Shown here one piece after another: positions 1-64,000 of a stretch of DNA of 64,000 nt. Every line of letters starts with the position of its first letter. Positions within the stretch are counted from its first letter, which is position 1. This DNA is from Streptomyces showdoensis. GTDB taxonomy: Bacteria; Actinomycetota; Actinomycetes; Streptomycetales; Streptomycetaceae. The translations under genes were made by a program, and so were the position numbers. The notes under the pieces were generated by a model that searched no databases, was not told the DNA's origin, and saw nothing but the letters and a program-made list of their open reading frames with translations. The DNA is taken from positions 13,501 through 77,500 of the forward strand of contig NZ_BAAAXG010000027.1 of the NCBI RefSeq assembly GCF_039535475.1, read 5' to 3'.

Positions 1-3000
1 GGCGGCTTCCCCGAGATCGCCGTCGACAAGAACGCCAGTCTCAGCGGCGGGGTCTACTTCACCGTCGGCCTGCCCACCCCCGTCGGCGTCTTCGTCTTCA
101 ACCCCGGCGCCAACGTGTCCACCGGCATCAGCCGGGCCGAGACCGGGCTGCGCGACGTCAACGGCGACGGCCTCGCCGACCACGTCAGGTCGACCCGCGA
201 CGACGAGCTCCTCGTCGCCGCCAACAAGACCGGGCGCACCAACCTCCTCCGCACGGTGTCCCGCCCGATGGGTGCGCGGATCGACCTGGACTACACCCGC
301 ACAGGCAACACAGCCGAGATGCAGGAGAGCCGGTGGGTCCTGTCCCGCACCGCGGTGTTCGACGGGCTCGCGGGTGACGGCGCCGACACGCGCCTGACCA
401 CCTTCCGCTACGAGCAGGGCCGTTACGACCGGCTGGAGCGCGAGTTCCTCGGCTTCGGCCGCGTGGTGACCGAGGACCGCGACCCCGGGGCGGGCGACGC
501 CGTCCGCCGCACGGTGACCGAGGAGTACCGCACCGACGGATACGCGGGCCGCGGCCTGCTCACCCGCTCGCTGACCGAGGACGGCGCCGGCCACCCGTAC
601 CGCGAGACCCTGAACACGTACCGGCTGCTCGACACCGACACGGACGGGGAGGCCGACCCGAAGAGCCGGACCGCCACCGTCTTCCCGCAGCTCGTCCGTA
701 TCGAGGAGAGACACTTCGAAGGTGGGGCCGGCGGGGGGAAGTCCACCTTCACCGAGCTCTCCTACGACGCCTACGGCAACGTCGTCCGCACCTTCGACGC
801 GGGCGACGAGGGCACTGCGGACGACGTGGAGACCGTCTACGCCTACACCGGCTCGGACCCGCGGTGCCGTGACCGGCACCTCGTCGGCATCGCCGACGCG
901 ATCCGGCAGAAGGCCGCGGCCGGCGGCGCGCTGCTGCGCCACCGCGAGTCCACCGTGGACTGCGCGACCGGTGCCGTGCGCCAGTCGCGCGAGTACCTCG
1001 ACGACGACACGGCGGCCGTCTCCGACCTCGCGTACCACCCGGACGGGAACCTGAAGTCGGTGACCGGCCCGGCCAACGCCCGCGGGCAGCGCTACACGCT
1101 GGAGTACGGCTACGACACGACCGTCGGCGTCCACATCGAGTCCGTCGAGGACAGCTTCGGCTACCGCTCTACCACGGCGTACAACCTCAAGTACGGCCTG
1201 CCGGAGCGGAACACCGACCAGAACGGGCAGCCGCTCCGGATGGCCTACGACAGCGTGGGTCGGCTCGAGCGGGTGACAGGGCCCTACGAGAAGGACGGCG
1301 ACCGGGCCACGATTACCTTCGGCTACCACCCCGAGGCGACCGTCCCGTACGCCACGACCCAGCACCTCGACCGCGCCGCCTCGGGAGTGCGCGACGACAC
1401 CATCGACACCGTCACCTTCAGCGACGGCCTCAAGCGCGTCCTGCAGACCAAGAAGGACGCCTCGGTGTCCGCCTCGCCGGGGGCCGCCCCCGCGCAGGTC
1501 ATGACGGTCTCGGGCCGGCTCAGGTTCGACCACCTGGGCCGTGCCGTGGAGAAGTACTACCCGGTGACCGAGCCGAAGGGGGCAGCGAACACCGCGTTCA
1601 ACGCCTCCTTCGATTCCGTGGCGCCCACCAAGGACACCTTCGACGTCCTGGACCGGTCGGTCAGGACCGTGCAACCGGACGGCGTCGCCACCAGCACCCG
1701 CTACGGCTTCGGCGGGGATCGGGCGGGCACGCCCCGCTTCGAGCGCACGGTGACCGACGGCAACGGCAAGGAGCGCCGCACCTACACCGACGTCCGGGGT
1801 GCGGTCACCGCGGTGAAGGAATTCAGCGGCTCCTCGGAGATCTGGACCAGCTACGCGTACGACCCCACGGGCCAGGTCACGACGATCACCGACGACAAGA
1901 ACAACGTCACCCGCGCCGGCTACGACGGGCTGGGGCGCCGCGTCTCCTTCGAGAGCCCGGACGCCGGGCGCTCCGAGACCCGCTACGACCTCGCCGGGAA
2001 CGTCACGTCGAAGACCACCGCGAACCTGCGGGCCGTGGGCGGGGCCGTCGAGTACGACTACGAGTACTCGCGGCTCAAGGCCGTCCGCTACCCGACGTTC
2101 CCGGCGAACGACGTCTCCTACGTGTACGGGGCCCCCGGCGCTCCGCACAACGCTGCCTCGCGCATCACCGAGGTCCACGACGCGGCGGGAACGGTGAAGC
2201 GCGCCTACGGGGCGCTGGGCGAGGTGGTCGAGGAGACCCGCACGATCACCGCGGTCCGCGACGCCCCCCGCACCTACACCACGGCGTGGCGCTACGACGC
2301 CTTCAACCGCGTGCTGGAGATGACCTATCCCGACGGCGAGGTCCTCACCTACGACTACGACTCGGGCGGCCAGGTCGCCCGGGCCACCGGGTCCAAGAAC
2401 GGCACCGGCTATACCTACCTGGACCGGCTCGACTACGACAAGTTCGGCCAGAAGATCCTCCAGCAGACCGGCAACGGGGTGCGCACCACCTACACCTACG
2501 ACGCGGAGGACCGCCGGCTCGCGGCGCTGAGGTCCGTGGCGCCGGGCGGGACCGCTTTCCAGAACCTGGGCTACACGTACGACAGGATCGGCAACGTCAC
2601 CTCGCTGGTGAACGACGCGCCGCGGGGCGGGGACATCGGCGGCCCGAGCACCCAGACCTACGGGTACGACGACCAGTACCGGCTCACCTCCGCGTCCGGC
2701 CGGTACACGGACAAGAACGACGCGGTCAACACGTACACCCTGAGCCTGGCCTACGACTCGCTCCACAACACCACGAGCAAGACGCAGACCCACGAGGTCA
2801 CCGGCGGCACCCCGGCCTTCCCGGCCGGAGGCGGTGGGGCCGGGCCGATCGAACCCGTCGAGGACCCGTCCAACACGGGCGACGTCCAGGACCGGACCAC
2901 CTACGCCTACGCGTACACCTACGACGGCGCCCGACCGCATGCCCCGAGCAAGGTCGGTCCGGTCACCCATGCCTACGACGCCAACGGCAACCTGACCGGC

Positions 3001-4779
3001 ACGGTCAACACGGCCGGCGCCGGCAAGCGTCGGCAGTACGTGTGGGACGAGGAGAACCGCCTGGTCTGCACCCAGGACACGGCGACCGGCACCCTCGCGC
3101 AGGACCCGAGCGGCTGCGCCGGCGCCACCGTCTCCTACGTCTACGACGACAAGGGCGACCGCCTCGTCAAGCGGAGCGAGGAGGGGCTCTCCCTCTACCC
3201 GAACCGCTACTACAGCGAGCGCGACACCACCGGCTACAAGCACGTCTTCGTCGGCGACGGACGCGTAGCCACCAAGGCCGTCGAGACCACCGGCCCCGAG
3301 GAGGCCCAGCAGTTCTTCCACGCCGACCACATCGGCTCCTCCGGCTACGTAACCGACCAGCGGGGCGTGGTCACCGAGCACCTGGAGTACTTCCCGTACG
3401 GGGAGACCTGGGTGGAGGAGCGGACCGGACAGGCGGACACGCCCTACCAGTTCACCGGCAAGGAGCTCGACGCCGAGACCGGGCTGTACTACTACGGAGC
3501 CCGCTACTACAACCCGCGGACCCAGCTGTGGGCGAGCACCGACCCGGCGCTGCCCGACTACCTCGACGGCGACATGGCGGGCGGCATCGCCGAGCCGCGC
3601 AACCTCGCCGCCTACACGTACGCCCACGGCAACCCGGTCAAGCTGGCCGACCCGACCGGCAAGTGGCCGAAGATGCCGTCCTGGAAGACGATCGGCCACA
3701 CGACGCTCGACGTCGTCGGCATGGTGCCGGTCGTCGGCGAGGCGGCGGACCTGGCGAACGCCGGCTGGTACGCCGTCGAGGGCGACTACGTCAACGCGGG
3801 CCTCTCGGCGGCCTCAGCGATCCCCGGCGCGGGATACGCGGCGAACGCGGCCAAGTACAGCAACAAGGCGATCGACATGGCCCAGGCGGCCAAGACCGCC
3901 AACAACGCGGCCGACGCGTCGAAGACGGCCAAGGCGGCCGACACCCCGCCCGTGCCGAAGGCGGCGGACAGCCCTCCCGCCCCGAAACCGGCCGACAGCG
4001 GGGCGGGGGGCTGCGGCACCGGCAACAGCTTCACCCCGGACACCGAGGTCGTGATGGCCGACGGCACCCGGAAACCGATAGCCCAGGTGCGCGTCGGCGA
4101 CGAGGTCACCGCGACCGACCCGGTGACCGGGGAGAGCGGACCGCGCACGGTCACGGCGCTCATTACCGGTGAGGGCGAGAAGCACCTGGTGGAGATCACC
4201 GTCACCCACCCCGACGGCGCCCCGGGCAAGGTCGTCGCGACGGCCGGCCACCCCTTCTGGGCGCCCGAACTGGGCAAGTGGGTCTACGCCAAGGAGATCC
4301 TCCCCGGGACCCTGCTGCGGACCGGCAACGGCTCCTCCACCCAGGTGACCGCCGTCCGCGCGTGGACCCAGCAGAAGCGGGTCCACAACCTCACGGTGGA
4401 GGATCTGCATACGTACTATGTGCGGGCGGGCGAGGCTTCGGTACTCGTTCACAATGCAACGCCTGGTCAGAAGTGCGATCTGACGCTCGGGGCCGGTCCG
4501 CACGCCCGAGAGGGTGTAGCCCTGGAGAACGGTGACATCGAGGCGCCTGGCGTGCGAGAAATGATCAACGAATCAGGGAACGCGCACGGCTGCCACACGT
4601 GCGGCACCAAAGTGCCTGGTACCAAGGCTGGTGATTGGATTCCCGATCACCAGCCACCGACCAGTCTCATCGATCTCGGAACTCCTCAGACGGCTTATCC
4701 GCACTGCCTGGAATGTGCCAGGATTCAGGGCGGGGTCGTTTCGCAACTGTCACAAGGAAAGAGCAACAAGGGATGGTAG
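1..4779 (+). CDS. SpvB/RHS-repeat polymorphic toxin with Hint domain, 5' end outside window
   Basis: The frame is open from the first base, so the gene is truncated only by the window edge; about 1592 residues are visible. The start resembles the SpvB/TcdB region, with an FG-GAP-like DVNGDGLADHV. Dozens of YD repeats follow (for example YDAFNRVLEMTYPDGEVLTYDYDS is split over one repeat), then the RHS core around nt 3440-3545 (FTGKELDAETGLYYYGARYY, then NP..W.S.DP). An Ala-rich pretoxin segment leads to a Hint domain at about nt 4012-4455, from Cys in GCGTGNSF to the closing VHN. The last ~107 residues are a separate tip with HGCHTCG, PDHQPP and PHCLEC, a zinc-binding nuclease-like pattern. 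By analogy, the RHS shell encloses the tip and Hint/autoproteolysis releases it into a competitor. The tip has lower GC than the shell, as expected of exchanged cassettes. The tip's exact toxin class is not established. Confidence 0.9.
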   Translation, partial: GGFPEIAVDKNASLSGGVYFTVGLPTPVGVFVFNPGANVSTGISRAETGLRDVNGDGLADHVRSTRDDELLVAANKTGRTNLLRTVSRPMGARIDLDYTRTGNTAEMQESRWVLSRTAVFDGLAGDGADTRLTTFRYEQGRYDRLEREFLGFGRVVTEDRDPGAGDAVRRTVTEEYRTDGYAGRGLLTRSLTEDGAGHPYRETLNTYRLLDTDTDGEADPKSRTATVFPQLVRIEERHFEGGAGGGKSTFTELSYDAYGNVVRTFDAGDEGTADDVETVYAYTGSDPRCRDRHLVGIADAIRQKAAAGGALLRHRESTVDCATGAVRQSREYLDDDTAAVSDLAYHPDGNLKSVTGPANARGQRYTLEYGYDTTVGVHIESVEDSFGYRSTTAYNLKYGLPERNTDQNGQPLRMAYDSVGRLERVTGPYEKDGDRATITFGYHPEATVPYATTQHLDRAASGVRDDTIDTVTFSDGLKRVLQTKKDASVSASPGAAPAQVMTVSGRLRFDHLGRAVEKYYPVTEPKGAANTAFNASFDSVAPTKDTFDVLDRSVRTVQPDGVATSTRYGFGGDRAGTPRFERTVTDGNGKERRTYTDVRGAVTAVKEFSGSSEIWTSYAYDPTGQVTTITDDKNNVTRAGYDGLGRRVSFESPDAGRSETRYDLAGNVTSKTTANLRAVGGAVEYDYEYSRLKAVRYPTFPANDVSYVYGAPGAPHNAASRITEVHDAAGTVKRAYGALGEVVEETRTITAVRDAPRTYTTAWRYDAFNRVLEMTYPDGEVLTYDYDSGGQVARATGSKNGTGYTYLDRLDYDKFGQKILQQTGNGVRTTYTYDAEDRRLAALRSVAPGGTAFQNLGYTYDRIGNVTSLVNDAPRGGDIGGPSTQTYGYDDQYRLTSASGRYTDKNDAVNTYTLSLAYDSLHNTTSKTQTHEVTGGTPAFPAGGGGAGPIEPVEDPSNTGDVQDRTTYAYAYTYDGARPHAPSKVGPVTHAYDANGNLTGTVNTAGAGKRRQYVWDEENRLVCTQDTATGTLAQDPSGCAGATVSYVYDDKGDRLVKRSEEGLSLYPNRYYSERDTTGYKHVFVGDGRVATKAVETTGPEEAQQFFHADHIGSSGYVTDQRGVVTEHLEYFPYGETWVEERTGQADTPYQFTGKELDAETGLYYYGARYYNPRTQLWASTDPALPDYLDGDMAGGIAEPRNLAAYTYAHGNPVKLADPTGKWPKMPSWKTIGHTTLDVVGMVPVVGEAADLANAGWYAVEGDYVNAGLSAASAIPGAGYAANAAKYSNKAIDMAQAAKTANNAADASKTAKAADTPPVPKAADSPPAPKPADSGAGGCGTGNSFTPDTEVVMADGTRKPIAQVRVGDEVTATDPVTGESGPRTVTALITGEGEKHLVEITVTHPDGAPGKVVATAGHPFWAPELGKWVYAKEILPGTLLRTGNGSSTQVTAVRAWTQQKRVHNLTVEDLHTYYVRAGEASVLVHNATPGQKCDLTLGAGPHAREGVALENGDIEAPGVREMINESGNAHGCHTCGTKVPGTKAGDWIPDHQPPTSLIDLGTPQTAYPHCLECARIQGGVVSQLSQGKSNKGW

Positions 4780-5168
4780 CCGATAACCCCGTCGTCTCAT
4801 TCCTGGCGAAGATCGAGCACGGATGCCTGATCTTGCGGGATGCGGGAAGTGACGACGACGTCAGCGACTGGGATCCGACGTCGAGCCACTGGTACAGCGC
4901 AGGCAGTTCGCTCATCTTCGGGGTGCAAGCCGCTGTCGACGGTCCTGTCGCGTGCGAGGTGTGGAAGTCGACTCCGCCTGTCTCGCTGCCTGTGAATCTC
5001 TTCGAGACCTCGCTCCTGTGCCCGTCGGGGTGGCTCGTCCTGCAAGACCCGAACGACCATGCTCGCCTGCGGTTCACGGGATTCCGTGGCTCTGTGGTCT
5101 GTTCGGTTGTCGTGGACGATCCGCAATTTCCTTCGAGGGTCCAGATCTTGCTGAGGAAAGAAGAGTAG
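4773..5168 (+). CDS. Probable cognate immunity protein of the RHS toxin
   Basis: The 131-residue protein begins at an ATG inside the last codons of the toxin gene, overlapping its TAG by 7 nt. An AAGGAAAG about 12 nt upstream can serve as ribosome binding site. A longer reading frame starts at 4635, but that part merely overlaps toxin coding sequence. The protein is acidic, soluble and lacks a signal peptide or membrane segments, as expected of a cytosolic immunity protein. Position and overlap are the evidence: in polymorphic toxin loci the immunity gene directly follows the toxin tip. GC over 4741-4800 is about 52% by hand count, well below the rest of the window, so tip and immunity gene look like one transferred cassette. 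I do not recognise a named immunity family. Confidence 0.7.
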   Translation: MVADNPVVSFLAKIEHGCLILRDAGSDDDVSDWDPTSSHWYSAGSSLIFGVQAAVDGPVACEVWKSTPPVSLPVNLFETSLLCPSGWLVLQDPNDHARLRFTGFRGSVVCSVVVDDPQFPSRVQILLRKEE

Positions 5169-5453
5169 TCGCCTGATTTCCGGCGAGTCGATGGGGCGGG
5201 CGCGGGCAGGTGCACCCGCCCTCGGCGGCTGCTGTCGTCGGCCGCGCACCCGCCGGACCCCTGCCGTCCCGCGACCGGCGACGTGGTCTCCGGCACATGC
5301 GCGGCCCGCCGGGCCGCCTAGCCGAACGCCCGGATGCCGTGCCCCGCAAGGCCCTCGGCGTCCTCGGCGGCGGGCGCTCCGGACCGGGTGGCCGCCGGGC
5401 ACGGTGACGTACGTCTCTACCCCCGGCCGCCGCCCGCTGGCAAGGTGGTCCGC

Positions 5454-5600
5454 ATGAGCGCGACCTCCCACGCCGCCGCCCGCCTCCGCGCGCGCACCGG
5501 CGGACCCAAGGAAGACGGCCCCGAGATCCTGGAGCACCTGCTCGGCTGGACCCTGGTGGTCGTCCTCGCCCTGTTCGTCACCCAGGCCGGCCTGATGTGA
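5454..5600 (+). CDS. Small single-span membrane protein
   Basis: A 48-residue protein with a charged N-terminal half and one hydrophobic stretch near the C-terminus (LLGWTLVVVLALFVTQAGL), so probably a single-pass membrane protein. The ATG at 5454 lies after AAGGTGG. The longer upstream frame is out of character (Pro/Arg-rich) and was not used. It converges on and overlaps by 23 nt the membrane gene on the other strand. Function unknown. Confidence 0.5.
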   Translation: MSATSHAAARLRARTGGPKEDGPEILEHLLGWTLVVVLALFVTQAGLM

Positions 5601-5907
5601 ACCGGCCCAGGCCGATCGCGACCGCCAGGGCCCCCAGGACCACGCCCGCCGGATAGCCGCCCAGCCAGGTCGCCGCGACCGACAGCGCCGCCAGTACGGC
5701 GGTGTGCCGGGCCGTCCTGGCCGGGGTGGGCGGCCACCGCCACAGCAGCACCCCGGCCGCGAGCAGTGTGAGGCCGGCGCCCGCGCCCGTGAGCCCGGTG
5801 AGGCCCAGGGCCGCCAGGGCGGCCGGCGGCCCGGGCTGGACGAGCAGCAGGACGCCGCCGCAGACGACGAGCGGCAGCACGAGCCGGAGCGGTGCGGTGG
5901 TGCGCAT
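5578..5907 (-). CDS. Small multi-span membrane protein
   Basis: A 109-residue, very hydrophobic protein with three or four predicted membrane spans and no soluble domain. A strong GGGAGGG Shine-Dalgarno sequence precedes the ATG at 5907. Its tail overlaps the tail of the convergent 48-residue gene. It resembles small conserved actinobacterial membrane proteins of unknown role; no catalytic motif is visible. Confidence 0.6.
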   Translation of the reverse strand: MRTTAPLRLVLPLVVCGGVLLLVQPGPPAALAALGLTGLTGAGAGLTLLAAGVLLWRWPPTPARTARHTAVLAALSVAATWLGGYPAGVVLGALAVAIGLGRFTSGRPG

Positions 5908-6103
5908 CGCCGCCCTCCCTCCCGTACGCGGGTGAGCTGCGGAGCGTAGGCAGGGACGGTACGGGAGTCAACGCCCGCGACCGCGTGAACCGGGCCCGCT
6001 CCGCGGGCATACTCCTCCCGCCGCGCCCGCTCCCCGCGCGCCCCGCCCCGCGCGGGGGCAGCATCGGCAGTGACGAACGCCCGAGAGGGAGGAGCGCGCC
6101 GCC

Positions 6104-7276
<1,173 letters not shown>

Positions 7277-7731
7277 CGCGCACCGTGCGGTCCGCCCAGA
7301 CCGGTCCCGCGGCGAGCCGGGTCCACTCCTGGTCGCGGTGGCCCGGGAGGGTCCGGCCGTGGCTGGCCCAGAGGTCGAGCACCGCCTGGTAGATGGGCGG
7401 GTCCGCGGGGTGCGGCGGAGGCACCGGGTGCGGCACGGGCACGGGCGCGGTCGACGGTGCCGGAGCCGGGTGTGGAACCGGGTGCGGAACCGCGTGCTGA
7501 ACCGATTCTTCAAAGTGCGGCTCGGACTGGCGGTGCCGGCCGTATCCGCTGGGTGTCGTATACAGCGTGGTCATGCCGGGACCAACGCCCCGGCCGTGCC
7601 GGCGGTCACCGCCGGGTCGTGGCGAGCGGGAGTTCGAAAGGTCCCCGGGCGTCTCGGCGGTGCACGGCTCTGGTCCCCGGCGCGGTTTCTGACGTACCGT
7701 CAATTCCCGCTCGCCGCCCAGGAGGTAACAC

Positions 7732-8853
7732 GTGTCAGACGACCGGCCCGTCGCGCTCGACGAGTACCCCGTGCACCAGGCGCCGCTCTCCATGAAGCAC
7801 CACGTCAGCGGTGACCGGAACGTCTACGACCGGTGCATCTTCCACGTCTTCGACCACGAGGGCCGCGCCCTGCTCATCGCCGGCCTCGGCGTCTACCCCA
7901 ACACCGGGGTCGTCGACGCCTACGCGACCCTGCGCACCGGCGACCGGCTGCACGCGGTCCGCGCCTCCGACGCCCTCGGCGACGACCGGATGGACCTCTC
8001 CGTCGGCCCGCTCCGGATCACCGTCGACGCACCGCTGCGCCGGCTGACCCTGCACTGCGCGCCCGACCCGGACGACCCCGAGGGGCTCTCCTTCGACCTC
8101 ACCTGGACCGGGGACTTCCCCGCCGTCTGGGAGCCCCACCACACCCAGCGCCGCGGCGACCGGCTCACCCTGGAGGGCCGCCGCTTCGTGCAGGCGGGCC
8201 ACGCCACCGGCACCATCCGCGCGGGCGGCGAGGAGTTCGCCGTCACCGCGGGGGAGTGGACCGGCACCCGGGACCGCAGCTGGGGCGTGCGTCCGCTGCC
8301 CGGCGAGGAGCCCGGCCGCGCCGACGAGTTCCGCCCCGAAGGGTTCCACTGGCTCTGGATACCCATGCGCTTCGAGGACCGCTTCCTCATGGTCATCGCC
8401 CAGGAGGACGCCGACGGCTACCGCACCCTGAACGAGGCCCTGCTGGTGCGGAACGGGCGGCGTGACACCCAGCTCGGCTGGCCGCGCACCGAGATCACCT
8501 ACCGCCCCGGCACCCGCGACCCCGAGCGGGCCGTCGTCCACCTCGCCGACCCGGCCGGCAAGCCGCTGGAGATCGGCGTCGAGATCCTCGCCTCCTCCCC
8601 GCTCGCCGTCGGCGCCGGGTACCCGCCCGCCACCGACTGGCAGCACGGCAGCTGGCAGGGCCGGAACTGGACGGACCGGCGCGTCTACGACCTCTCCGAC
8701 CCGACGGCCCACCCCATGGCCGCGTACGGGGTCACCGACCACGCCGCCCGCTTCACCCTCGACGGGCACACCGGGTACGGCATCTTCGAGCACGGCTCCT
8801 TCGGCCGCCACGACCCGAGCGGCTTCGCCGACTTCACCGCCACCGCCCGCTGA
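7732..8853 (+). CDS. Conserved hypothetical protein (CrtC/DUF7064-like beta-rich fold suspected)
   Basis: A 373-residue soluble protein starting at GTG after a perfect GGAGGT (7721-7726). It is rich in short beta-type segments with many Trp/Arg/Asp positions (DRSWGVRPLPGEE, FHWLWIPMRFEDRF). This reminds me of the carotenoid-hydratase-like (CrtC, DUF7064/7065) proteins found beside acyl-CoA dehydrogenases and APH-like kinases in actinobacteria. That family link is from memory. It is followed 15 nt later by the phosphotransferase gene, so the two are probably co-transcribed. No catalytic residues can be named. Confidence 0.75.
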   Translation: MSDDRPVALDEYPVHQAPLSMKHHVSGDRNVYDRCIFHVFDHEGRALLIAGLGVYPNTGVVDAYATLRTGDRLHAVRASDALGDDRMDLSVGPLRITVDAPLRRLTLHCAPDPDDPEGLSFDLTWTGDFPAVWEPHHTQRRGDRLTLEGRRFVQAGHATGTIRAGGEEFAVTAGEWTGTRDRSWGVRPLPGEEPGRADEFRPEGFHWLWIPMRFEDRFLMVIAQEDADGYRTLNEALLVRNGRRDTQLGWPRTEITYRPGTRDPERAVVHLADPAGKPLEIGVEILASSPLAVGAGYPPATDWQHGSWQGRNWTDRRVYDLSDPTAHPMAAYGVTDHAARFTLDGHTGYGIFEHGSFGRHDPSGFADFTATAR

Positions 8854-8868
8854 GCCCCGAGGAGTGCC

Positions 8869-9978
8869 ATGGCCACCGCGCCCCGCCCCCGCACCACCAC
8901 CCGGGACCCCGAGGAGCTGGGCCGGCGGCTGACCGCCTGGCTCGACGGGCGGCTCCCCGGCGCCCGCGTCCACGAGCTGGCCGTGCCCGGCTCCAACGGC
9001 ATGTCCAGCGAGACCCTGCTCTTCGACCTCGACCACCCCGACGCCCCGGTCCGCCGCTGCGCCCTCCGGCTCGCCGCCGACCCGGCCGCGTACACCGTCT
9101 TCCCCGTCTACGACATGGCCCGCCAGCACCGGGTGATGAGCCTCGTCGGCGAGCACACCGACGTCCCCGTGCCGAAGGTGCTCTGGCTGGAGGAGGACCC
9201 CGGCCCGCTGGGCGCGCCCTTCTTCGTCATGGCCCGCGCCGAGGGCCGCGTCCCGCCGGACGTCATGCCCTACACGTACGAGGGGAACTGGCTGCACGCG
9301 GCCGACGACGCCGAACGGGAGCTCCTGGAGGCGGAGTCGGTCGCCGTCATCGCCCGGCTGCACGAGCAGTTCCCCGCCGAGGAGGCCGCGTTCCTGCTCC
9401 CGGACGGCGCCGGCAGCCCGCTGCGCCGCCATGTCGACGCCCAGCGGGCCTACTACGCCTGGGTGGTGGAGGGGCTCGCCCCCTCGCCGCTGATCGAGTC
9501 GGCCTTCGACTGGCTGGAGGCGCACTGGCCCGCCGACGAGGGCCCGGCCGTCCTCAACTGGGGCGACGCCCGCATCGGCAACATCGTCTACGACGGCTTC
9601 AGGCCCGCCGCCGTGCTCGACTGGGAGATGGCGGCGTGCGCCCCGCGCGAGGTCGACCTGGGCTGGACGGTCTACCTGCACCGCTTCTTCCAGGACCTGA
9701 CGGTGAGCTTCGGCCAGCCGGGACTCCCCGGCTTCCTGCGCCGCGAGGACATCGAACGGCGCTATGCGCGGCTCACCGGGCACACCCCGCGCGACATGGA
9801 GTTCCACACCCTCTACGCGGCGCTGCGGCACGCGATCGTCATGCTCAGGATCGCGTACCGGCAGGCGCACTTCGGCGAGGTGGAGCTGCCCGCGGACGCC
9901 AAGGGCGCGCGGAACGCGGACAGCCTGATCCTGCACCACGCCACGCTCGCGGCGATGGTGCAGGGACGCTACTGGTGA
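8869..9978 (+). CDS. APH/ACAD10-like phosphotransferase
   Basis: A 369-residue protein of the aminoglycoside-phosphotransferase-like kinase fold. The catalytic loop reads LNWGDARIGN (Asp at about residue 233, in place of the usual HGD) and the metal-binding Asp is in AAVLDWEMA (about residue 251). In ACAD10/11-type proteins this fold phosphorylates hydroxyacyl-CoA-type substrates, and proximity to an acyl-CoA dehydrogenase favours a similar role over antibiotic resistance. An ATG with GAGGAG is close behind the upstream gene, so one operon is likely. The tail is 3 nt from the convergent gene. Confidence 0.85.
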   Translation: MATAPRPRTTTRDPEELGRRLTAWLDGRLPGARVHELAVPGSNGMSSETLLFDLDHPDAPVRRCALRLAADPAAYTVFPVYDMARQHRVMSLVGEHTDVPVPKVLWLEEDPGPLGAPFFVMARAEGRVPPDVMPYTYEGNWLHAADDAERELLEAESVAVIARLHEQFPAEEAAFLLPDGAGSPLRRHVDAQRAYYAWVVEGLAPSPLIESAFDWLEAHWPADEGPAVLNWGDARIGNIVYDGFRPAAVLDWEMAACAPREVDLGWTVYLHRFFQDLTVSFGQPGLPGFLRREDIERRYARLTGHTPRDMEFHTLYAALRHAIVMLRIAYRQAHFGEVELPADAKGARNADSLILHHATLAAMVQGRYW

Positions 9979-9981
9979 GGC

Positions 9982-10362
9982 TCAGGCGGCGCGGCGCAGC
10001 TGCGAGGGCTTGATCGGACGCGAGCCCGGTCCGCCGACGTGCGAGAAGGGCTGCGTCCGCCAGTCGAGACCCTGGGGGAGCGTCAGGAGCAGGGCGGTGT
10101 CCTGCTCCTGCACCTCCAGCGTCTCGTCCGCGGGACGGGCGTCGGCGGCGGGCAGGCCCGTGCCGGAGCAGACCGTGAGCACGAAGGGGTTCCACGGCGT
10201 CGGGCACAGCGCGTGCTCCGGCAGGACGTCCTCGTCGGCGAGCAGCGCGATGGGCTGGACGCAGTCCGGGCAGATCACCCGGTACATCTCAAAGGTGTCG
10301 TACGTGTCGAGCTCGTCGGACGTGTCGACGGACGTGTCGACGGAATCAACAGGCTCCTGCAT
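9982..10362 (-). CDS. Hypothetical CxxC protein
   Basis: A 126-residue protein from an ATG preceded by GGGGGAGATCTCC. The frame extends 22 codons upstream, but that part lacks a binding site. The N-terminus has a short Ser-Val-Asp-Thr repeat coded by a duplicated GTGTCGACGGAC, then ICPDCVQPIALLADEDVLPEHALC, which could bind a metal, and a basic tail. It is a single-gene unit convergent with the phosphotransferase gene. Function unknown. Confidence 0.6.
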   Translation of the reverse strand: MQEPVDSVDTSVDTSDELDTYDTFEMYRVICPDCVQPIALLADEDVLPEHALCPTPWNPFVLTVCSGTGLPAADARPADETLEVQEQDTALLLTLPQGLDWRTQPFSHVGGPGSRPIKPSQLRRAA

Positions 10363-10585
10363 GGAGATCTCCCCCTCGGACGGGTCGGCCGGATCTGAGT
10401 GGCCTCGACCACAGCAACCAATTCCCATACGGTCCGCCGCATAACCGTGAGGTCACGCCCGAGCCCCGCCAAAACCTGTGGCGTTCGTCACATGCCCGTC
10501 GCAGGTGCCCCGTGGATGCCCATAGTCAGGCATAAGGGCAGGCCCCCGCTGTGCCCCGGCCCCTTCGGGGCAATAGGGTCACCGC

Positions 10586-11026
10586 ATGGAGGAGCTGGAT
10601 CGTCAGATCGTCGAGTTGCTCGTCAAGGACGGGCGCATGAGCTACACCGACCTGGGCAAGGCCACGGGCCTGTCCACCTCGGCCGTACATCAGCGCGTCC
10701 GCCGCCTCGAGCAGCGCGGAGTCATCCGGGGCTATGCCGCGGTCGTCGACCCGGAGGCCGTCGGCCTGCCGCTGACCGCCTTCATCTCGGTGAAACCCTT
10801 CGACCCCAGCGCCCCCGACGACACCCCCGACCGGCTCGCCGACATCCCCGAGATCGAGGCCTGCCACAGCGTCGCGGGGGAGGAGAACTACATCCTCAAG
10901 GTCCGCGTCGCCACCCCGCTGGAGCTGGAGCACCTGCTCGGCCGGATCCGCTCCCAGGCGCACGTCTCCAGCCGCACCACCGTCGTCCTCTCCACCCCGT
11001 ACGAGTCCCGCCCGCCGCGCGTCTGA
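10586..11026 (+). CDS. Lrp/AsnC-family transcriptional regulator
   Basis: A 146-residue regulator. The N-terminal winged helix-turn-helix runs from about 2 to 62 (DRQIVELLVKDGRMSYTDLG, then STSAVHQRVRRLEQRGVI). A RAM/AsnC effector domain follows from about 70 to 145. This family usually forms octamers that sense amino acids or related acids. The gene is followed on the same strand by a metal-dependent amidohydrolase, a plausible target, but with a 114-nt gap. Effector unknown. Confidence 0.93.
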   Translation: MEELDRQIVELLVKDGRMSYTDLGKATGLSTSAVHQRVRRLEQRGVIRGYAAVVDPEAVGLPLTAFISVKPFDPSAPDDTPDRLADIPEIEACHSVAGEENYILKVRVATPLELEHLLGRIRSQAHVSSRTTVVLSTPYESRPPRV

Positions 11027-11140
11027 GCCCGGCCGCCGGGCGTCCCCGGCGCGGTCCGGCGGGCGGCGGCCGGATTCCGGCCCCCGCCGGACCCGAACCC
11101 GCTGGTAACGACGGCGTCCGCGACGGCCTAGCCTGGTCGC

Positions 11141-12751
11141 ATGAGTGCGTACGAACACCGCACCGTGCTGCTGCGCGGTGGAGAAGTCCACAGCCCCGCC
11201 GACCCCTTCGCCACCGCCATGGTGGTGGAGCGCGGGCACATCGCCTGGGTGGGCTCGGAAGGCGCCGCCGACGCCTTCGCCTCCGGCGTGGACGAGGTGA
11301 TCGACCTCGAAGGCGCGCTGGTCACCCCGGCGTTCGTCGACGCGCACGTGCACACCACGGCCACCGGTCTCGCCCTCACCGGCCTCGACCTGTCCGCCGC
11401 CGCCTCGCTCGCCGAGGCGGCGGAGCGGATCCGCGCCTACGCCGAGGCCCGGCCCGGCGACCGCATCCTCATCGGCCACGGCTGGGACGCCGCCCGCTGG
11501 CCGGAGCGCCGCCCGCTCACCCGCGACGAGCTGGACGCGCTCACCGGCGGCCGCCCGCTGTACCTGACCCGGATCGACGTGCACTCGGCGGTCGTCACCA
11601 CCGCCCTGCTCGACCTGGTGCCCGGCATCCGCGGGCTGACCGGCTTCCACGACGGGCAGCCGCTCACCGGCGACGCCCACCACGCCGTCCGCGCCGCCGC
11701 CTACGCCGCCCTCTCCCCGCTGCAGCGGACCGAGGCCCAGCGCGCCGCCCGCCGGCACGCGGCCTCGCTCGGCATCGGCACCCTGCACGAGTGCGGCGGC
11801 CCCGAGATCTCCTCCGAGGACGACTTCACCGGCCTGATGGACCTCGCCCGCAGCGAGCCCGGCCCCCGGATCGTCGGCTACTGGGCCGACCTCGACATCG
11901 AGCGGGCCCGCGCCCTCGGCGCCCTCGGCGCGGCCGGCGACCTCTTCGCCGACGGCTCCCTCGGCTCGCACACCGCCTGCCTCCACCAGCCCTACGCCGA
12001 CCGGTCCGGCGCCGGGGTCGCGCACCTGGACGCGGACACCGTCGCCGCCCACGTGGTGGCCTGCACCGAGGCCGGGCTCCAGGCCGGGTTCCACGCCATC
12101 GGCGACGCCGCCGTCGACGCGGTCGTCGAGGGCGTCCGGGCCGCCTCCGAGAAGCTCGGCCTCGCCCGGATCCGCTCCGCCCGGCACCGCGTCGAGCACG
12201 CCGAGATGCTCACCCCCGAGTCCGTCGCGGCCTTCGCCGAGCTGGGCCTGACCGCCTCCGTGCAGCCGGCCTTCGACGCGTACTGGGGCGGCGACGAGGG
12301 CATGTACGCCGACCGCCTCGGCGTGGAGCGGGCCCGCACCCTCAACCCGTACGCCGCCCTGCTGCGCGCGGGCGTGCCGCTGGCCTTCGGCTCGGACAGC
12401 CCGGTCACCCCGCTCGACCCGTGGGGGACCGTCCGCGCGGCCGCCTTCCACCGGACCCCCGAGCACCGGATCTCGGTCCGGGCCGCCTTCACGGCGCACA
12501 CCCGGGGCGGCTGGCGCGCGGTCGGCCGGGACGACGCCGGCACGCTGGTGCCCGGCGCGCCCGCCGACTACGCGATCTGGCGGACCGGCGAGCTGGTGGT
12601 GCAGGCGCCGGACGACCGGGTGGCCCGCTGGTCGACCGATCCGCGCTCCGGGACGCCCGGTCTGCCCGACCTGTCCCCCGGCCGCGAGCTTCCCGTCTGC
12701 CTGCGGACCGTCGTGTTCGGACAAACGGTGTTCGTACGACCGAACGAGTGA
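11141..12751 (+). CDS. YtcJ-like metal-dependent amidohydrolase
   Basis: A 536-residue amidohydrolase-superfamily enzyme (amidohydrolase_3/YtcJ type). The metal-binding HxH is in VDAHVHTTATG (His69, His71). Further ligands are probably in the HECGG and DGSLGSHTA segments and FHAIGDAA, and the catalytic Asp is in FGSDSPVTPLDP (about Asp419). Such enzymes hydrolyse amide, ester or imide bonds in small cytosolic substrates; the substrate cannot be predicted. No signal peptide is seen. An 8-bp inverted repeat lies just downstream at 12762-12781. Confidence 0.9.
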   Translation: MSAYEHRTVLLRGGEVHSPADPFATAMVVERGHIAWVGSEGAADAFASGVDEVIDLEGALVTPAFVDAHVHTTATGLALTGLDLSAAASLAEAAERIRAYAEARPGDRILIGHGWDAARWPERRPLTRDELDALTGGRPLYLTRIDVHSAVVTTALLDLVPGIRGLTGFHDGQPLTGDAHHAVRAAAYAALSPLQRTEAQRAARRHAASLGIGTLHECGGPEISSEDDFTGLMDLARSEPGPRIVGYWADLDIERARALGALGAAGDLFADGSLGSHTACLHQPYADRSGAGVAHLDADTVAAHVVACTEAGLQAGFHAIGDAAVDAVVEGVRAASEKLGLARIRSARHRVEHAEMLTPESVAAFAELGLTASVQPAFDAYWGGDEGMYADRLGVERARTLNPYAALLRAGVPLAFGSDSPVTPLDPWGTVRAAAFHRTPEHRISVRAAFTAHTRGGWRAVGRDDAGTLVPGAPADYAIWRTGELVVQAPDDRVARWSTDPRSGTPGLPDLSPGRELPVCLRTVVFGQTVFVRPNE

Positions 12752-13153
12752 CGTAGGGACATTTCGAGCCGTCGCTCGAAAGCGGCCGGCTTCGCCCTCG
12801 ACCTGCGGATCTTCGCGGCCCACCTGCGTGAACGGTTCATCGCCGCAGGTCAAACGGGTGTTGACAGCCGACGGTCACGGGCCGGTAGGTTCGGCACGTC
12901 CACCAAGGACGTCCGACCGGTTTCAAACCTCCACGCAGGCACCGAACGCCGCCCGCGCCTCGGGGGCGAGGGAAGGTTTTTCCGGCGGAGGGTGCGACCC
13001 GGGTGGGGCCCCGGCGTTCAGTAGACAACGGCCTCGGTCGACCCGCAGCCAGCGGGTCCCGGGTCGGCCCGAAGGACGCCGGGCCCCGATCCCGTCCCCG
13101 GTGCGCGGGGCTCGCTATGGTGGTGTCTCGCGTATGTATCCGAAGGGGCAGTA
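12752..13153. other. 402-bp intergenic region with promoter-like and hairpin elements
   Basis: No convincing gene. It contains an 8-bp-stem inverted repeat right after the amidohydrolase stop (12762-12781, arms TTTCGAGC/GCTCGAAA) and a promoter-like TTGACA...TAGGTT at 12861-12891. A small hairpin followed by TTTTT lies at about 12958-12980. The ppm gene begins at 13154. The region could be a long 5' leader or encode a small RNA. Confidence 0.6.
12861..12891 (+). promoter_or_regulatory. Vegetative (HrdB-type) promoter candidate
   Basis: TTGACA at 12861-12866 and TAGGTT at 12886-12891 with a 19-nt spacer. This is close to the streptomycete housekeeping pattern, though the spacer is one or two bases long. 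It would start a transcript about 260 nt before the mannosyltransferase start. Confidence 0.45.
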
Positions 13154-13933
13154 GTGAACGACGGTGGCCAGAGGCGTTACGGCCCGCTCGGCAAGGCCTT
13201 GGTGATCATTCCGACCTACAACGAGGCGGAGAACATCAAGCCGATCGTCGCGCGGGTGCGGGAGTCCGTACCCGAGGCGCACGTCCTCGTCGCCGACGAC
13301 AACAGCCCCGACGGCACGGGCAAGTTCGCCGACGAGATCGCCTCCGAGGACGATCACGTCCACGTCCTGCACCGCAAGGGCAAGGAGGGGCTCGGCGCGG
13401 CCTACCTCGCGGGCTTCCGCTGGGGCATCGAGCACGGCTACGACGTCCTCGTCGAGATGGACGCCGACGGCTCCCACCAGCCCGAGGAGCTGCCCCGGCT
13501 GCTCACCGCCCTCAAGGGCGCGGACCTGGTGCTCGGCTCCCGCTGGGTGCCCGGCGGCCGGATCGTGAACTGGCCGAAGTCCCGCGAGTTCATCTCCCGC
13601 GGCGGCAGCCTCTACTCGCGCGTCATGCTCGACGTGCCGATCCGCGACGTCACCGGCGGCTACCGGGCCTTCCGCAAGGAGACCCTGGAGGGCCTCGGCC
13701 TCGACGACGTCGCCTCGGCCGGCTACTGCTTCCAGGTCGACCTGGCCCGCCGCGCGGTCGCCGCCGGCTTCCACGTCGTGGAGGTCCCCATCACCTTCGT
13801 CGAGCGCGAGGTCGGCGACTCCAAGATGAGCCGGAACATCGTCGTCGAGGCGCTGTGGCGGGTCACCGGCTGGGGTCTGAGCGCCCGCGCGCAGAAGGTC
13901 GGCAAGCTGCTCGGCCGCGGCTCCGCGAGCTGA
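13154..13933 (+). CDS. ppm1: Polyprenol-phosphate mannosyltransferase
   Basis: A 259-residue GT2-fold enzyme of the dolichol-phosphate-mannose synthase type. It would move mannose from GDP-mannose to polyprenol phosphate on the inner membrane face, providing the donor for protein O-mannosylation and lipoglycans. The nucleotide-binding start is VIIPTYNEAENI, VADDNSPDGT follows, and the metal-binding DAD is in VEMDADGSHQPEEL. There are no membrane spans, so it is the catalytic domain alone, as is typical for Streptomyces rather than the fused mycobacterial form. GTG start at 13154. The next gene on the strand is an FxsA-family membrane protein after 47 nt. Confidence 0.9.
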   Translation: MNDGGQRRYGPLGKALVIIPTYNEAENIKPIVARVRESVPEAHVLVADDNSPDGTGKFADEIASEDDHVHVLHRKGKEGLGAAYLAGFRWGIEHGYDVLVEMDADGSHQPEELPRLLTALKGADLVLGSRWVPGGRIVNWPKSREFISRGGSLYSRVMLDVPIRDVTGGYRAFRKETLEGLGLDDVASAGYCFQVDLARRAVAAGFHVVEVPITFVEREVGDSKMSRNIVVEALWRVTGWGLSARAQKVGKLLGRGSAS

Positions 13934-13980
13934 TCTCTCCTTTACGACGTTCCTGCGGGCCGCCAGGCACACTGGGGAGC

Positions 13981-14574
13981 ATGACGACCGGCGCAACGCC
14001 TCCCCTCGCCCCCAAGCGCTCCCGAGCGCGTACGTTCCTCCCCCTGGCCGTCGCCGCCTGGCTGGTCCTGGAGATCTGGCTGCTGACGCTGGTCGCGAAC
14101 GCGGCCGGCGGCCTCACCGTCCTCCTCCTGCTCGTCGGCGGCGCCGTGCTCGGCGCCACCGTGATCAAGCGCGCCGGCCGGCGCGCCTTCGCCAACCTCA
14201 CCGGCACCTTCCAGAAGGCCCAGGAAGCGGCCCGCACGGGTGCGGTGCCCACGGAGGCCGACCGGATCGGCGCCGAGGACCGCAACGGCTTCCTGATGCT
14301 CGGCGGCCTGCTCCTGATGATCCCCGGGCTGCTCTCCGACGCCGTCGGACTGCTGCTGCTGATCCCGCCGGTGCGCTCGGCGCTGGGGCGGTACGCGGAG
14401 AAGGCCGTGGAGCGCCGGATGAGCGCCGCTCCGCAGGGAAGCCTCCAGGACGCCTTCCAGCAGGCCCGCATCCACCGGCCAGACGGAAAGGTCGTCCAGG
14501 GTCAGGTCATCCGCGAGGACGCGCCCCAGGGGCCGCGCGAGCCCCAGGCGCCCCGTCCGCCGCTGATGCCGTGA
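13981..14574 (+). CDS. fxsA: FxsA-family membrane protein
   Basis: A 197-residue cytoplasmic membrane protein. Two hydrophobic spans lie near 20-60, a loop and the FxsA-type segment GFLMLGGLLLMIPGLLSDAV follow at about 100-125, and the tail is Pro/Gln-rich. In E. coli FxsA counteracts F exclusion of phage T7; in actinobacteria the role is unknown. ATG at 13981. A longer frame upstream runs antisense-like through the ppm gene and is rejected. Transcription ends at the perfect palindrome just downstream. Confidence 0.85.
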   Translation: MTTGATPPLAPKRSRARTFLPLAVAAWLVLEIWLLTLVANAAGGLTVLLLLVGGAVLGATVIKRAGRRAFANLTGTFQKAQEAARTGAVPTEADRIGAEDRNGFLMLGGLLLMIPGLLSDAVGLLLLIPPVRSALGRYAEKAVERRMSAAPQGSLQDAFQQARIHRPDGKVVQGQVIREDAPQGPREPQAPRPPLMP

Positions 14575-14598
14575 CGCGAGCGGCGAGACGCCGCTGAC

Positions 14599-14652
14599 GC
14601 GAACAAGCCGTGAGGCCGGTCCCGTACGGGACCGGCCTCACGGCTTGTTCGC
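14599..14652. terminator. Perfect 54-bp palindromic terminator
   Basis: Both halves are exactly complementary around GTAC (14624-14627). The arms run from GCGAACAAGCCGTGAGGCC to its complement. It lies 25 nt after the fxsA stop and can stop transcription from either side. Confidence 0.85.
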
Positions 14653-14686
14653 TGCTGGTGCGGGACCGCCGGGCTCGGGTAGGGGA

Positions 14687-14733
14687 ACGCCGAGGGGCCC
14701 GGTACACGATGCGTGTACCGGGCCCCTCGGCGT
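14687..14733. terminator. 22-bp stem terminator of rbpA
   Basis: Perfect arms 14687-14708 and 14712-14733 with a 3-nt loop, 42 nt beyond the rbpA stop on the minus strand. It forms a double barrier with the neighbouring palindrome between the convergent genes. Confidence 0.85.
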
Positions 14734-14774
14734 ATCTCTCGGGCCGTGCGGCCCTCAGGCCGTGCGGCCGTCCG

Positions 14775-15149
14775 TCAGGCGGACTTGCGGCTGTCGCGCG
14801 GATGCACGGCGATGTTCATGGCGCCGGACCGAAGAACCGCCAGCCGCTCGGCCAGCACCTCCTCGAGCTCCTCGCGGGTGCGCCGCTCCATGAGCATGTC
14901 CCAGTGCGTACGCGCCGGCTTGCCCTTCTTTTCCTCGGGGCCGTCCCCGTCAACCAGGAGTGCCTGGATCCCGCAGACCTTGCACTCCCACTCCGGCGGA
15001 ATCTCCGCCTCGACCGAGAAGGGCATCTCGAAACGATGCCCCTTCTCGCATGCGTACTCCACCGCCTGGCGCGGGGCCAGATCGATGCCGCGGTCGGTCT
15101 CGTAGCTGGTCACCACGAGGCGCGTGCCGCGAAGAGCTCGCTCACTCAT
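14775..15149 (-). CDS. rbpA: RNA polymerase-binding protein RbpA
   Basis: A 124-residue actinobacterial transcription factor that binds the principal sigma factor and RNA polymerase and stimulates open-complex formation at housekeeping promoters. The visible features are the N-terminal tail with GTRLVVTSYETDRG, the zinc-ribbon-like core with YACEKGHRF and WECKVCG (Cys/His ligands), and the basic linker and sigma-interacting helix ending in MNIAVHPRDSRKSA. Length and order match the family throughout. It is transcribed alone; a sigma-R-type promoter lies upstream at 15211-15236, consistent with its known thiol-stress induction in Streptomyces. Confidence 0.97.
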   Translation of the reverse strand: MSERALRGTRLVVTSYETDRGIDLAPRQAVEYACEKGHRFEMPFSVEAEIPPEWECKVCGIQALLVDGDGPEEKKGKPARTHWDMLMERRTREELEEVLAERLAVLRSGAMNIAVHPRDSRKSA

Positions 15150-15210
15150 GAATCGTGCCTCCCGGGCTTGTCGCCCACAGGACAGGTGTCGCTGTCGTCG
15201 TCATCCGGTC

Positions 15211-15236
15211 AACGTCCGGTCGGCGGTAAAGATTCC
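15211..15236 (-). promoter_or_regulatory. Sigma-R-type promoter of rbpA
   Basis: Read on the minus strand, GGAAT (15232-15236) and GTT (15211-15213) are separated by 18 nt, the exact sigma-R (SigH-like) consensus. It is about 60 nt upstream of the rbpA start. Confidence 0.75.
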
Positions 15237-15404
15237 CGTTCCGGGTCATGCGTCGCCCGTCGTGCCGCCCCTTGTTCTACCCACCAGTGCCCGTTTTGTC
15301 ACATCTGGCAGGAGATGTCACTCAACGTCTTCACCAAGTCAGCACGCAGTAACGGTCCGCCTGGCAGGCCAAAGGCGTACACTACCGGCCTTTCACTTCC
15401 GCGT

Positions 15405-16829
15405 CTAAATCCGGTCCGGAACGGGGTTGCCCGCGGCGGCCACGGCCTGCCGAACCGGGACCCTCGCGAGGAGCACGAAGCCGACGGCGAAGAAGATCAC
15501 CAGGGAGATGATGGCATCCCGGTAGCTTCCGGTCACCTGATACGCGAGACCGAACACCAATGGCCCCAGCCAGCTCAGTCCGCGGTCGCTCATCTCGTAC
15601 GCCGAGAAGTACTCCGCCTCCTTGCCGCGCGGCACCAGATGGGAGAAGAGCGAGCGGGAGAGCGCCTGGCTGCCGCCCAGGACCAGGCCGATCGCCGCCG
15701 CCAGACAGTAGAAGAACACCGGCGCGTCGGCCGGCAGGAAGTACCCCGCCGCCAGGATGCCGGTCCACACGGCCAGCGACGCGAGGATCGTCCGCTTCGC
15801 CCCGTACGAACGGGCCATCCGGCCCATCCCGAGCGCCCCCGCGACGGCCAGCACCTGCACCAGCAGCACCGCCGTGATCAGCGTCGTCTGGTCGAGGCCC
15901 AGCTCCTCCGAGCCGTACACCGAGGCCTGCGAGATCACGGTCTGCACGCCGTCGTTGTAGATCAGGTACGCGAGCAGGAAGGAGAGCGTCAGCGGATGGC
16001 GGCGCATGTCCCGCAGGGTGGCCCGCAACTGCTTCCAGCCGCTGCCGACGGCGCCCTCCGCCCCGTGGCCGGCCGGGGCGGCCAGGTCGGTACGGCGGTC
16101 GCGCAGGCGCCGCAGCGGCACCAGCGTGAAGGCGCCCCACCACAGCCCCGCCGAGGCGAGGCAGATCCGCACCGCGTCGCCCTCGGAGAGGCCGAAGGAG
16201 TCGTGGCCGGTGTAGACGACCAGGTTCAGCACGAGGACCAGCGCCCCCGAGGTGTAGCCGAAGGCCCAGCCGCGCGAGGAGACCGTGTCCCGCTCCTCGG
16301 GCTCGGCGATCTGCGGCAGATACGCGTTGTAGAGCACCATCGACACCGACAGCGAGGCGTTCGCCACGATCAGCAGGAACGCGCCCAGCAGGTAGCGCTC
16401 GCCCTCCAGGAAGAACATCCCGGTGGTGGCCGTGGCCCCCACGTACGCCGCCGCCGCGAGCAGCGGCTTCTTCCGGCCCGTGCGGTCCGCCATCGCGCCC
16501 ACCAGGGGCATCGCGAGCACCGCGACGACGATCGAGGCGGACACGGCGTACGCGAAGAGGGAGCCGGCCCGCACGGGTATGCCCAGCGGGTGCACGAACC
16601 CCTCCGGGTCCGCCGCCGCCTTGGCCACCGAGGTCAGGTACGGCCCCAGGAACACCGTCAGCACGCTGGTCGAGTAGACCGAGCAGGCGAAGTCGTAGAA
16701 GTACCAGCCGCGCTGCTCGCGCCTGCGCTCGGCAGGGCTCGCCGGACCCTCCGGGCCGGCCGGGCTGTCCGGACCGGCCGGATCGGCGCCGTGGCCGTCC
16801 GGGCGGCCGGTGTTGTCGACGTCGGTCAA
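15405..16829 (-). CDS. MFS transporter, UMF1-like
   Basis: A 474-residue transporter with about twelve membrane spans. The first is at RGWYFYDFACSVYSTSVLTVFL after a Pro/Gly-rich acidic N-terminal tail of about 40 residues. YDFACSVYST and the loop GAMADRTGRKKPLL are typical of the UMF1 (Atg22-like) MFS group. The substrate is unknown; amino-acid or drug export is suspected for relatives. It is the last gene of a minus-strand run yczE - gdpD - this gene, 49 nt after the gdpD stop. Confidence 0.88.
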   Translation of the reverse strand: MTDVDNTGRPDGHGADPAGPDSPAGPEGPASPAERRREQRGWYFYDFACSVYSTSVLTVFLGPYLTSVAKAAADPEGFVHPLGIPVRAGSLFAYAVSASIVVAVLAMPLVGAMADRTGRKKPLLAAAAYVGATATTGMFFLEGERYLLGAFLLIVANASLSVSMVLYNAYLPQIAEPEERDTVSSRGWAFGYTSGALVLVLNLVVYTGHDSFGLSEGDAVRICLASAGLWWGAFTLVPLRRLRDRRTDLAAPAGHGAEGAVGSGWKQLRATLRDMRRHPLTLSFLLAYLIYNDGVQTVISQASVYGSEELGLDQTTLITAVLLVQVLAVAGALGMGRMARSYGAKRTILASLAVWTGILAAGYFLPADAPVFFYCLAAAIGLVLGGSQALSRSLFSHLVPRGKEAEYFSAYEMSDRGLSWLGPLVFGLAYQVTGSYRDAIISLVIFFAVGFVLLARVPVRQAVAAAGNPVPDRI

Positions 16830-16878
16830 GGCCGCGCCCCCTCGTTCGTCCCCGAGTTCCCCGTGGTGGTACGCGCGC

Positions 16879-17643
16879 TCAGACCCACAGTCCGCGGTCG
16901 GTCAGGACACCGCGCAGCGTCTCCAGATGATCGGTCATGATGCCATCCACGCCAAGGTCCAGGAGGGCGTGCATCCGCTCGGGTTCGTTGATCGTCCACA
17001 CGTGCACCTGGATCCCCCGGGCGTGCGCCTCGCGCACGAAGCGCCGGTCCACCACCGGGACGCCCGCCTGCCGCTCCGGCACCTGGGCCGCGACGGCGCC
17101 CGCGCGCAGCGCCGCCGGGATGCCCAGGGAGCGCAGCCGGAGGCCGAGGATCCCCTTCACCCCGTACGAGGTGGCCAGCCGCGGACCGGCGAGCCGCTGG
17201 GCCCGGGCGACCCGGCCCTCGGTGAACGAGCCCACGCAGATCCGGTCCCAGGCGCCGGTCCTGGAGATCAGGTCCACCAGCGGCCCCAGGGCGGACTCGG
17301 ACTTCAGGTCCACGTTCCAGCGCGCTTCGGGGAACTCCTCCAGGAGCTCCTCGAAGAGCGGCAGCGGCTCCTTGCCGGCGACCCGGGCCTCCCGGACCGC
17401 CGCCCAGGGCAGGTCCCGGATCCGGCCGCCGGTGTTCGTCACCCGGTCCAGGGTCGGGTCGTGGAAGGCGACCAGGACGCCGTCCGCCGTCGTGTGCACA
17501 TCGGTCTCGAAGTAGCGGTATCCGGCCGCGGTCGCGCGCCGGAACGCCTCCGCGGTGTTCTCCAGGCCGTCCGCCGTGCCGCCGCGGTGGGCGAAGGGGA
17601 GGGGGGCCGGGTGGTCGAGGTAGGGGTGGCGTACGCGAGTCAC
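16879..17643 (-). CDS. Glycerophosphodiester phosphodiesterase
   Basis: A 254-residue GDPD-family enzyme hydrolysing glycerophosphodiesters to glycerol-3-phosphate and an alcohol. The catalytic FAHRGG with LENT is at residues 16-30. The metal-binding E-x-D is in FETDVHTTADGVLVAFHDPTLDR, whose His is the second catalytic base. IMTDHLETL closes the barrel. The GTG at 17643 was chosen because upstream frame content is shadow of yczE. No signal peptide, so it is cytosolic and likely acts in phospholipid-headgroup recycling. The gap to the yczE gene is 17 nt, so one operon is likely. Confidence 0.92.
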   Translation of the reverse strand: MTRVRHPYLDHPAPLPFAHRGGTADGLENTAEAFRRATAAGYRYFETDVHTTADGVLVAFHDPTLDRVTNTGGRIRDLPWAAVREARVAGKEPLPLFEELLEEFPEARWNVDLKSESALGPLVDLISRTGAWDRICVGSFTEGRVARAQRLAGPRLATSYGVKGILGLRLRSLGIPAALRAGAVAAQVPERQAGVPVVDRRFVREAHARGIQVHVWTINEPERMHALLDLGVDGIMTDHLETLRGVLTDRGLWV

Positions 17644-17660
17644 CGCCGCAGTATGGCGGG

Positions 17661-18353
17661 TCAGGGTGTCGGGGCGGCGACGGACGTGGGTGCGACATCC
17701 GGCACACCGGGGCCGGCGTCCGCCTCGGGGGTCGCCTCCGGGGTCGCCTCGGGGATCGCGAACAGCGGCAGGAAGAACTGCGCCAGCGGGCCGATGCACA
17801 GGGCGTAGAGGACCGTGCCGACGCCCACCGAACCGCCGAGGACGAAGCCGGTGGCGACCACGGCTATCTCGATCGCCGTGCGGACCAGCCGGATCGACCG
17901 TCCGGTCAGCCGGTGCAGGCCGGTCATCAGGCCGTCGCGCGGACCGGGGCCGAGCCGCGCCGCGATGTAGAGGCCGGTCGCCGCGCCGTTGAGCACGATG
18001 CCGAGCACCATGAGGGCGATCCCGGCGGGCAGGCCGTCCACGTCGGGCACGAGGGCGAGCGTGCCGTCCATGGCGAGGCCGACGACGAAGACGTTGGAGA
18101 CGGTGCCGAGGCCCGGCTTCTGCCGGATCGGGATCCACAGCAGCAGGACGACCGCCCCGACCGCGATGGACACGACCCCGATGGTCAGACCCGTCCTCTC
18201 GGCGAGACCCTGGTGGAGGACGCCCCAGGGCTCCAGGCCGAGCCCGCCCCGCACCAGCAGCGCCGAGCTGATCCCGTAGAGCGCGAGACCGGCGTAGAGC
18301 TGCGCGAGGCGGCGGGTCAGATGCCGGCCGCGGAGGCCGGAGGCGATGGACAC
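17661..18353 (-). CDS. YczE/YitT-like integral membrane protein
   Basis: A 230-residue protein with about five membrane spans, starting at GTG after AGGGGGC. YGISSALLVRGGLGLEPWGVLHQG near the N-terminus and GPRDGLMTGLH in the middle are typical of the YczE family. The C-terminus ends in repeated PEATPEATPEA. YczE genes typically stand next to a MocR/YczR regulator, and here one is divergently encoded 114 nt away. Molecular role unknown; a small-molecule exporter is assumed. Confidence 0.8.
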   Translation of the reverse strand: MSIASGLRGRHLTRRLAQLYAGLALYGISSALLVRGGLGLEPWGVLHQGLAERTGLTIGVVSIAVGAVVLLLWIPIRQKPGLGTVSNVFVVGLAMDGTLALVPDVDGLPAGIALMVLGIVLNGAATGLYIAARLGPGPRDGLMTGLHRLTGRSIRLVRTAIEIAVVATGFVLGGSVGVGTVLYALCIGPLAQFFLPLFAIPEATPEATPEADAGPGVPDVAPTSVAAPTP

Positions 18354-18467
18354 AGGACTGCCCCCTGAGTGGTGACCTGGGTGGTCATGGTGGACTGGCT
18401 CATGACACTCTGTGGCGGGGGAAGACGTGCCAACCATGGCCAATTCGCGGAAGGTGGACTGATTTCC

Positions 18468-19969
18468 ATGGCCCAGTGGACTTCAGCGGTGGGGCCTGCC
18501 CAGCTGGCCCGGCAGCTCCAGGCCCAGCAGGCCCGGCCCGCCGTGCCCGGCGCCCGCAAGCCGCCCGCCTACCGCGCCCTCGCCGACGGCATCCGGCTCC
18601 TGGTCCTGGAGGGCCGCGTCCCCGGTCGCCGCCCGGCTGCCCGCCGAGCGGGAGCTGGCCCTCGCCCTGACCGTCAGCCGCACCACCGTCGCCGCCGCCT
18701 ACGAGGCGCTGCGCACCGAGGGCTTCCTGGAGTCGCGGCGCGGCGCCGGCAGCTGGACCGCGGTCCCGGCCGGCAACCCGCTGCCGGCCCGCGGGCTCGA
18801 ACCGCTGCCCCCGGAGTCGCTCGGTTCCATGATCGACCTGGGCTGCGCGGCACTGCCCGCGCCCGAGCCCTGGCTCACCCGGGGCATCCAGGGCGCCCTG
18901 GAGGAGCTGCCGCCGTACGCGCACACCCACGGCGACTACCCGGCCGGACTGCCCGCCCTGCGCCAGATGCTCGCCGACCGGTACACCGAGCGGGGCATCC
19001 CGACCATGCCCGAACAGATCATGGTCACCACCGGTGCCATGGGCGCCATCGACGCCATCTGCCACCTCTTCGCGGGCCGCGGCGAGCGGATCGCGGTGGA
19101 GTCCCCCCTCCTACGCCAACATCCTCCAGCTGATGCGGGAGGCCGGCGCCCGGCTGGTCCCCGTCGCCATGGCCGAGGGGCTCGCCGGCTGGGACCTGGG
19201 CCGCTGGCGCCAGGTGCTGCGGGACGCGGCGCCCCGGCTCGCGTACGTCGTCGCCGACTTCCACAACCCCACCGGAGCCCTCGCCGACGAGGACCAGCGC
19301 CGCCAGCTCGTGGAGGCGGCCCGCTCGGCCGGCACGGTGCTCGTGGTCGACGAGACCATGACCGAGCTCTTCCTGGACGACGACGTGGCGATGCCGCGGC
19401 GGGTCTGCGCCTTCGACCCGGCCGGGGCCACGGTGCTGACCGTCGGCTCGGCGAGCAAGGCGTTCTGGGCGGGCATGCGGATCGGCTGGGTGCGCGCCGC
19501 GCCGGACGTGATCCGCTCCCTGGTCGCCGCCCGCGCCTACGCGGACCTCGGCACCCCGGTCCTGGAGCAGCTCGGCGTCAACTGGCTGATGCGCACCGGC
19601 GGCTGGGAGGAGGCCGTCGGCCTGCGCAGGGCCCAGGCCAGGGAGAACCGCGACGCCCTGGTGACGGCCGTGCGCAGGGAGCTGCCGGACTGGGAGTTCG
19701 AGGTGCCCCGCGGCGGCCTGACGCTGTGGGTGCGCACCGGCGGTCTGTCGGGCTCGCGCCTCGCGGAGGTCGGCGAGCGGGTGGGCGTCCGGGTGCCGTC
19801 CGGGCCGCGCTTCGGGGTGGACGGCGCCTTCGAGGGGTACGTACGGCTCCCGTTCACGGTCGGCGGCCCGGTCGCCGACGAGGCCGCCGCCCGCCTGGCC
19901 GCCGCCGCCCGCCTGGTGGAGTCCGGCGCCGGGGCCGGCGTCGAGGCGCCGAGGTCCTTCGTGGCCTGA
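18468..19969 (+). pseudogene. MocR/YczR-type GntR-aminotransferase regulator, interrupted by two +1 frameshifts
   Basis: The protein is readable in three consecutive frames as one ~500-residue MocR regulator. The first piece (ATG at 18468) ends at the C-run 18620-18623, the GntR winged helix (LPAERELALALTVSRTTVAA) continues in the next frame, and after the C-run 19103-19108 the aminotransferase-like domain continues to 19969. That domain has YVVADFHNPTGA, then VLTVGSASKAFWAGMRIGW with the PLP-binding Lys. Removing one C from each run restores a continuous frame. All expected parts are present, so either the sequence has homopolymer errors or the gene is recently broken. It lies divergent to yczE, its usual target. 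Confidence 0.85.
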
Positions 19970-19986
19970 GCCGGGCCCGTACGCGG

Positions 19987-20022
19987 GAGGGCGGCCGCAC
20001 CTTCACCGGTGCGGCCGCCCTC
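19987..20022. terminator. Terminator between convergent genes
   Basis: 14-bp perfect stem (arms 19987-20000 and 20009-20022, GAGGGCGGCCGCAC) with an 8-nt loop, followed by TTTC. It separates the MocR gene from the minus-strand ATPase gene. Confidence 0.8.
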
Positions 20023-20044
20023 TTTCGCGTACGGGATGCGGGGC

Positions 20045-21682
20045 TCAGCCCTCCGCGGGCACCGGGGCGGACAGCGCCGCGGTGCCGGGCTCCTTGCGGA
20101 GGGTCGGCGCCGTGTCGGCGTCGACGTCGGGGTCGGGCGCGGAACCGGGGGCCGGGGCGATCGTCGCCATGGTGGCCGTCTGCCGCTCGGGCAGCAGCTC
20201 CAGGACCGCCTGGCGGTGCGCCTCGCTCGTGGCGTCGTCGAAGGGGTCCGGCGTGGCCGGCACCTGGAGGCGCAGCACCGGCGCGGTGCCGAGACGGGCG
20301 TAGCCGCGGCCGGGCGGGACGTCGGGGACCGGCGTGGTGTGCGGCGGGCCGCCCAGGACCGAGGCGATCTGCTCCGGGGAGGCCGGGCCGAGCACGACCC
20401 GGGCCCGGGTGTGGCCGCGTACCGTCTCGCCGAGGACGTCCAGGCTGTCGAACTGCTCGGCCACCACGACGGTGACCTGCGCCGCGCGGCCGTGCCGCAG
20501 CGGAACCTGGAGCAGGTCCTGCGGGTCGGGGCGGCCGTCGGCGGCGGCCAGGTGGCCCAGCACGCTCGGCCGGTCGAGCAGGATCCACAGCGGGCGACGG
20601 GTGTCCTCGGGCGCCGGGTGGCCCGCCTGGCGGGCCCGGTTCGCGGCGATCAGCCGCCGCTCGGTCTCGTGCGCCGCCCACTCCAGGCTCGCCAGGGCGC
20701 CGGAGAGCCCGCACTCGACGGCGAGCACCCCGGCCCGGCCTACGAGACAGGCGAACTCGCCGGTGCCGCCGCCCTCGACGATCAGCACGTCGCCGTGGGG
20801 GAGGGCCTGGAGCGCGATCGAGCGCAGCAGCGAGGTGGTGCCGCTGCCGGGCTGTCCGACGGCCAGCAGGTGCGGCTCGGTGGAGCGGGGGCCGGTGCGC
20901 CAGACGACGGCCGGGGCGTCCTCGGTGCCGTCGGCGGCCCGCACCGGCACGGTCCGCTGCACGGCGTCGGCGTCGGTGAAGCCGAGCACCGTCTCGCCGG
21001 GCACGGTGACGAAGTGCTGGGCGGCGATGGTGGTGGGGAGCGCGTCGAGCACGTGCATCGTCAGCCGGTTGCCCTCCTCGTCCCAGTCGAAGAGGTACTC
21101 GCGGCCGCGTCCCGACTTGGCGTGCAGCAGCTGCTCGATGCGGGCGCGGGCGGCGGGCTCGCCGTCGGTGAAGTACGGGGGGTAGGCGATGCGCAGCCGG
21201 GTGGGCCGGCCGTCCTCGTCGAAGGCGTAGTCCGAGAAGGCGCCGCTCCAGTCCCCGCCGTGGGCGAAGAGGGGTTCGGGGTCGTCCGGGAGCGAGAGGT
21301 AGGGCACCAGGGCCTCGTAGAGGCCCTTGAGCCGGGCGACCTCGGCGTCGTCGGGCCCGGTCTTGACGACCGGGCGCTCCCGCCCCTGCCAGGCGGCCGC
21401 GCCCATCACCCCGACGAGGGCGAACAGCGGGCCGTACGGCATGAAGGCGACGACCAGGACGCAGGCCGCGACCAGGAACAGCGTAGGACCGCGCCGCTCC
21501 TTGGGGGTCGCGGCCCACTTGGCGCGCGCGGTCGCGGCCAGCTTCCGCAGACCACGCGAGATGGTGATCAGCGGATGGAGCACGTCGGTGGCGCTGTCGG
21601 CGGCCGTGCGCGCGATCTCTCGGCTGCGAGCGATCTGGGCGCTGCCGCTGCTCAGAATGCGGGGGAGTGGTCGCCGGGCCAC
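20045..21682 (-). CDS. FtsK/TraB-like membrane-anchored ATPase with atypical Walker A
   Basis: A 545-residue protein. Two hydrophobic segments lie at about 65-98 (LFLVAACVLVVAFMPYGPLF and next), followed by a cytoplasmic domain. A P-loop-like GQPGSGTTS sits at residues 276-284 and a Walker B-like PLWILLDRP at about 365. The family of FtsK/SpoIIIE/TraB DNA pumps has Lys in the P-loop; here it is Thr, so ATP hydrolysis may be lost or altered. The order with a 64-residue membrane protein recalls conjugation (spread) modules of actinobacterial elements, but no other transfer genes or attachment sites are near. Probably a core, domesticated protein. Confidence 0.65.
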   Translation of the reverse strand: MARRPLPRILSSGSAQIARSREIARTAADSATDVLHPLITISRGLRKLAATARAKWAATPKERRGPTLFLVAACVLVVAFMPYGPLFALVGVMGAAAWQGRERPVVKTGPDDAEVARLKGLYEALVPYLSLPDDPEPLFAHGGDWSGAFSDYAFDEDGRPTRLRIAYPPYFTDGEPAARARIEQLLHAKSGRGREYLFDWDEEGNRLTMHVLDALPTTIAAQHFVTVPGETVLGFTDADAVQRTVPVRAADGTEDAPAVVWRTGPRSTEPHLLAVGQPGSGTTSLLRSIALQALPHGDVLIVEGGGTGEFACLVGRAGVLAVECGLSGALASLEWAAHETERRLIAANRARQAGHPAPEDTRRPLWILLDRPSVLGHLAAADGRPDPQDLLQVPLRHGRAAQVTVVVAEQFDSLDVLGETVRGHTRARVVLGPASPEQIASVLGGPPHTTPVPDVPPGRGYARLGTAPVLRLQVPATPDPFDDATSEAHRQAVLELLPERQTATMATIAPAPGSAPDPDVDADTAPTLRKEPGTAALSAPVPAEG

Positions 21683-21719
21683 GTCGTACTCCTGGAGTGG
21701 TGGAAGGGGCGGAGGGGCG

Positions 21720-21914
21720 TCAGAACTTGATCCCGCCCAGAAGGCTGGCGAGGCTCTGTCCGCCCGCGGTGATGCTCGGGGCGATGGCGGTGCCCGCGAG
21801 GTAGAACCCGAAGAGGGCGCTGACGAGGGCGTGCGACGCCTTCATGCCGTCCTTCTTGAAGAACAGGAAGCAGATGATGCCGAGCAGGACGACGCCCGAA
21901 ATGGACAGGATCAT
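21720..21914 (-). CDS. Small membrane protein upstream of the FtsK-like ATPase
   Basis: A 64-residue protein with two hydrophobic helices (SISGVVLLGIICFLFF and ALFGFYLAGTAIA) joined by KKDGMKASHALVS, and a Gly-rich end. GGAGAAC precedes the ATG. It lies 37 nt ahead of the ATPase gene on the same strand, so the two are likely co-transcribed. Its promoter must be in the unusually AT-rich stretch 21955-22020. The sequence resembles the small Spd-type membrane proteins of Streptomyces conjugative elements, but this is an impression only. Confidence 0.65.
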   Translation of the reverse strand: MILSISGVVLLGIICFLFFKKDGMKASHALVSALFGFYLAGTAIAPSITAGGQSLASLLGGIKF

Positions 21915-22208
21915 GAGGTGTTCTCCTGGTTGAGGGGACAGTCACCATCAGTCCTTCCAGGTTCACAGCAAGTATCTATATGACTAAAGGTGCATATGGG
22001 TGAATTGCTGACGTTTTCACTTGACCGGCGTAGAACCGGCCCTTCTTCGGGTGGCGAAAAGTCCGGAGCGCGCTAAAAGGGAGCGCGTTGCGAGTGATCT
22101 TTGCCTCGGTGGGGCGCGGTCATGTCCCCGACCGGGCAGTACCCTGTCGATTCACTCGTACGGCCTCACGCGCCGTGCGCAGGCCGAGCACGAGAGGTAG
22201 GCGTCACC

Positions 22209-22607
22209 ATGAGCGAGAGCCAGGCCCCGGACCCCGAGGTCGTCGAGCTGGCTTCCAAGGTCTTCGACCTGGCCCGCACCGGCGACGCGGCGGCCCTCGC
22301 CGCCTACGTCGACGCGGGGGTCCCGGCGAACCTCACCAACGAGAAGGGCGACTCGCTCGTCATGCTCGCCGCCTACCACGGGCACGCCGACGCGGTCGCC
22401 GTCCTCCTGGAGCGCGGTGCCGACGCCGACCGCGCCAACGACCGCGGCCAGACCCCGCTCGCCGGTGCCGTCTTCAAGGGCGAGGACGGCGTCGTGCGCG
22501 CCCTGCTGGCCGGCGGGGCGAATCCGCAGGCCGGGACTCCGTCCGCCGTGGACACCGCGCGCATGTTCGGCAAGGCCGAACTCCTGGAGCTGTTCGGAGC
22601 CGGGTGA
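22209..22607 (+). CDS. Ankyrin-repeat protein
   Basis: A 132-residue protein made almost wholly of ankyrin repeats. An N-terminal helix pair is followed by units containing GDSLVMLAAYHGHADAVAVL, then GQTPLAGAVFKGEDGVVRAL, and a final partial repeat. ATG at 22209 after GAGAGG. Short free-standing ankyrin proteins act as protein-binding adaptors; no partner domain is fused. It is not in an obvious operon: 242 bp separate it from the HEAT-repeat gene, and that gap shows nothing firm. Confidence 0.85.
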   Translation: MSESQAPDPEVVELASKVFDLARTGDAAALAAYVDAGVPANLTNEKGDSLVMLAAYHGHADAVAVLLERGADADRANDRGQTPLAGAVFKGEDGVVRALLAGGANPQAGTPSAVDTARMFGKAELLELFGAG

Positions 22608-22849
22608 ACATCGGCTGAACCCCAGGTGAGAGCAGCGTCGTAAATGTGGTCGCGGTGGCGAAATGGGTGGGTCATCATGACGTCGGGCCCGCAGGGGGCC
22701 ACCGACGAGAGGCAGAGGAAGATGGTCACTGGCAAGCGCAGGACGACGGGCGGCCCGACATGTTGCCGCACGGCCTAGGCGATCAGCCTGACCCGGTTCA
22801 TCCCGGATTCCCCCCGGTCGTGTCGACAGCTTGATGTGAGGCGTCTTCC

Positions 22850-24271
22850 ATGTTCGATCCAGTCATAGCGCCGAGCGGCACCCTGCTCGGCCTGTTGCAG
22901 AGGGGCCGCGGCGACGGCACCCTGCACGCGCTCGCAGCGCCACGTGCCGAGGCCCTCGCGGCCCTCAACGGCTGTGTTCTCGACGACCCCCGCCACGACT
23001 GGCAGGTCGAGAACCGCTCCCTCTACTACGCACGTCTCTACCTGGACCTCCACGGAGGTCTGGAGGAGATCGAGGCGCACCTCTTCGGTGCCGAGGACCA
23101 CCTCGACACCGAGGAGGGCAGGACCGGGCTCGCGCTCGCCGTCCTCGGGCACCTCGCCTCCTACGGACGCCGGGACGCCCTGGTGCTCCTGCGGCGCTAC
23201 GCCGCCACGGGCACCAACTGGGCCTGGGCCCTGGACGAGCTCGCGCTGCGCGACGACGACGCCGGGCTGCGCTCCCTCGCCGTGCCCGTGCTCGCCCGCT
23301 TCCCGGCCGACGCCGAGGGCGAGGCCGAGCTCGCGGCGGCCGTCCGCGACGCCTTCGAACCGCGGCCCTGGCGGCTGTGGGCCGAGGACCCGCGCGCCTC
23401 CGTCGGCGCCCGGATCAAGGCCGCCGGCGAACAGGGCTCCTTCGACCGCTGGCAGCGCCAGCTCCGCCCCACCGGGCCCCGGCCCGGCTGGAGCGTCCAG
23501 GCCGTCCTCGACTGGGCCCAGGAGGGCCTGGAGCGCGGCGCCGAGCTGCACGGGCCGGCCGCCCGCTGCCTGGTCGCCGTCGCCGCCCCCGAGGACCGCG
23601 AGCTGATCCTCGCCACCGCCCGCAGCGGCCCCGACGGCGCCCGCTGCGCCGCGCTGCACTACCTCGCCGAGTCGCAGGACCCCGCCGTCCTCGACCTCGT
23701 CGAGCGCGCCGCCGGCGAGGCCTCCCGCACCGTCGCCGACGCGGCCGTCGCCGCCTTCGAGCGGATGTGCGACGAAGCAGCCGTGGACCGGGCCCGCGGC
23801 TGGATCCACCGCCCCGACGCGCTCGGCACGGCCGCGGCCGGCATGCTCGCCTTCCGCGGCGGCACCCAGGACTCCCCCCTCGTCCTCGGCGCCCTCCGCG
23901 AGACCGTCCGTGCCCAGGGCCCCGACGCGGCCGCCCTCTATCCGCTCGTCGACGGCGCCGGCCGCCTCGGCATCGGCTGCGCCGCCCCCGTGCTGCGCCA
24001 CATCTACCGCGAGACGGCCTCCTCCCAACTGCGCGGCCGCACCGCCCGCGCCCTGGCCGCCACCGATCCCACCTTCGCCAACGGCTTCGCCGTCGAATGC
24101 CTGTGGGACTGCGAGGAGACCACCCGCGAGCTCGCCGCGCTGCACGCCGAGACGGGCGACGTACGCGTCGCCGAGCGGCTGCGCCGGCTCGCCGCCGATC
24201 CCGCGGAGGAGGCCGAGGTCCAGACGGCCGTCCGCAACCGGATAGGGCCGGATCTCGACCTCCAGGTCTGA
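22850..24271 (+). CDS. HEAT-repeat protein
   Basis: A 473-residue all-helical protein. It has pairs of Ala/Leu-rich helices such as CAALHYLAESQDPAVLDLVERA and RTVADAAVAAFERMCDE, continuing in regular ~35-residue steps to the C-terminus, as in HEAT/PBS-lyase repeat scaffolds. No signal peptide or catalytic motif. The ATG at 22850 follows GAGGCG. The role is presumably protein binding; no partner can be inferred from neighbours. It ends at a strong hairpin terminator. Confidence 0.75.
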   Translation: MFDPVIAPSGTLLGLLQRGRGDGTLHALAAPRAEALAALNGCVLDDPRHDWQVENRSLYYARLYLDLHGGLEEIEAHLFGAEDHLDTEEGRTGLALAVLGHLASYGRRDALVLLRRYAATGTNWAWALDELALRDDDAGLRSLAVPVLARFPADAEGEAELAAAVRDAFEPRPWRLWAEDPRASVGARIKAAGEQGSFDRWQRQLRPTGPRPGWSVQAVLDWAQEGLERGAELHGPAARCLVAVAAPEDRELILATARSGPDGARCAALHYLAESQDPAVLDLVERAAGEASRTVADAAVAAFERMCDEAAVDRARGWIHRPDALGTAAAGMLAFRGGTQDSPLVLGALRETVRAQGPDAAALYPLVDGAGRLGIGCAAPVLRHIYRETASSQLRGRTARALAATDPTFANGFAVECLWDCEETTRELAALHAETGDVRVAERLRRLAADPAEEAEVQTAVRNRIGPDLDLQV

Positions 24272-24282
24272 GCTCCGCACCC

Positions 24283-24310
24283 CGGGGGTGGCCGCATCCG
24301 GCCACCCCCG
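24283..24310 (+). terminator. Terminator after the HEAT-repeat gene
   Basis: 12-bp perfect stem (CGGGGGTGGCCG with its complement) and a CATC loop, 12 nt after the stop. No T-run follows, as is common in Streptomyces. Confidence 0.75.
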
Positions 24311-24408
24311 TCCCCGTGAGGCCCCCCGGGGCAAACGCTCATGGGACGTTCCCCGCCCGTCCAGATCCACTTTGACGGGGACACGCCGAGCGCGACGACA
24401 ACACCCGT

Positions 24409-25542
24409 ATGCGTGTCGTCATCGTCACCGAGTCCTTCCCGCCCGACGTCAACGGGGTGGCGCACTGCGCCCAGCAGACCGCCCTCCACCTGGCCCGCCG
24501 CGGCCACGCCCCCCTCGTCGTCGCCCCCGCCCTCCCCGGCGCCCTCGCGGCCACGGGCCCGGACGACGGCGCGCCCTGCCCCGTGGTCCGCGTCCCCTCC
24601 CTGCCGCTGCCCGGCTACCCCCAGGTACGGGTCGCCCTGCCCAGCCGCCGGGTCGCCGCCGCCCTCGCCGCGCACCGGGCCGAGATCGTGCACCTGGCCG
24701 GCCCCTTCGTCCTCGGCGCGCGCGGCATGACGGCCGCCGCCCGGCTCGGGCTCCCCGCGGTCGCCGTCTACCAGACCGACCTCGCCGGATATGCCCGTAC
24801 GTACGTGGGCGCGGGCGAGTCCGCCGCCTGGCGCAGGCTCCGCGCGGTGCACGGCGCCGCCGACCGCACCCTCGCGCCCTCCACCGCCGCCGTACGGGAC
24901 CTGGAGGCGCACGGCATCGGCCGGATCCGGCTGTGGCGGCGCGGGGTCGACACGGAGCGGTTCCGGCCCGGGCTGCGCGACGAGGCGCTGCGCCGCGCGC
25001 TCGCGCCCGGCGGCGAGACCCTCGTCGGGTACGTGGGGCGCCTCGCCCCCGAGAAGCGCGTCGACCTCCTCGCCGGGGTCTGCGCGCTGCCCGGCGTCCG
25101 GCTCGTGGTCGTCGGCGACGGGCCCAGCGAGCCGGCGCTGCGGGCCGCGCTGCCCGGAGCCGTCTTCCTCGGCCGCCGCACCGGCGACGACCTGGCCCGG
25201 ATCTTCGCCTCGCTCGACGTGTTCGCGCACACCGGCCCGTACGAGACCTTCTGCCAGACCGTCCAGGAGGCCATGGCCTCGGGCGTCCCGGTCGTCGCCC
25301 CCGCCGTGGGCGGCCCCCTCGACCTGGTGGACCACCGCCGCACCGGCTTCCTCGTCCCGCCCGACGACCCCGACGCGGTGCGCGAGGCCGTCGCCGCGCT
25401 CGCCGCCGCACCCGCCCTGCGCAGCGTCTACGGCAGAGCCGGGCGGGCCGCCGTCGAACGGCGCACCTGGGAGGCGGTCGGCGACGAACTGATCGGCCAC
25501 TACCGGGAGGTGCTGCGCGAGCGGACGGCGGTGGCCGCGTGA
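24409..25542 (+). CDS. GT4-family glycosyltransferase (MgtA-like)
   Basis: A 377-residue GT-B glycosyltransferase. The N-terminal half has MRVVIVTESFPPDVNGVAH, and the C-terminal donor-binding half has VGYVGRLAPEKRVDLL and the E-x7-E signature in YETFCQTVQEAMASGVPVV. The pattern is close to GDP-mannose-dependent mannosyltransferases acting on membrane lipids (MgtA/PimB type), though sugar and acceptor are not certain. ATG start. Its stop overlaps the next start as GTGA, the first of four coupled genes. Confidence 0.88.
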   Translation: MRVVIVTESFPPDVNGVAHCAQQTALHLARRGHAPLVVAPALPGALAATGPDDGAPCPVVRVPSLPLPGYPQVRVALPSRRVAAALAAHRAEIVHLAGPFVLGARGMTAAARLGLPAVAVYQTDLAGYARTYVGAGESAAWRRLRAVHGAADRTLAPSTAAVRDLEAHGIGRIRLWRRGVDTERFRPGLRDEALRRALAPGGETLVGYVGRLAPEKRVDLLAGVCALPGVRLVVVGDGPSEPALRAALPGAVFLGRRTGDDLARIFASLDVFAHTGPYETFCQTVQEAMASGVPVVAPAVGGPLDLVDHRRTGFLVPPDDPDAVREAVAALAAAPALRSVYGRAGRAAVERRTWEAVGDELIGHYREVLRERTAVAA

Positions 25543-26933
25543 GCGGGACGGCGCGCGGCGCCCGCGCGGCGGCGGACGGCGGGACCGGGGGTGGAACGCG
25601 GGTGGTGGCCGACGGCGGGAGCGGGCCCGGAGCGCGGGGGGTGGCCGACGGCGGGAGCGGGGGTGGAGCGCGGGTGGTGGCCGACGGCGGGAGCGGGGGC
25701 GGAGCGCGGGTGGTGGCCGACGGCGGGGCCGCGACGGGTGTCGGCGCCGTGGACGGCGCGGGCTGCTCCGCCGTGCGGGGCGACCCGGGACGGGCGCTGC
25801 GGATCGTCCGGCTCGCCAACTTCGTCACCCCGGCCTCCGGCGGCCTGCGGACCGCACTCGACCGGCTCGGCCGCGGCTACGCCGCCGCCGGGCACGAACC
25901 CGTCCTCGTGGTCCCCGGCGAGGCGGCGAGCGACCGGGAGACCGCCCAGGGCCGGGTCATCACCCTGCCCGGGCCCGTGGTCCCGGGCACCGGCGGCTAC
26001 CGGGTGCTCGCCGACCGGCCCCGGCTGCGCCGGCTCCTCGACGGGCTCGCCCCCGACCGCCTGGAGGTCTCCGACCGGACCACCCTGCGCTGGACGGGGG
26101 AGTGGGCGCGCCGGGCCAGGGTGCCGTCCGTCATGGTCTCCCACGAGACCGCCGACGGGGTGCTGCGCACCTGGGGCGTCCCCGAGGCGGCCGCCGTCCG
26201 CGCGGCCGACCGGCTCAACCGCCGCACCGCCTGGGCCTACTCCCGGATCGTGTGCACCACCGAGTGGGCCGAGCGGGAGTTCGTCCGGATCGGGGCCCGC
26301 AACGTCGTCCGCGCCCCGCTCGGCGTCGACCTGGACCGCTGCCGGCCCGGCCGCCGCAGCGCCGTCCTGCGGGCCCGGTACGCGGGCGGCGAGCGGGTGC
26401 TGCTGGTGATGTGCTCCCGGCTCTCCGTCGAGAAGCGGCCCGGCACGGCCCTGGACGCCCTCGCCGCACTGCGTGCCCTGGGCGTGCCCGCCGTCCTCGT
26501 CGTCGCGGGGGACGGGCCCCTGCGGGCCGCCCTGGAGCGCCGCGCCCGGGAACGGCGCCTCCCGGCGCGGTTCCTCGGCCACGTCGCCGACCGCGAGGCC
26601 CTCGCCGACCTCCAGGCGGCGGCGGACGTGTGCCTGGCCCCCGGCCCGGCCGAGACCTTCGGGCTCTCGGCCCTGGAGGCCCTCGCCTGCGGCACCCCCG
26701 TCGTCTGCAGCGCCTCCTCCGCCCTGCCCGAGGTCGTCGCCGACGCGGGTGCCTGCGCCGCCGACGAGCCCGCCGCCTTCGCCCGCGCGGTGCGCACGGT
26801 CCTGGCCCTCCCCGAGGGGACGCGGCGGGCGACGGCCCGCGCCCGCGCGGAGCTCTTCTCCTGGGACCGCGCGACCGCCGCCTTCCTGGCCGCCCACGAC
26901 GCCGCCGCCGTCCGCCGGGAGACGCCGAGATGA
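25539..26933 (+). CDS. GT4-family glycosyltransferase with repeat-coded N-terminus
   Basis: A 464-residue enzyme beginning at GTG in GTGA overlap with the upstream glycosyltransferase. The first ~65 residues are low-complexity repeats of RVVADGGSGGGA coded by a 36-bp tandem array. The catalytic part starts at about residue 88 (LRIVRLANFVTPASGGLRT), with VMCSRLSVEKRPGTALDAL and the E-x7-E signature AETFGLSALEALACGTPVV. It is probably a cytoplasmic or membrane-associated mannosyl/glycosyltransferase acting in sequence with its neighbour. The repeat tail is probably a dispensable linker. Confidence 0.85.
   Translation: MSGTARGARAAADGGTGGGTRVVADGGSGPGARGVADGGSGGGARVVADGGSGGGARVVADGGAATGVGAVDGAGCSAVRGDPGRALRIVRLANFVTPASGGLRTALDRLGRGYAAAGHEPVLVVPGEAASDRETAQGRVITLPGPVVPGTGGYRVLADRPRLRRLLDGLAPDRLEVSDRTTLRWTGEWARRARVPSVMVSHETADGVLRTWGVPEAAAVRAADRLNRRTAWAYSRIVCTTEWAEREFVRIGARNVVRAPLGVDLDRCRPGRRSAVLRARYAGGERVLLVMCSRLSVEKRPGTALDALAALRALGVPAVLVVAGDGPLRAALERRARERRLPARFLGHVADREALADLQAAADVCLAPGPAETFGLSALEALACGTPVVCSASSALPEVVADAGACAADEPAAFARAVRTVLALPEGTRRATARARAELFSWDRATAAFLAAHDAAAVRRETPR
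25566..25735 (+). repeat. 36-bp tandem repeat inside glycosyltransferase gene
   Basis: Five near-identical units, with the common GACGGCGGG at 25575, 25611, 25647, 25683 and 25719, an exact 36-bp period. Each unit codes for 12 residues, so copy-number change keeps the frame. Confidence 0.9.
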
Positions 26934-28050
26934 CCACGCTCGCGGGCCCGGACGCCGGAGCGGCCCAGGACCCCGGAGGCGGGCCCCGGGTGGGCGGGGC
27001 TGACGGGACGGTTCCCCGCGCGGGCGCGGCCGACCGGACCGTTCCCCGGGTGGGTGGGGCCGACGGAACGGCCCCCCGCGCGGGCGGGGTCCAGGTGTCC
27101 GGCGCCGGGCGGGGGCCGGTCCGGTTCGTCGTCCTCGGGGACTCGCTCAGCGAGGGCGTCGGCGACCGGGTCGGCGGGCGCTGGCGGGGCTGGGCCGCGC
27201 TGCTCGCCGAGGGACTGCGGGCCGACACCGGGACGGCCGCCTTCACGAACCTGGCGGAGAGCGGGGCGCAGAGCCGCGAGGTCGCCGAACGGCAGCTGCC
27301 CGCGGCGCTCGCCCTGGAGCCGCAGCTCGCCTCCGTCGTCGTCGGCGTCAACGACACCCTGCGCCGCACCTTCGACATCGAGCGCCTCGCCCGCCGCCTC
27401 GACCGGGTCTGCGCCGACCTGACCGCCGCCGGCGCCGTCCTGCTCACCGCCTGCCTCCCGGACCCCGGGCGCATGCTCGGCCTGCCCGCGCCGCTCGCCC
27501 GCCCGCTGGCCCGGCGGCAGCGGTCCGTGAACGCCGTCGTCCACGCGCTCTCCGCCCGCTACGGCGCCGTCCACCTGCACCTGGACGCACCCGCCTGGAC
27601 CACGGACCGCTCCCTGTGGAGCGCCGACCGGCTGCACCCGGGGGAGCGCGGTCACCGCGCCATCGCCGCCGCCTTCCACCGGCTGCTGCGCGACCGGGGC
27701 CTCGCCGACGGGACGCCGCCGTCGCCCGAGCCGGAGCAGCCGCCGCCCGGCCGCGCGGACGCGGCGCTCTGGTTCGCCACCGCCGGGACCGCCTGGGTCC
27801 TGCGCCGCTGCCACGACCTGCTGCCCCAGCTGCTCCTGCTCGCCGCCGCCGAACTGGGACACGCGGCCACCGGGACCCGCGCCCGGCTCGACGCCCGCGC
27901 GGCGCTCGCCCTCTCCGCGGCCCTGTCCGCGGCTCCGCCGGGCGAGGACCGGCACGAGGCCGCGTCCGAGGCCCTGTCCGCGGCTCCGTCCGAGGCCCCC
28001 GCCACCGCGTCGGGCGCCCCCGGGGGCACTCACCCGGCCACAATGGGGCC

Positions 28051-28054
<4 letters not shown>
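26930..28054 (+). CDS. SGNH/GDSL hydrolase
   Basis: A 374-residue protein in ATGA overlap on both sides. After a repeat-coded N-terminal tail comes an SGNH hydrolase domain: block I VVLGDSLSEGVG (Ser about 72), the Asn block GVNDTLRR, and the catalytic Asp/His pair in DRLHPGERGH. A helical, partly Ala-rich C-terminal tail of ~120 residues follows. No signal peptide, so a cytosolic esterase or deacylase, perhaps removing acyl groups from the product of the adjacent glycosyltransferases. Confidence 0.85.
26984..27093 (+). repeat. 30-bp imperfect tandem repeat inside SGNH hydrolase gene
   Basis: Three full units plus part of a fourth start at 26984, 27014, 27044 and 27074 with CCCCG(G/C)G. Each codes for ten residues of the GGADGTVPRA type. 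Confidence 0.75.
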
Positions 28055-31644
<3,590 letters not shown>

Positions 31645-31663
31645 ACACGGTTTTCAGCGGTTC

Positions 31664-32527
31664 TCATCGATACGGCACGAAACGCACCACCATGCCCGGC
31701 ACGGCCTGCGCCGCCGACGCCAGATCCGCCTCCCGGACCACGGCCACCACCGGATAGCCCCCCGTCGTCGGATGGTCGGCCAGGAACACCACCGGGCGCC
31801 CGTCCGGCGGCACCTGCACCGCGCCCAGCACCATGCCCTCGCTGGGCAGCTCCCGCACGACCGCCCGCTCCAGGGAGGGGCCCTCCGTCCGCAGCCCGAT
31901 CCGGTTGCTCGCCGAGGACACCCGCCACACCCCCGTGGCGAGCGTCCGCAGCGCGTCCGGAGTGAACCAGTCGTCGCGCGGACCCGGCCGGACCCGCAGG
32001 ACCAGTTCGTCCGGCGGGCCCGGCCAGGGGGGAGCGTCGACCGACCCCCGTACGGCCGCGGCCGCTCCCAGCGGCAGCACCTCCCCGTCCGTCAGCGGCG
32101 CCGGGCCCAGCCCGGACAGCAGATCGGTGGAGCGGCTGCCGAGCACCGGGTCGACGGCGACACCGCCGCCGAACCCCACGTACGAGCGCAGCCCGCGCAC
32201 GGCCGCGCCCACCTCCAGGAGGCTCCCGGGTCCGACCCGTACGGCACTGCCCCAGGCGGCGGGACGGCCGTCGACGGTCACCGGGCACGGCGCCCCGCCC
32301 ACGACGACCGTCACCGCGCACCGCGGCCGCACCGCGCACCCGGTGAGCGTGGTCTCCAGGACGGCCGCGCCCTCCTCGTTGCCGAGCAGCCGGTTGACGA
32401 GCCGGACCGCCCCCGGGTCGAGCGCCCCCGAACGGGGCACGCCCAGGTGCGCGTACCCCGTCCGGCCCAGGTCCTGCACGGTGGTCAGCGCCCCGGCCCG
32501 TACGACGGCCACGGCACGATCGCTCAT
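31664..32527 (-). CDS. pxpC: 5-oxoprolinase subunit PxpC (biotin-dependent carboxylase-like)
   Basis: A 287-residue KipA/AHS2-domain protein. LTTVQDLGRTGYAHLGVPRSG is at the N-terminus, the middle has SNRIGLRTEG, and DHPTTGGYPVVAVV is near the C-terminus, all typical of the AHS2 family. With PxpA and PxpB it forms the widespread bacterial 5-oxoprolinase that converts 5-oxo-L-proline to glutamate with ATP. The start overlaps the pxpB stop as ATGA. It converges on the fused oxoprolinase gene with a 19-nt gap. Confidence 0.92.
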   Translation of the reverse strand: MSDRAVAVVRAGALTTVQDLGRTGYAHLGVPRSGALDPGAVRLVNRLLGNEEGAAVLETTLTGCAVRPRCAVTVVVGGAPCPVTVDGRPAAWGSAVRVGPGSLLEVGAAVRGLRSYVGFGGGVAVDPVLGSRSTDLLSGLGPAPLTDGEVLPLGAAAAVRGSVDAPPWPGPPDELVLRVRPGPRDDWFTPDALRTLATGVWRVSSASNRIGLRTEGPSLERAVVRELPSEGMVLGAVQVPPDGRPVVFLADHPTTGGYPVVAVVREADLASAAQAVPGMVVRFVPYR

Positions 32528-33150
32528 CGGCCCGCCACCGTGAAACGCACCCGGGCACCGGGGGAGAGCAGCGCCGCCGGCTCGCGGGCCGTGTCCCACA
32601 GCACCGCGTCGGTCGTGCCGATCAGCTGCCAGCCGCCCGGCGAGGAACGCGGGTACACCCCCGTGTACGGCCCCGCCAGCGCCACCGACCCGGCCGGGAC
32701 GGCGGTCCGCGGAGTGGCCCGGCGCGGCACCTCGTACCGCGGCCCCAGCCCCGTCAGATAGCCGAAGCCCGGCGCGAACCCGCAGAAGGCGACCCGGAAC
32801 ACGGTCTCCGCGTGGATCCGCACCGCCGCCTCCACCGACACCCCCCACAGGGCGGCCACCTCCGGCAGGTCCGGCCCGTCGTAACGGACCGGCACCGTCA
32901 CCGCCGCCCCGTCGGGCGCGCACCGCGCGGGCACGTCCCAGCCGCGCAGCTCGGCCGCGAGCCGGTCCGGCGCCGTCACCCCTTCGAGGAGCACGGTCCG
33001 CGCCGCCGGCACGATCTCCCGCACGGAGGGCAGCGCGCCCTCCGCCCGCCGCCGCAGCAGTTCGGCGTGGAAGGCCTCGGTCGCCTCCCCGCTCACCAGC
33101 TCGACGAGCAGGCCCCGGTCGCCGACCCGGTACACCTTGCGCGCCCTCAT
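32524..33150 (-). CDS. pxpB: 5-oxoprolinase subunit PxpB
   Basis: A 208-residue KipI/AHS1-domain protein. VGDRGLLVELVSGEAT is near the start, FRVAFCGFAPGFGYLTGL in the middle, and PRTAVPAGSVALAGPYTGVYP near the end. It is the partner of PxpC in the 5-oxoprolinase complex. The ATG at 33150 overlaps the pxpA stop; the extra upstream residues in frame belong to pxpA sequence and were not used. Translation is coupled on both sides. Confidence 0.92.
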   Translation of the reverse strand: MRARKVYRVGDRGLLVELVSGEATEAFHAELLRRRAEGALPSVREIVPAARTVLLEGVTAPDRLAAELRGWDVPARCAPDGAAVTVPVRYDGPDLPEVAALWGVSVEAAVRIHAETVFRVAFCGFAPGFGYLTGLGPRYEVPRRATPRTAVPAGSVALAGPYTGVYPRSSPGGWQLIGTTDAVLWDTAREPAALLSPGARVRFTVAGR

Positions 33151-33911
33151 GCGAAGGCCTCCACCCGGACGCCCGAGGCCTCCAGGCCGTCCCGCACCCG
33201 CCGGGCGAGCCCCACCGCGCCGGGCGTGTCGCCGTGCAGGCACAGGGAGCGCGCCCGGACCGGGACCGACTCCCCGCAGTGCGCGGTGACCATCCCGAAC
33301 CGGGCCATGGACACCGCCCGTTCGACGACCTCGCCCGGGTCGGTCACCACGGCACCCTCCTGCCCCCGTGGCAGCAGGGTGCCGTCGGCCCGGTAGGCGC
33401 GGTCGCCGAAGGCCTCGCCGACGACGGGCAGCCCGGCCTTCCGCGCGGCCTCGTGCAGCCGCGAGCCGGGCAGCCCGAGCACCGGCAGCTCAGCCGAGGC
33501 CAGCAGAACCCCCTCGACGACCGCCGCGGCCTGCTCCTCGTCCCGGACGACCCGGTTGTAGAGCGCGCCGTGCGGCTTGACGTACGCCACGCGGGAGCCG
33601 GCCGCCCGCGCGAACACCTCCAGGGCGCCGATCTGGTAGGCGACCTCGGCCGCCAGCTCCGCCGGCGGCACGTCCATGGAGCGGCGGCCGAAGCCGGCGA
33701 GGTCCCGGTAGGAGACCTGGGCCCCGATCCGTACGCCTCTCGCCGCCGCCAGCTCGCAGACGCGCCGCATGGTCGCCGCGTCCCCGGCGTGGAAGCCGCA
33801 GGCGACGTTGGCGCTGGTGACCACCGAGAGCAACTGCTCGTCGTCGGTCAGCGTCCAGCGGCCGAAGCCCTCGCCGAGGTCGGCGTTGAGGTCGATCGAG
33901 ACCCTGGTCAT
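33147..33911 (-). CDS. pxpA: 5-oxoprolinase subunit PxpA (LamB/YcsF)
   Basis: A 254-residue LamB/YcsF-family protein. IDLNADLGEGFGRW is at the start, SANVACGFHAGDAATMR follows at about residue 35, and YVKPHGALYN at about 100, with SLCLHGDTPGAV near the end. These His/Asp positions are conserved in the family. It forms the catalytic complex with PxpB and PxpC. AAGGAAGG upstream of the ATG is a good ribosome binding site. The upstream gene (DUF1445 cyclase) is 56 nt away, within one operon. Confidence 0.93.
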   Translation of the reverse strand: MTRVSIDLNADLGEGFGRWTLTDDEQLLSVVTSANVACGFHAGDAATMRRVCELAAARGVRIGAQVSYRDLAGFGRRSMDVPPAELAAEVAYQIGALEVFARAAGSRVAYVKPHGALYNRVVRDEEQAAAVVEGVLLASAELPVLGLPGSRLHEAARKAGLPVVGEAFGDRAYRADGTLLPRGQEGAVVTDPGEVVERAVSMARFGMVTAHCGESVPVRARSLCLHGDTPGAVGLARRVRDGLEASGVRVEAFA

Positions 33912-33967
33912 GGTGGGTTTCCTTCCTTTCGTGCGCAGAAGAGCTCGGGAACGCGCGCGTTCCCCGT

Positions 33968-34873
33968 TCAGTCCCCGACGCGGTACTCCGAGTCCCGTAC
34001 GTCGGTCACGAGCATCCGGCCCGGCGCGTGGGTGATCGCGAACGGCGGCCGCGAGGCCATCACCGCCGCCTGCGGGGTGACCCCGCAGGCCCAGAAGACC
34101 GGCACGTCCCCCGGCTCGGCGACCACCGGGTCCCCGAAGTCGGGCCGGGACAGGTCCCGGATGCCGAGCCCGGCCGGGTCGCCCTCGTGCACCGGGGCGC
34201 CGTGCACGGCGGGCAGCAGTCCGCTGATCCGCCGCGCGGTGGACACCAGGGCCGCCGGGACCGGGCGCATCGACACGACCATCGGCCCGTGCAGCCGGCC
34301 GGCGGGCCGGCAGGCGCGGCGGGTGACGTACATCGACACGTTCCGGCCCTGCTCGACATGGCGCAGCGGCACCCCCGCCTCCGCCAGCGCGCCCTCGAAG
34401 GTGAAGCTGCACCCGATGAGGAACGACACCAGGTCGCCGCGCCAGTAGGGGGTGACGTCCGTGGGCTCGTCCACCAGCCGCCCGTGTTCCCACACCCGGT
34501 AGCGCGGGATGTCGGTGCGCAGGTCGGCGTCCGGGGCGAGCGCGGTGCGCCAGGAACCGGGGTCGGTGACGTCCAGGACCGGGCAGGGCCGCGGATTGCG
34601 GGTGCAGAAGAGCAGCACGTCGTAGGCCCAGTCCGCGGGCACCGAGACGAGGTTGGCCTGGGTGTGGCCCGGCGCCCAGCCGGCCGTGGGGCCGGTGGCC
34701 CCGGCCCGGGCCCGCGCGCGGGCGGCACGCGGGTCCAGGGGTTCGCCGGGCCCGCCGGGCCCGCCGGGCCCGCCGGGCCCGTGGGGTCCGCCGGGCCCGT
34801 GGGGTCCGAGGGGCTCCTGGGGGCCGAGGGGCTCGCGGGGCCCACCGGCTTCGGTGACGGCGTCGCCGGTCAT
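33968..34873 (-). CDS. DUF1445 D-glutamate cyclase-like protein
   Basis: A 301-residue protein of the DUF1445 (putative hydro-lyase/D-glutamate cyclase) family. [50 protein letters not shown] and [13 protein letters not shown] are family hallmarks. Mammalian and bacterial relatives convert D-glutamate to 5-oxo-D-proline, which fits its place ahead of pxpABC. The usual length is ~265 residues; here ~35 extra N-terminal residues are a collagen-like Gly-Pro repeat ([10 protein letters not shown]). The ATG overlaps the transporter stop as ATGA. Confidence 0.85.
34741..34845 (-). repeat. Gly-Pro coding triplet repeat in the cyclase N-terminus
   Basis: Imperfect 9-bp repeats (GGGCCCGCC type) coding for Gly-X-Pro units form a collagen-like tail before the DUF1445 domain. 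Slippage-prone but frame-preserving. Confidence 0.6.
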
Positions 34874-36150
34874 ACGAGCTCCCTCCCCCGGGTCTCCGGC
34901 AGGCCGAGCAGGGCCAGCACCGCGAGGCCGTAGCCCACCGCGCCGAAGACCAGCGCCCCGCCCACGCCCCAGCCCTCGGCGAGGAAGCCGACGAGCGCGG
35001 GGAACACCGCGCCGACCGCGCGCCCGGTGTTGTACGTGAAGCCCTGCCCCGTGCCGCGCACGGCGGTCGGGTAGAGCTCGGCGAGGAAGGAGCCGAAGCC
35101 GCTGAAGATGGCCGACATGCAGAAGCCGAGCGGGAAACCGAGCACCAGGAGGAGCGTGTTCGCCCCGTCGGGGATGCGCGTGTAGGCGAGGACGGCCAGC
35201 GCGGACAGCACCGCGAAGAGCGCGATGTTCTTCTTCCGGCCGAGCCGGTCGGTGAGGTACCCGCCGGTGAGGTACCCGGTGAAGGCCCCGGAGATGAGGA
35301 AGGCCAGATAGCCGCCGGTGCCGACGACGGTGAGCCCGCGCTCGGTCTTCAGGAAGGTCGGCACCCAGGTGGCGAGCGTGTAGTAGCCGCCCTGGACGCC
35401 CGTCGAGAGGAGCACCGCGAAGAGCGTGGTGCCGAGCAGCGGGCGCTTGAAGACGGCGGTGAAGGAGCCGCGGTCGGCGCTCGCGCGGCGGGCCTCGGCC
35501 GCTTGCGGCGCGTCCTCGACGTGGCGCCGTACGTAGACGACGAGGAGGGCGGGCAGGGCGCCGGTCCAGAACATGACCCGCCAGGCGGTGTCGGCGTCGA
35601 CGAACCGGAAGACCAGCGTGTAGACGACGACGGCGAGCGCCCAGCCGGCCGCCCACGCGCTCTGGACGCCGCCAAGGGTACGGCCGCGGTGCCGCGAGGA
35701 GGCGTACTCGGCGACCAGGATGGCGCCCACCGCCCACTCGCCGCCGAAGCCGAGGCCCTGGAGGGCGCGGAAGACCATCAGGGTCTCGTAGTTGGGCGCG
35801 AAGCCGCACAGGACGGTGAAGAGCGCGTAGGTGATCACCGTGACGAGGAGCGCGCGCACCCGGCCGATCCGGTCGGCGAGGACGCCGGCCAGGGCGCCGC
35901 CGACGGCGGAGACCACCAGCGTGACCGTGGTGAGGAGACCGGTCTGCCCCTTGTCCAGGCCGAAGTAGGCGGCGATGGCCACCATCGACAGGGGCAGTGT
36001 GAAGAAATCGTACGAATCGAGGGCGTATCCGCCGAAGGCGCCGCCGAACGCGCGCCTGCCGCGCGGTCCGAGGGCGCGCAGCCAGGCGAACGCGCCCGTG
36101 TCGTCGGGCCGTTCGCCCCGGGAGGGCTGCCGGGTCTGGGTCGTGCTCAT
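34870..36150 (-). CDS. MFS transporter (metabolite:H+ symporter type)
   Basis: A 426-residue transporter with about twelve spans. The first-loop signature is [14 protein letters not shown] and the second-half copy is [37 protein letters not shown] resembles the SHS/AAHS group that imports carboxylates and aromatic acids. GAGGTGCAG before the ATG sets the start; a GTG two codons upstream is possible. First gene of the pxp operon, it may import oxoproline, pyroglutamate-like acids or D-glutamate, an inference from context only. Confidence 0.85.
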
Positions 36151-36237
36151 CTGCACCTCGCAGAAAGGATGAGGAGAGTGCGGGAGAGACGTGCTGACGA
36201 ACCGTGCTGACGTGCCGTGCGGTGTTGTTCAATGTAG

Positions 36238-36254
36238 GGATCGTTCAACGATCC
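36238..36254. promoter_or_regulatory. Palindromic operator of the FCD-type GntR regulator
   Basis: GGATCGTTCAACGATCC is a perfect 8-1-8 inverted repeat with a central TCGTTCAACGA, which fits the TNGTNNNACNA operator of FadR-type GntR regulators. A related TTGTTCAATGT lies 12 nt to the left. It sits between the divergent transporter and regulator genes. Confidence 0.65.
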
Positions 36255-36357
36255 GACAAGAGTCGTGTCGTCACGTCCTCCTGTCCTCGCCGTTCTTGTT
36301 TCCGGTGCCCGACGTGCGGTTGACTCGGCGCCGAACGACGGAGGGAACGGAACGCGC

Positions 36358-37062
36358 ATGGAACCGAAGGACCCGATCGGCGAGCTGGCGGACGACCGCG
36401 CCCTCCTGGGGCGCACGAGCACGGCGGAGCGGGTCGCCGACATCCTGCGCACCCGGATCGCCGAAGGCTTCTTCCCGCCCGGCACCCGCCTCTCCGAGGA
36501 CAGCATCGGCGGCGCCCTCGGCGTGTCCCGCAACACACTGCGCGAGGCCTTCCGGCTGCTCACCCACGAGCGGCTGCTCGTCCACCGGCTCAACCGGGGC
36601 GTCTTCGTCCGGGTCCTCGCCGTCGACGACGTCGCCGACATCTACCGCACCCGGCGGCTCGTCGAGTGCGCCGTCGTCCACGCCCTGGGGGAGCCGCCGT
36701 TCGCCGTCGACGGCCTCGCCGCCGCCGTCGCCGAGGGGGAGGGGGCCGCCCGTGCGGGGGACTGGAAGGGCGTCTCCACGGCCAACATCCACTTCCACCG
36801 CGAACTCGTCGCGCTCGCCGGCAGCGCCCGCACCGACGAGCTGATGCGCGGCGTCCTCGCCGAACTCCGGCTCGCCTTCCACTTCGTGGACGACCCGCGC
36901 GGACTCCACGAGCCCTATCTCGTGCGAAACCGGGAGATTCTGGACGCCCTGCGGTCCGGCGACCGGGACCGGGCCGAGCAGCTCCTCGCCCGCTACCTCG
37001 ACGACTCCCGCACCCGGATCACCGACGTGTACGCGAAGGCGGTCGACGACCCGGAGCCCTGA
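36358..37062 (+). CDS. GntR-family regulator, FCD type
   Basis: A 234-residue regulator. The N-terminal winged helix is at about residues 18-80 (TSTAERVADILRTRIAEGFF, GVSRNTLREAFRLL). A helical FCD ligand-binding domain follows (DIYRTRRLVECAVVHAL, IHFHRELVALAGS with its metal-binding His/Asp set). It is divergent to the transporter-cyclase-pxp operon across a 207-bp gap containing the palindromic operator, so it very likely controls that operon and itself, probably with an acidic metabolite of this pathway as ligand. Confidence 0.9.
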   Translation: MEPKDPIGELADDRALLGRTSTAERVADILRTRIAEGFFPPGTRLSEDSIGGALGVSRNTLREAFRLLTHERLLVHRLNRGVFVRVLAVDDVADIYRTRRLVECAVVHALGEPPFAVDGLAAAVAEGEGAARAGDWKGVSTANIHFHRELVALAGSARTDELMRGVLAELRLAFHFVDDPRGLHEPYLVRNREILDALRSGDRDRAEQLLARYLDDSRTRITDVYAKAVDDPEP

Positions 37063-37213
37063 GCGGCCGGGCCGGGCGGGGCCGGGACGGGCGAGAGGCG
37101 CGGCCGGGACGGGTGGCGGGCAGGTGCCGGGCGGCGGCGGCCGGCGGCGGTCGGCGGCGGTCGTATAAGCGCCGTTTCGACCGTTGTCAGTTCGAGGACC
37201 TACTCTGTGCACC

Positions 37214-38741
37214 GTGACTTCGCCTGCCTCGACGGACCTCGCTCCGCCCCAGCTCAGCGCGGGGCCGCGCCCCGCGCAGGGCCCGGCCGCCGACGAAGGG
37301 CTCGCGCGGCGGCTCCGCGCGCTCGCGTGCACCGCCCCGCTGCACGACCTGGACGTGCGCAAGGCGAACCTGGCCGGCGAGTACTCGGTCTACGCGATGG
37401 CCGAGGTCGCCCTCGCCGCGATCGACCTGGTCACGCTCAACATGGACTTCGACACCGGCGCCGACCACGAGCAGGTGGTCGCCCGGCTGCTGCCCCGCGT
37501 CGCCGCCCAGGCCGCCGAGCGCCCCGCCGCCGAGCACGAGCGGGTGGCCCGCTGGGTCCTCGAGAACCTGATCAACGTCGGCAGCGTCGACCGCGGCTTC
37601 CGCGCCGTCTACGGCACCTTCGGCGCCGACGGCGTCTACACCCGCCGCGACTACGACTTCAAGCTCATCGAAGAGGTCCCCGGCTACGGCGGCGGAGTCT
37701 GCCTGCGCACCACCGACGAGGCCGTCAACGTGCTCGTCGGCGCCCTCGACACCGACGTCACCAGCGCCCAGATCGCCGCCGAGGTGAAGCTGGAGGTCCT
37801 CATCAGCCGGGGCCGCCTCGCCGACGCCCAGCTCGCCGCCGAACAGGCCCGCTACCGCACCGTGCAGTACGCGGAGACCCTCCGCAGGACCCTGGAGGCC
37901 ACCCGGCGCAACGTCCGCGCGGTCGACTGGCTCAACGCCGTGCCCGACATGATCGCCGAAGCGCTCGACCACGTGGCCGACCGCTACCGCCACGAGAACG
38001 CGATCCTCACCAACATCCGCAAGGCCCGCGACGAGGCCGAGGACCAGGAGCACAAGCGCCGCGCCGCCGAGCTCGTCGACATCGTCAAGGACTGCATCCG
38101 GCGCCACACCCAGCTCCAGTCCCGGCTCCTGGAGGCCGGCCCGCTCTTCCGCGCCGAGCAGGACCGCCAGGCCTTCGCCGCCCCCACCGCCTACACCGGC
38201 CTCGACCTGTACGGGCAGCTGGTCGCCCCGCTCCTCCCGCTCCCCGTCGAGCAGGCCACCCGGGTCACCGACGCCTTCTTCGCGCACGGCACCGGACTGC
38301 GCACCCCCGCCTCCGTCCGCGTCGCCGACCTCGTCGAGCTGCTCCTCACCCCGCCCGTGGAGCGCCAGCACCTGGGCGCGGAGATGCCCGAGCCGGACCT
38401 CATCGCCACCCCCGACGACAGCCGCTTCAGCGAGGAGCAGCTGGCCGCCGCCATGGAGCTCCTCGACCTGGAGCACGACGCCCCGCGCCGCCTCTCCGGC
38501 CTGCTCGCCGACGCCCGGCGCCAGGACGCCGACCTTCCCTACCTGGTCGCCCTCCTCGCCGTCCACGCCGCGAGCCCCCCGGTCGGCACCGCCTACCGCC
38601 AGGGCGAGGAGCGCCTGCTGTTCGCCGTCGACGACGGCACCCCCCCTCGACGACCCCGAGTTCGGCGGCGCCGACCTCATCGTCGGCACGGCCCTCCTCG
38701 ACGCCGTCGGCATGGCCGCGGACCGCACGGAGGCCACGTGA
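37214..38741 (+). CDS. MukF/JetA-like kleisin candidate, one frameshift near the 3' end
   Basis: About 508 residues if one extra C in the run 38640-38646 is removed. The read frame then ends EFGG...GMAADRTEAT and its TGA overlaps the next GTG. Uncorrected, the frame runs on into the next gene. The N-terminus is helical (YSVYAMAEVALAAIDLVTLN). A winged-helix-like segment follows (GVYTRRDYDFKLIEEVPGY, CLRTTDEAVNVLVGAL), then a long coiled-coil (AQLAAEQARYRTVQYAETLR) and a C-terminal globular part. This order matches MukF/MksF/JetA kleisins, and position ahead of a KITE-like and an SMC-like gene supports that. GTG chosen; TTG at 37184 is an alternative. No clear ribosome binding site. Confidence 0.65.
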
Positions 38742-39283
38742 CCGCGCCCCAGCCGCCCGAGGACCCGGGGACCACCGGGGCCCCGGGCACCGAAGGCTCC
38801 GGCCAGGCCACCCCGGCCCCCGCCGCGGGCACCACCGCTCCGGCCCCCGTCACCGGTGCCGCCGAAGGCGCCGCCCCGGCCCCCGCCGCCGACCGCGCCC
38901 CCGGCCCCCGCGTGGCCGCCGTGCCGCTCGCCCGGCCCGGCGCCGACCGGCCCCTCGGCGACGTCCCCACGGACGGCCCCCGGGTGCGCCCCGTGCCCGC
39001 CCGGACGGCCCCCGAGCCCGTCCGCCGCCCCTTCGTGCGCGCCGTACCCCTGCCGCGCAAGCGCCGGCCGGACGACGCGCCCGCGGGCGGAGCCGCCCCC
39101 GGGACGCCGGCCGCCCCCGCGCCCGTCGCCGTCACGCCCGTACGCCTGCCCCTGCCCGAACCCGCCCCGGCGGCGGAGCCGGAGCGGACCCCGCAGGCCC
39201 CGGCGGCCCCGGCCGTCGCCCCCGTCCCGCCCGGGCACCCCGCCCCTTCGCACCCCCGCCGTACCGAGGAGCCCCAGCCGTGA
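38738..39283 (+). CDS. Pro/Ala-rich protein between kleisin-like and KITE-like genes
   Basis: A 181-residue protein from GTG (GTGA overlap with the corrected kleisin-like stop). It is almost entirely Pro, Ala, Gly, Thr and Arg with no ordered domain; its only distinctive part is two basic stretches (FVRAVPLPRKRRPDD). It ends by overlapping the KITE-like start. Low complexity makes function unreadable; a flexible linker or DNA-binding tail for the complex is a guess. Because frame 2 runs from the kleisin-like gene into it through the single-C shift, a fusion protein is possible if the frameshift is genuine. Confidence 0.55.
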   Translation: MTAPQPPEDPGTTGAPGTEGSGQATPAPAAGTTAPAPVTGAAEGAAPAPAADRAPGPRVAAVPLARPGADRPLGDVPTDGPRVRPVPARTAPEPVRRPFVRAVPLPRKRRPDDAPAGGAAPGTPAAPAPVAVTPVRLPLPEPAPAAEPERTPQAPAAPAVAPVPPGHPAPSHPRRTEEPQP

Positions 39284-40176
39284 GCGAACACCACGTCGAG
39301 CACACCGACGCGTGGAGCGAGCCGGAGGCCCCGCAGACCGCCGCCGCGCCCTCGGCCGTCACCCCGGCGGACGCCGCCGACGCGGCCCGGCTCGTCTCCT
39401 TCGGGCTCCAGCCCAAGCTGCTGCCCGCGCGCGACGCCGAGTACGCCGAGCTGCTGCGCCGCTACCGCGAGGACCCCGCCTTCGCGCGGCTCGCCGACGC
39501 CGTCGCCACCGGCCTCGGCCTCGTCGTCCTGGAGGTCTCCCCGCGCGCCGGCATGGCCGTCACCGCGGGCGAGGACTCCGTCTTCGCCGTCCGCATGGGC
39601 GACTACGCCCGCCGCGCCTCCACCGACTCCGCCGACCGCTTCCTGCACGGCCTCGCGCACCTCGCCGTCGCCACGATGGCCTTCCCCCGCCCCGAGGACC
39701 TCGCCGACGACGGCTACATCGGCCGCCTCACCGTCAACGGCGTCGACGCCTTCGTGCGCCAGGCCTGCCGCCGCCTCGAGGAGCGCGCCGAGGAGCAGGG
39801 CGAGAACACCGACCCCGCCTCCGACGCCCCCGGCCTGGAGGCCGCCTGGCGGATCTACGCCCGGCGCAGCGCCACCGGCGCCACCAAGGACGCCCGCCGC
39901 CTCGCCGGCTCCACCACCGGCATCGTCGGCAAGGCCGTCGCCTTCCTCACCGACTCCGGCTTCCTCCAGCGGACCGGCGACGAGTCCGGCGGCTCCTACC
40001 GCACCACCGCCCGCTACCAGCTCCAGGTCCGCGACATGGCCGGAAGCGCCGCCATGGCCGAACTCCTCGACCTCGGCGTCGTCCCCGTCAGCGACGGCTC
40101 CGCGACCCTCCTGCCGCCGCCCGAGGGCGACGACCTGGAGCTCGCCGCCGACGCCGGCCTGCCCTTCCACGGCTGA
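39280..40176 (+). CDS. MukE/JetB-like KITE candidate
   Basis: A 298-residue acidic protein from a GTG in GTGA overlap. Winged-helix-like units are visible. The first has FLHGLAHLAVATMAFPRPED, with a wing near GYIGRLTVN. The second has IVGKAVAFLTDSGFL and the hairpin GDESGGSYRTTARYQLQVRD, typical of the second wing of KITE proteins. MukE/MksE/JetB are usually 200-250 residues, so this one is slightly long, with an Ala/Pro-rich N-terminal tail. Order before the SMC-like gene matches MukE before MukB. Family membership is inferred from architecture, not alignment. Confidence 0.6.
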   Translation: MSEHHVEHTDAWSEPEAPQTAAAPSAVTPADAADAARLVSFGLQPKLLPARDAEYAELLRRYREDPAFARLADAVATGLGLVVLEVSPRAGMAVTAGEDSVFAVRMGDYARRASTDSADRFLHGLAHLAVATMAFPRPEDLADDGYIGRLTVNGVDAFVRQACRRLEERAEEQGENTDPASDAPGLEAAWRIYARRSATGATKDARRLAGSTTGIVGKAVAFLTDSGFLQRTGDESGGSYRTTARYQLQVRDMAGSAAMAELLDLGVVPVSDGSATLLPPPEGDDLELAADAGLPFHG

Positions 40177-40232
40177 CCGCCGCCCGCACGTCACCGCCCA
40201 TCCCGCGTACGAGAAGCACGAGAGTCCGCCGC

Positions 40233-43200
40233 ATGTACGAGCTGTCCCGGGTCCGCCTCTACTCCATCGGACCGGCCGGTGCCCGCTACGCCGACACCGT
40301 CCTGGACCTGCGCGGAGTCGGTGCGCCGGTGCCCCACCCCGCCCCCACCCAGGCGGAGTTCTTCGAGGAGGAGCCGGTCGGCCCGCCGCGCCGCCCCGCC
40401 CCCGCGGGCGTGCTCTTCCTGGAGAACGGCGGCGGCAAGTCCGTCCTCCTCAAGCTGATCTTCTCGGTCATGCTCCCCGGCCACCGCAACACCCTCGGCG
40501 GCGCGAGCTCCGGCGTGCTGCGCAAGTTCCTCCTCGCGGACGACTGCGGGCACGTCGCCCTGGAGTGGCAGCACACCCTCACCGGCGAGCTGGTCGTCGT
40601 CGGCAAGGCCAGCGAGTGGCGCGGCCGCCAGGTCTCCAACGACCCGCGCAAGTTCGCCGAGGCCTGGTACTCCTTCCGGCCCGGCCCCGGGCTCAGCCTC
40701 GACAACCTCCCCGTCGCCGAGGCCACCTCCGTGCGCCCGCCCGTCGAGGGTGCCTCCGGCGCCTCCGGCCGCCGCCGCACCATGAAGGGCTTCCGCGACG
40801 CGATCACCGAGGCGGGCAAGGCCTACCCGCACCTGGAGGTCTACTGGGAGGAGATCCACGACCGCTGGAACGAGCACCTCGGCGACCTCGGACTCGACCC
40901 CGAACTCTTCCGCTACCAGCGGGAGATGAACGCCGACGAGGGCGAGGCCGCCGGCCTCTTCGCGGTCAAGAAGGACTCCGACTTCACCGACCTGCTGCTC
41001 CGGGCCGTCACCGACACCCGCGACACCGACGGTCTCGCCGACCTCGTCGGCGGCTTCGGCAACAAGCTCGGCCGCCGCGCCGAACTCACCGCCGAGCGCG
41101 ACTTCACCGCCGGCTCCGTCGACCTGCTCACCCGCATCGTCGAGGCCGCCGACACCCGCGCCCGCGCGCGCGACGTGCACGCCGGGGCCGAGCGCCGCAC
41201 CCGCACCCTGGCCCGCCGGCTCTCCGCCCGCGCCGCCCTGGAGCGCGGCCGGGTCGCCGAGCTCGCCCAGCAGGTCACCTCCGCCGCCCACGCCGTCTCC
41301 GAGGCCGAGGAGGCCCGCGGCCGCAGCGCCCTCATCGCCGCCGAACTCGCCTACCGGCACGCCTCGCTGGCCCTGACCGCCGCCGAGAAGGGCGCCGCCG
41401 CCCAGCGCCGCGAGCTCACCGACGCCCGCACCCTGCACTCCGCCTGGCAGGCCGCCGAGTCCGTGCTCCGGCACCGCGCCGCGAGCGACCGCTCCACCCG
41501 GGTCGCCGCCGCCATCCGCGAGGCCGAGCGCGACGCCGCCCCGGCGCTCGCCGCCCGCGCCAAGGCCGCCGCCGATCTCGTCCGCGCCCTCGCCTCGGCC
41601 GCCGAGGAGGGCGAGCGGCAGGCCGCCGAGGAGGAGGAGCGCTCGGCCGCCCTCCAGGAGGCCGGCGAGACCGCCCACCGCGACGCCACCGCCGCCGCCA
41701 CCGAGGCCCAGCGCGCCCGCAGCGAGGCCGGACACCTGCGCCAGCGCCTCGCCGAGGTCGAGCAGGAGACCGCCGAGGCGGTCCGGGCCGGCTGGCTCGA
41801 CGACTCCGCCCCCGACGCCGACCCGGCCCGCGCCGCCCTCGCGGCGAGCGACGCCGAGAAGACCACGGTCGCCGCCTGGGACGTGGCCCGGGACGCCGCC
41901 CGCGCCGCCGCAGAGCGGGCCCGCGAGACCGCCGCCGCCGAGTCCCGCGCCGAACTCGCCGCCGCCCGCGCCTCCGACGCGGCCGAGGCCGCCGAGAACG
42001 CCTACGACGCGGAGCGCCGCGCCGCCGAGTCCCTCGCCGCCGACCCCCGCCTCGCCGAACTGCTCTCCCTGCCGAGCACGGGCCAGGGCTCCGGGCAGGG
42101 CACCGGCTCCCCGCTGCCCGGCCAGCGCGCGGGCGACGGCCCCGGCCCCGACGCGAGCGCCCCCGGCGCCGCCTTCGGCCTCGGCGCGGCGCCCGACGGC
42201 GACGGGCTCACCGTCACCGACTTCGACCGGTACGCCGACGAACTGCGCGCCCTGCTCGACCGGTCCATCGCCTCGGCCGAGCGCCAGCTCTTCGACCTGC
42301 GCACGGCCGCCGCCGACGACAACCGCATCCTCGGCGCCCTCGGCGACGGCGGACTGCTGCCGCCCGGCCCCGACGTCCTCGCCACCGTCGAGTACCTCGG
42401 CGAGCACGGCATCCCCGCCCTGCCCGGCTGGCGCTACCTCGCCCAGGCCGTCGACCCGGCCGACCACGCCGCCGTCCTCGCCGCCCGCCCCGAGCTGGTC
42501 GACGGCGTCGTGATCACCGACCCCGTCTCGTACGGCCGCGCCCGCGAGGTGCTGAGCGGCGCCGCCCTGCTGCCCCGCTCCACGGTCGCGGTCGGCACCG
42601 CCGCCGCCCTGCTCGCGCCCGTGCCGGCGCCCGCGTCCGGCCAGGACGCCGACGTCTTCCTCGTACCGCCGAACCCGGCCATGCACGACGAGCACGCCGC
42701 CGACGAGGAGCGCCAGGCGCTGCGCGGCCGCGCCACCGCCCGCGACGAGGAGATCCGCTCGCTGGCCGCCCGGCTCACCGGCGACCGCTCCCTGGCCGCC
42801 CGGATCGGCTCCTGGCGCGCCGACTGCCCGCCCGGCATGCTCGCCGAGCTGGCCGCCGTCGCCGCCTCCGCCGGCACCGCCGCCGAGACCGCGGCCGCCG
42901 CCCTGGCCGAGGCCCGTGCGGTACGGGCGGAGGCCGACGAGGCCGCCGCCGACGCCGCCCGGGTCCGCGACGAGCGCCAGGAGGCCGCCCAGCGCGCCCG
43001 CCGTGCCGCCGACGCGCTCGCCGGCCTCGCCTACCGGCTGCGCGAGCGCTCCGCCTGGCAGGCCAAGCTGCGCGAACTCGCGGACGACGCGGCCGAGTCC
43101 GAGGCCCGCGCCCAGACCTGTCTGGAGCGCGCCCGCGCCGCCGACGAGGACCGCCGCGCCGCCCAGCGCACCGCCGACGACGCCCACCGCACCGCCCGCG

Positions 43201-44993
43201 CCCTGCGGGCCGAGCGCGCCGAGATCGCCGGCGCCCCCGAGACCCTGCCGGAGGAGGACACCGCCGCGCCGCGCGCCGCGCTCCCCACCCTCCGCGAGGC
43301 GTACCGGGCCGCCTCCCAGGTGTACGAGAAGGTCGGCGTCGGCGCCGACCTGCGCGCCGAACAGGCCCGCGCCGAGAGCGACGAGTCCGCCGCCCTCGCC
43401 GAGCTCGACCGCCTCACCAACAAGGTCCGCACCCGCGCCGAGCAGCTGCTGGAGTCGACCGACGGCGCCGACGGACCGTCCCGCCAGGCCGCCGCCGCCC
43501 GCGCCGAGGCACTGGTGCAGAAGCTGGAGTCGCGCGCCTCCGAGGCCAGCGAGAAGCTGGGCCGGCTCCGCGGCGAGTCCGAGCGCCTCGCCCCCGAGGA
43601 CGGCGAGGCGCACACCGAGCTGCCCGAGGAGCTGATCCCGGCCGACGCGGAGCGGGCACAGGGCCTGCTGCGCACCGCCACCACCGAACTCGCGGCCCGC
43701 ACCGACGCCCTGGAGGCGGCCCGCGCCGCCCACACCGGTCTGCTCCAGGCCCACCGGTCGGCCGAGGACGCCACCGGCGGCTTCGACGAGACCGCGGCGC
43801 TCCTGCGCGACCTGCTGCGCGACCACGCGGAGGAGGAGCAGGAGGAGCCCGAGCCGTACCCGGGCCCGCTGGCCGAGGCCCGCGAGTCGGCGGCGGAGGC
43901 CCGCCGTTCGCTGCGCGGCTGCGCCGCCGACCTGTCGGCCGCCGACGCGGCCGTCCGCGAGGCCGGCGACATCCTCGTCCGGCACGCCAACGCGACCCGT
44001 TACGAGCAGGTCCGCACCCCGGCCCGGCAGCAGATCCGCGAACTGCCCGCCGCCGCGCTGCCGGAGCACGCCGCGAAGTGGGCCGAGGCGTTCGCGCCCC
44101 GGCTGCGGGTGCTGACCGACGAGCTGGAGCAGCTGGAGCGCAACCGCGACTCGATCGTGGACCGGCTGCGCGGTCTCGTCGAGTCCTCGCTGGCCACCCT
44201 GCGTTCGGCCCAGCGGCTGTCCCGGCTGCCCGAGGGGCTGGGCGAGTGGTCCGGGCAGGAGTTCCTGCGGATCCGCTTCGAGGAGCCGGACCAGGCGACG
44301 CTCACCGAGCGCCTCGGCGAGGTCGTCGACGAGGCGACCCGGGCCGCCGTGCGGAAGAACTCGGACCTGCGCAGGGACGGCATGTCCCTGCTGCTGCGCG
44401 GAGTCCAGGCCGCCCTGGAGCCCAAGGGCATCGCCGTGGAGATCCTCAAGCCGGACGCGGTGCTGCGCGCCGAGCGCGTCCCGGTCGGCCAGATGGGAGA
44501 CGTCTTCTCCGGCGGCCAGCTGCTCACCGCCGCCATCGCGCTCTACTGCACGATGGCCGCGCTCCGCTCCAACGACCGGGGCCGCGACAAGCACCGCCAC
44601 GCGGGCACGCTCTTCCTGGACAACCCGATCGGCCGCGCGAACGCCACGTACCTGCTGGAGCTCCAGCGGGCCGTGTCGGACGCGCTGGGCGTGCAGCTGC
44701 TGTACACCACGGGCCTCTTCGACACGACCGCGCTCGCCGAGTTCCCGCTGGTCATCCGGCTGCGCAACGACGCGGACCTGCGCGCGGGCCTGAAATACAT
44801 CAGCGTGGAGGAGCACCTGCGGCCCGGCCTGCCGCAGCCGAGCGCGGAGGGCGAGACCATCCACGGCGAGATCACCGCGACCCGGATGTTCCGCCGCTCG
44901 CCGGAGGCCCGTACGTCGGACGCCCGCTCGCCGGAGGCCCGTACCTCGGAGGCCCGCTCGTCGGAGGCTTCCGCGGCCACCGCGGCGGAGTAG
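40233..44993 (+). CDS. Giant SMC/MukB/JetC-like coiled-coil ATPase
   Basis: A 1586-residue ATPase. The N-terminal head has Walker A FLENGGGKSVLL (Lys69). Two long Ala/Glu/Arg-rich coiled-coil arms (about 270-640 and 830-1320) flank a globular hinge-like part (about 650-830). The C-terminal head has the ABC signature VFSGGQLLTAAIALY (residues 1425-1429 for FSGGQ) and Walker B TLFLDNPIGRAN (Asp1463), then a D-loop-like region. Such proteins pump DNA loops with a kleisin and KITE subunit. Note the DN in place of DE in Walker B, which may lower hydrolysis or be characteristic of the subfamily. ATG at 40233; last gene of the operon, followed by a terminator. No JetD-like gene follows. Confidence 0.8.
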   Translation: MYELSRVRLYSIGPAGARYADTVLDLRGVGAPVPHPAPTQAEFFEEEPVGPPRRPAPAGVLFLENGGGKSVLLKLIFSVMLPGHRNTLGGASSGVLRKFLLADDCGHVALEWQHTLTGELVVVGKASEWRGRQVSNDPRKFAEAWYSFRPGPGLSLDNLPVAEATSVRPPVEGASGASGRRRTMKGFRDAITEAGKAYPHLEVYWEEIHDRWNEHLGDLGLDPELFRYQREMNADEGEAAGLFAVKKDSDFTDLLLRAVTDTRDTDGLADLVGGFGNKLGRRAELTAERDFTAGSVDLLTRIVEAADTRARARDVHAGAERRTRTLARRLSARAALERGRVAELAQQVTSAAHAVSEAEEARGRSALIAAELAYRHASLALTAAEKGAAAQRRELTDARTLHSAWQAAESVLRHRAASDRSTRVAAAIREAERDAAPALAARAKAAADLVRALASAAEEGERQAAEEEERSAALQEAGETAHRDATAAATEAQRARSEAGHLRQRLAEVEQETAEAVRAGWLDDSAPDADPARAALAASDAEKTTVAAWDVARDAARAAAERARETAAAESRAELAAARASDAAEAAENAYDAERRAAESLAADPRLAELLSLPSTGQGSGQGTGSPLPGQRAGDGPGPDASAPGAAFGLGAAPDGDGLTVTDFDRYADELRALLDRSIASAERQLFDLRTAAADDNRILGALGDGGLLPPGPDVLATVEYLGEHGIPALPGWRYLAQAVDPADHAAVLAARPELVDGVVITDPVSYGRAREVLSGAALLPRSTVAVGTAAALLAPVPAPASGQDADVFLVPPNPAMHDEHAADEERQALRGRATARDEEIRSLAARLTGDRSLAARIGSWRADCPPGMLAELAAVAASAGTAAETAAAALAEARAVRAEADEAAADAARVRDERQEAAQRARRAADALAGLAYRLRERSAWQAKLRELADDAAESEARAQTCLERARAADEDRRAAQRTADDAHRTARALRAERAEIAGAPETLPEEDTAAPRAALPTLREAYRAASQVYEKVGVGADLRAEQARAESDESAALAELDRLTNKVRTRAEQLLESTDGADGPSRQAAAARAEALVQKLESRASEASEKLGRLRGESERLAPEDGEAHTELPEELIPADAERAQGLLRTATTELAARTDALEAARAAHTGLLQAHRSAEDATGGFDETAALLRDLLRDHAEEEQEEPEPYPGPLAEARESAAEARRSLRGCAADLSAADAAVREAGDILVRHANATRYEQVRTPARQQIRELPAAALPEHAAKWAEAFAPRLRVLTDELEQLERNRDSIVDRLRGLVESSLATLRSAQRLSRLPEGLGEWSGQEFLRIRFEEPDQATLTERLGEVVDEATRAAVRKNSDLRRDGMSLLLRGVQAALEPKGIAVEILKPDAVLRAERVPVGQMGDVFSGGQLLTAAIALYCTMAALRSNDRGRDKHRHAGTLFLDNPIGRANATYLLELQRAVSDALGVQLLYTTGLFDTTALAEFPLVIRLRNDADLRAGLKYISVEEHLRPGLPQPSAEGETIHGEITATRMFRRSPEARTSDARSPEARTSEARSSEASAATAAE

Positions 44994-45009
44994 CCCGACG
45001 CGGGAAGCG

Positions 45010-45045
45010 GAGTGGCCCGGGCCCCCGAAGGGGACCGGGCCACTC
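45010..45045. terminator. Terminator after the SMC-like gene
   Basis: 11-bp outer stem (GAGTGGCCCGG with its complement) with an inner CCCC/GGGG pair, 16 nt after the stop. It also ends the convergent small membrane gene. Confidence 0.8.
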
Positions 45046-45061
45046 GCCGTTCACGTGCGCC

Positions 45062-45412
45062 TCAGGCCGCCTCGGACAGCCGCTCGGCCGGCTGCTCGCC
45101 GCGCCGCGGCCGTGCCGTGCTGCTCGGCTCCGACACGACGCCGTTGCGCTGCCGCCACACCTGGCGCGTGATCCACACGTCGAGCACGCTCCAGGTCGCC
45201 GCGACCGTGCTGATCACCGTGGTCACCGTCATCGGGAAGGCCAGCCAGGATCCGGTGACCGAGCAGAAGAAGGCGACCATCGCCTGGATCAGCGTCACCG
45301 AGGTGAGCATCACCGCGCGGACGGCGGCCGTCCGCACCGGGTCGGGCATCCGGCCTCGGCCCTTCTTGTCCTCCACCCACAACTGCCGAACCGGCCGCGC
45401 CTCGTGTTCCAT
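45062..45412 (-). CDS. Small two-span membrane protein
   Basis: A 116-residue protein with two hydrophobic helices (AVMLTSVTLIQAMVAFFCSV and LAFPMTVTTVISTVAATWSV) and a basic C-terminus. GGGGAG precedes the ATG at 45412. A GTG seven codons upstream is possible. It converges on the SMC-like gene. Function unknown; it carries no domain linking it to the SMC operon. Confidence 0.65.
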   Translation of the reverse strand: MEHEARPVRQLWVEDKKGRGRMPDPVRTAAVRAVMLTSVTLIQAMVAFFCSVTGSWLAFPMTVTTVISTVAATWSVLDVWITRQVWRQRNGVVSEPSSTARPRRGEQPAERLSEAA

Positions 45413-45844
45413 CGCGCTGTCACTCCCCACCACCGACGTCTTCAGGGTGGCTGCCCGTCTTGAGCCGCTTTACGCGGACACAACCCCCCCGGTACAGAAT
45501 GACGCACGAGGGAGGGAAAAGGTTTCGCCGGGGTCCCCCTCAGGCCGGCGACCCCAGGACCGGAACGAGTAATTCCAGCCATCTGTTCGAGCAGGGGGAG
45601 TGGCGTTCCGTCAGGTGTCCTGCGCCACACTGCCGGAACCCAACTCCCCGAATACCAGGACATCTCATGATCAACACTCACTCGACAGGCTGAAAATCGC
45701 CCGGACGCGTCTTCGAGATGGCTGTGATGCAGTAGTAGGCTCGCGCCGCCATTTGTTGAAACTGAAGGTTGACGCCGCGTGTTGACGCCGGGCGTGACGA
45801 CATGAGTGACCTCCGTGGCCGCGGAGGCCGAGGTGGGGGAGGCC
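45413..45844. other. 432-bp intergenic region before the conservon
   Basis: No gene found. The right half includes a weak promoter-like pair, TTCGAG (45712-45717) and TAGGCT (45736-45741) with an 18-nt spacer, about 100 nt before the cvnA start. An inverted repeat GGAA-N7-TTCC lies around 45559-45573. No other element is convincing. Confidence 0.5.
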
Positions 45845-48538
45845 ATGCGCTTTCGCGGGAAGTCCATCCGCAGGAAGATCGTGGCGTTGCTCCTGGTGCC
45901 GCTCGTCTCCCTCACCGGACTGTGGGGTTTCGCCACCGTCCTCACGGGCCGTGAGGCCCGCCAGCTCCTCGACGTCGGCTACATCGTCGACAAGGTCGGC
46001 TACCCCCTGGAGGACACCGTCCGTGTCATCCAGAAGGAACGCCGCCAGTCCCTCGTCTACCTCGCCGACCCCCGCGCCTCGGACGGGCTGACCAAGCTCC
46101 GCGAGCAACGCGAGGCCACCGACCGGCAGATCGACCTCATCCGCCGCAACGCCGCCGACTCCGGCGTCCGCGCCGAGATGAACCCGGTCACCGCCCAGCG
46201 CCTCACCTCCCTGCTCGACGCCCTCGACGGCCTCTCCTCGCTGCGCCGTTCCGTCGAGAACCGCGACATCGGGCGCCTCCAGGCGCTCGACTTCTACAAC
46301 CGGCTCGTCGACCCCTGCTACAGCTTCCTCCTCACCCTCCACGCCCTGGAGAACGTGGAGATGGACAAGCAGGGCCGCGCCCTCGTCGGTGTCGTCCGTG
46401 CGCGCGAGGCGCTCTCCCGCGAGGACGCCCTGGTCGTCTCCGCGCTCATCGCCGAACGCGTCACCAGCCAGGAGGTCCGCGCGGTCTCCGACCTCGTCGC
46501 CGCCCGCACGCTCTTCTACGAGGCCAACCTCGAGCTGCTGCCCGGCGCCGAGCGCGAGCGCTTCGAGAAGTACTGGCACAGCCCCGACACGGCCCCGCTG
46601 CGCAAGGCGGAGGAGGCGGTCATCACCGCCGGCGCCACCGACGCCCCGCGCGCCGTCAGCGCCGAGGCCTGGCAGGAGCTGGCCACCCCGGTCCTCGACG
46701 AACTGGCCCGCGCGAACACCGCGGCGGGCGACCGCTACCAGGACCGCGTCCAGCCCGCCGCCTACAGCGTGCTCCTCAAGGCGGGCGTCGCCGGCGTCCT
46801 CGGCTTCGTCGCCCTGCTCGTCTCCGTCGTCGTCTCCGTCCGCGTCGGCCGTGAACTCGTCCGCGACCTGCGCCGGCTGCGCAAGGAGGCCCAGGAGGTC
46901 TCCGGCGTCCGCCTGCCCAGCGTCATGCGCCGCCTCGCCGCCGGCGAACACGTCGACGTCGAGACCGAGGTGCCCCACCTGCGGTACGACGACGACGAGG
47001 TCGGCCAGGTCGGCCAGGCCCTCAACACCCTCCAGCGCGCCGCCGTCGAGGCCGCCGTCAAGCAGGCCGACATGCGCCGCGGCGTCTCCGAGGTGTTCGT
47101 CAACCTCGCCCGCCGCAACCAGGTCCTGCTGCACCGTCAGCTGACCCTCCTCGACACCATGGAGCGCCGCACCGAGGACACCGAGGAGCTCGCCGACCTC
47201 TTCCGGCTCGACCACATGACCACGCGCATGCGCCGCCACGCCGAGGGCCTGGTGATCCTCTCCGGCGCCGCCCCCTCCCGCCAGTGGCGCAAGCCCGTCC
47301 AGCTCATGGACGTCGTCCGCGCCGCCGTCGCCGAGGTCGAGGACTACGAGCGCATCGAGGTCCGACGGCTGCCCCGGCTCGGCGTGGGCGGCCCCGCCGT
47401 CGCCGACCTCACCCACCTCATCGCCGAACTCCTGGAGAACGCCACGGTGTTCTCGCCCCCGCACACCGCGGTGCAGGTACTCGGCGAGCGGGTCGCCAAC
47501 GGCTTCACCCTGGAGATCCACGACCGCGGCCTCGGGATGAACCCCGACGCCCTCCTCGACGCCAACCTGCGCCTCGCCGAGACCCCCGACTTCGAGCTCT
47601 CCGACACCGACCGGCTCGGCCTCTTCGTGGTGAGCCGGCTCGCCCAGCGCCAGAACGTGCGCGTCTCGCTCCAGCCCTCCCCGTACGGCGGGACCACCGC
47701 GGTCGTCTTCATCCCGGCCGCGCTGCTCACCGACGCCCCCGAGACCCAGGGCGCGGGCTTCCGCCTCGACCGCAAGTCCACCGAGCGCGCCGAGACCGGC
47801 GAGGGGCTGCCCGTCCGGCGCCCGGTCCTCACCAAGGTGCCCGACCCGGCCCTCGAACCCGCCGCCCCGCTCCTCGACGGCCCCGTCGAACTGGAGGCCC
47901 CGCTCGGCGCCGACGGCTTCGACGACCTGCTCGGCGGCGCGGCCGACCTCCTCGACACCGAGAGCGAGCGCGGCGGCCTGTTCCGGGCCCGCGAGCACCG
48001 CCGCCGCGGCGAGCAGCACCAGCAGACCCCGGACCAGACCGGCGGCCGGGCCGGCGGCTCCCGCGCGGACGACGACCCGCCCGCCGACCCCGTCCGGCTG
48101 CCCCGTCGCCGTCAGCCGACGCTGGTCGTCGACCGCGGCCGGCGGCTGGACGAGCCGGGCCGCGCCCACCCCGCCCCGAGCGCCCCCGCGGACGGCGACA
48201 CGATGGAGCTGGCCCGCGTCCCGCACCCCGCGCCCGTACCGCCGCAGGGCACCGGGCCCACCCTCGTCCCCGTACCGCAGGAAGGGCCCGCTCCGTTCGG
48301 CGGGCTGCCGCGCCGGGTCCGCCAGGCCAGCCTCGCGCCGCAGCTGCGCGAGGACGGCGGGCGCGCCGAGGACCAGCCGGCCGCGACGGCCTCCGCCGCC
48401 GAGACCGACTCCTTCGAGCGCGATGCCGAGGAGGTGCGCAGCCGCATGGCCTCCATGCAGCGCGGCTGGCAGCGCGGGCGACGGCACAACGCCGAAACGA
48501 CAGCACCAGGAACGACACCCGAGGGGGACGGTCGATGA
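45845..48538 (+). CDS. cvnA: Conservon sensor kinase-like protein CvnA
   Basis: An 897-residue membrane sensor. TM1 is at about 11-33, and a large extracytoplasmic helical sensor follows (nitrate/nitrite-sensing-like, DPCYSFLLTLHALENVE). TM2 is at about 305-330 and a HAMP-like linker follows. A histidine-kinase ATPase domain comes next (N box AELLENATVFSPPH near 525, IHDRGLGMN, LGLFVVSRLA), then a ~250-residue disordered Pro/Arg tail. The usual phospho-His box is not evident, as in other CvnA proteins, which act with CvnB, C and D rather than a response regulator. GGGGGAGG before ATG. The stop overlaps cvnB (ATGA). Confidence 0.9.
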   Translation: MRFRGKSIRRKIVALLLVPLVSLTGLWGFATVLTGREARQLLDVGYIVDKVGYPLEDTVRVIQKERRQSLVYLADPRASDGLTKLREQREATDRQIDLIRRNAADSGVRAEMNPVTAQRLTSLLDALDGLSSLRRSVENRDIGRLQALDFYNRLVDPCYSFLLTLHALENVEMDKQGRALVGVVRAREALSREDALVVSALIAERVTSQEVRAVSDLVAARTLFYEANLELLPGAERERFEKYWHSPDTAPLRKAEEAVITAGATDAPRAVSAEAWQELATPVLDELARANTAAGDRYQDRVQPAAYSVLLKAGVAGVLGFVALLVSVVVSVRVGRELVRDLRRLRKEAQEVSGVRLPSVMRRLAAGEHVDVETEVPHLRYDDDEVGQVGQALNTLQRAAVEAAVKQADMRRGVSEVFVNLARRNQVLLHRQLTLLDTMERRTEDTEELADLFRLDHMTTRMRRHAEGLVILSGAAPSRQWRKPVQLMDVVRAAVAEVEDYERIEVRRLPRLGVGGPAVADLTHLIAELLENATVFSPPHTAVQVLGERVANGFTLEIHDRGLGMNPDALLDANLRLAETPDFELSDTDRLGLFVVSRLAQRQNVRVSLQPSPYGGTTAVVFIPAALLTDAPETQGAGFRLDRKSTERAETGEGLPVRRPVLTKVPDPALEPAAPLLDGPVELEAPLGADGFDDLLGGAADLLDTESERGGLFRAREHRRRGEQHQQTPDQTGGRAGGSRADDDPPADPVRLPRRRQPTLVVDRGRRLDEPGRAHPAPSAPADGDTMELARVPHPAPVPPQGTGPTLVPVPQEGPAPFGGLPRRVRQASLAPQLREDGGRAEDQPAATASAAETDSFERDAEEVRSRMASMQRGWQRGRRHNAETTAPGTTPEGDGR

Positions 48539-48975
48539 CCGCACCGAACGCCGCAGCACAGCACAGCTCCGCCCACGGCAACGGGGAGCTGAACTGGCTC
48601 CTCGACGAACTGGTCCAGCGCGTCGGCTCCATCCGCAAGGCCCTGGTGCTCTCCAGCGACGGCCTGCCCACCGGCGCCTCGCAGGACCTCTCCCGCGAGG
48701 ACGGCGAGCACCTCGCCGCCGTCGCCTCCGGCTTCCACAGCCTCGCCAAGGGCGTCGGCCGCCACTTCGAGGCGGGCAGGGTCCGGCAGACCGTCGTGGA
48801 GCTGGAGGACGCCTTCCTCTTCGTCACCGCCGCCGGTGACGGCAGCTGCCTCGCCGTGCTCGCCGACGCCGACTCGGACGTCGGCCAGGTCGCGTACGAG
48901 ATGACCCTCATGGTCAAGCGCGTCGGCGCGCACCTCGCCACGGCGCCCCGTTCCGGGCTGCCCAACGGAGGATGA
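48535..48975 (+). CDS. cvnB: Conservon roadblock/LC7 protein CvnB
   Basis: A 146-residue roadblock/LC7-domain protein: LNWLLDELVQRVGSIRKALVL, then SSDGLPTGASQDLS and VAYEMTLMVKRVG. In conservons it works with CvnD as a probable GTPase-regulating (GAP/GEF-like) partner at the membrane. Its ATG overlaps the cvnA stop, and cvnC follows after 16 nt. Confidence 0.93.
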   Translation: MTAPNAAAQHSSAHGNGELNWLLDELVQRVGSIRKALVLSSDGLPTGASQDLSREDGEHLAAVASGFHSLAKGVGRHFEAGRVRQTVVELEDAFLFVTAAGDGSCLAVLADADSDVGQVAYEMTLMVKRVGAHLATAPRSGLPNGG

Positions 48976-48991
48976 GGTGGAGGGGGACGGC

Positions 48992-49399
48992 ATGAGTGAC
49001 GCAGAGCAGTCCCACGAGGACGCGCCCGGCCACTGGTTCGACGCCGAGGCGGGCCCCGTGGTCCGCCCGTACGCGATGACCCGGGGCCGGACGAGCGCCG
49101 CCACCCGCCACCGCCTCGACCTGATCGCGGTGGTGGTGCCCGAACCGGCCGCCGACGACCCCGGCCGCGACCAGACGCTGTCCCCCGAACACGTGGAGAT
49201 CGTCGAACGCTGCTCCGAGCAGCCGCAGTCGATCGCCGAGCTCGCCGCGGGACTCGACCTCCCCGTCGGGGTGGTACGGGTCCTCGTCGGCGACCTCGTC
49301 GACGACGAGCTCGTCCATGTGACCCGCCCCGTTCCGCCGGCCGAACTGCCGGACGTGAGCATCCTTCGCGAGGTGATCAATGGCCTTCGGGCGCTCTAG
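48992..49399 (+). CDS. cvnC: Conservon DUF742 protein CvnC
   Basis: A 135-residue DUF742 protein. WFDAEAGPVVRPYAMTRGRT is at the N-terminus and a winged-helix-like SPEHVEIVERCSEQPQSIAE, LDLPVGVVRVLVGDL follows. The ATG at 48992 with GAGGGGGAC is preferred over a GTG five codons upstream. It overlaps cvnD by 20 nt. Its role within the conservon complex is undefined; DNA or protein binding is assumed. Confidence 0.92.
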   Translation: MSDAEQSHEDAPGHWFDAEAGPVVRPYAMTRGRTSAATRHRLDLIAVVVPEPAADDPGRDQTLSPEHVEIVERCSEQPQSIAELAAGLDLPVGVVRVLVGDLVDDELVHVTRPVPPAELPDVSILREVINGLRAL

Positions 49400-49985
49400 C
49401 CGCAAGCAGCCGCCGGTCGAACCGGTGACGCTGAAGATTCTCGTCGCGGGCGGCTTCGGGGTCGGCAAGACCACGCTGGTCGGCGCGGTCAGCGAGATCC
49501 GGCCGCTGCGGACCGAGGAGATCCTCAGCGAGGCCGGCCGGCCCGTCGACGACCTGCACGGCGTCGAGACCAAGTCGACCACCACGGTCGCCATGGACTT
49601 CGGCCGGATCACGCTGCGCGAGGACCTCGTCCTCTACCTCTTCGGCACGCCCGGCCAGGACCGCTTCTGGTTCCTGTGGGACGAGCTGGCGCAGGGCGCC
49701 CTCGGCGCGGTCGTCCTCGCCGACACCCGGCGCCTGGAGGACAGCTTCGCCGCGATCGACTACTTCGAGCGGCGCGGCATCCCGTTCACGGTCGCCGTCA
49801 ACTGCTTCGAGGGCTCCCGCCGCTTCCCGGCCGAGAGCGTCCGCGGCGCGCTCGACCTCGACCCCGAGGTCGAGCTGCTGATGTGCGACGCCCGCGACCG
49901 GGAGTCCGTGAAGAACGTCCTGGTCGCCGTCGTCGAGCACGCCCTGGTCCTCGCCGACCGGGGCCCGGCGGCCGTCACCGGCTAG
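49380..49985 (+). CDS. cvnD: Conservon small GTPase-like protein CvnD
   Basis: A 201-residue Ras-like/MglA-like GTPase. The P-loop is VAGGFGVGKTTLVG (about residues 23-36), switch II is YLFGTPGQDRFW, and the specificity segment is VAVNCFEG. It is the effector end of the CvnABCD membrane signalling set, which controls development or secondary metabolism in Streptomyces; which process this copy controls is not readable. Last gene of the operon. Confidence 0.94.
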   Translation: MAFGRSSRKQPPVEPVTLKILVAGGFGVGKTTLVGAVSEIRPLRTEEILSEAGRPVDDLHGVETKSTTTVAMDFGRITLREDLVLYLFGTPGQDRFWFLWDELAQGALGAVVLADTRRLEDSFAAIDYFERRGIPFTVAVNCFEGSRRFPAESVRGALDLDPEVELLMCDARDRESVKNVLVAVVEHALVLADRGPAAVTG

Positions 49986-50017
49986 CCGGCCGGCCCGACG
50001 CACCCGCCGGGCGGCGC

Positions 50018-51205
50018 TCAGCGGACCGCGACCACCGCCGAACCATGGCCGAAGAGGCCCTGGTTGGCGGTGATCCCGGTCCGCGCCCCCGGCACCTGCC
50101 GGTCGCCCGCCGTGCCCCGCAACTGCCAGGTCAGCTCGCAGACCTGTGCGAGGGCCTGGGCCGGCACCGCCTCCCCGAAGGAGGCGAGGCCGCCGCTGGT
50201 GTTGACCGGGACGCGCCCGCCGAGCGAGGTGACCCCGTCGCGCAGCAGCTTGGCCCCCTCGCCCGCCGCGCACAGGCCGATGTCCTCGTACCACTCCAGC
50301 TCCAGCGCCGTGGACAGGTCGTAGACCTCCGCCAGCGACAGGTCCTCGGGGCCGATCCCCGCCTCCTCGTAGGCCGCCCTGGCGATCGACGCCCGGAAGG
50401 AGTGCGGCGCGGGGGAGACCACGGCGGCCGAGTCGGTCGCGATGTCGGGCAGGTCGAGGACCGCCTTCGGATACGTCGGGGTGACCGTGGAGACCGCGCG
50501 GATGCGGACCGGATCCGGGTGCCCGTGCCGCCGGGCGAACTCCATGCTGGACAGCACGAGCGCCGCGCCCCCGTCCGAGGTGGCGCAGATGTCGAGCAGC
50601 CGCAGCGGATCGGCGACCACCGCAGAGGCGGCCACCTCCGCCGCGCTCACCGGTGTGCGGTAGCGGGCCAGCGGATTGAGCGCGCCGGCCGCCGCGTTCT
50701 TCACCTTGACCTGGGCGAAATCCTCGGGCGTGTCCCCGTACAGGGCCATCCTGCGCCGGGCGTAGAGCGCGAAGTACGCCGGGTTGGTCGCGCCGAGCAC
50801 CCGGAACCGCAGCCAGTCCGGGTCGTCCGGCCGCTCGCCGCCCGCCGGGGCGAAGAAGCCCTTCGGCGCCGAGTCCGCGCCCACCACGAGGACCACGTCC
50901 GCGAGCCCGCCGAGGATCTGCGAGCGGGCGGTGTTCACGGCCTGTGCCCCGGAGGCGCAGGCCGCGTAGACGCTGGTCACCCGTGCCCCCTGCCAGCCCA
51001 GCGCCTGGGCGAAGGTGGCCCCCGCCACGTATCCGGGGTAGCCGCAGCGCATGGTGTTGGCACCGACGACCGAGCCGACGTCCCGCCACTCCAGGCCCGC
51101 GTCGGCGAGCGCGGCGCGGGCCGCGTGCGTCCCGTAGCCGACGAAGGAGCGGCCCCACTTGCCCCACGGGTGCATCCCGGCGCCGAGCACGGCGATGTCG
51201 TTCAC
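50018..51205 (-). CDS. Thiolase-like acyl-CoA protein
   Basis: A 395-residue thiolase-superfamily protein of the lipid-transfer/SCP-x type. Near the N-terminus VTSVYAACASGAQAV carries the Cys of the active-site loop, and the C-terminus has VNTSGGLASFGEAVPAQAL and TANQGLFGHGSAVV. The GTG at 51205 overlaps the stop of the upstream DUF35 gene (GTGA). Thiolase plus DUF35 pairs act as a two-part complex in which the DUF35 zinc-ribbon/OB-fold protein channels or stabilises acyl-CoA. Likely degradative acyl-CoA cleavage; substrate unknown. Confidence 0.88.
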   Translation of the reverse strand: MNDIAVLGAGMHPWGKWGRSFVGYGTHAARAALADAGLEWRDVGSVVGANTMRCGYPGYVAGATFAQALGWQGARVTSVYAACASGAQAVNTARSQILGGLADVVLVVGADSAPKGFFAPAGGERPDDPDWLRFRVLGATNPAYFALYARRRMALYGDTPEDFAQVKVKNAAAGALNPLARYRTPVSAAEVAASAVVADPLRLLDICATSDGGAALVLSSMEFARRHGHPDPVRIRAVSTVTPTYPKAVLDLPDIATDSAAVVSPAPHSFRASIARAAYEEAGIGPEDLSLAEVYDLSTALELEWYEDIGLCAAGEGAKLLRDGVTSLGGRVPVNTSGGLASFGEAVPAQALAQVCELTWQLRGTAGDRQVPGARTGITANQGLFGHGSAVVAVR

Positions 51206-51738
51206 GCGTTCCCCTCCCCGTCCGCGCCGGGCCGGGCCGCCCCGCCCGTGGCCGGCCGCCAGTGCCAGGTGGTCCAGATGTGCTCGTCGTCCTCGTTGAG
51301 CACGCCCGGCACGAGCTCCATCTCGTCCCCGATCGCCAGATCGGCCGTCCGCACGCCCGGCGCGGCCTGCCCGAGCACCACCATCGCCTCGGCCGCCAGC
51401 TCCACCGCGACGAGGGTGTACGGCTCCCAGGGCGCGTCCGGGTCGGAGACGTAGGGGGCGGGCGGCCGGTAGCGGCCGTCGGTGAACGACCAGATCCGAC
51501 CCCTCCGGGAGAGCGGCGTCTCGGTCAGCTCGCCGCCGCCGGGGCAGCCGGGATTGCGGCAGGCGTCGTCCTCCCGGGGGAAGAAGACCGCGGCGCAGGC
51601 CGAGCAGCGGGTACCGAGCAGCCGGAACCCCCCGTCCGGGGAGCCGCCCCCGGCGTCCGTGGCGCCCCCTGCGTCCGTGCCGCCCCCGGCGTCGTCGGTG
51701 AACCAGCCGGCCACCACCGGCCTGCGCGTCCGTGCCAT
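51202..51738 (-). CDS. DUF35 zinc-ribbon/OB-fold acyl-CoA-associated protein
   Basis: A 178-residue protein. It has a low-complexity Gly/Asp/Thr N-terminus, the rubredoxin-like zinc ribbon TRCSACAAVFFPREDDACRNPGC, and an OB-fold (RIWSFTDGRY, PYTLVAVELAAEAMVV). It is the partner of the downstream thiolase. Its ATG is preceded within 25 nt by the palindrome at 51763-51779, so an acyl-CoA-responsive TetR-type repressor probably controls the pair; no such regulator gene is visible nearby. Confidence 0.88.
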   Translation of the reverse strand: MARTRRPVVAGWFTDDAGGGTDAGGATDAGGGSPDGGFRLLGTRCSACAAVFFPREDDACRNPGCPGGGELTETPLSRRGRIWSFTDGRYRPPAPYVSDPDAPWEPYTLVAVELAAEAMVVLGQAAPGVRTADLAIGDEMELVPGVLNEDDEHIWTTWHWRPATGGAARPGADGEGNA

Positions 51739-51762
51739 GGAAGCCCCTCCCGCCCCACCCCA

Positions 51763-51779
51763 TCTGACGATCCGTCAGA
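51763..51779. promoter_or_regulatory. TetR-type palindromic operator before DUF35-thiolase
   Basis: TCTGACGATCCGTCAGA is a perfect 7-3-7 inverted repeat centred about 33 nt upstream of the DUF35 start on the minus strand, within the expected promoter. Confidence 0.65.
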
Positions 51780-51812
51780 AGTGTGGCACGGGCCGACCGG
51801 CGGCGGAAGACG

Positions 51813-52640
51813 TCAGTGCCCCGCCACCGACCGCCGCGCCACGGGGAAGTCGAAGAAGGTGGACGGGAACGGCTCCGGCTTGAAGGTGAAGTGCCACCAC
51901 TCCTCCGGCAGGTTCACGAACCCCTGCTCCGCCAGCGCGCCCCTGAGCAGGTCCCGGTGGGCGCGCTGGACGCCCGTGATCCGGGGATCGTCCGTGTGCG
52001 ACAGGGTGTCGAAGCAGTCGAAGCCCGTCCCCATGTCCACCGAGTTGTCCGGGAACCGCTCCGCCTTCGGCCGGAAGCACTCCACCTGCGGCTCGCCCGG
52101 TACGTACGGACGGGTCGGGAGCGCCGGCAGCCGCACGACGGTCAGGTCCACCGTCGAACCCCGGCTGTGCCCGGACTTCTCCGCGATGTAACCGTCCGCG
52201 AACAGCCGCTCCTTGGCGACCAGCGGATAGAACTCCTTCTTCATCCGCTCGTCGTCCAGGTCCTTCGCCCACCGCACGAAGTGGTCCACGGCCCGCTGCG
52301 GCCGGTAGCAGTCGTACACCTTCAGCGTGTAGCCGCGCGCGAGCAGCCGCACCTGAGCCCGGTGCAGGGCCTCGGCCGCCGGCCGGGTCAGGATGCACAC
52401 CGGCTGCCGGTAGCCGTCGACCCGCTCGCCCACGAAGTTGTGCTCCGTCGTGTAGCGCATCTCCTGCACGATCGTCGGGTCCACCCGGTCGAGTGCCACG
52501 AACTCCTTCGGCGCCCCGGGCTCCGGCACGGCACCGGCCGAGGGGACGCCCGCGGTGGCGGCGAGCAGACCGGCGGCGGCCAGCACACCGAGGGCACCGA
52601 GGGCACGGAAGGCGGAGGCAAGTCCAGTCAGTCGTGTCAT
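51813..52640 (-). CDS. Secreted D-alanyl-D-alanine dipeptidase (VanX/M15D)
   Basis: A 275-residue secreted zinc peptidase cleaving the D-Ala-D-Ala dipeptide. A signal peptide spans about residues 1-37 (hydrophobic LGALGVLAAAGLLAATAG, ending near SAGAV). The mature part has YDCYRPQRAV, the zinc/catalytic motif SGHSRGSTVDLT (S-x-H-x6-D type) and EEWWHF. Length and motifs match secreted VanX-like DdpX proteins. No VanH/VanA/VanRS genes are close, so it is probably cell-wall recycling rather than glycopeptide resistance. Confidence 0.92.
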   Translation of the reverse strand: MTRLTGLASAFRALGALGVLAAAGLLAATAGVPSAGAVPEPGAPKEFVALDRVDPTIVQEMRYTTEHNFVGERVDGYRQPVCILTRPAAEALHRAQVRLLARGYTLKVYDCYRPQRAVDHFVRWAKDLDDERMKKEFYPLVAKERLFADGYIAEKSGHSRGSTVDLTVVRLPALPTRPYVPGEPQVECFRPKAERFPDNSVDMGTGFDCFDTLSHTDDPRITGVQRAHRDLLRGALAEQGFVNLPEEWWHFTFKPEPFPSTFFDFPVARRSVAGH

Positions 52641-52698
52641 GGCAACCGTCTACCAGTAACGGCAGCGCCGGGAAAGGGAGATCGCATACGGTCGGCCC

Positions 52699-53211
52699 GT
52701 GACCGACTCCTCCGCGCACTCCCACTGCTCCACCTGCGGCGCCGCCTACCCGGCCGGTTCCGGCTGGCCCCGCACCTGCGCCGCCTGCGGCACCACCGCC
52801 TACCGCAACCCCCTCCCCGTCGCCGTCGCCCTCCTCCCCGTGACCGGCCCCCACGGCACCGGACTCGTCGTCATCACCCGCACCATCGAGCCGCAGGCCG
52901 GACGGGTGGCCCTGCCCGGCGGATTCGTCGACTTCGGCGAGGACTGGCGCGAGGCCGTCGTCCGCGAACTGCGCGAGGAGACCGGCATCCCGGCCACGGC
53001 CGCCGAGGTCCGGCTCGCCGACGCCCTCAGCTCCCCGGCCGGCCACCTCCTCGTCTTCGGCCTCCTCCCGCCCCGCCCGGCCACCGCCCTGCCGCCCTCC
53101 GCCGCCACCGACGAGACGGCCGGCCACCATGTGATCCACACGGCGGAAGAACTCGCCTTCCCGCTGCACACGGAGGCGGTGCGGCGCTTCTTCGCGGGGG
53201 CGTACGCGTAG
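52699..53211 (+). CDS. NUDIX hydrolase with zinc ribbon
   Basis: A 170-residue protein. The N-terminal CSTCGAAYPAGSGWPRTCAACG zinc-ribbon segment is followed by the NUDIX box GGFVDFGEDWREAVVRELRE-ETGI (G-x5-E-x7-REUxEExGU). It hydrolyses nucleoside diphosphates linked to another moiety, such as NADH or ADP-ribose; a zinc-ribbon NudC-like activity is plausible. GTG start at 52699, divergent from the dipeptidase gene with 58 nt between them. Downstream lies the tandem-repeat array. Confidence 0.92.
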   Translation: MTDSSAHSHCSTCGAAYPAGSGWPRTCAACGTTAYRNPLPVAVALLPVTGPHGTGLVVITRTIEPQAGRVALPGGFVDFGEDWREAVVRELREETGIPATAAEVRLADALSSPAGHLLVFGLLPPRPATALPPSAATDETAGHHVIHTAEELAFPLHTEAVRRFFAGAYA

Positions 53212-53226
53212 GGGAGCGGGCGGGCG

Positions 53227-53452
53227 CCGACGCGGTCCCGGCCGGGGGCGACGTCACCCGCCGACGCGGTCTCGTCCGGGGCGGGGCCCCCGCCTGCCCG
53301 GTCTCGTCCGGGGCGGCACTCTCCCGCCGACGCGGTCTCGTCCGCGCCGGTGCCCCCGCCGACGCGGTCTCGTCCGCGCCGGTGCCCCCGCTGACCCGGT
53401 CTCGTACGCGCCGGTGCCCCCTAGCTGACCCGGTCTCGACCTCGTCGGCGCC
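53227..53452 (+). repeat. 32-34-bp imperfect tandem repeats (intergenic)
   Basis: Seven units (CGGT at 53233, 53267, 53299, 53333, 53365, 53397 and 53431) built around GACGCGGTCTCGTCC and GCCGGTGCCCCCG. They fill most of the 247 bp between the convergent NUDIX and GH31 genes. Confidence 0.85.
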
Positions 53453-53458
53453 CCCCGC

Positions 53459-55813
53459 TCAGCCCTCCAGCCCCCGCACCCGCACCGGCAGCCCCGGCTC
53501 CTCCACCCCCCGCTCCGTCACGCGTTCGACCACGACCCGCCCGTCCACCAGCCGCGACTGGTACCGCTCGACCTCCGCGGGCTCCCAGCCGTCCCCGGTG
53601 TCCCGGACGACCAGGCCGCCGCCCGTACGGCCCGCGACGGGCGCCCACACCTCCAGCGACGGCTCGCCCCGCTCGTCCCGCACCGGGATCACCGCGCCCG
53701 CGCGGGCGAGCACCGGCACCCGGGACAGCGGCGCGTCCAGCAGCACCTGCCCCGGACCGTCGTACGCGCGCCCGGTCGCCGTGTCGTACCAGCGCCCGCG
53801 CGGCAGCCGAACGGCCCGCCGGTCCGTGCCCGGCATCAGCACCGGCGCGACCAGCAGCGAGTCGCCGAGCAGGAAGGCGTCCTCGCAGTCCCGCAGCGCC
53901 CGGTCCTCCGGGGTGCCCCACCACACGGGCCGCACGTACGGCGCGCCCGTCAGCCGCGCGAGCCGGGACAGGGTCACGAAGTACGGCCGCATCCGCTCCC
54001 GTTCGGCGAGCGCCGCCCGCGCGTGCTCCAGGACCTCCGGCCCGAACTCCCACGGCTCGCGCCGCCCCGCGTCGATCGCCGCGTGGGTGCGGAACAGCGG
54101 CAGCCAGGCACCCAGCTGGTACCACCGAAGGAACAGCTCCGGCGACGGGCTCCCGTCGAAACCGCCCACGTCCGGACCCGAGTACGGCACCCCGCACAGC
54201 CCCAGCCCCAGCACCAGCGCCAGCGAGGCCCGCAGCCCCGGCCACCCCGAGGAGACATCGCCCGACCAGGTCCCCCCGTACCGCTGCATGCCCGCCCATC
54301 CCGAGCGCGAGAACAGGAACGGCCGCTCCTCGGGCCGCAGCCGCCGCAGCCCCTCGTACCCCGCGCGGGCCATCGCGAACCCGTACACGTTGTGCGCCTC
54401 GCGGTGGTCCCCGCCCCGCCCCTCCAGGGAGTGCCGGGCCGAGCGGGGCAGCGTCCGGTCGCCGAACGGGGCGAAGGACACCGGCTCGTTCATGTCGTGC
54501 CACACCCCCGAGAAGCCCTGCCGCAGCCGCTCCTCGTACAGCCCGCCCCACCACTCGCGCGTCCGCGGGTCGGTGAAGTCCGGATACGCGCACTCGCCCG
54601 GCCACACCACCCCGCGCACCTCCTCGCCGCGGTCGTCCCGCACGAACGCACCGGCGGCCCGTCCTCCGTCGTACACCGCGTCCCCCGGCTCCGCCTTCAC
54701 CGCCGGATCCACGATCGACACCAGCCGCACCCCGCGCTCCCGCAGCTCCCGCGCGAGCCCGGGCAGATCCGGGAACCGCTCCCGGTCCACCGTGAACACC
54801 CGGTGCCCGTCGTAGTGGTCGATGTCCAGATGCAGCACGGACAGCGGCAGCCCCCGGTCCCGGTAGCCGTCCACCACCCGCCGCACCTCCCGCTCGCTGC
54901 CGAAGCCCCAGCGGGCGTGCTGCGGCCCGAGCGCCCAGGACGGCGGCAGCGCCGGCGCGCCGGTCAGCGCCGCCCAGCCGTGCAGCACCCGCGCCGGGGT
55001 GCCGACCACCACCCAGCAGCGCAGCGGGCCCCCGTCCAGCCGCACCTCGCTCGTCCCGGGACGGTCGTGACCCGACCCGGCGCCCTCCTCGCCCTCCGCG
55101 AGCAGCACCCGCCCGTCCCAGGAGTTGTCGTGGAAGGCCAGGTGCGTCCCCGCGTCGGCCACCACCAGCTGGACCGGCATGGTGATGTAGAGCGGATCGT
55201 CGCCGGGGCCGAAGCCGCCGTCGGGATCGGTGTTCCACAGCCGGTACGAGCCGTCCCGCAGCCGCGGCCCGGAGGCCCGCCCGCCGAGCCCGAAGAACCG
55301 GGCGTCCGCGGGCACCTCGCTGCGCTGCACCCAGCGCGCCGCCCCGCCCCCCACCGGCTCCCACCAGCGCGGCGGCAGGTCCCGGCGCAGCACCACCCCG
55401 CCCGGGGTGCGCACCTCCACCGCTCCGTGCCGGGAGATCGCCACGGTCACCCGCTCCGACACGACCCGCCAGCCGCCCTCCGTGTCCGGCTCCAGCACGG
55501 CCCGCGGATCGGGCTCCGGCGGCTCGCCGGCCAGCGCGTACGAAGGCAGCGGCCCGGTCCCGTCCCAGCCCCAGAAGACGGTGCCCCCGGCCGACACCGA
55601 GATCCGCAGCTCGGAGCGGGCGAAGCGGACGATCCCCCCGCCCGGCAGCGGCTCCACCTCACCCATCGGACCCGGCACCCGGGCCCGCTCCGCCCCCCGC
55701 GGCGGCAGCGCCCGCGCGTCCGTGCGGCGCTGCCGCCACGCCGACCGCGCCGCACGCAGTCCCTGTACCGAACCCAGCACCTTCACCGAGCGCACCAGCT
55801 CACGACCGTCCAT
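53459..55813 (-). CDS. GH31 alpha-glucosidase/xylosidase-family protein
   Basis: A 784-residue GH31 glycoside hydrolase. A beta-sandwich N-terminal domain runs to about residue 260. The (beta/alpha)8 catalytic domain has VLHLDIDHYDGHRVFTVD, the nucleophile in WHDMNEPVSF (Asp about 440) and the probable acid Asp in TWSGDVSSGW. Beta-domains follow to the C-terminus. No signal peptide, so intracellular. It hydrolyses terminal alpha-glucosidic (or alpha-xylosidic) bonds. The ATG at 55813 is preferred over one three codons upstream. A 6-3-6 inverted repeat at 55843-55857 may be an operator. Confidence 0.93.
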   Translation of the reverse strand: MDGRELVRSVKVLGSVQGLRAARSAWRQRRTDARALPPRGAERARVPGPMGEVEPLPGGGIVRFARSELRISVSAGGTVFWGWDGTGPLPSYALAGEPPEPDPRAVLEPDTEGGWRVVSERVTVAISRHGAVEVRTPGGVVLRRDLPPRWWEPVGGGAARWVQRSEVPADARFFGLGGRASGPRLRDGSYRLWNTDPDGGFGPGDDPLYITMPVQLVVADAGTHLAFHDNSWDGRVLLAEGEEGAGSGHDRPGTSEVRLDGGPLRCWVVVGTPARVLHGWAALTGAPALPPSWALGPQHARWGFGSEREVRRVVDGYRDRGLPLSVLHLDIDHYDGHRVFTVDRERFPDLPGLARELRERGVRLVSIVDPAVKAEPGDAVYDGGRAAGAFVRDDRGEEVRGVVWPGECAYPDFTDPRTREWWGGLYEERLRQGFSGVWHDMNEPVSFAPFGDRTLPRSARHSLEGRGGDHREAHNVYGFAMARAGYEGLRRLRPEERPFLFSRSGWAGMQRYGGTWSGDVSSGWPGLRASLALVLGLGLCGVPYSGPDVGGFDGSPSPELFLRWYQLGAWLPLFRTHAAIDAGRREPWEFGPEVLEHARAALAERERMRPYFVTLSRLARLTGAPYVRPVWWGTPEDRALRDCEDAFLLGDSLLVAPVLMPGTDRRAVRLPRGRWYDTATGRAYDGPGQVLLDAPLSRVPVLARAGAVIPVRDERGEPSLEVWAPVAGRTGGGLVVRDTGDGWEPAEVERYQSRLVDGRVVVERVTERGVEEPGLPVRVRGLEG

Positions 55814-55842
55814 GGCGATCACCCTGCCATCCGGACCGGGGC

Positions 55843-55857
55843 GAACGAGCTTCGTTC
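55843..55857. promoter_or_regulatory. Possible operator before GH31 gene
   Basis: GAACGAGCTTCGTTC has perfect 6-bp arms around GCT, 30 nt upstream of the GH31 start, where a repressor site would be expected. Confidence 0.35.
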
Positions 55858-56028
55858 AACTGCCGTTCACCCGTGGTGGGAGCACATATTCAGCTGCCCG
55901 ACCATGGGCGGGGAACCCTGGTGCGATCGCCCCTCGCATGGCATCGTCCCTGTCAGCCGCGTCACGCGCACACCCCAGCACGTGCGCGCGACACACGCAG
56001 ACCCCGCGTACAGCCAGGGAGCCACAGC

Positions 56029-58002
56029 ATGACATCAGCGCAGACCGAGCCGCTTTGGCAGCCTGACGAGGACCGCGTCGCCGCGGCCGCCGTCACCCGC
56101 TTCCAAGCCTGGGCGGCGGAGCGCCACGGAGCGCCCGCCGAGGGCGGCTACCCGGCCCTGCACCGCTGGTCCGTCGAGGAGCTGGAGACCTTCTGGACCG
56201 CCCTCGCCGAGTGGTTCGACCTCCGCTTCTCCACCCCGTACGAGCGGGTCCTCGGCAGCCGTGACATGCCCGGCGCCGACTGGTTCCCGGGCGCCACCCT
56301 CAACTACGCCGAGCACGCCCTGCGCGCCGCCGAGGAGCGCCCCCACGACACCGCGCTGCTCCATGTGGACGAGACACACGACCCCGTGCCGGTGACCTGG
56401 GCCGAACTCCGCCGCCAGGTCGGCTCGCTCGCCGCCGAGCTGCGCCGCCTCGGCGTCCGCCCCGGGGACCGGGTCAGCGGCTACCTGCCCAACATTCCCG
56501 AGGCCGTCGTCGCCCTGCTCGCGACCGCCGCCGTCGGCGCCGTCTGGACCTCCTGCGCCCCCGACTTCGGCGCCCGCAGCGTCCTGGACCGCTTCCAGCA
56601 GGTCGAGCCGGTCGTCCTGTTCACCGTCGACGGCTACCGCTACGGCGGCAAGGAGCACGACCGCCGCGCCACCGTGGGCGAGCTGCGCGCCGAACTGCCC
56701 TCGCTGCGCGCGGTCGTCCACATCCCGCTGCTCGGCACCCCGGCCCCGGAGGGCGCCCTCACCTGGGCCGAGCTCACCGCCGCCGACACGGAGCCCGAGT
56801 TCGAGCAGGTTCCGTTCTCCCACCCGCTGTGGGTGCTGTACTCCTCGGGCACCACCGGCCTGCCGAAGGCGATCGTGCAGTCCCAGGGCGGCATCCTCGT
56901 CGAGCACGTCAAGCAGCTGGGCCTGCACTGCGACCTCGGCCCGGAGGACGTGTTCTTCTGGTACACCTCCACCGGCTGGATGATGTGGAACTTCCTCGTC
57001 TCCGGCCTGCTCACCGGCACCACCGTCGTCCTCTACGACGGCAGCCCCGGCTACCCGGACACCGGCGCGCAGTGGCGCGTCGCCGAGCGCACCGGCGCCA
57101 CCCTGTACGGCACCTCCGCCGCGTACGTGATGGCCTGCGCGAAGGCGGACGTCCACCCGGGGCGCGACTTCGACCTCTCGCGCGTGAAGTGCGTGGCCAC
57201 CACGGGCTCCCCGCTGCCTCCCGACGGCTTCCGCTGGCTCCACGACGAGGTCCGCGAGGACCTGTGGATCGCCTCCGTCAGCGGCGGCACCGACGTCTGC
57301 TCCTGCTTCGCCGGCGCCGTCCCCACGCTCCCGGTCCACATCGGCGAGCTCCAGGCGGCCGGCCTCGGCACCGACCTGCAGTCCTGGGACCCCTCGGGCA
57401 AGCCGCTGATCGGCGAGGTCGGCGAGCTCGTCGTCGCCAACCCCATGCCGTCCATGCCGATCCGCTTCTGGAACGACCCGGACGGCAGCCGCTACCGCGA
57501 CAGCTACTTCGAGATGTTCCCCGGGGTGTGGCGCCACGGCGACTGGATCACGATCACCGACCACGGCTCGGTCGTCATCCACGGCCGCTCCGACTCCACG
57601 CTGAACCGTCAGGGCGTCCGGATGGGGAGCGCCGATATCTACGAGGCCGTCGAACGCCTCCCGGAGATCCGCGAGTCCCTCGTGATCGGTCTGGAGGAGC
57701 CGGACGGCGGCTACTGGATGCCGCTCTTCGTGCACCTCGCCGAAGGAGCCGTCCTCGACGAGGAGCTGATCGGCCGGATCAAGAGCACGATCCGCACCGA
57801 GCTCTCCCCGCGCCACGTCCCCGACGAGATCATCGAGGTCCCCGGCGTCCCGCACACCCTCACGGGCAAGCGGATCGAGGTCCCGGTCAAGCGCCTGCTC
57901 CAGGGCACCCCGATGGAGCGGGCCGTCAACGCCGGCTCGGTCGACAACCTGGACCTGCTGCGCTTCTACGAGGAGCTCGCCCGCACCCGCACCGCCGGGT
58001 AG
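56029..58002 (+). CDS. Acetoacetate-CoA ligase
   Basis: A 657-residue acyl-adenylate enzyme close in length and sequence to acetoacetyl-CoA synthetases. The N-terminal segment EELETFWTALAEWFDLRF is typical. The adenylation motifs are VLYSSGTTGLPKAIV and WMMWNFLVSGLL, and the C-terminal GRSDSTLNRQGVRMGSADIYE and HTLTGKRIEVPVK carry the catalytic Lys. It joins acetoacetate to CoA with ATP. The ATG at 56029 is preceded by AGGGAGCC. It is a single-gene unit, terminated at the hairpin before the convergent MocR gene. Confidence 0.9.
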   Translation: MTSAQTEPLWQPDEDRVAAAAVTRFQAWAAERHGAPAEGGYPALHRWSVEELETFWTALAEWFDLRFSTPYERVLGSRDMPGADWFPGATLNYAEHALRAAEERPHDTALLHVDETHDPVPVTWAELRRQVGSLAAELRRLGVRPGDRVSGYLPNIPEAVVALLATAAVGAVWTSCAPDFGARSVLDRFQQVEPVVLFTVDGYRYGGKEHDRRATVGELRAELPSLRAVVHIPLLGTPAPEGALTWAELTAADTEPEFEQVPFSHPLWVLYSSGTTGLPKAIVQSQGGILVEHVKQLGLHCDLGPEDVFFWYTSTGWMMWNFLVSGLLTGTTVVLYDGSPGYPDTGAQWRVAERTGATLYGTSAAYVMACAKADVHPGRDFDLSRVKCVATTGSPLPPDGFRWLHDEVREDLWIASVSGGTDVCSCFAGAVPTLPVHIGELQAAGLGTDLQSWDPSGKPLIGEVGELVVANPMPSMPIRFWNDPDGSRYRDSYFEMFPGVWRHGDWITITDHGSVVIHGRSDSTLNRQGVRMGSADIYEAVERLPEIRESLVIGLEEPDGGYWMPLFVHLAEGAVLDEELIGRIKSTIRTELSPRHVPDEIIEVPGVPHTLTGKRIEVPVKRLLQGTPMERAVNAGSVDNLDLLRFYEELARTRTAG

Positions 58003-58021
58003 GCGCGCGAGCGGGACGCGT

Positions 58022-58051
58022 CAGGGCCCCGCGCACCCGCGCGGGGCCCTG
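58022..58051. terminator. Bidirectional terminator
   Basis: 13-bp perfect stem (CAGGGCCCCGCGC and complement) with an ACCC loop. It lies between the stops of the convergent acetoacetate-CoA ligase and MocR genes. Confidence 0.85.
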
Positions 58052-58056
58052 CCCGT

Positions 58057-59376
58057 TCATCCTCCGTACGTGGCCTGCGCGTCGCCGAGCACCGCGGCGA
58101 AGTCCGAGGCGAGCCGCCGCGCGTCGGCCGGCGGCAGCGTCGCCGTCGTGATCCGTACGGCCGTGGGCGCCGCGATCCGGAACCGGGCACCGGCCGCCAC
58201 CCACCAGCCCTGCGTCCGCAGCCCGTTCACCACCGCCGACTCGTCCCGCACCGGCACCCACACGCTCAGCCCGCTGGGCCCGGTGGAGCGGATGCCGTAC
58301 GCGCCGAGGGCGTCGATCAGGGCCCGGCGCCGTTCCGCGTAGGCGGCCTCGCCGGCCGCCACGAGCCGGGTGACCCCGGGGTCGGAGAGGAGTCCGGCGA
58401 CCGTCTCCTGAAGGACGTGGCTGACCCAGCCGGACGTCATGAGCATCCGCCCGTCGTGCCGGGCGAGCGTCACCGGATCGCCCGCGACCCCGGCCCAGCG
58501 CAGGTCGATGCCCAGGTGCTTGGAGACCGTCCGGACCTGCGCCCAGCGCTCCAGGCCGGCCGTCGCCAGGGAGACCGAGGCGACGCCCGAGATCTCCGCG
58601 TTGTGGTCGTCCTCGACGACCAGCACCTCGGGGAACTCGCGCAGCAGCGCGACGAGTTCGTCCCGCCGCTCCGGAGTGAAGCACGCGCCCGTGGGGGACT
58701 GGCCGCGCGGACTGCACAGCACGGCCCGCACGCCGGCGCGCAGCGCGGCCCGCAGGGCGTCGGGCGTCATCCCCTCCCGGTCCACCGCGACCGGCACCAT
58801 CCGCAGCCCCAGGGCCGGGACGAGGTCGAGGAGATGGTGGAACCCGGGGTCCTCCACGGCCACGGCGTCCCCGGGCCGCAGCTCGGTGGAGAGCAGCCGG
58901 GCGACGCAGTCGAGGGCCCCGTGCGCGAAGGTCACCCGCTCGGCCGGTACGCCGTCCCGGGCGAACCAGGCCCGGGCCAGCTCCTCCAGGGCCGGGAGCC
59001 GGGGCGCCGCGCGGTGCGAGCCGTACACCGGGCGCACCTCGGCCGGGGGCCTGAGCACCGGCAGGAAGGCGGGGTCGGGGTGGCCGCCGGCCAGGTCCAC
59101 CAGGCCCTCCGGCACCCTCGGCGGCCGCCGGGACGCGACGGAGGGGGCCTCGGCCACCACCGTGCCGCCCCTGCCGCGCGTGACCACGAGGCCCCGCTGC
59201 CGCAGCTCCTTGTACGCCGTCGCGACCGTGCCGGGGCTGACGCCCAGCTCGTCGGCGAGCCGCCGTACGGGTGGCAGCGCGTCGCCCGGCGCGAGCTCCC
59301 CCTCGGTCACTCCGCGCTCGACGGACGCAGCGATCCCCTTGGCTGTCGTCCCACTGATCGAATATTGTGTTGCCAC
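58057..59376 (-). CDS. MocR/PdxR-type GntR-aminotransferase regulator
   Basis: A 439-residue regulator with a GntR winged helix (PVRRLADELGVSPGTVATAY) and an aspartate-aminotransferase-fold domain. The PLP Lys is in VRTVSKHLGIDLRW and the Asp/Tyr-type contacts are in VEDDHNAEI. It starts at GTG 59376. Such regulators sense PLP adducts and usually control divergent genes; here the divergent MFS gene across 47 bp, which contains a perfect 7-2-7 palindrome, is the obvious target. Intact, unlike the yczE-linked copy. Confidence 0.92.
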   Translation of the reverse strand: MATQYSISGTTAKGIAASVERGVTEGELAPGDALPPVRRLADELGVSPGTVATAYKELRQRGLVVTRGRGGTVVAEAPSVASRRPPRVPEGLVDLAGGHPDPAFLPVLRPPAEVRPVYGSHRAAPRLPALEELARAWFARDGVPAERVTFAHGALDCVARLLSTELRPGDAVAVEDPGFHHLLDLVPALGLRMVPVAVDREGMTPDALRAALRAGVRAVLCSPRGQSPTGACFTPERRDELVALLREFPEVLVVEDDHNAEISGVASVSLATAGLERWAQVRTVSKHLGIDLRWAGVAGDPVTLARHDGRMLMTSGWVSHVLQETVAGLLSDPGVTRLVAAGEAAYAERRRALIDALGAYGIRSTGPSGLSVWVPVRDESAVVNGLRTQGWWVAAGARFRIAAPTAVRITTATLPPADARRLASDFAAVLGDAQATYGG

Positions 59377-59385
59377 GTACTGAAC

Positions 59386-59401
59386 TATGTATCAATACAT
59401 A
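59386..59401. promoter_or_regulatory. Palindrome between MocR and MFS genes
   Basis: TATGTATCAATACATA is a perfect 7-2-7 inverted repeat in an AT-rich patch of the 47-bp divergent gap. It is a likely binding site for the regulator and overlaps both promoters. Confidence 0.65.
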
Positions 59402-59423
59402 ACTCGCGTCAAGGGGGAACCGA

Positions 59424-60704
59424 GTGAACCGCACGACCTGGCACCGCGCCGCACTCGACCGCATACCGGGAGGCCGCGACGGCCGCCGGATGCTCCTGGT
59501 CAGCATCATCGACAAGACCGGCACCGGCCTCTGGGCGGGCTGCACCGCGCTCTACCTCACCTACGTCTCCGGCCTCGGCCTCGGCCAGGTGGGTCTCCTC
59601 ATGACCGTCTCCGGCGGCGTCGGCATCGCCGGCGCCCCCCTCGCCGGCCGCCTGGCCGACCGCTTCCCCCTCGTCCGCGTCATCGTCGGCGCCCAGCTCA
59701 TGCGCGGCGCGGCCCTCCTGGCCCTCCTCACCACCGACCACTTCCTCCTCCTCACCCTCTACTCCGCCCTCGGCGCCCTCCCCGACCGCGCCGGCAGCGT
59801 CCTCATCAAGCTCTACGCGGCCCGCATCGCCGGCCCCGACCGCGTCCGCTACCAGGCCATCCAGCGCACCACCGTCAACATCGGCTGGTCCATCGGCGGA
59901 CTCGGCGCCGCCGCCGCGCTCGCCACCGGCAGCACCCGGGCCTACGGCCTCCTCCTCGTCGGCAACGTCCTCTCCTACCTGGTCATCGCCGTCCTCACCC
60001 TGCGCTGCGACGAGCCCCCGGCGCCCTCCCGCACCGTCGCCACCTCGGCCGACACCCCGAAGGGCCGGCCCGCCGGCCCCTGGCGCGACCGCACCTTCCT
60101 GGCCTACACGGCCACCGAAGCCGCCCTCTTCCTCGACGACACGATCCTCCAGGTCGCCGTCCCGCTCTGGATCGTCCACGCCACCGCCGCCCCCGCCGGA
60201 CTCGCCCCGCTGCTCCTGGTCCTCAACACCGTCCTCGTCGTCCTCTTCCAGGTACCCCTCTCCCGCTTCGCCGCGACCACGACGGCGGCCCGCCGCCTCC
60301 TCGTCCCCCTGTCCGGACTCTTCGTCGTCGGCACCCTCGCCCTCGCCGCCTCCGCCGCCGACGGACGGACCCTCGCCATCACCGCCCTGGCCGTGGCGGT
60401 CATCGCCCTCACCTTCGCCGAGATCATCCACGCGACGGCCTCCTGGGAGCTCTCTCTCGCCCTCGCCCCCGCCGAGGCCCAGGGCGCCTACCTCGGCGTC
60501 CACGGCCTCGCCCAGTCCACCCAGCGCTGCGCCGGACCCCTGCTGGTCACCGGCGTCATGACGGCGGGCCCCCTCGCCTGGCCCCTCCTCGGCCTGGCCC
60601 TGGTCGCGGCCGGCGCGGCCCAGCACCGCGTGATCCGCGACCGCGTGACCGCCCCCGCCCCGCCGTCACTGTCAGTGCCCGCGGTTACGGTGAGTGAGCA
60701 CTGA
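59424..60704 (+). CDS. MFS transporter
   Basis: A 426-residue transporter with about twelve spans. The first span is near VSIIDKTGTGLWAGCTALYL, and the loop GRLADRFPLVRVI follows the second. GTG at 59424 after AAGGGGGA. It is likely a drug or metabolite exporter, controlled by the divergent MocR regulator. The gap to the next gene is 22 nt, so co-transcription with the unknown protein is possible. Confidence 0.88.
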   Translation: MNRTTWHRAALDRIPGGRDGRRMLLVSIIDKTGTGLWAGCTALYLTYVSGLGLGQVGLLMTVSGGVGIAGAPLAGRLADRFPLVRVIVGAQLMRGAALLALLTTDHFLLLTLYSALGALPDRAGSVLIKLYAARIAGPDRVRYQAIQRTTVNIGWSIGGLGAAAALATGSTRAYGLLLVGNVLSYLVIAVLTLRCDEPPAPSRTVATSADTPKGRPAGPWRDRTFLAYTATEAALFLDDTILQVAVPLWIVHATAAPAGLAPLLLVLNTVLVVLFQVPLSRFAATTTAARRLLVPLSGLFVVGTLALAASAADGRTLAITALAVAVIALTFAEIIHATASWELSLALAPAEAQGAYLGVHGLAQSTQRCAGPLLVTGVMTAGPLAWPLLGLALVAAGAAQHRVIRDRVTAPAPPSLSVPAVTVSEH

Positions 60705-60726
60705 TCGACTGAGCCCAGGGGGAGCC

Positions 60727-61617
60727 ATGACCGACCACCGCACCACCGAGACCCTGCGCCGCGCCCTGCGCCGCGACGTCCCCAGCACCGTCGCCCTCCT
60801 CGCCGACGAGGAGGACTTCACCGCCATGCGGCAGTACGGGACCTTCGCCTTCGACGACCACACCCGCTACCTCGCCCACGTCGAGGAGCTCCTGCGCACC
60901 CTCGCCGCCGAAGGCGGCCACACCACCCTCGCCCTCTTCGACCCCGAGGAGTTCGCCGACTACTGCGCCGACACCGGCCTCGACCCCGACCACCCCACCA
61001 GCCGCAGCCGCTACACCGCCGAACGCGCCGCGACCGGCGCCCGCCTCACCTACACGGGCCAATCGCTCGCCACCCTCGTCCCCCTCCTCGTCGACACCGC
61101 CGTCCGCCGGGCCACCTGGGAGTACGCGACGATGCTCCTCACCGACGCCGGCACCTGCGCCGACTGCGGCAAGGACATCGGCCAGGCCGCCTTCGAGCGT
61201 GCTTCCCGCCTCCTGGTCCGCCTCCTCGACACGGCAGGACCCGGCACCCACCACCTCGTCTGCAGCGTCCCCGCCGGAGACGAACAGCTCCTCGCCGTCC
61301 TCCACACCACCCGCGACACCACCGGCCCCGCCCGCCTCGACAGCTCGGCGGGCGCCGAGTTCGTGACCGTCCTCGCGACCGGCATCGCCCTCGGCACCCC
61401 CGGCGGAGTCGTCCTGCGCACCCACACCCCCGACGCCCCCGCCCGCCTCCACGGCTGGCGCCTCCACCAGGGCCGTCTCCGCCCCCTCACCGAGGCCGAG
61501 GTCTTCGACGCCTACTGCACCGACGCCCGCACGGGCGAACCCATCTCCCCGGAACCCGACGTCGACTACCGCGCCGGATTCCCCCTCACCGCCGACGACG
61601 ACACCCACCCCCACTGA
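60727..61617 (+). CDS. Conserved hypothetical protein
   Basis: A 296-residue soluble protein. It has an N-terminal helical segment (VPSTVALLADEEDFTAMRQY), a CADCGKDIG pair in the middle, and a C-terminal acidic tail. I recognise no domain. ATG at 60727 after GGGGGAG; an upstream in-frame start adds 11 residues of MFS tail region and is not preferred. It follows the MFS gene closely and ends at the hairpin ahead of ptsI, so it may belong to the transporter's operon. Confidence 0.7.
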   Translation: MTDHRTTETLRRALRRDVPSTVALLADEEDFTAMRQYGTFAFDDHTRYLAHVEELLRTLAAEGGHTTLALFDPEEFADYCADTGLDPDHPTSRSRYTAERAATGARLTYTGQSLATLVPLLVDTAVRRATWEYATMLLTDAGTCADCGKDIGQAAFERASRLLVRLLDTAGPGTHHLVCSVPAGDEQLLAVLHTTRDTTGPARLDSSAGAEFVTVLATGIALGTPGGVVLRTHTPDAPARLHGWRLHQGRLRPLTEAEVFDAYCTDARTGEPISPEPDVDYRAGFPLTADDDTHPH

Positions 61618-61622
61618 CGCGA

Positions 61623-61660
61623 AAGGGGCTCCCCGCCACCGGAGTGACGGGAAGCCCCTT
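61623..61660. terminator. Terminator between convergent genes
   Basis: Arms AAGGGGCT and AGCCCCTT with partial inner pairing (CCCG/CGGG), between the stop of the unknown gene and the ptsI stop. Confidence 0.7.
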
Positions 61661-61690
61661 CATCGACGCCCTACGAGGACGGGCCGGGGA

Positions 61691-63361
61691 TCACTCCCCG
61701 GACAGCACCGCCTGCGCGGCCATCCGAGCGTCGTGCGCGGTGTCCGCGGCACGCGCCGCGGCAGCCGCGCGCTCGCACTGCGCGAGCGTGTACTTCGCCA
61801 GCGTCGCCCGCACGTACGGAATCGACGCCGCACCCATCGACAGGGAGGTCACACCCAGCCCCGTGAGCACACAGGCCAGCAGCGGATCCGACGCGGCCTC
61901 ACCACAGACACCACAGCTCTTGCCCTCGGCCTTGGCCGCCTCCGCGGACAGGGCCACCAGGTCGAGCAGCGCCGGCTGCCACGGGTCCTGCAGCCGGGAG
62001 ACCGCACCGACCTGACGGTCGGCCGCGAAGGTGTACTGCGCCAGGTCGTTCGTGCCCAGCGAGAGGAACTCGACCTCCTGCAGGATCGAGCGGGCCCGCA
62101 GCGCGGCGGAGGGGATCTCCACCATCGCACCGAACTTCGCCCGCAGCCCCGCCTCACGGCACGCGTCGGCGAAGGCCTTCGCGTCCGTACGGTCGGCCAC
62201 CATCGGCGCCATGACCTCGAGGTACACCGGCAGACCCTCGGCGGCCTTCGCCAGCGCCGTCAGCTGGGTCCTGAGCACCTCCGGGTGGTCGAGCAGGGTC
62301 CGCAGGCCCCGCACGCCCAGAGCCGGGTTCGGCTCGTCCGCCGGAGTCAGGAACTCCAGCGGCTTGTCCGCACCGGCGTCCAGCACACGCACCACCACAC
62401 GGCCCTCGGGGAACGCCTCGAGCACCTTGCGGTACGCCTCGATCTGCTTCTCCTCCGACGGCGCGTGCTTGCTGTCGTCGAGGAAGAGGAACTCCGTACG
62501 GAACAGACCCACGCCCTCGGCACCGGCCTCCACCGCCGCGGGCACGTCGGCGGGACCGCCCACGTTGGCCAGCAGCGGCACCTTGTGCCCGTCCGAGGTG
62601 GCACCAGGACCGCTGGAGGCGGAAAGCGCGGCCTTGCGCGCCTCGGCGGCCTTCGTCAGCTCCGCCTTCTTCTCCTCGCTCGGGTCCACGAAGATCTCAC
62701 CGGTGGAACCGTCCACCGCGACGACCGTGCCCTCGGCCAGCTCACCCGCACCGGGCAGCGCGACCACGGCCGGAACGCCCAGCGCCCGCGCGAGGATCGC
62801 GCTGTGGCTGGTCGGCCCGCCCTCCTCGGTCACGAAACCGAGGACCAGCGCCGGGTCGAGCAGCGCCGTGTCGGCGGGGGCAAGATCCCGCGCGATCAGC
62901 ACGTACGGCTCGTCGCTGTCCGGCACGCCCGGCATCGGCACGCCGAGCAGGCGCGCCACGATCCGGTTGCGCACGTCGTCCAGGTCGGCCACCCGGCCGG
63001 CCATGTACTCACCGGCGCCCGCGAGGAGCTCCCGGTAGTGCGAGAAAGCGTCGTAGATACCGCGCTCGGCCGTGCTGCCGACCACGATCCGGCGGTCGAC
63101 GTCGGCGATGAGCTCCGGGTCCTGGGCGATCATCGCCTGGGCCTCGAGCACGGCCTGGGCCTCGCCACCCGCCAGATTGCCGCGTGCAATCAGGTCGGCA
63201 GCAACAGCCTCCACAGCCTGGCGGGCGCGCCCCTGTTCGCGCTCCGCCTCGTCGGCGGGAATCTGCTTGGCCGGCGGCTCGAGAACCGCCGTGCCCATGT
63301 GCCGGACCTCGCCGATCGCCACTCCGTGGCTGACACCGACGCCTCGCAGCGTTGTCTCCAT
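61691..63361 (-). CDS. ptsI: Phosphoenolpyruvate-protein phosphotransferase (PTS enzyme I)
   Basis: A 556-residue enzyme I, the first step of sugar PTS, passing phosphate from PEP to HPr. The N-terminal HPr-binding domain is METTLRGVGVSHGVAIGEV. The phospho-His is in GGPTSHSAILAR (His186). The PEP-binding C-terminal domain has GVGLFRTEFLF and the segments FLSLGTNDLAQY and KSCGVCGEAASDPL. Length and motifs match streptomycete EI. The ATG at 63361 was chosen because the longer frame adds a non-homologous tail. The gene follows crr with an 82-nt gap on the same strand. Confidence 0.96.
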   Translation of the reverse strand: METTLRGVGVSHGVAIGEVRHMGTAVLEPPAKQIPADEAEREQGRARQAVEAVAADLIARGNLAGGEAQAVLEAQAMIAQDPELIADVDRRIVVGSTAERGIYDAFSHYRELLAGAGEYMAGRVADLDDVRNRIVARLLGVPMPGVPDSDEPYVLIARDLAPADTALLDPALVLGFVTEEGGPTSHSAILARALGVPAVVALPGAGELAEGTVVAVDGSTGEIFVDPSEEKKAELTKAAEARKAALSASSGPGATSDGHKVPLLANVGGPADVPAAVEAGAEGVGLFRTEFLFLDDSKHAPSEEKQIEAYRKVLEAFPEGRVVVRVLDAGADKPLEFLTPADEPNPALGVRGLRTLLDHPEVLRTQLTALAKAAEGLPVYLEVMAPMVADRTDAKAFADACREAGLRAKFGAMVEIPSAALRARSILQEVEFLSLGTNDLAQYTFAADRQVGAVSRLQDPWQPALLDLVALSAEAAKAEGKSCGVCGEAASDPLLACVLTGLGVTSLSMGAASIPYVRATLAKYTLAQCERAAAAARAADTAHDARMAAQAVLSGE

Positions 63362-63443
63362 CTCACCCGTCTCCGATAGAGCGGCGGCCGGGCCGCCGCG
63401 TTGAAAGTCGTAACGCGGACTCGTCACTGGGACGAGCCGACGG

Positions 63444-63893
63444 TCAGCTCCAGCCGAAGAGCGCGTCGCCGGCCTTCACGTCCTGGTCGTCGACGACAGA
63501 GGAGAGGGAGTCCGCAGTGGCCTCCAGGGCCACGATGGGACAGATGGGGGACTTGCCGGCGGCCTCGACGGCGGCCGGGTCCCAGCGGACGATCTCCTGT
63601 CCGCGGACGACGGTGTCGCCCTTGTTCACGAGGAGCTCGAAGCCCTCGCCGTTGAGCTGAACGGTGTCGATCCCGAGGTGGGTGAGGACACCGTGGCCCT
63701 CTCCGTCGACGACGACGAACGCGTGCGGGTGGAGAGAGACGACGACACCGTCGACGGGCGAGACGGCCGCGGAGGGCTCACGCACGGGATCGATGGCGGT
63801 GCCGGGACCGACCATCGCACCGGAGAAGACGGGGTCGGGTACTGCGGTGAGACCGATGGCGCGTCCAGCGAGTGGCGACGTCACGGATGTCAT
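63444..63893 (-). CDS. crr: PTS EIIA, glucose family
   Basis: A 149-residue EIIA of the Crr/EIIA-Glc family. The two active-site His are in HPHAFVVV (His57) and THLGIDTVQLNGEGFE (His72, the phosphoryl carrier), 15 residues apart as in E. coli. It carries phosphate from HPr to a IIB/IIC permease; in Streptomyces this locus serves N-acetylglucosamine uptake. It is followed by ptsI, consistent with a crr-ptsI operon. The remaining 107 bp of the window hold its upstream region; no promoter was assigned. Confidence 0.94.
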   Translation of the reverse strand: MTSVTSPLAGRAIGLTAVPDPVFSGAMVGPGTAIDPVREPSAAVSPVDGVVVSLHPHAFVVVDGEGHGVLTHLGIDTVQLNGEGFELLVNKGDTVVRGQEIVRWDPAAVEAAGKSPICPIVALEATADSLSSVVDDQDVKAGDALFGWS

Positions 63894-64000
63894 GGGAAGC
63901 CTCCCAGGGGCGGAGATTGTGTGGCGCCGTCACTACCTGTCCTGGACGGCGTACTGTTCAGAAGCCTAAGTCATAAGAAGTCCTAGTTCCGCACGAGACG

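Follow-up and report, generated by a model that had tools for sequence, protein, structure and literature searches.

How an SMC motor of the Wadjet type comes to stand in a chromosome with no nuclease beside it, and what it does there, is the question raised by four consecutive genes on one strand (positions 37214..44993, + strand) of a 64,000-nucleotide stretch of the Streptomyces showdoensis genome, referred to here as the window. A sequence-only reading had described these genes as an additional SMC complex of the MukFEB/JetABC kind, lacking JetD and lying in a core chromosomal setting. The open reading frame coordinates agree with its account of the four genes, and matches to the type III Wadjet models JetA3 and JetC3, together with kleisin-like and KITE-like folds, support the wider claim. 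That the operon is real, and that it encodes a JetABC-type complex, we regard as solid. The explanation that we find, on balance, somewhat probable is that a type III Wadjet without its nuclease may have turned into a DNA-damage-inducible chromosomal SMC complex, whose function we infer.

A nuclease-free Wadjet-type motor in Streptomyces and its relatives suggests the passage of a defence system into a chromosome-care machine. Streptomyces is one of the main models in which linear-chromosome folding and sporulation are studied, and a second SMC motor in nearly every species would alter the reading of smc-deletion phenotypes. Papers on the Streptomyces chromosome treat SMC as condensin (PMC13121528, PMC8410768, PMC12511625), and in the available portions of these three we found no second SMC complex; nor did the literature searched yield a second, DNA-damage-inducible SMC complex of Streptomycetaceae.

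The kleisin, KITE and SMC proteins

The first gene, jetA (37214..38741, + strand), starts with GTG at 37214 and runs to its natural stop at 38741. Its product matches the type III Wadjet model JetA3 in PADLOC with E 2.8e-175, and has the layout of a MukF-like winged-helix region, a helical middle and a C-terminal winged helix. For the fold of an intact orthologue (locus L017), MukF-containing entries took the top two places in Foldseek and the top eight rows in VIA-align 2, and a chain of 498 residues from the E. coli Wadjet JetABC, which we take to be JetA, aligned with it from end to end. The third gene, jetB (39280..40176, + strand), encodes a tandem winged-helix protein (model m94453919ffb1) for which MukE-MukF, MukBEF or JetABC entries fill the first eleven Foldseek ranks. 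The sequence-only reading had made its case depend on kleisin and KITE similarity of these two proteins, and both similarities appear in the fold searches: as modelled, gene 1 is kleisin-like, of the MukF type, and gene 3 is KITE-like, with a MukE/JetB fold. No Foldseek E-value fell below 1e-3 in these searches, and the folds are clear through consistency of the matches, not through one strong score. JetB is also homologous to the JetB of JetABCD quartets, while PADLOC returned no JetB match for the window protein or for three quartet JetB proteins.

In the assembly GCF_039535475.1, the window jetA carries an apparent frameshift near its 3' end that puts the last ~30 residues out of frame. Either a sequencing error or a recent mutation is the likely cause, because the 3' end is intact in all 37 relatives read.

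Between jetA and jetB lies ORF2 (38738..39283, + strand), a Pro/Ala-rich frame of variable length with 4-base overlaps with the jetA stop and the jetB start. Among 68 Streptomycetaceae loci surveyed (three more were set aside), 39 have an ORF2 that opens with a start codon and keeps the two overlaps, its length ranging from 12 to 331 aa; the same open frame has a CTG start in 9/68, jetB begins at the jetA stop in 10/68, and 10/68 show other arrangements. With a proper ORF2 in 39/68 loci and so wide a range of lengths, we rejected it as a conserved fourth subunit; it is likely a detached N-terminal extension of JetB. Hence the gene order first proposed stands as an order of reading frames, but its Pro-rich member is no conserved gene.

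The fourth gene, jetC (40233..44993, + strand), encodes an SMC ATPase of 1586 residues with Walker A ENGGGKS (40422..40442, + strand), ABC signature FSGGQ (44505..44519, + strand) and Walker B LDNPIG (within LFLDNPIG, 44610..44633, + strand); the length and the three kinds of motif are those that the sequence-only reading had named. An origin in an unrelated coiled-coil family, which that reading had named as fatal to its proposal, is contradicted by the PADLOC match to JetC3 (PDLC00588, E 0, 1407.5 bits). The three motifs are unchanged in 67, 62 and 62 of the 71 Streptomycetaceae loci, respectively; the other 4, 9 and 9 loci lack the relevant stretch of jetC, and the motifs are identical wherever a locus contains them. 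Walker B has DN and not DE, and we dropped the idea that this marks a dead ATPase, since three type III JetC proteins from JetD-bearing loci likewise have an invariant DN. Median dN/dS for JetA, JetB and JetC was 0.17, 0.25 and 0.31 (first 22 long-enough orthologues of each), staying below 1 in all pairs and reaching 0.62 for JetC in some. A GC-rich, terminator-like hairpin, read by eye and unscored, follows jetC (45012..45043, + strand).

None of the four proteins had a meaningful match in Pfam or NCBIfam, those to LemA, LytR_C and flagellar families being sub-threshold, and a PDB sequence search with JetA, JetB and JetC profiles returned only unrelated weak rows or none.

Distribution and descent

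JetA is present in 289/295 Streptomyces genomes (288 with E<1e-150; 286/288 among good assemblies) and in 246/249 Streptomycetaceae genomes, covering 17/17 genera, one of them weakly. The nuclease-free form also occurs in Frankiaceae (15 loci). JetD adjoins none of 80 related loci, 61 of which hold at least 3 kb past jetC. A strong JetD3 is found in 23/295 Streptomyces genomes; when 16 of these JetD3 loci were fetched, 15 proved to be separate, divergent, complete quartets, and in 17/18 quartet loci JetD is accompanied by a divergent JetABC of its own. In two distant loci JetA, JetB and a portion of JetC are present with no JetD match; one (L024) stops at a contig end, and in the other (L022) the rest of JetC went unrecognised.

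The nuclease-free copies form one clade among the JetD-bearing ones (support 94/94, unstarred), and what was first suggested as a "separate class" is thus better described as a nuclease-free branch inside type III Wadjet. In a tree of JetB alone, the clade uniting Streptomycetaceae and Frankiaceae is not recovered. Two separate losses of JetD are possible, because one JetD-bearing group stands beside the Streptomycetaceae form in that tree, with weak support (85/63).

A small minus-strand ORF and a conservon kinase recur in 58/71 and 54/71 Streptomycetaceae loci, respectively, some of them truncated. Both were considered as partners and dropped, as they are absent beside the 15 Frankiaceae loci; of the eight window neighbours tested, not one is found there. 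The window genome also encodes ScpA.

The promoter motif and the competing readings

Upstream of jetA, an alignment of 72 upstream regions shows a conserved block, GCCGTTT..GACCG (37169..37183, + strand), followed by a promoter motif of the RecA-NDp / PafBC type (37184..37206, + strand; one mismatch). The consensus, TTGTCRGTG-N8-TANNNT, reportedly goes back to Gamulin et al. 2004. What is new here, and absent from the sequence-only reading, is this motif just upstream of 60/71 Streptomycetaceae copies, within one mismatch of the consensus. The motif's name and its role in DNA damage follow the accessible text of PMC8223512 and PMC5087735. Across 2,757,566 bases of the same loci, both strands, no other site lies within one mismatch, and shuffled sequences gave 0/71; the scan is the clean control, as a set of 710 random pieces still contained the promoter itself. 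The first in-frame start falls 7-8 bases past TANNNT in 54/60 copies and 0 bases past it in 6/60. The window transcript is probably leaderless, because its GTG start lies only 7 bases downstream of the motif.

The motif occurs 22 times in the window genome and its reversed pattern not once, and 11 of the 21 other sites precede replication, repair or macrodomain genes, including recA, ruvC and dnaE. In the available portion of PMC9380542, S. venezuelae did not seem, on an initial search, to conserve the PafBC motif of M. smegmatis, and no SMC-type gene stands in the table of selected genes. From the motif, jetABC is apparently switched on by DNA damage, and the role of the complex is directly testable through this promoter.

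The proposed course of events begins with a JetABC (kleisin-KITE-SMC) that would descend from type III Wadjet by loss of JetD, and that would then have become fixed and vertically inherited as a housekeeping complex in Streptomycetaceae, with a sister form in Frankiaceae. In Streptomycetaceae, its expression would pass through a LexA-independent, RecA-NDp/PafBC-type damage promoter. The complex is most likely a MukBEF-like, ATP-driven DNA loop extruder that may work on the host's own chromosome when DNA is damaged or afterwards, and may hold, compact or segregate damaged or stalled chromosomes beside Smc-ScpAB. We favour a chromosomal role because of near-universal, tree-like conservation together with the damage motif, and both strengthen the "chromosome-structuring complex" among the options first listed.

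The complex may instead still deal with foreign DNA, an unlikely reading: JetABC would recognise circular or ssDNA-derived entrants and silence, compact or exclude them without cutting, its expression being set off by ssDNA through PafBC. Mycobacterial PafBC is activated by ssDNA, according to the accessible text of PMC11804915. We would add that conjugation or phage entry may also yield ssDNA. The nearest relatives of the complex are Wadjet quartets, and 6/17 JetD-bearing copies, two of them near-identical, have the motif within one mismatch, so that the promoter alone cannot separate repair from defence. As the sequence-only reading had held, nothing points to a defence island, since of ten other window ORFs run through PADLOC only one gave a match (mad8, E 1.9e-9), and no effector was found; 72,556 plasmid records held no relative at >=60% identity (four weaker matches), and 50,697 phage records no match. 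Defence genes are usually patchy in distribution, in contrast to the near-universal, tree-like presence seen here.

That the complex is a second condensin of general use, serving sporulation or ordinary segregation with no special tie to DNA damage, we consider improbable. Such a role would fit two families that are both filamentous and spore-making, and the complex would join the known nuclease-free cousins MukBEF and MksBEF. Frankiaceae, moreover, retain the complex without the motif (best sites with 2 mismatches in 1/15, 3 in 1/15 and 4-5 in 13/15), but in Streptomycetaceae the damage-type motif is the strongest regulatory signal.

Quite improbable, too, is a Wadjet that uses a nuclease encoded elsewhere, be it a JetD that belongs to another copy or an enzyme with no relation to JetD, although JetABC is complete with intact ATPase motifs and some Streptomyces do encode JetD3 elsewhere. 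A scan of the window genome, a check proposed with the sequence-only reading, gave no JetD by PF09983 at E<=10, no JetD3 by PDLC00594 at E<=1e-3, and with PF09664 one sub-threshold match at E 0.5; JetD keeps to its own divergent JetABC, and the tested neighbours are not shared with Frankiaceae. The "distant nuclease" option is now less likely. That the operon is a decaying, functionless Wadjet remnant, as the frameshift in the window jetA might suggest, is very improbable given identical ATPase motifs, dN/dS below 1, near-fixation across the family and no such frameshift in the relatives read.

Comparison with known systems

Like type III Wadjet, the complex matches the JetA3 and JetC3 models, keeps the order A-B-C, has relatives of JetA, JetB and JetC in real quartets and shares the DN Walker B; unlike it, no JetD was found, its presence in Streptomycetaceae is near-universal and not patchy, most Streptomycetaceae loci have ORF2 interposed between A and B, and the window JetC is ~100 aa longer than the L021 JetC. 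According to the accessible text of PMC10586767, P. aeruginosa MksBEF likely arose from JetABCD by loss of JetD and contributes to chromosome organisation. The present locus would be a natural case of the route proposed there, by which plasmid defence gives way to care of the chromosome, with both forms sometimes in one genome, as in G193, which holds the defence form and the nuclease-free form. The window complex resembles MksBEF as a kleisin-KITE-SMC set without a nuclease, but it is type III by PADLOC models and has a damage promoter motif.

With E. coli MukBEF it shares kleisin and KITE folds, the order F-E-B and the lack of a nuclease, but no sequence relative turned up when the PDB, with its MukBEF and type I JetABC entries, was searched with profiles, and the window complex coexists with ScpA. 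It resembles the RecA-NDp / PafBC regulon in its promoter motif and in the kinds of genes that the motif precedes in the window genome; the portions of the regulon literature that were available name no SMC complex as a member. Smc5/6 and RecN, SMC proteins that serve DNA repair, belong to families different from JetABC; should the damage reading prove right, their role would be analogous. Hence our most specific proposal, offered tentatively and with rather less than even confidence, is of a second, DNA-damage-inducible chromosomal SMC complex, derived from a nuclease-stripped type III Wadjet and fixed across Streptomycetaceae, that would be the counterpart in role of Smc5/6.

A Wadjet-like operon without its nuclease

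We propose that the four-gene operon at 37214-44993 (+ strand) encodes a nuclease-free Wadjet that may have turned into a DNA-damage-inducible chromosomal SMC complex. Among the PADLOC models, JetA3 matches gene 1 (37214-38741; E = 2.8e-175) and JetC3 matches gene 4 (40233-44993; E = 0, 1407.5 bits). For the jetB-like gene 3 (39280-40176), no hit from Pfam, NCBIfam or PADLOC passed a cut-off, and the same holds for ORF2 (38738-39283) with Pfam and NCBIfam. The host genome comprises 8.5 Mb in 29 contigs, and the nearest named relative of the window JetA, also from Streptomyces, is 94% identical. An apparent frameshift lies near the end of gene 1 in the S. showdoensis assembly; the same spot is intact in 37 of 37 relatives read. 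All three JetC ATPase motifs are identical in every locus holding that part of jetC, and the median dN/dS, taken over the first 22 orthologues of sufficient length for each gene, is 0.17 for JetA, 0.25 for JetB and 0.31 for JetC (maxima 0.48, 0.59 and 0.62, respectively). A 15/30-base tandem repeat (44894-44968) codes for the C-terminal tail of JetC, a tail whose length may therefore vary between strains. Elsewhere in the window, 115-4779 encodes what looks like a polymorphic RHS protein: it is large, carries RHS repeats, and has by Pfam a TcdB-midN domain and, at its C-terminus, a pretoxin HINT domain.

The Pfam JetD_C model had no match in the host genome even at E 10, in a search that detected both positive controls, B. 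subtilis and C. glutamicum; JetD3 (PDLC00594) had none at E 1e-3, and the one DUF2399 match stayed below threshold (E 0.5). JetD was found in none of the best 80 of 463 orphan-form relatives (14 Frankiaceae, 66 Streptomycetaceae), by a neighbour search that detected three of three controls; the end of jetC was reached in 63 of the 80, with at least 3 kb beyond it in 61 of those 63. In real type III quartets (L021, L023, L025) the JetD3 gene directly follows jetC, and A, B, C and D are all present in 17 of the 18 quartet loci read. The exception, L181 (10100-11424, genome G505), retains in its fetched piece the last 99 JetC residues and a JetD3 gene, with JetA and JetB not recognised, and its JetD may be read as left alone, without a JetA or JetB of its own. 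In two distant actinobacterial loci, L022 and L024, we recognised JetA, JetB and a partial JetC with no JetD match in the fetched piece, which for L024 stops at a contig end.

A DNA-damage-type promoter motif upstream of jetA

Across 72 aligned upstream regions, window included, a conserved block runs up to the start codon and matches TTGTCRGTG-N8-TANNNT, which we take to be the RecA-NDp consensus (37184-37206, + strand, in the window). A second conserved block in this alignment, GCCGTTT..GACCG, lies directly upstream (37169-37183). Published work describes RecA-NDp as the DNA-damage promoter motif of PafBC (PMC8223512) and places it, in S. coelicolor, before recA and before SCO6735, which is UV-inducible (PMC5087735). 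Among 71 Streptomycetaceae loci the best site has no mismatch in 30, one in 30, two in 7, three in 3 and five in 1; in shuffled upstream regions the best site never fell below three mismatches. When the same 71 loci were scanned whole on both strands (2,757,566 bases), all 60 sites with at most one mismatch lay upstream of jetA, and the distance from TANNNT to the first in-frame start was 7 bases in 52 of the 60, 8 in 2 and 0 in 6.

With the ninth base left free, the pattern occurs at 22 sites in the host genome versus 0 for the reversed control. The likely ORF behind each site was picked by script and named by Pfam and NCBIfam. One is jetA itself (locus L212), and 11 of the 21 others are replication, repair or macrodomain genes: recA, ruvC, dnaE, dnaX, a DNA polymerase beta clamp, a UvrD-like helicase, uracil-DNA glycosylase, an AlkZ-like glycosylase, MGMT, a RecD2-type HHH domain protein and a macrodomain protein. 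Three of the remaining 10 have no match; the others are a sigma factor, TerD, an MFS transporter, a hydrolase, and WGR, DUF1877 and DUF4132 proteins. The window holds a second RecA-NDp-like site with at most one mismatch (60669-60691, + strand), inside the end of an MFS ORF (59424-60704) and just before ORF 60694-61617.

Several observations count against the promoter reading: 6 of 17 JetD-bearing copies are also within one mismatch of the motif, Frankiaceae copies are not, and PMC9380542 mentions a first search in which the PafBC motif of M. smegmatis seemed not to be conserved in S. venezuelae, even though Streptomyces encode PafBC homologues. The six JetD-bearing Streptomyces operons with such a site upstream of jetA are L021, L176-L178, L186 and L189, and some type III Wadjet plasmid defence is possibly inducible by damage or ssDNA.

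Distribution and ancestry of the two forms

We detected JetA in 289 of the 295 Streptomyces genomes and, counting good assemblies alone, in 286 of 288, with 84-95% identity among the matches listed; one of the 289, G409, matches only at E 7.9e-52 and so perhaps holds a divergent copy only. For Streptomycetaceae as a whole the corresponding counts are 246 of 249 and 240 of 241, and 17 of 17 genera are represented, one of them by a weak match only (G590, E 8.6e-17). A phylum-wide sample yielded JetA in 13 of 296 genomes, nine Streptomyces and four scattered others. In a class-wide sample the JetC3 model matched 25 of 197 genomes (16 Streptomyces, 8 Frankiaceae and one marginal, E 6.9e-4) and had no match in G814, so that at least one member of Frankiaceae is without it; the JetA tree agrees that Frankiaceae is the second orphan-bearing family. 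In 14 of 16 fetched contigs above 6.9 Mb, jetA lies 8-20% from a contig end (0.5% and 38% in the other two). Wadjet is described as enriched toward Streptomyces chromosome ends in PMC10482375, in whose main text neither JetA nor JetD occurs as a word.

Strong JetD3 matches (E < 1e-40) occur in 23 of the 295 Streptomyces genomes, at least two JetA matches in 25, and both in 21; 16 more genomes have weak partial JetD3 matches only (E 6.5e-10 to 8e-4). A complete divergent quartet was found in 15 of the 16 strong-JetD3 genomes whose locus was fetched, and in G193 it lies 0.3 Mb away from the core copy. Plasmid records contain four divergent JetA relatives, the nearest (54%) on a Rhodococcus linear plasmid, where an annotated JetD gene follows. 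In midpoint-rooted trees, the orphans of Streptomycetaceae and Frankiaceae group among JetD-bearing copies with JetA (support 90/90, not starred) and with JetA and JetB combined (94/94, not starred); JetB alone gives no joint grouping. A single loss of JetD is the simplest reading of the orphan form, and two separate losses are possible.

ORF2 and a proposed role

The jetB start lies on the jetA stop in 15 of 17 quartets and 14 of 15 Frankiaceae loci. In 39 of 68 Streptomycetaceae loci it is instead ORF2 (12-331 aa) whose start codon lies on the jetA stop, and jetB has a new start where ORF2 ends; 9 others have the same open frame with CTG in the start position, 10 the direct jetA-jetB form, and 10 differ. 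Its composition is 20% Pro and 19% Ala over 48 open frames, the jetB ribosome-binding site (GAGGAG- or AAGGAG-like) lies inside its end in the commonest cases, and its frame linkage to jetA and jetB persists despite widely differing lengths. We read ORF2 as a putative former N-terminal extension of JetB, detached and retained for translational coupling. Long versions (38738-39283 and orthologues) show by eye repeated short motifs of the kind P-x-V-R-x-V-x-L/P, which may be binding motifs.

In the open-access journal literature searched, we met no account of a JetABC that lacks JetD and is universal in Streptomyces. Beyond homology and the promoter motif, we infer that JetC dimers, together with JetA and JetB, would act as a DNA loop extruder. 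Without JetD, completed extrusion would have no cutting outcome, so that the machine could act on the chromosome, and damage-driven expression would point to a task at broken or stalled chromosomes. For both MukBEF and Wadjet, loop extrusion has been either demonstrated or put forward as a mechanism (PMC10586767, PMC12647877).
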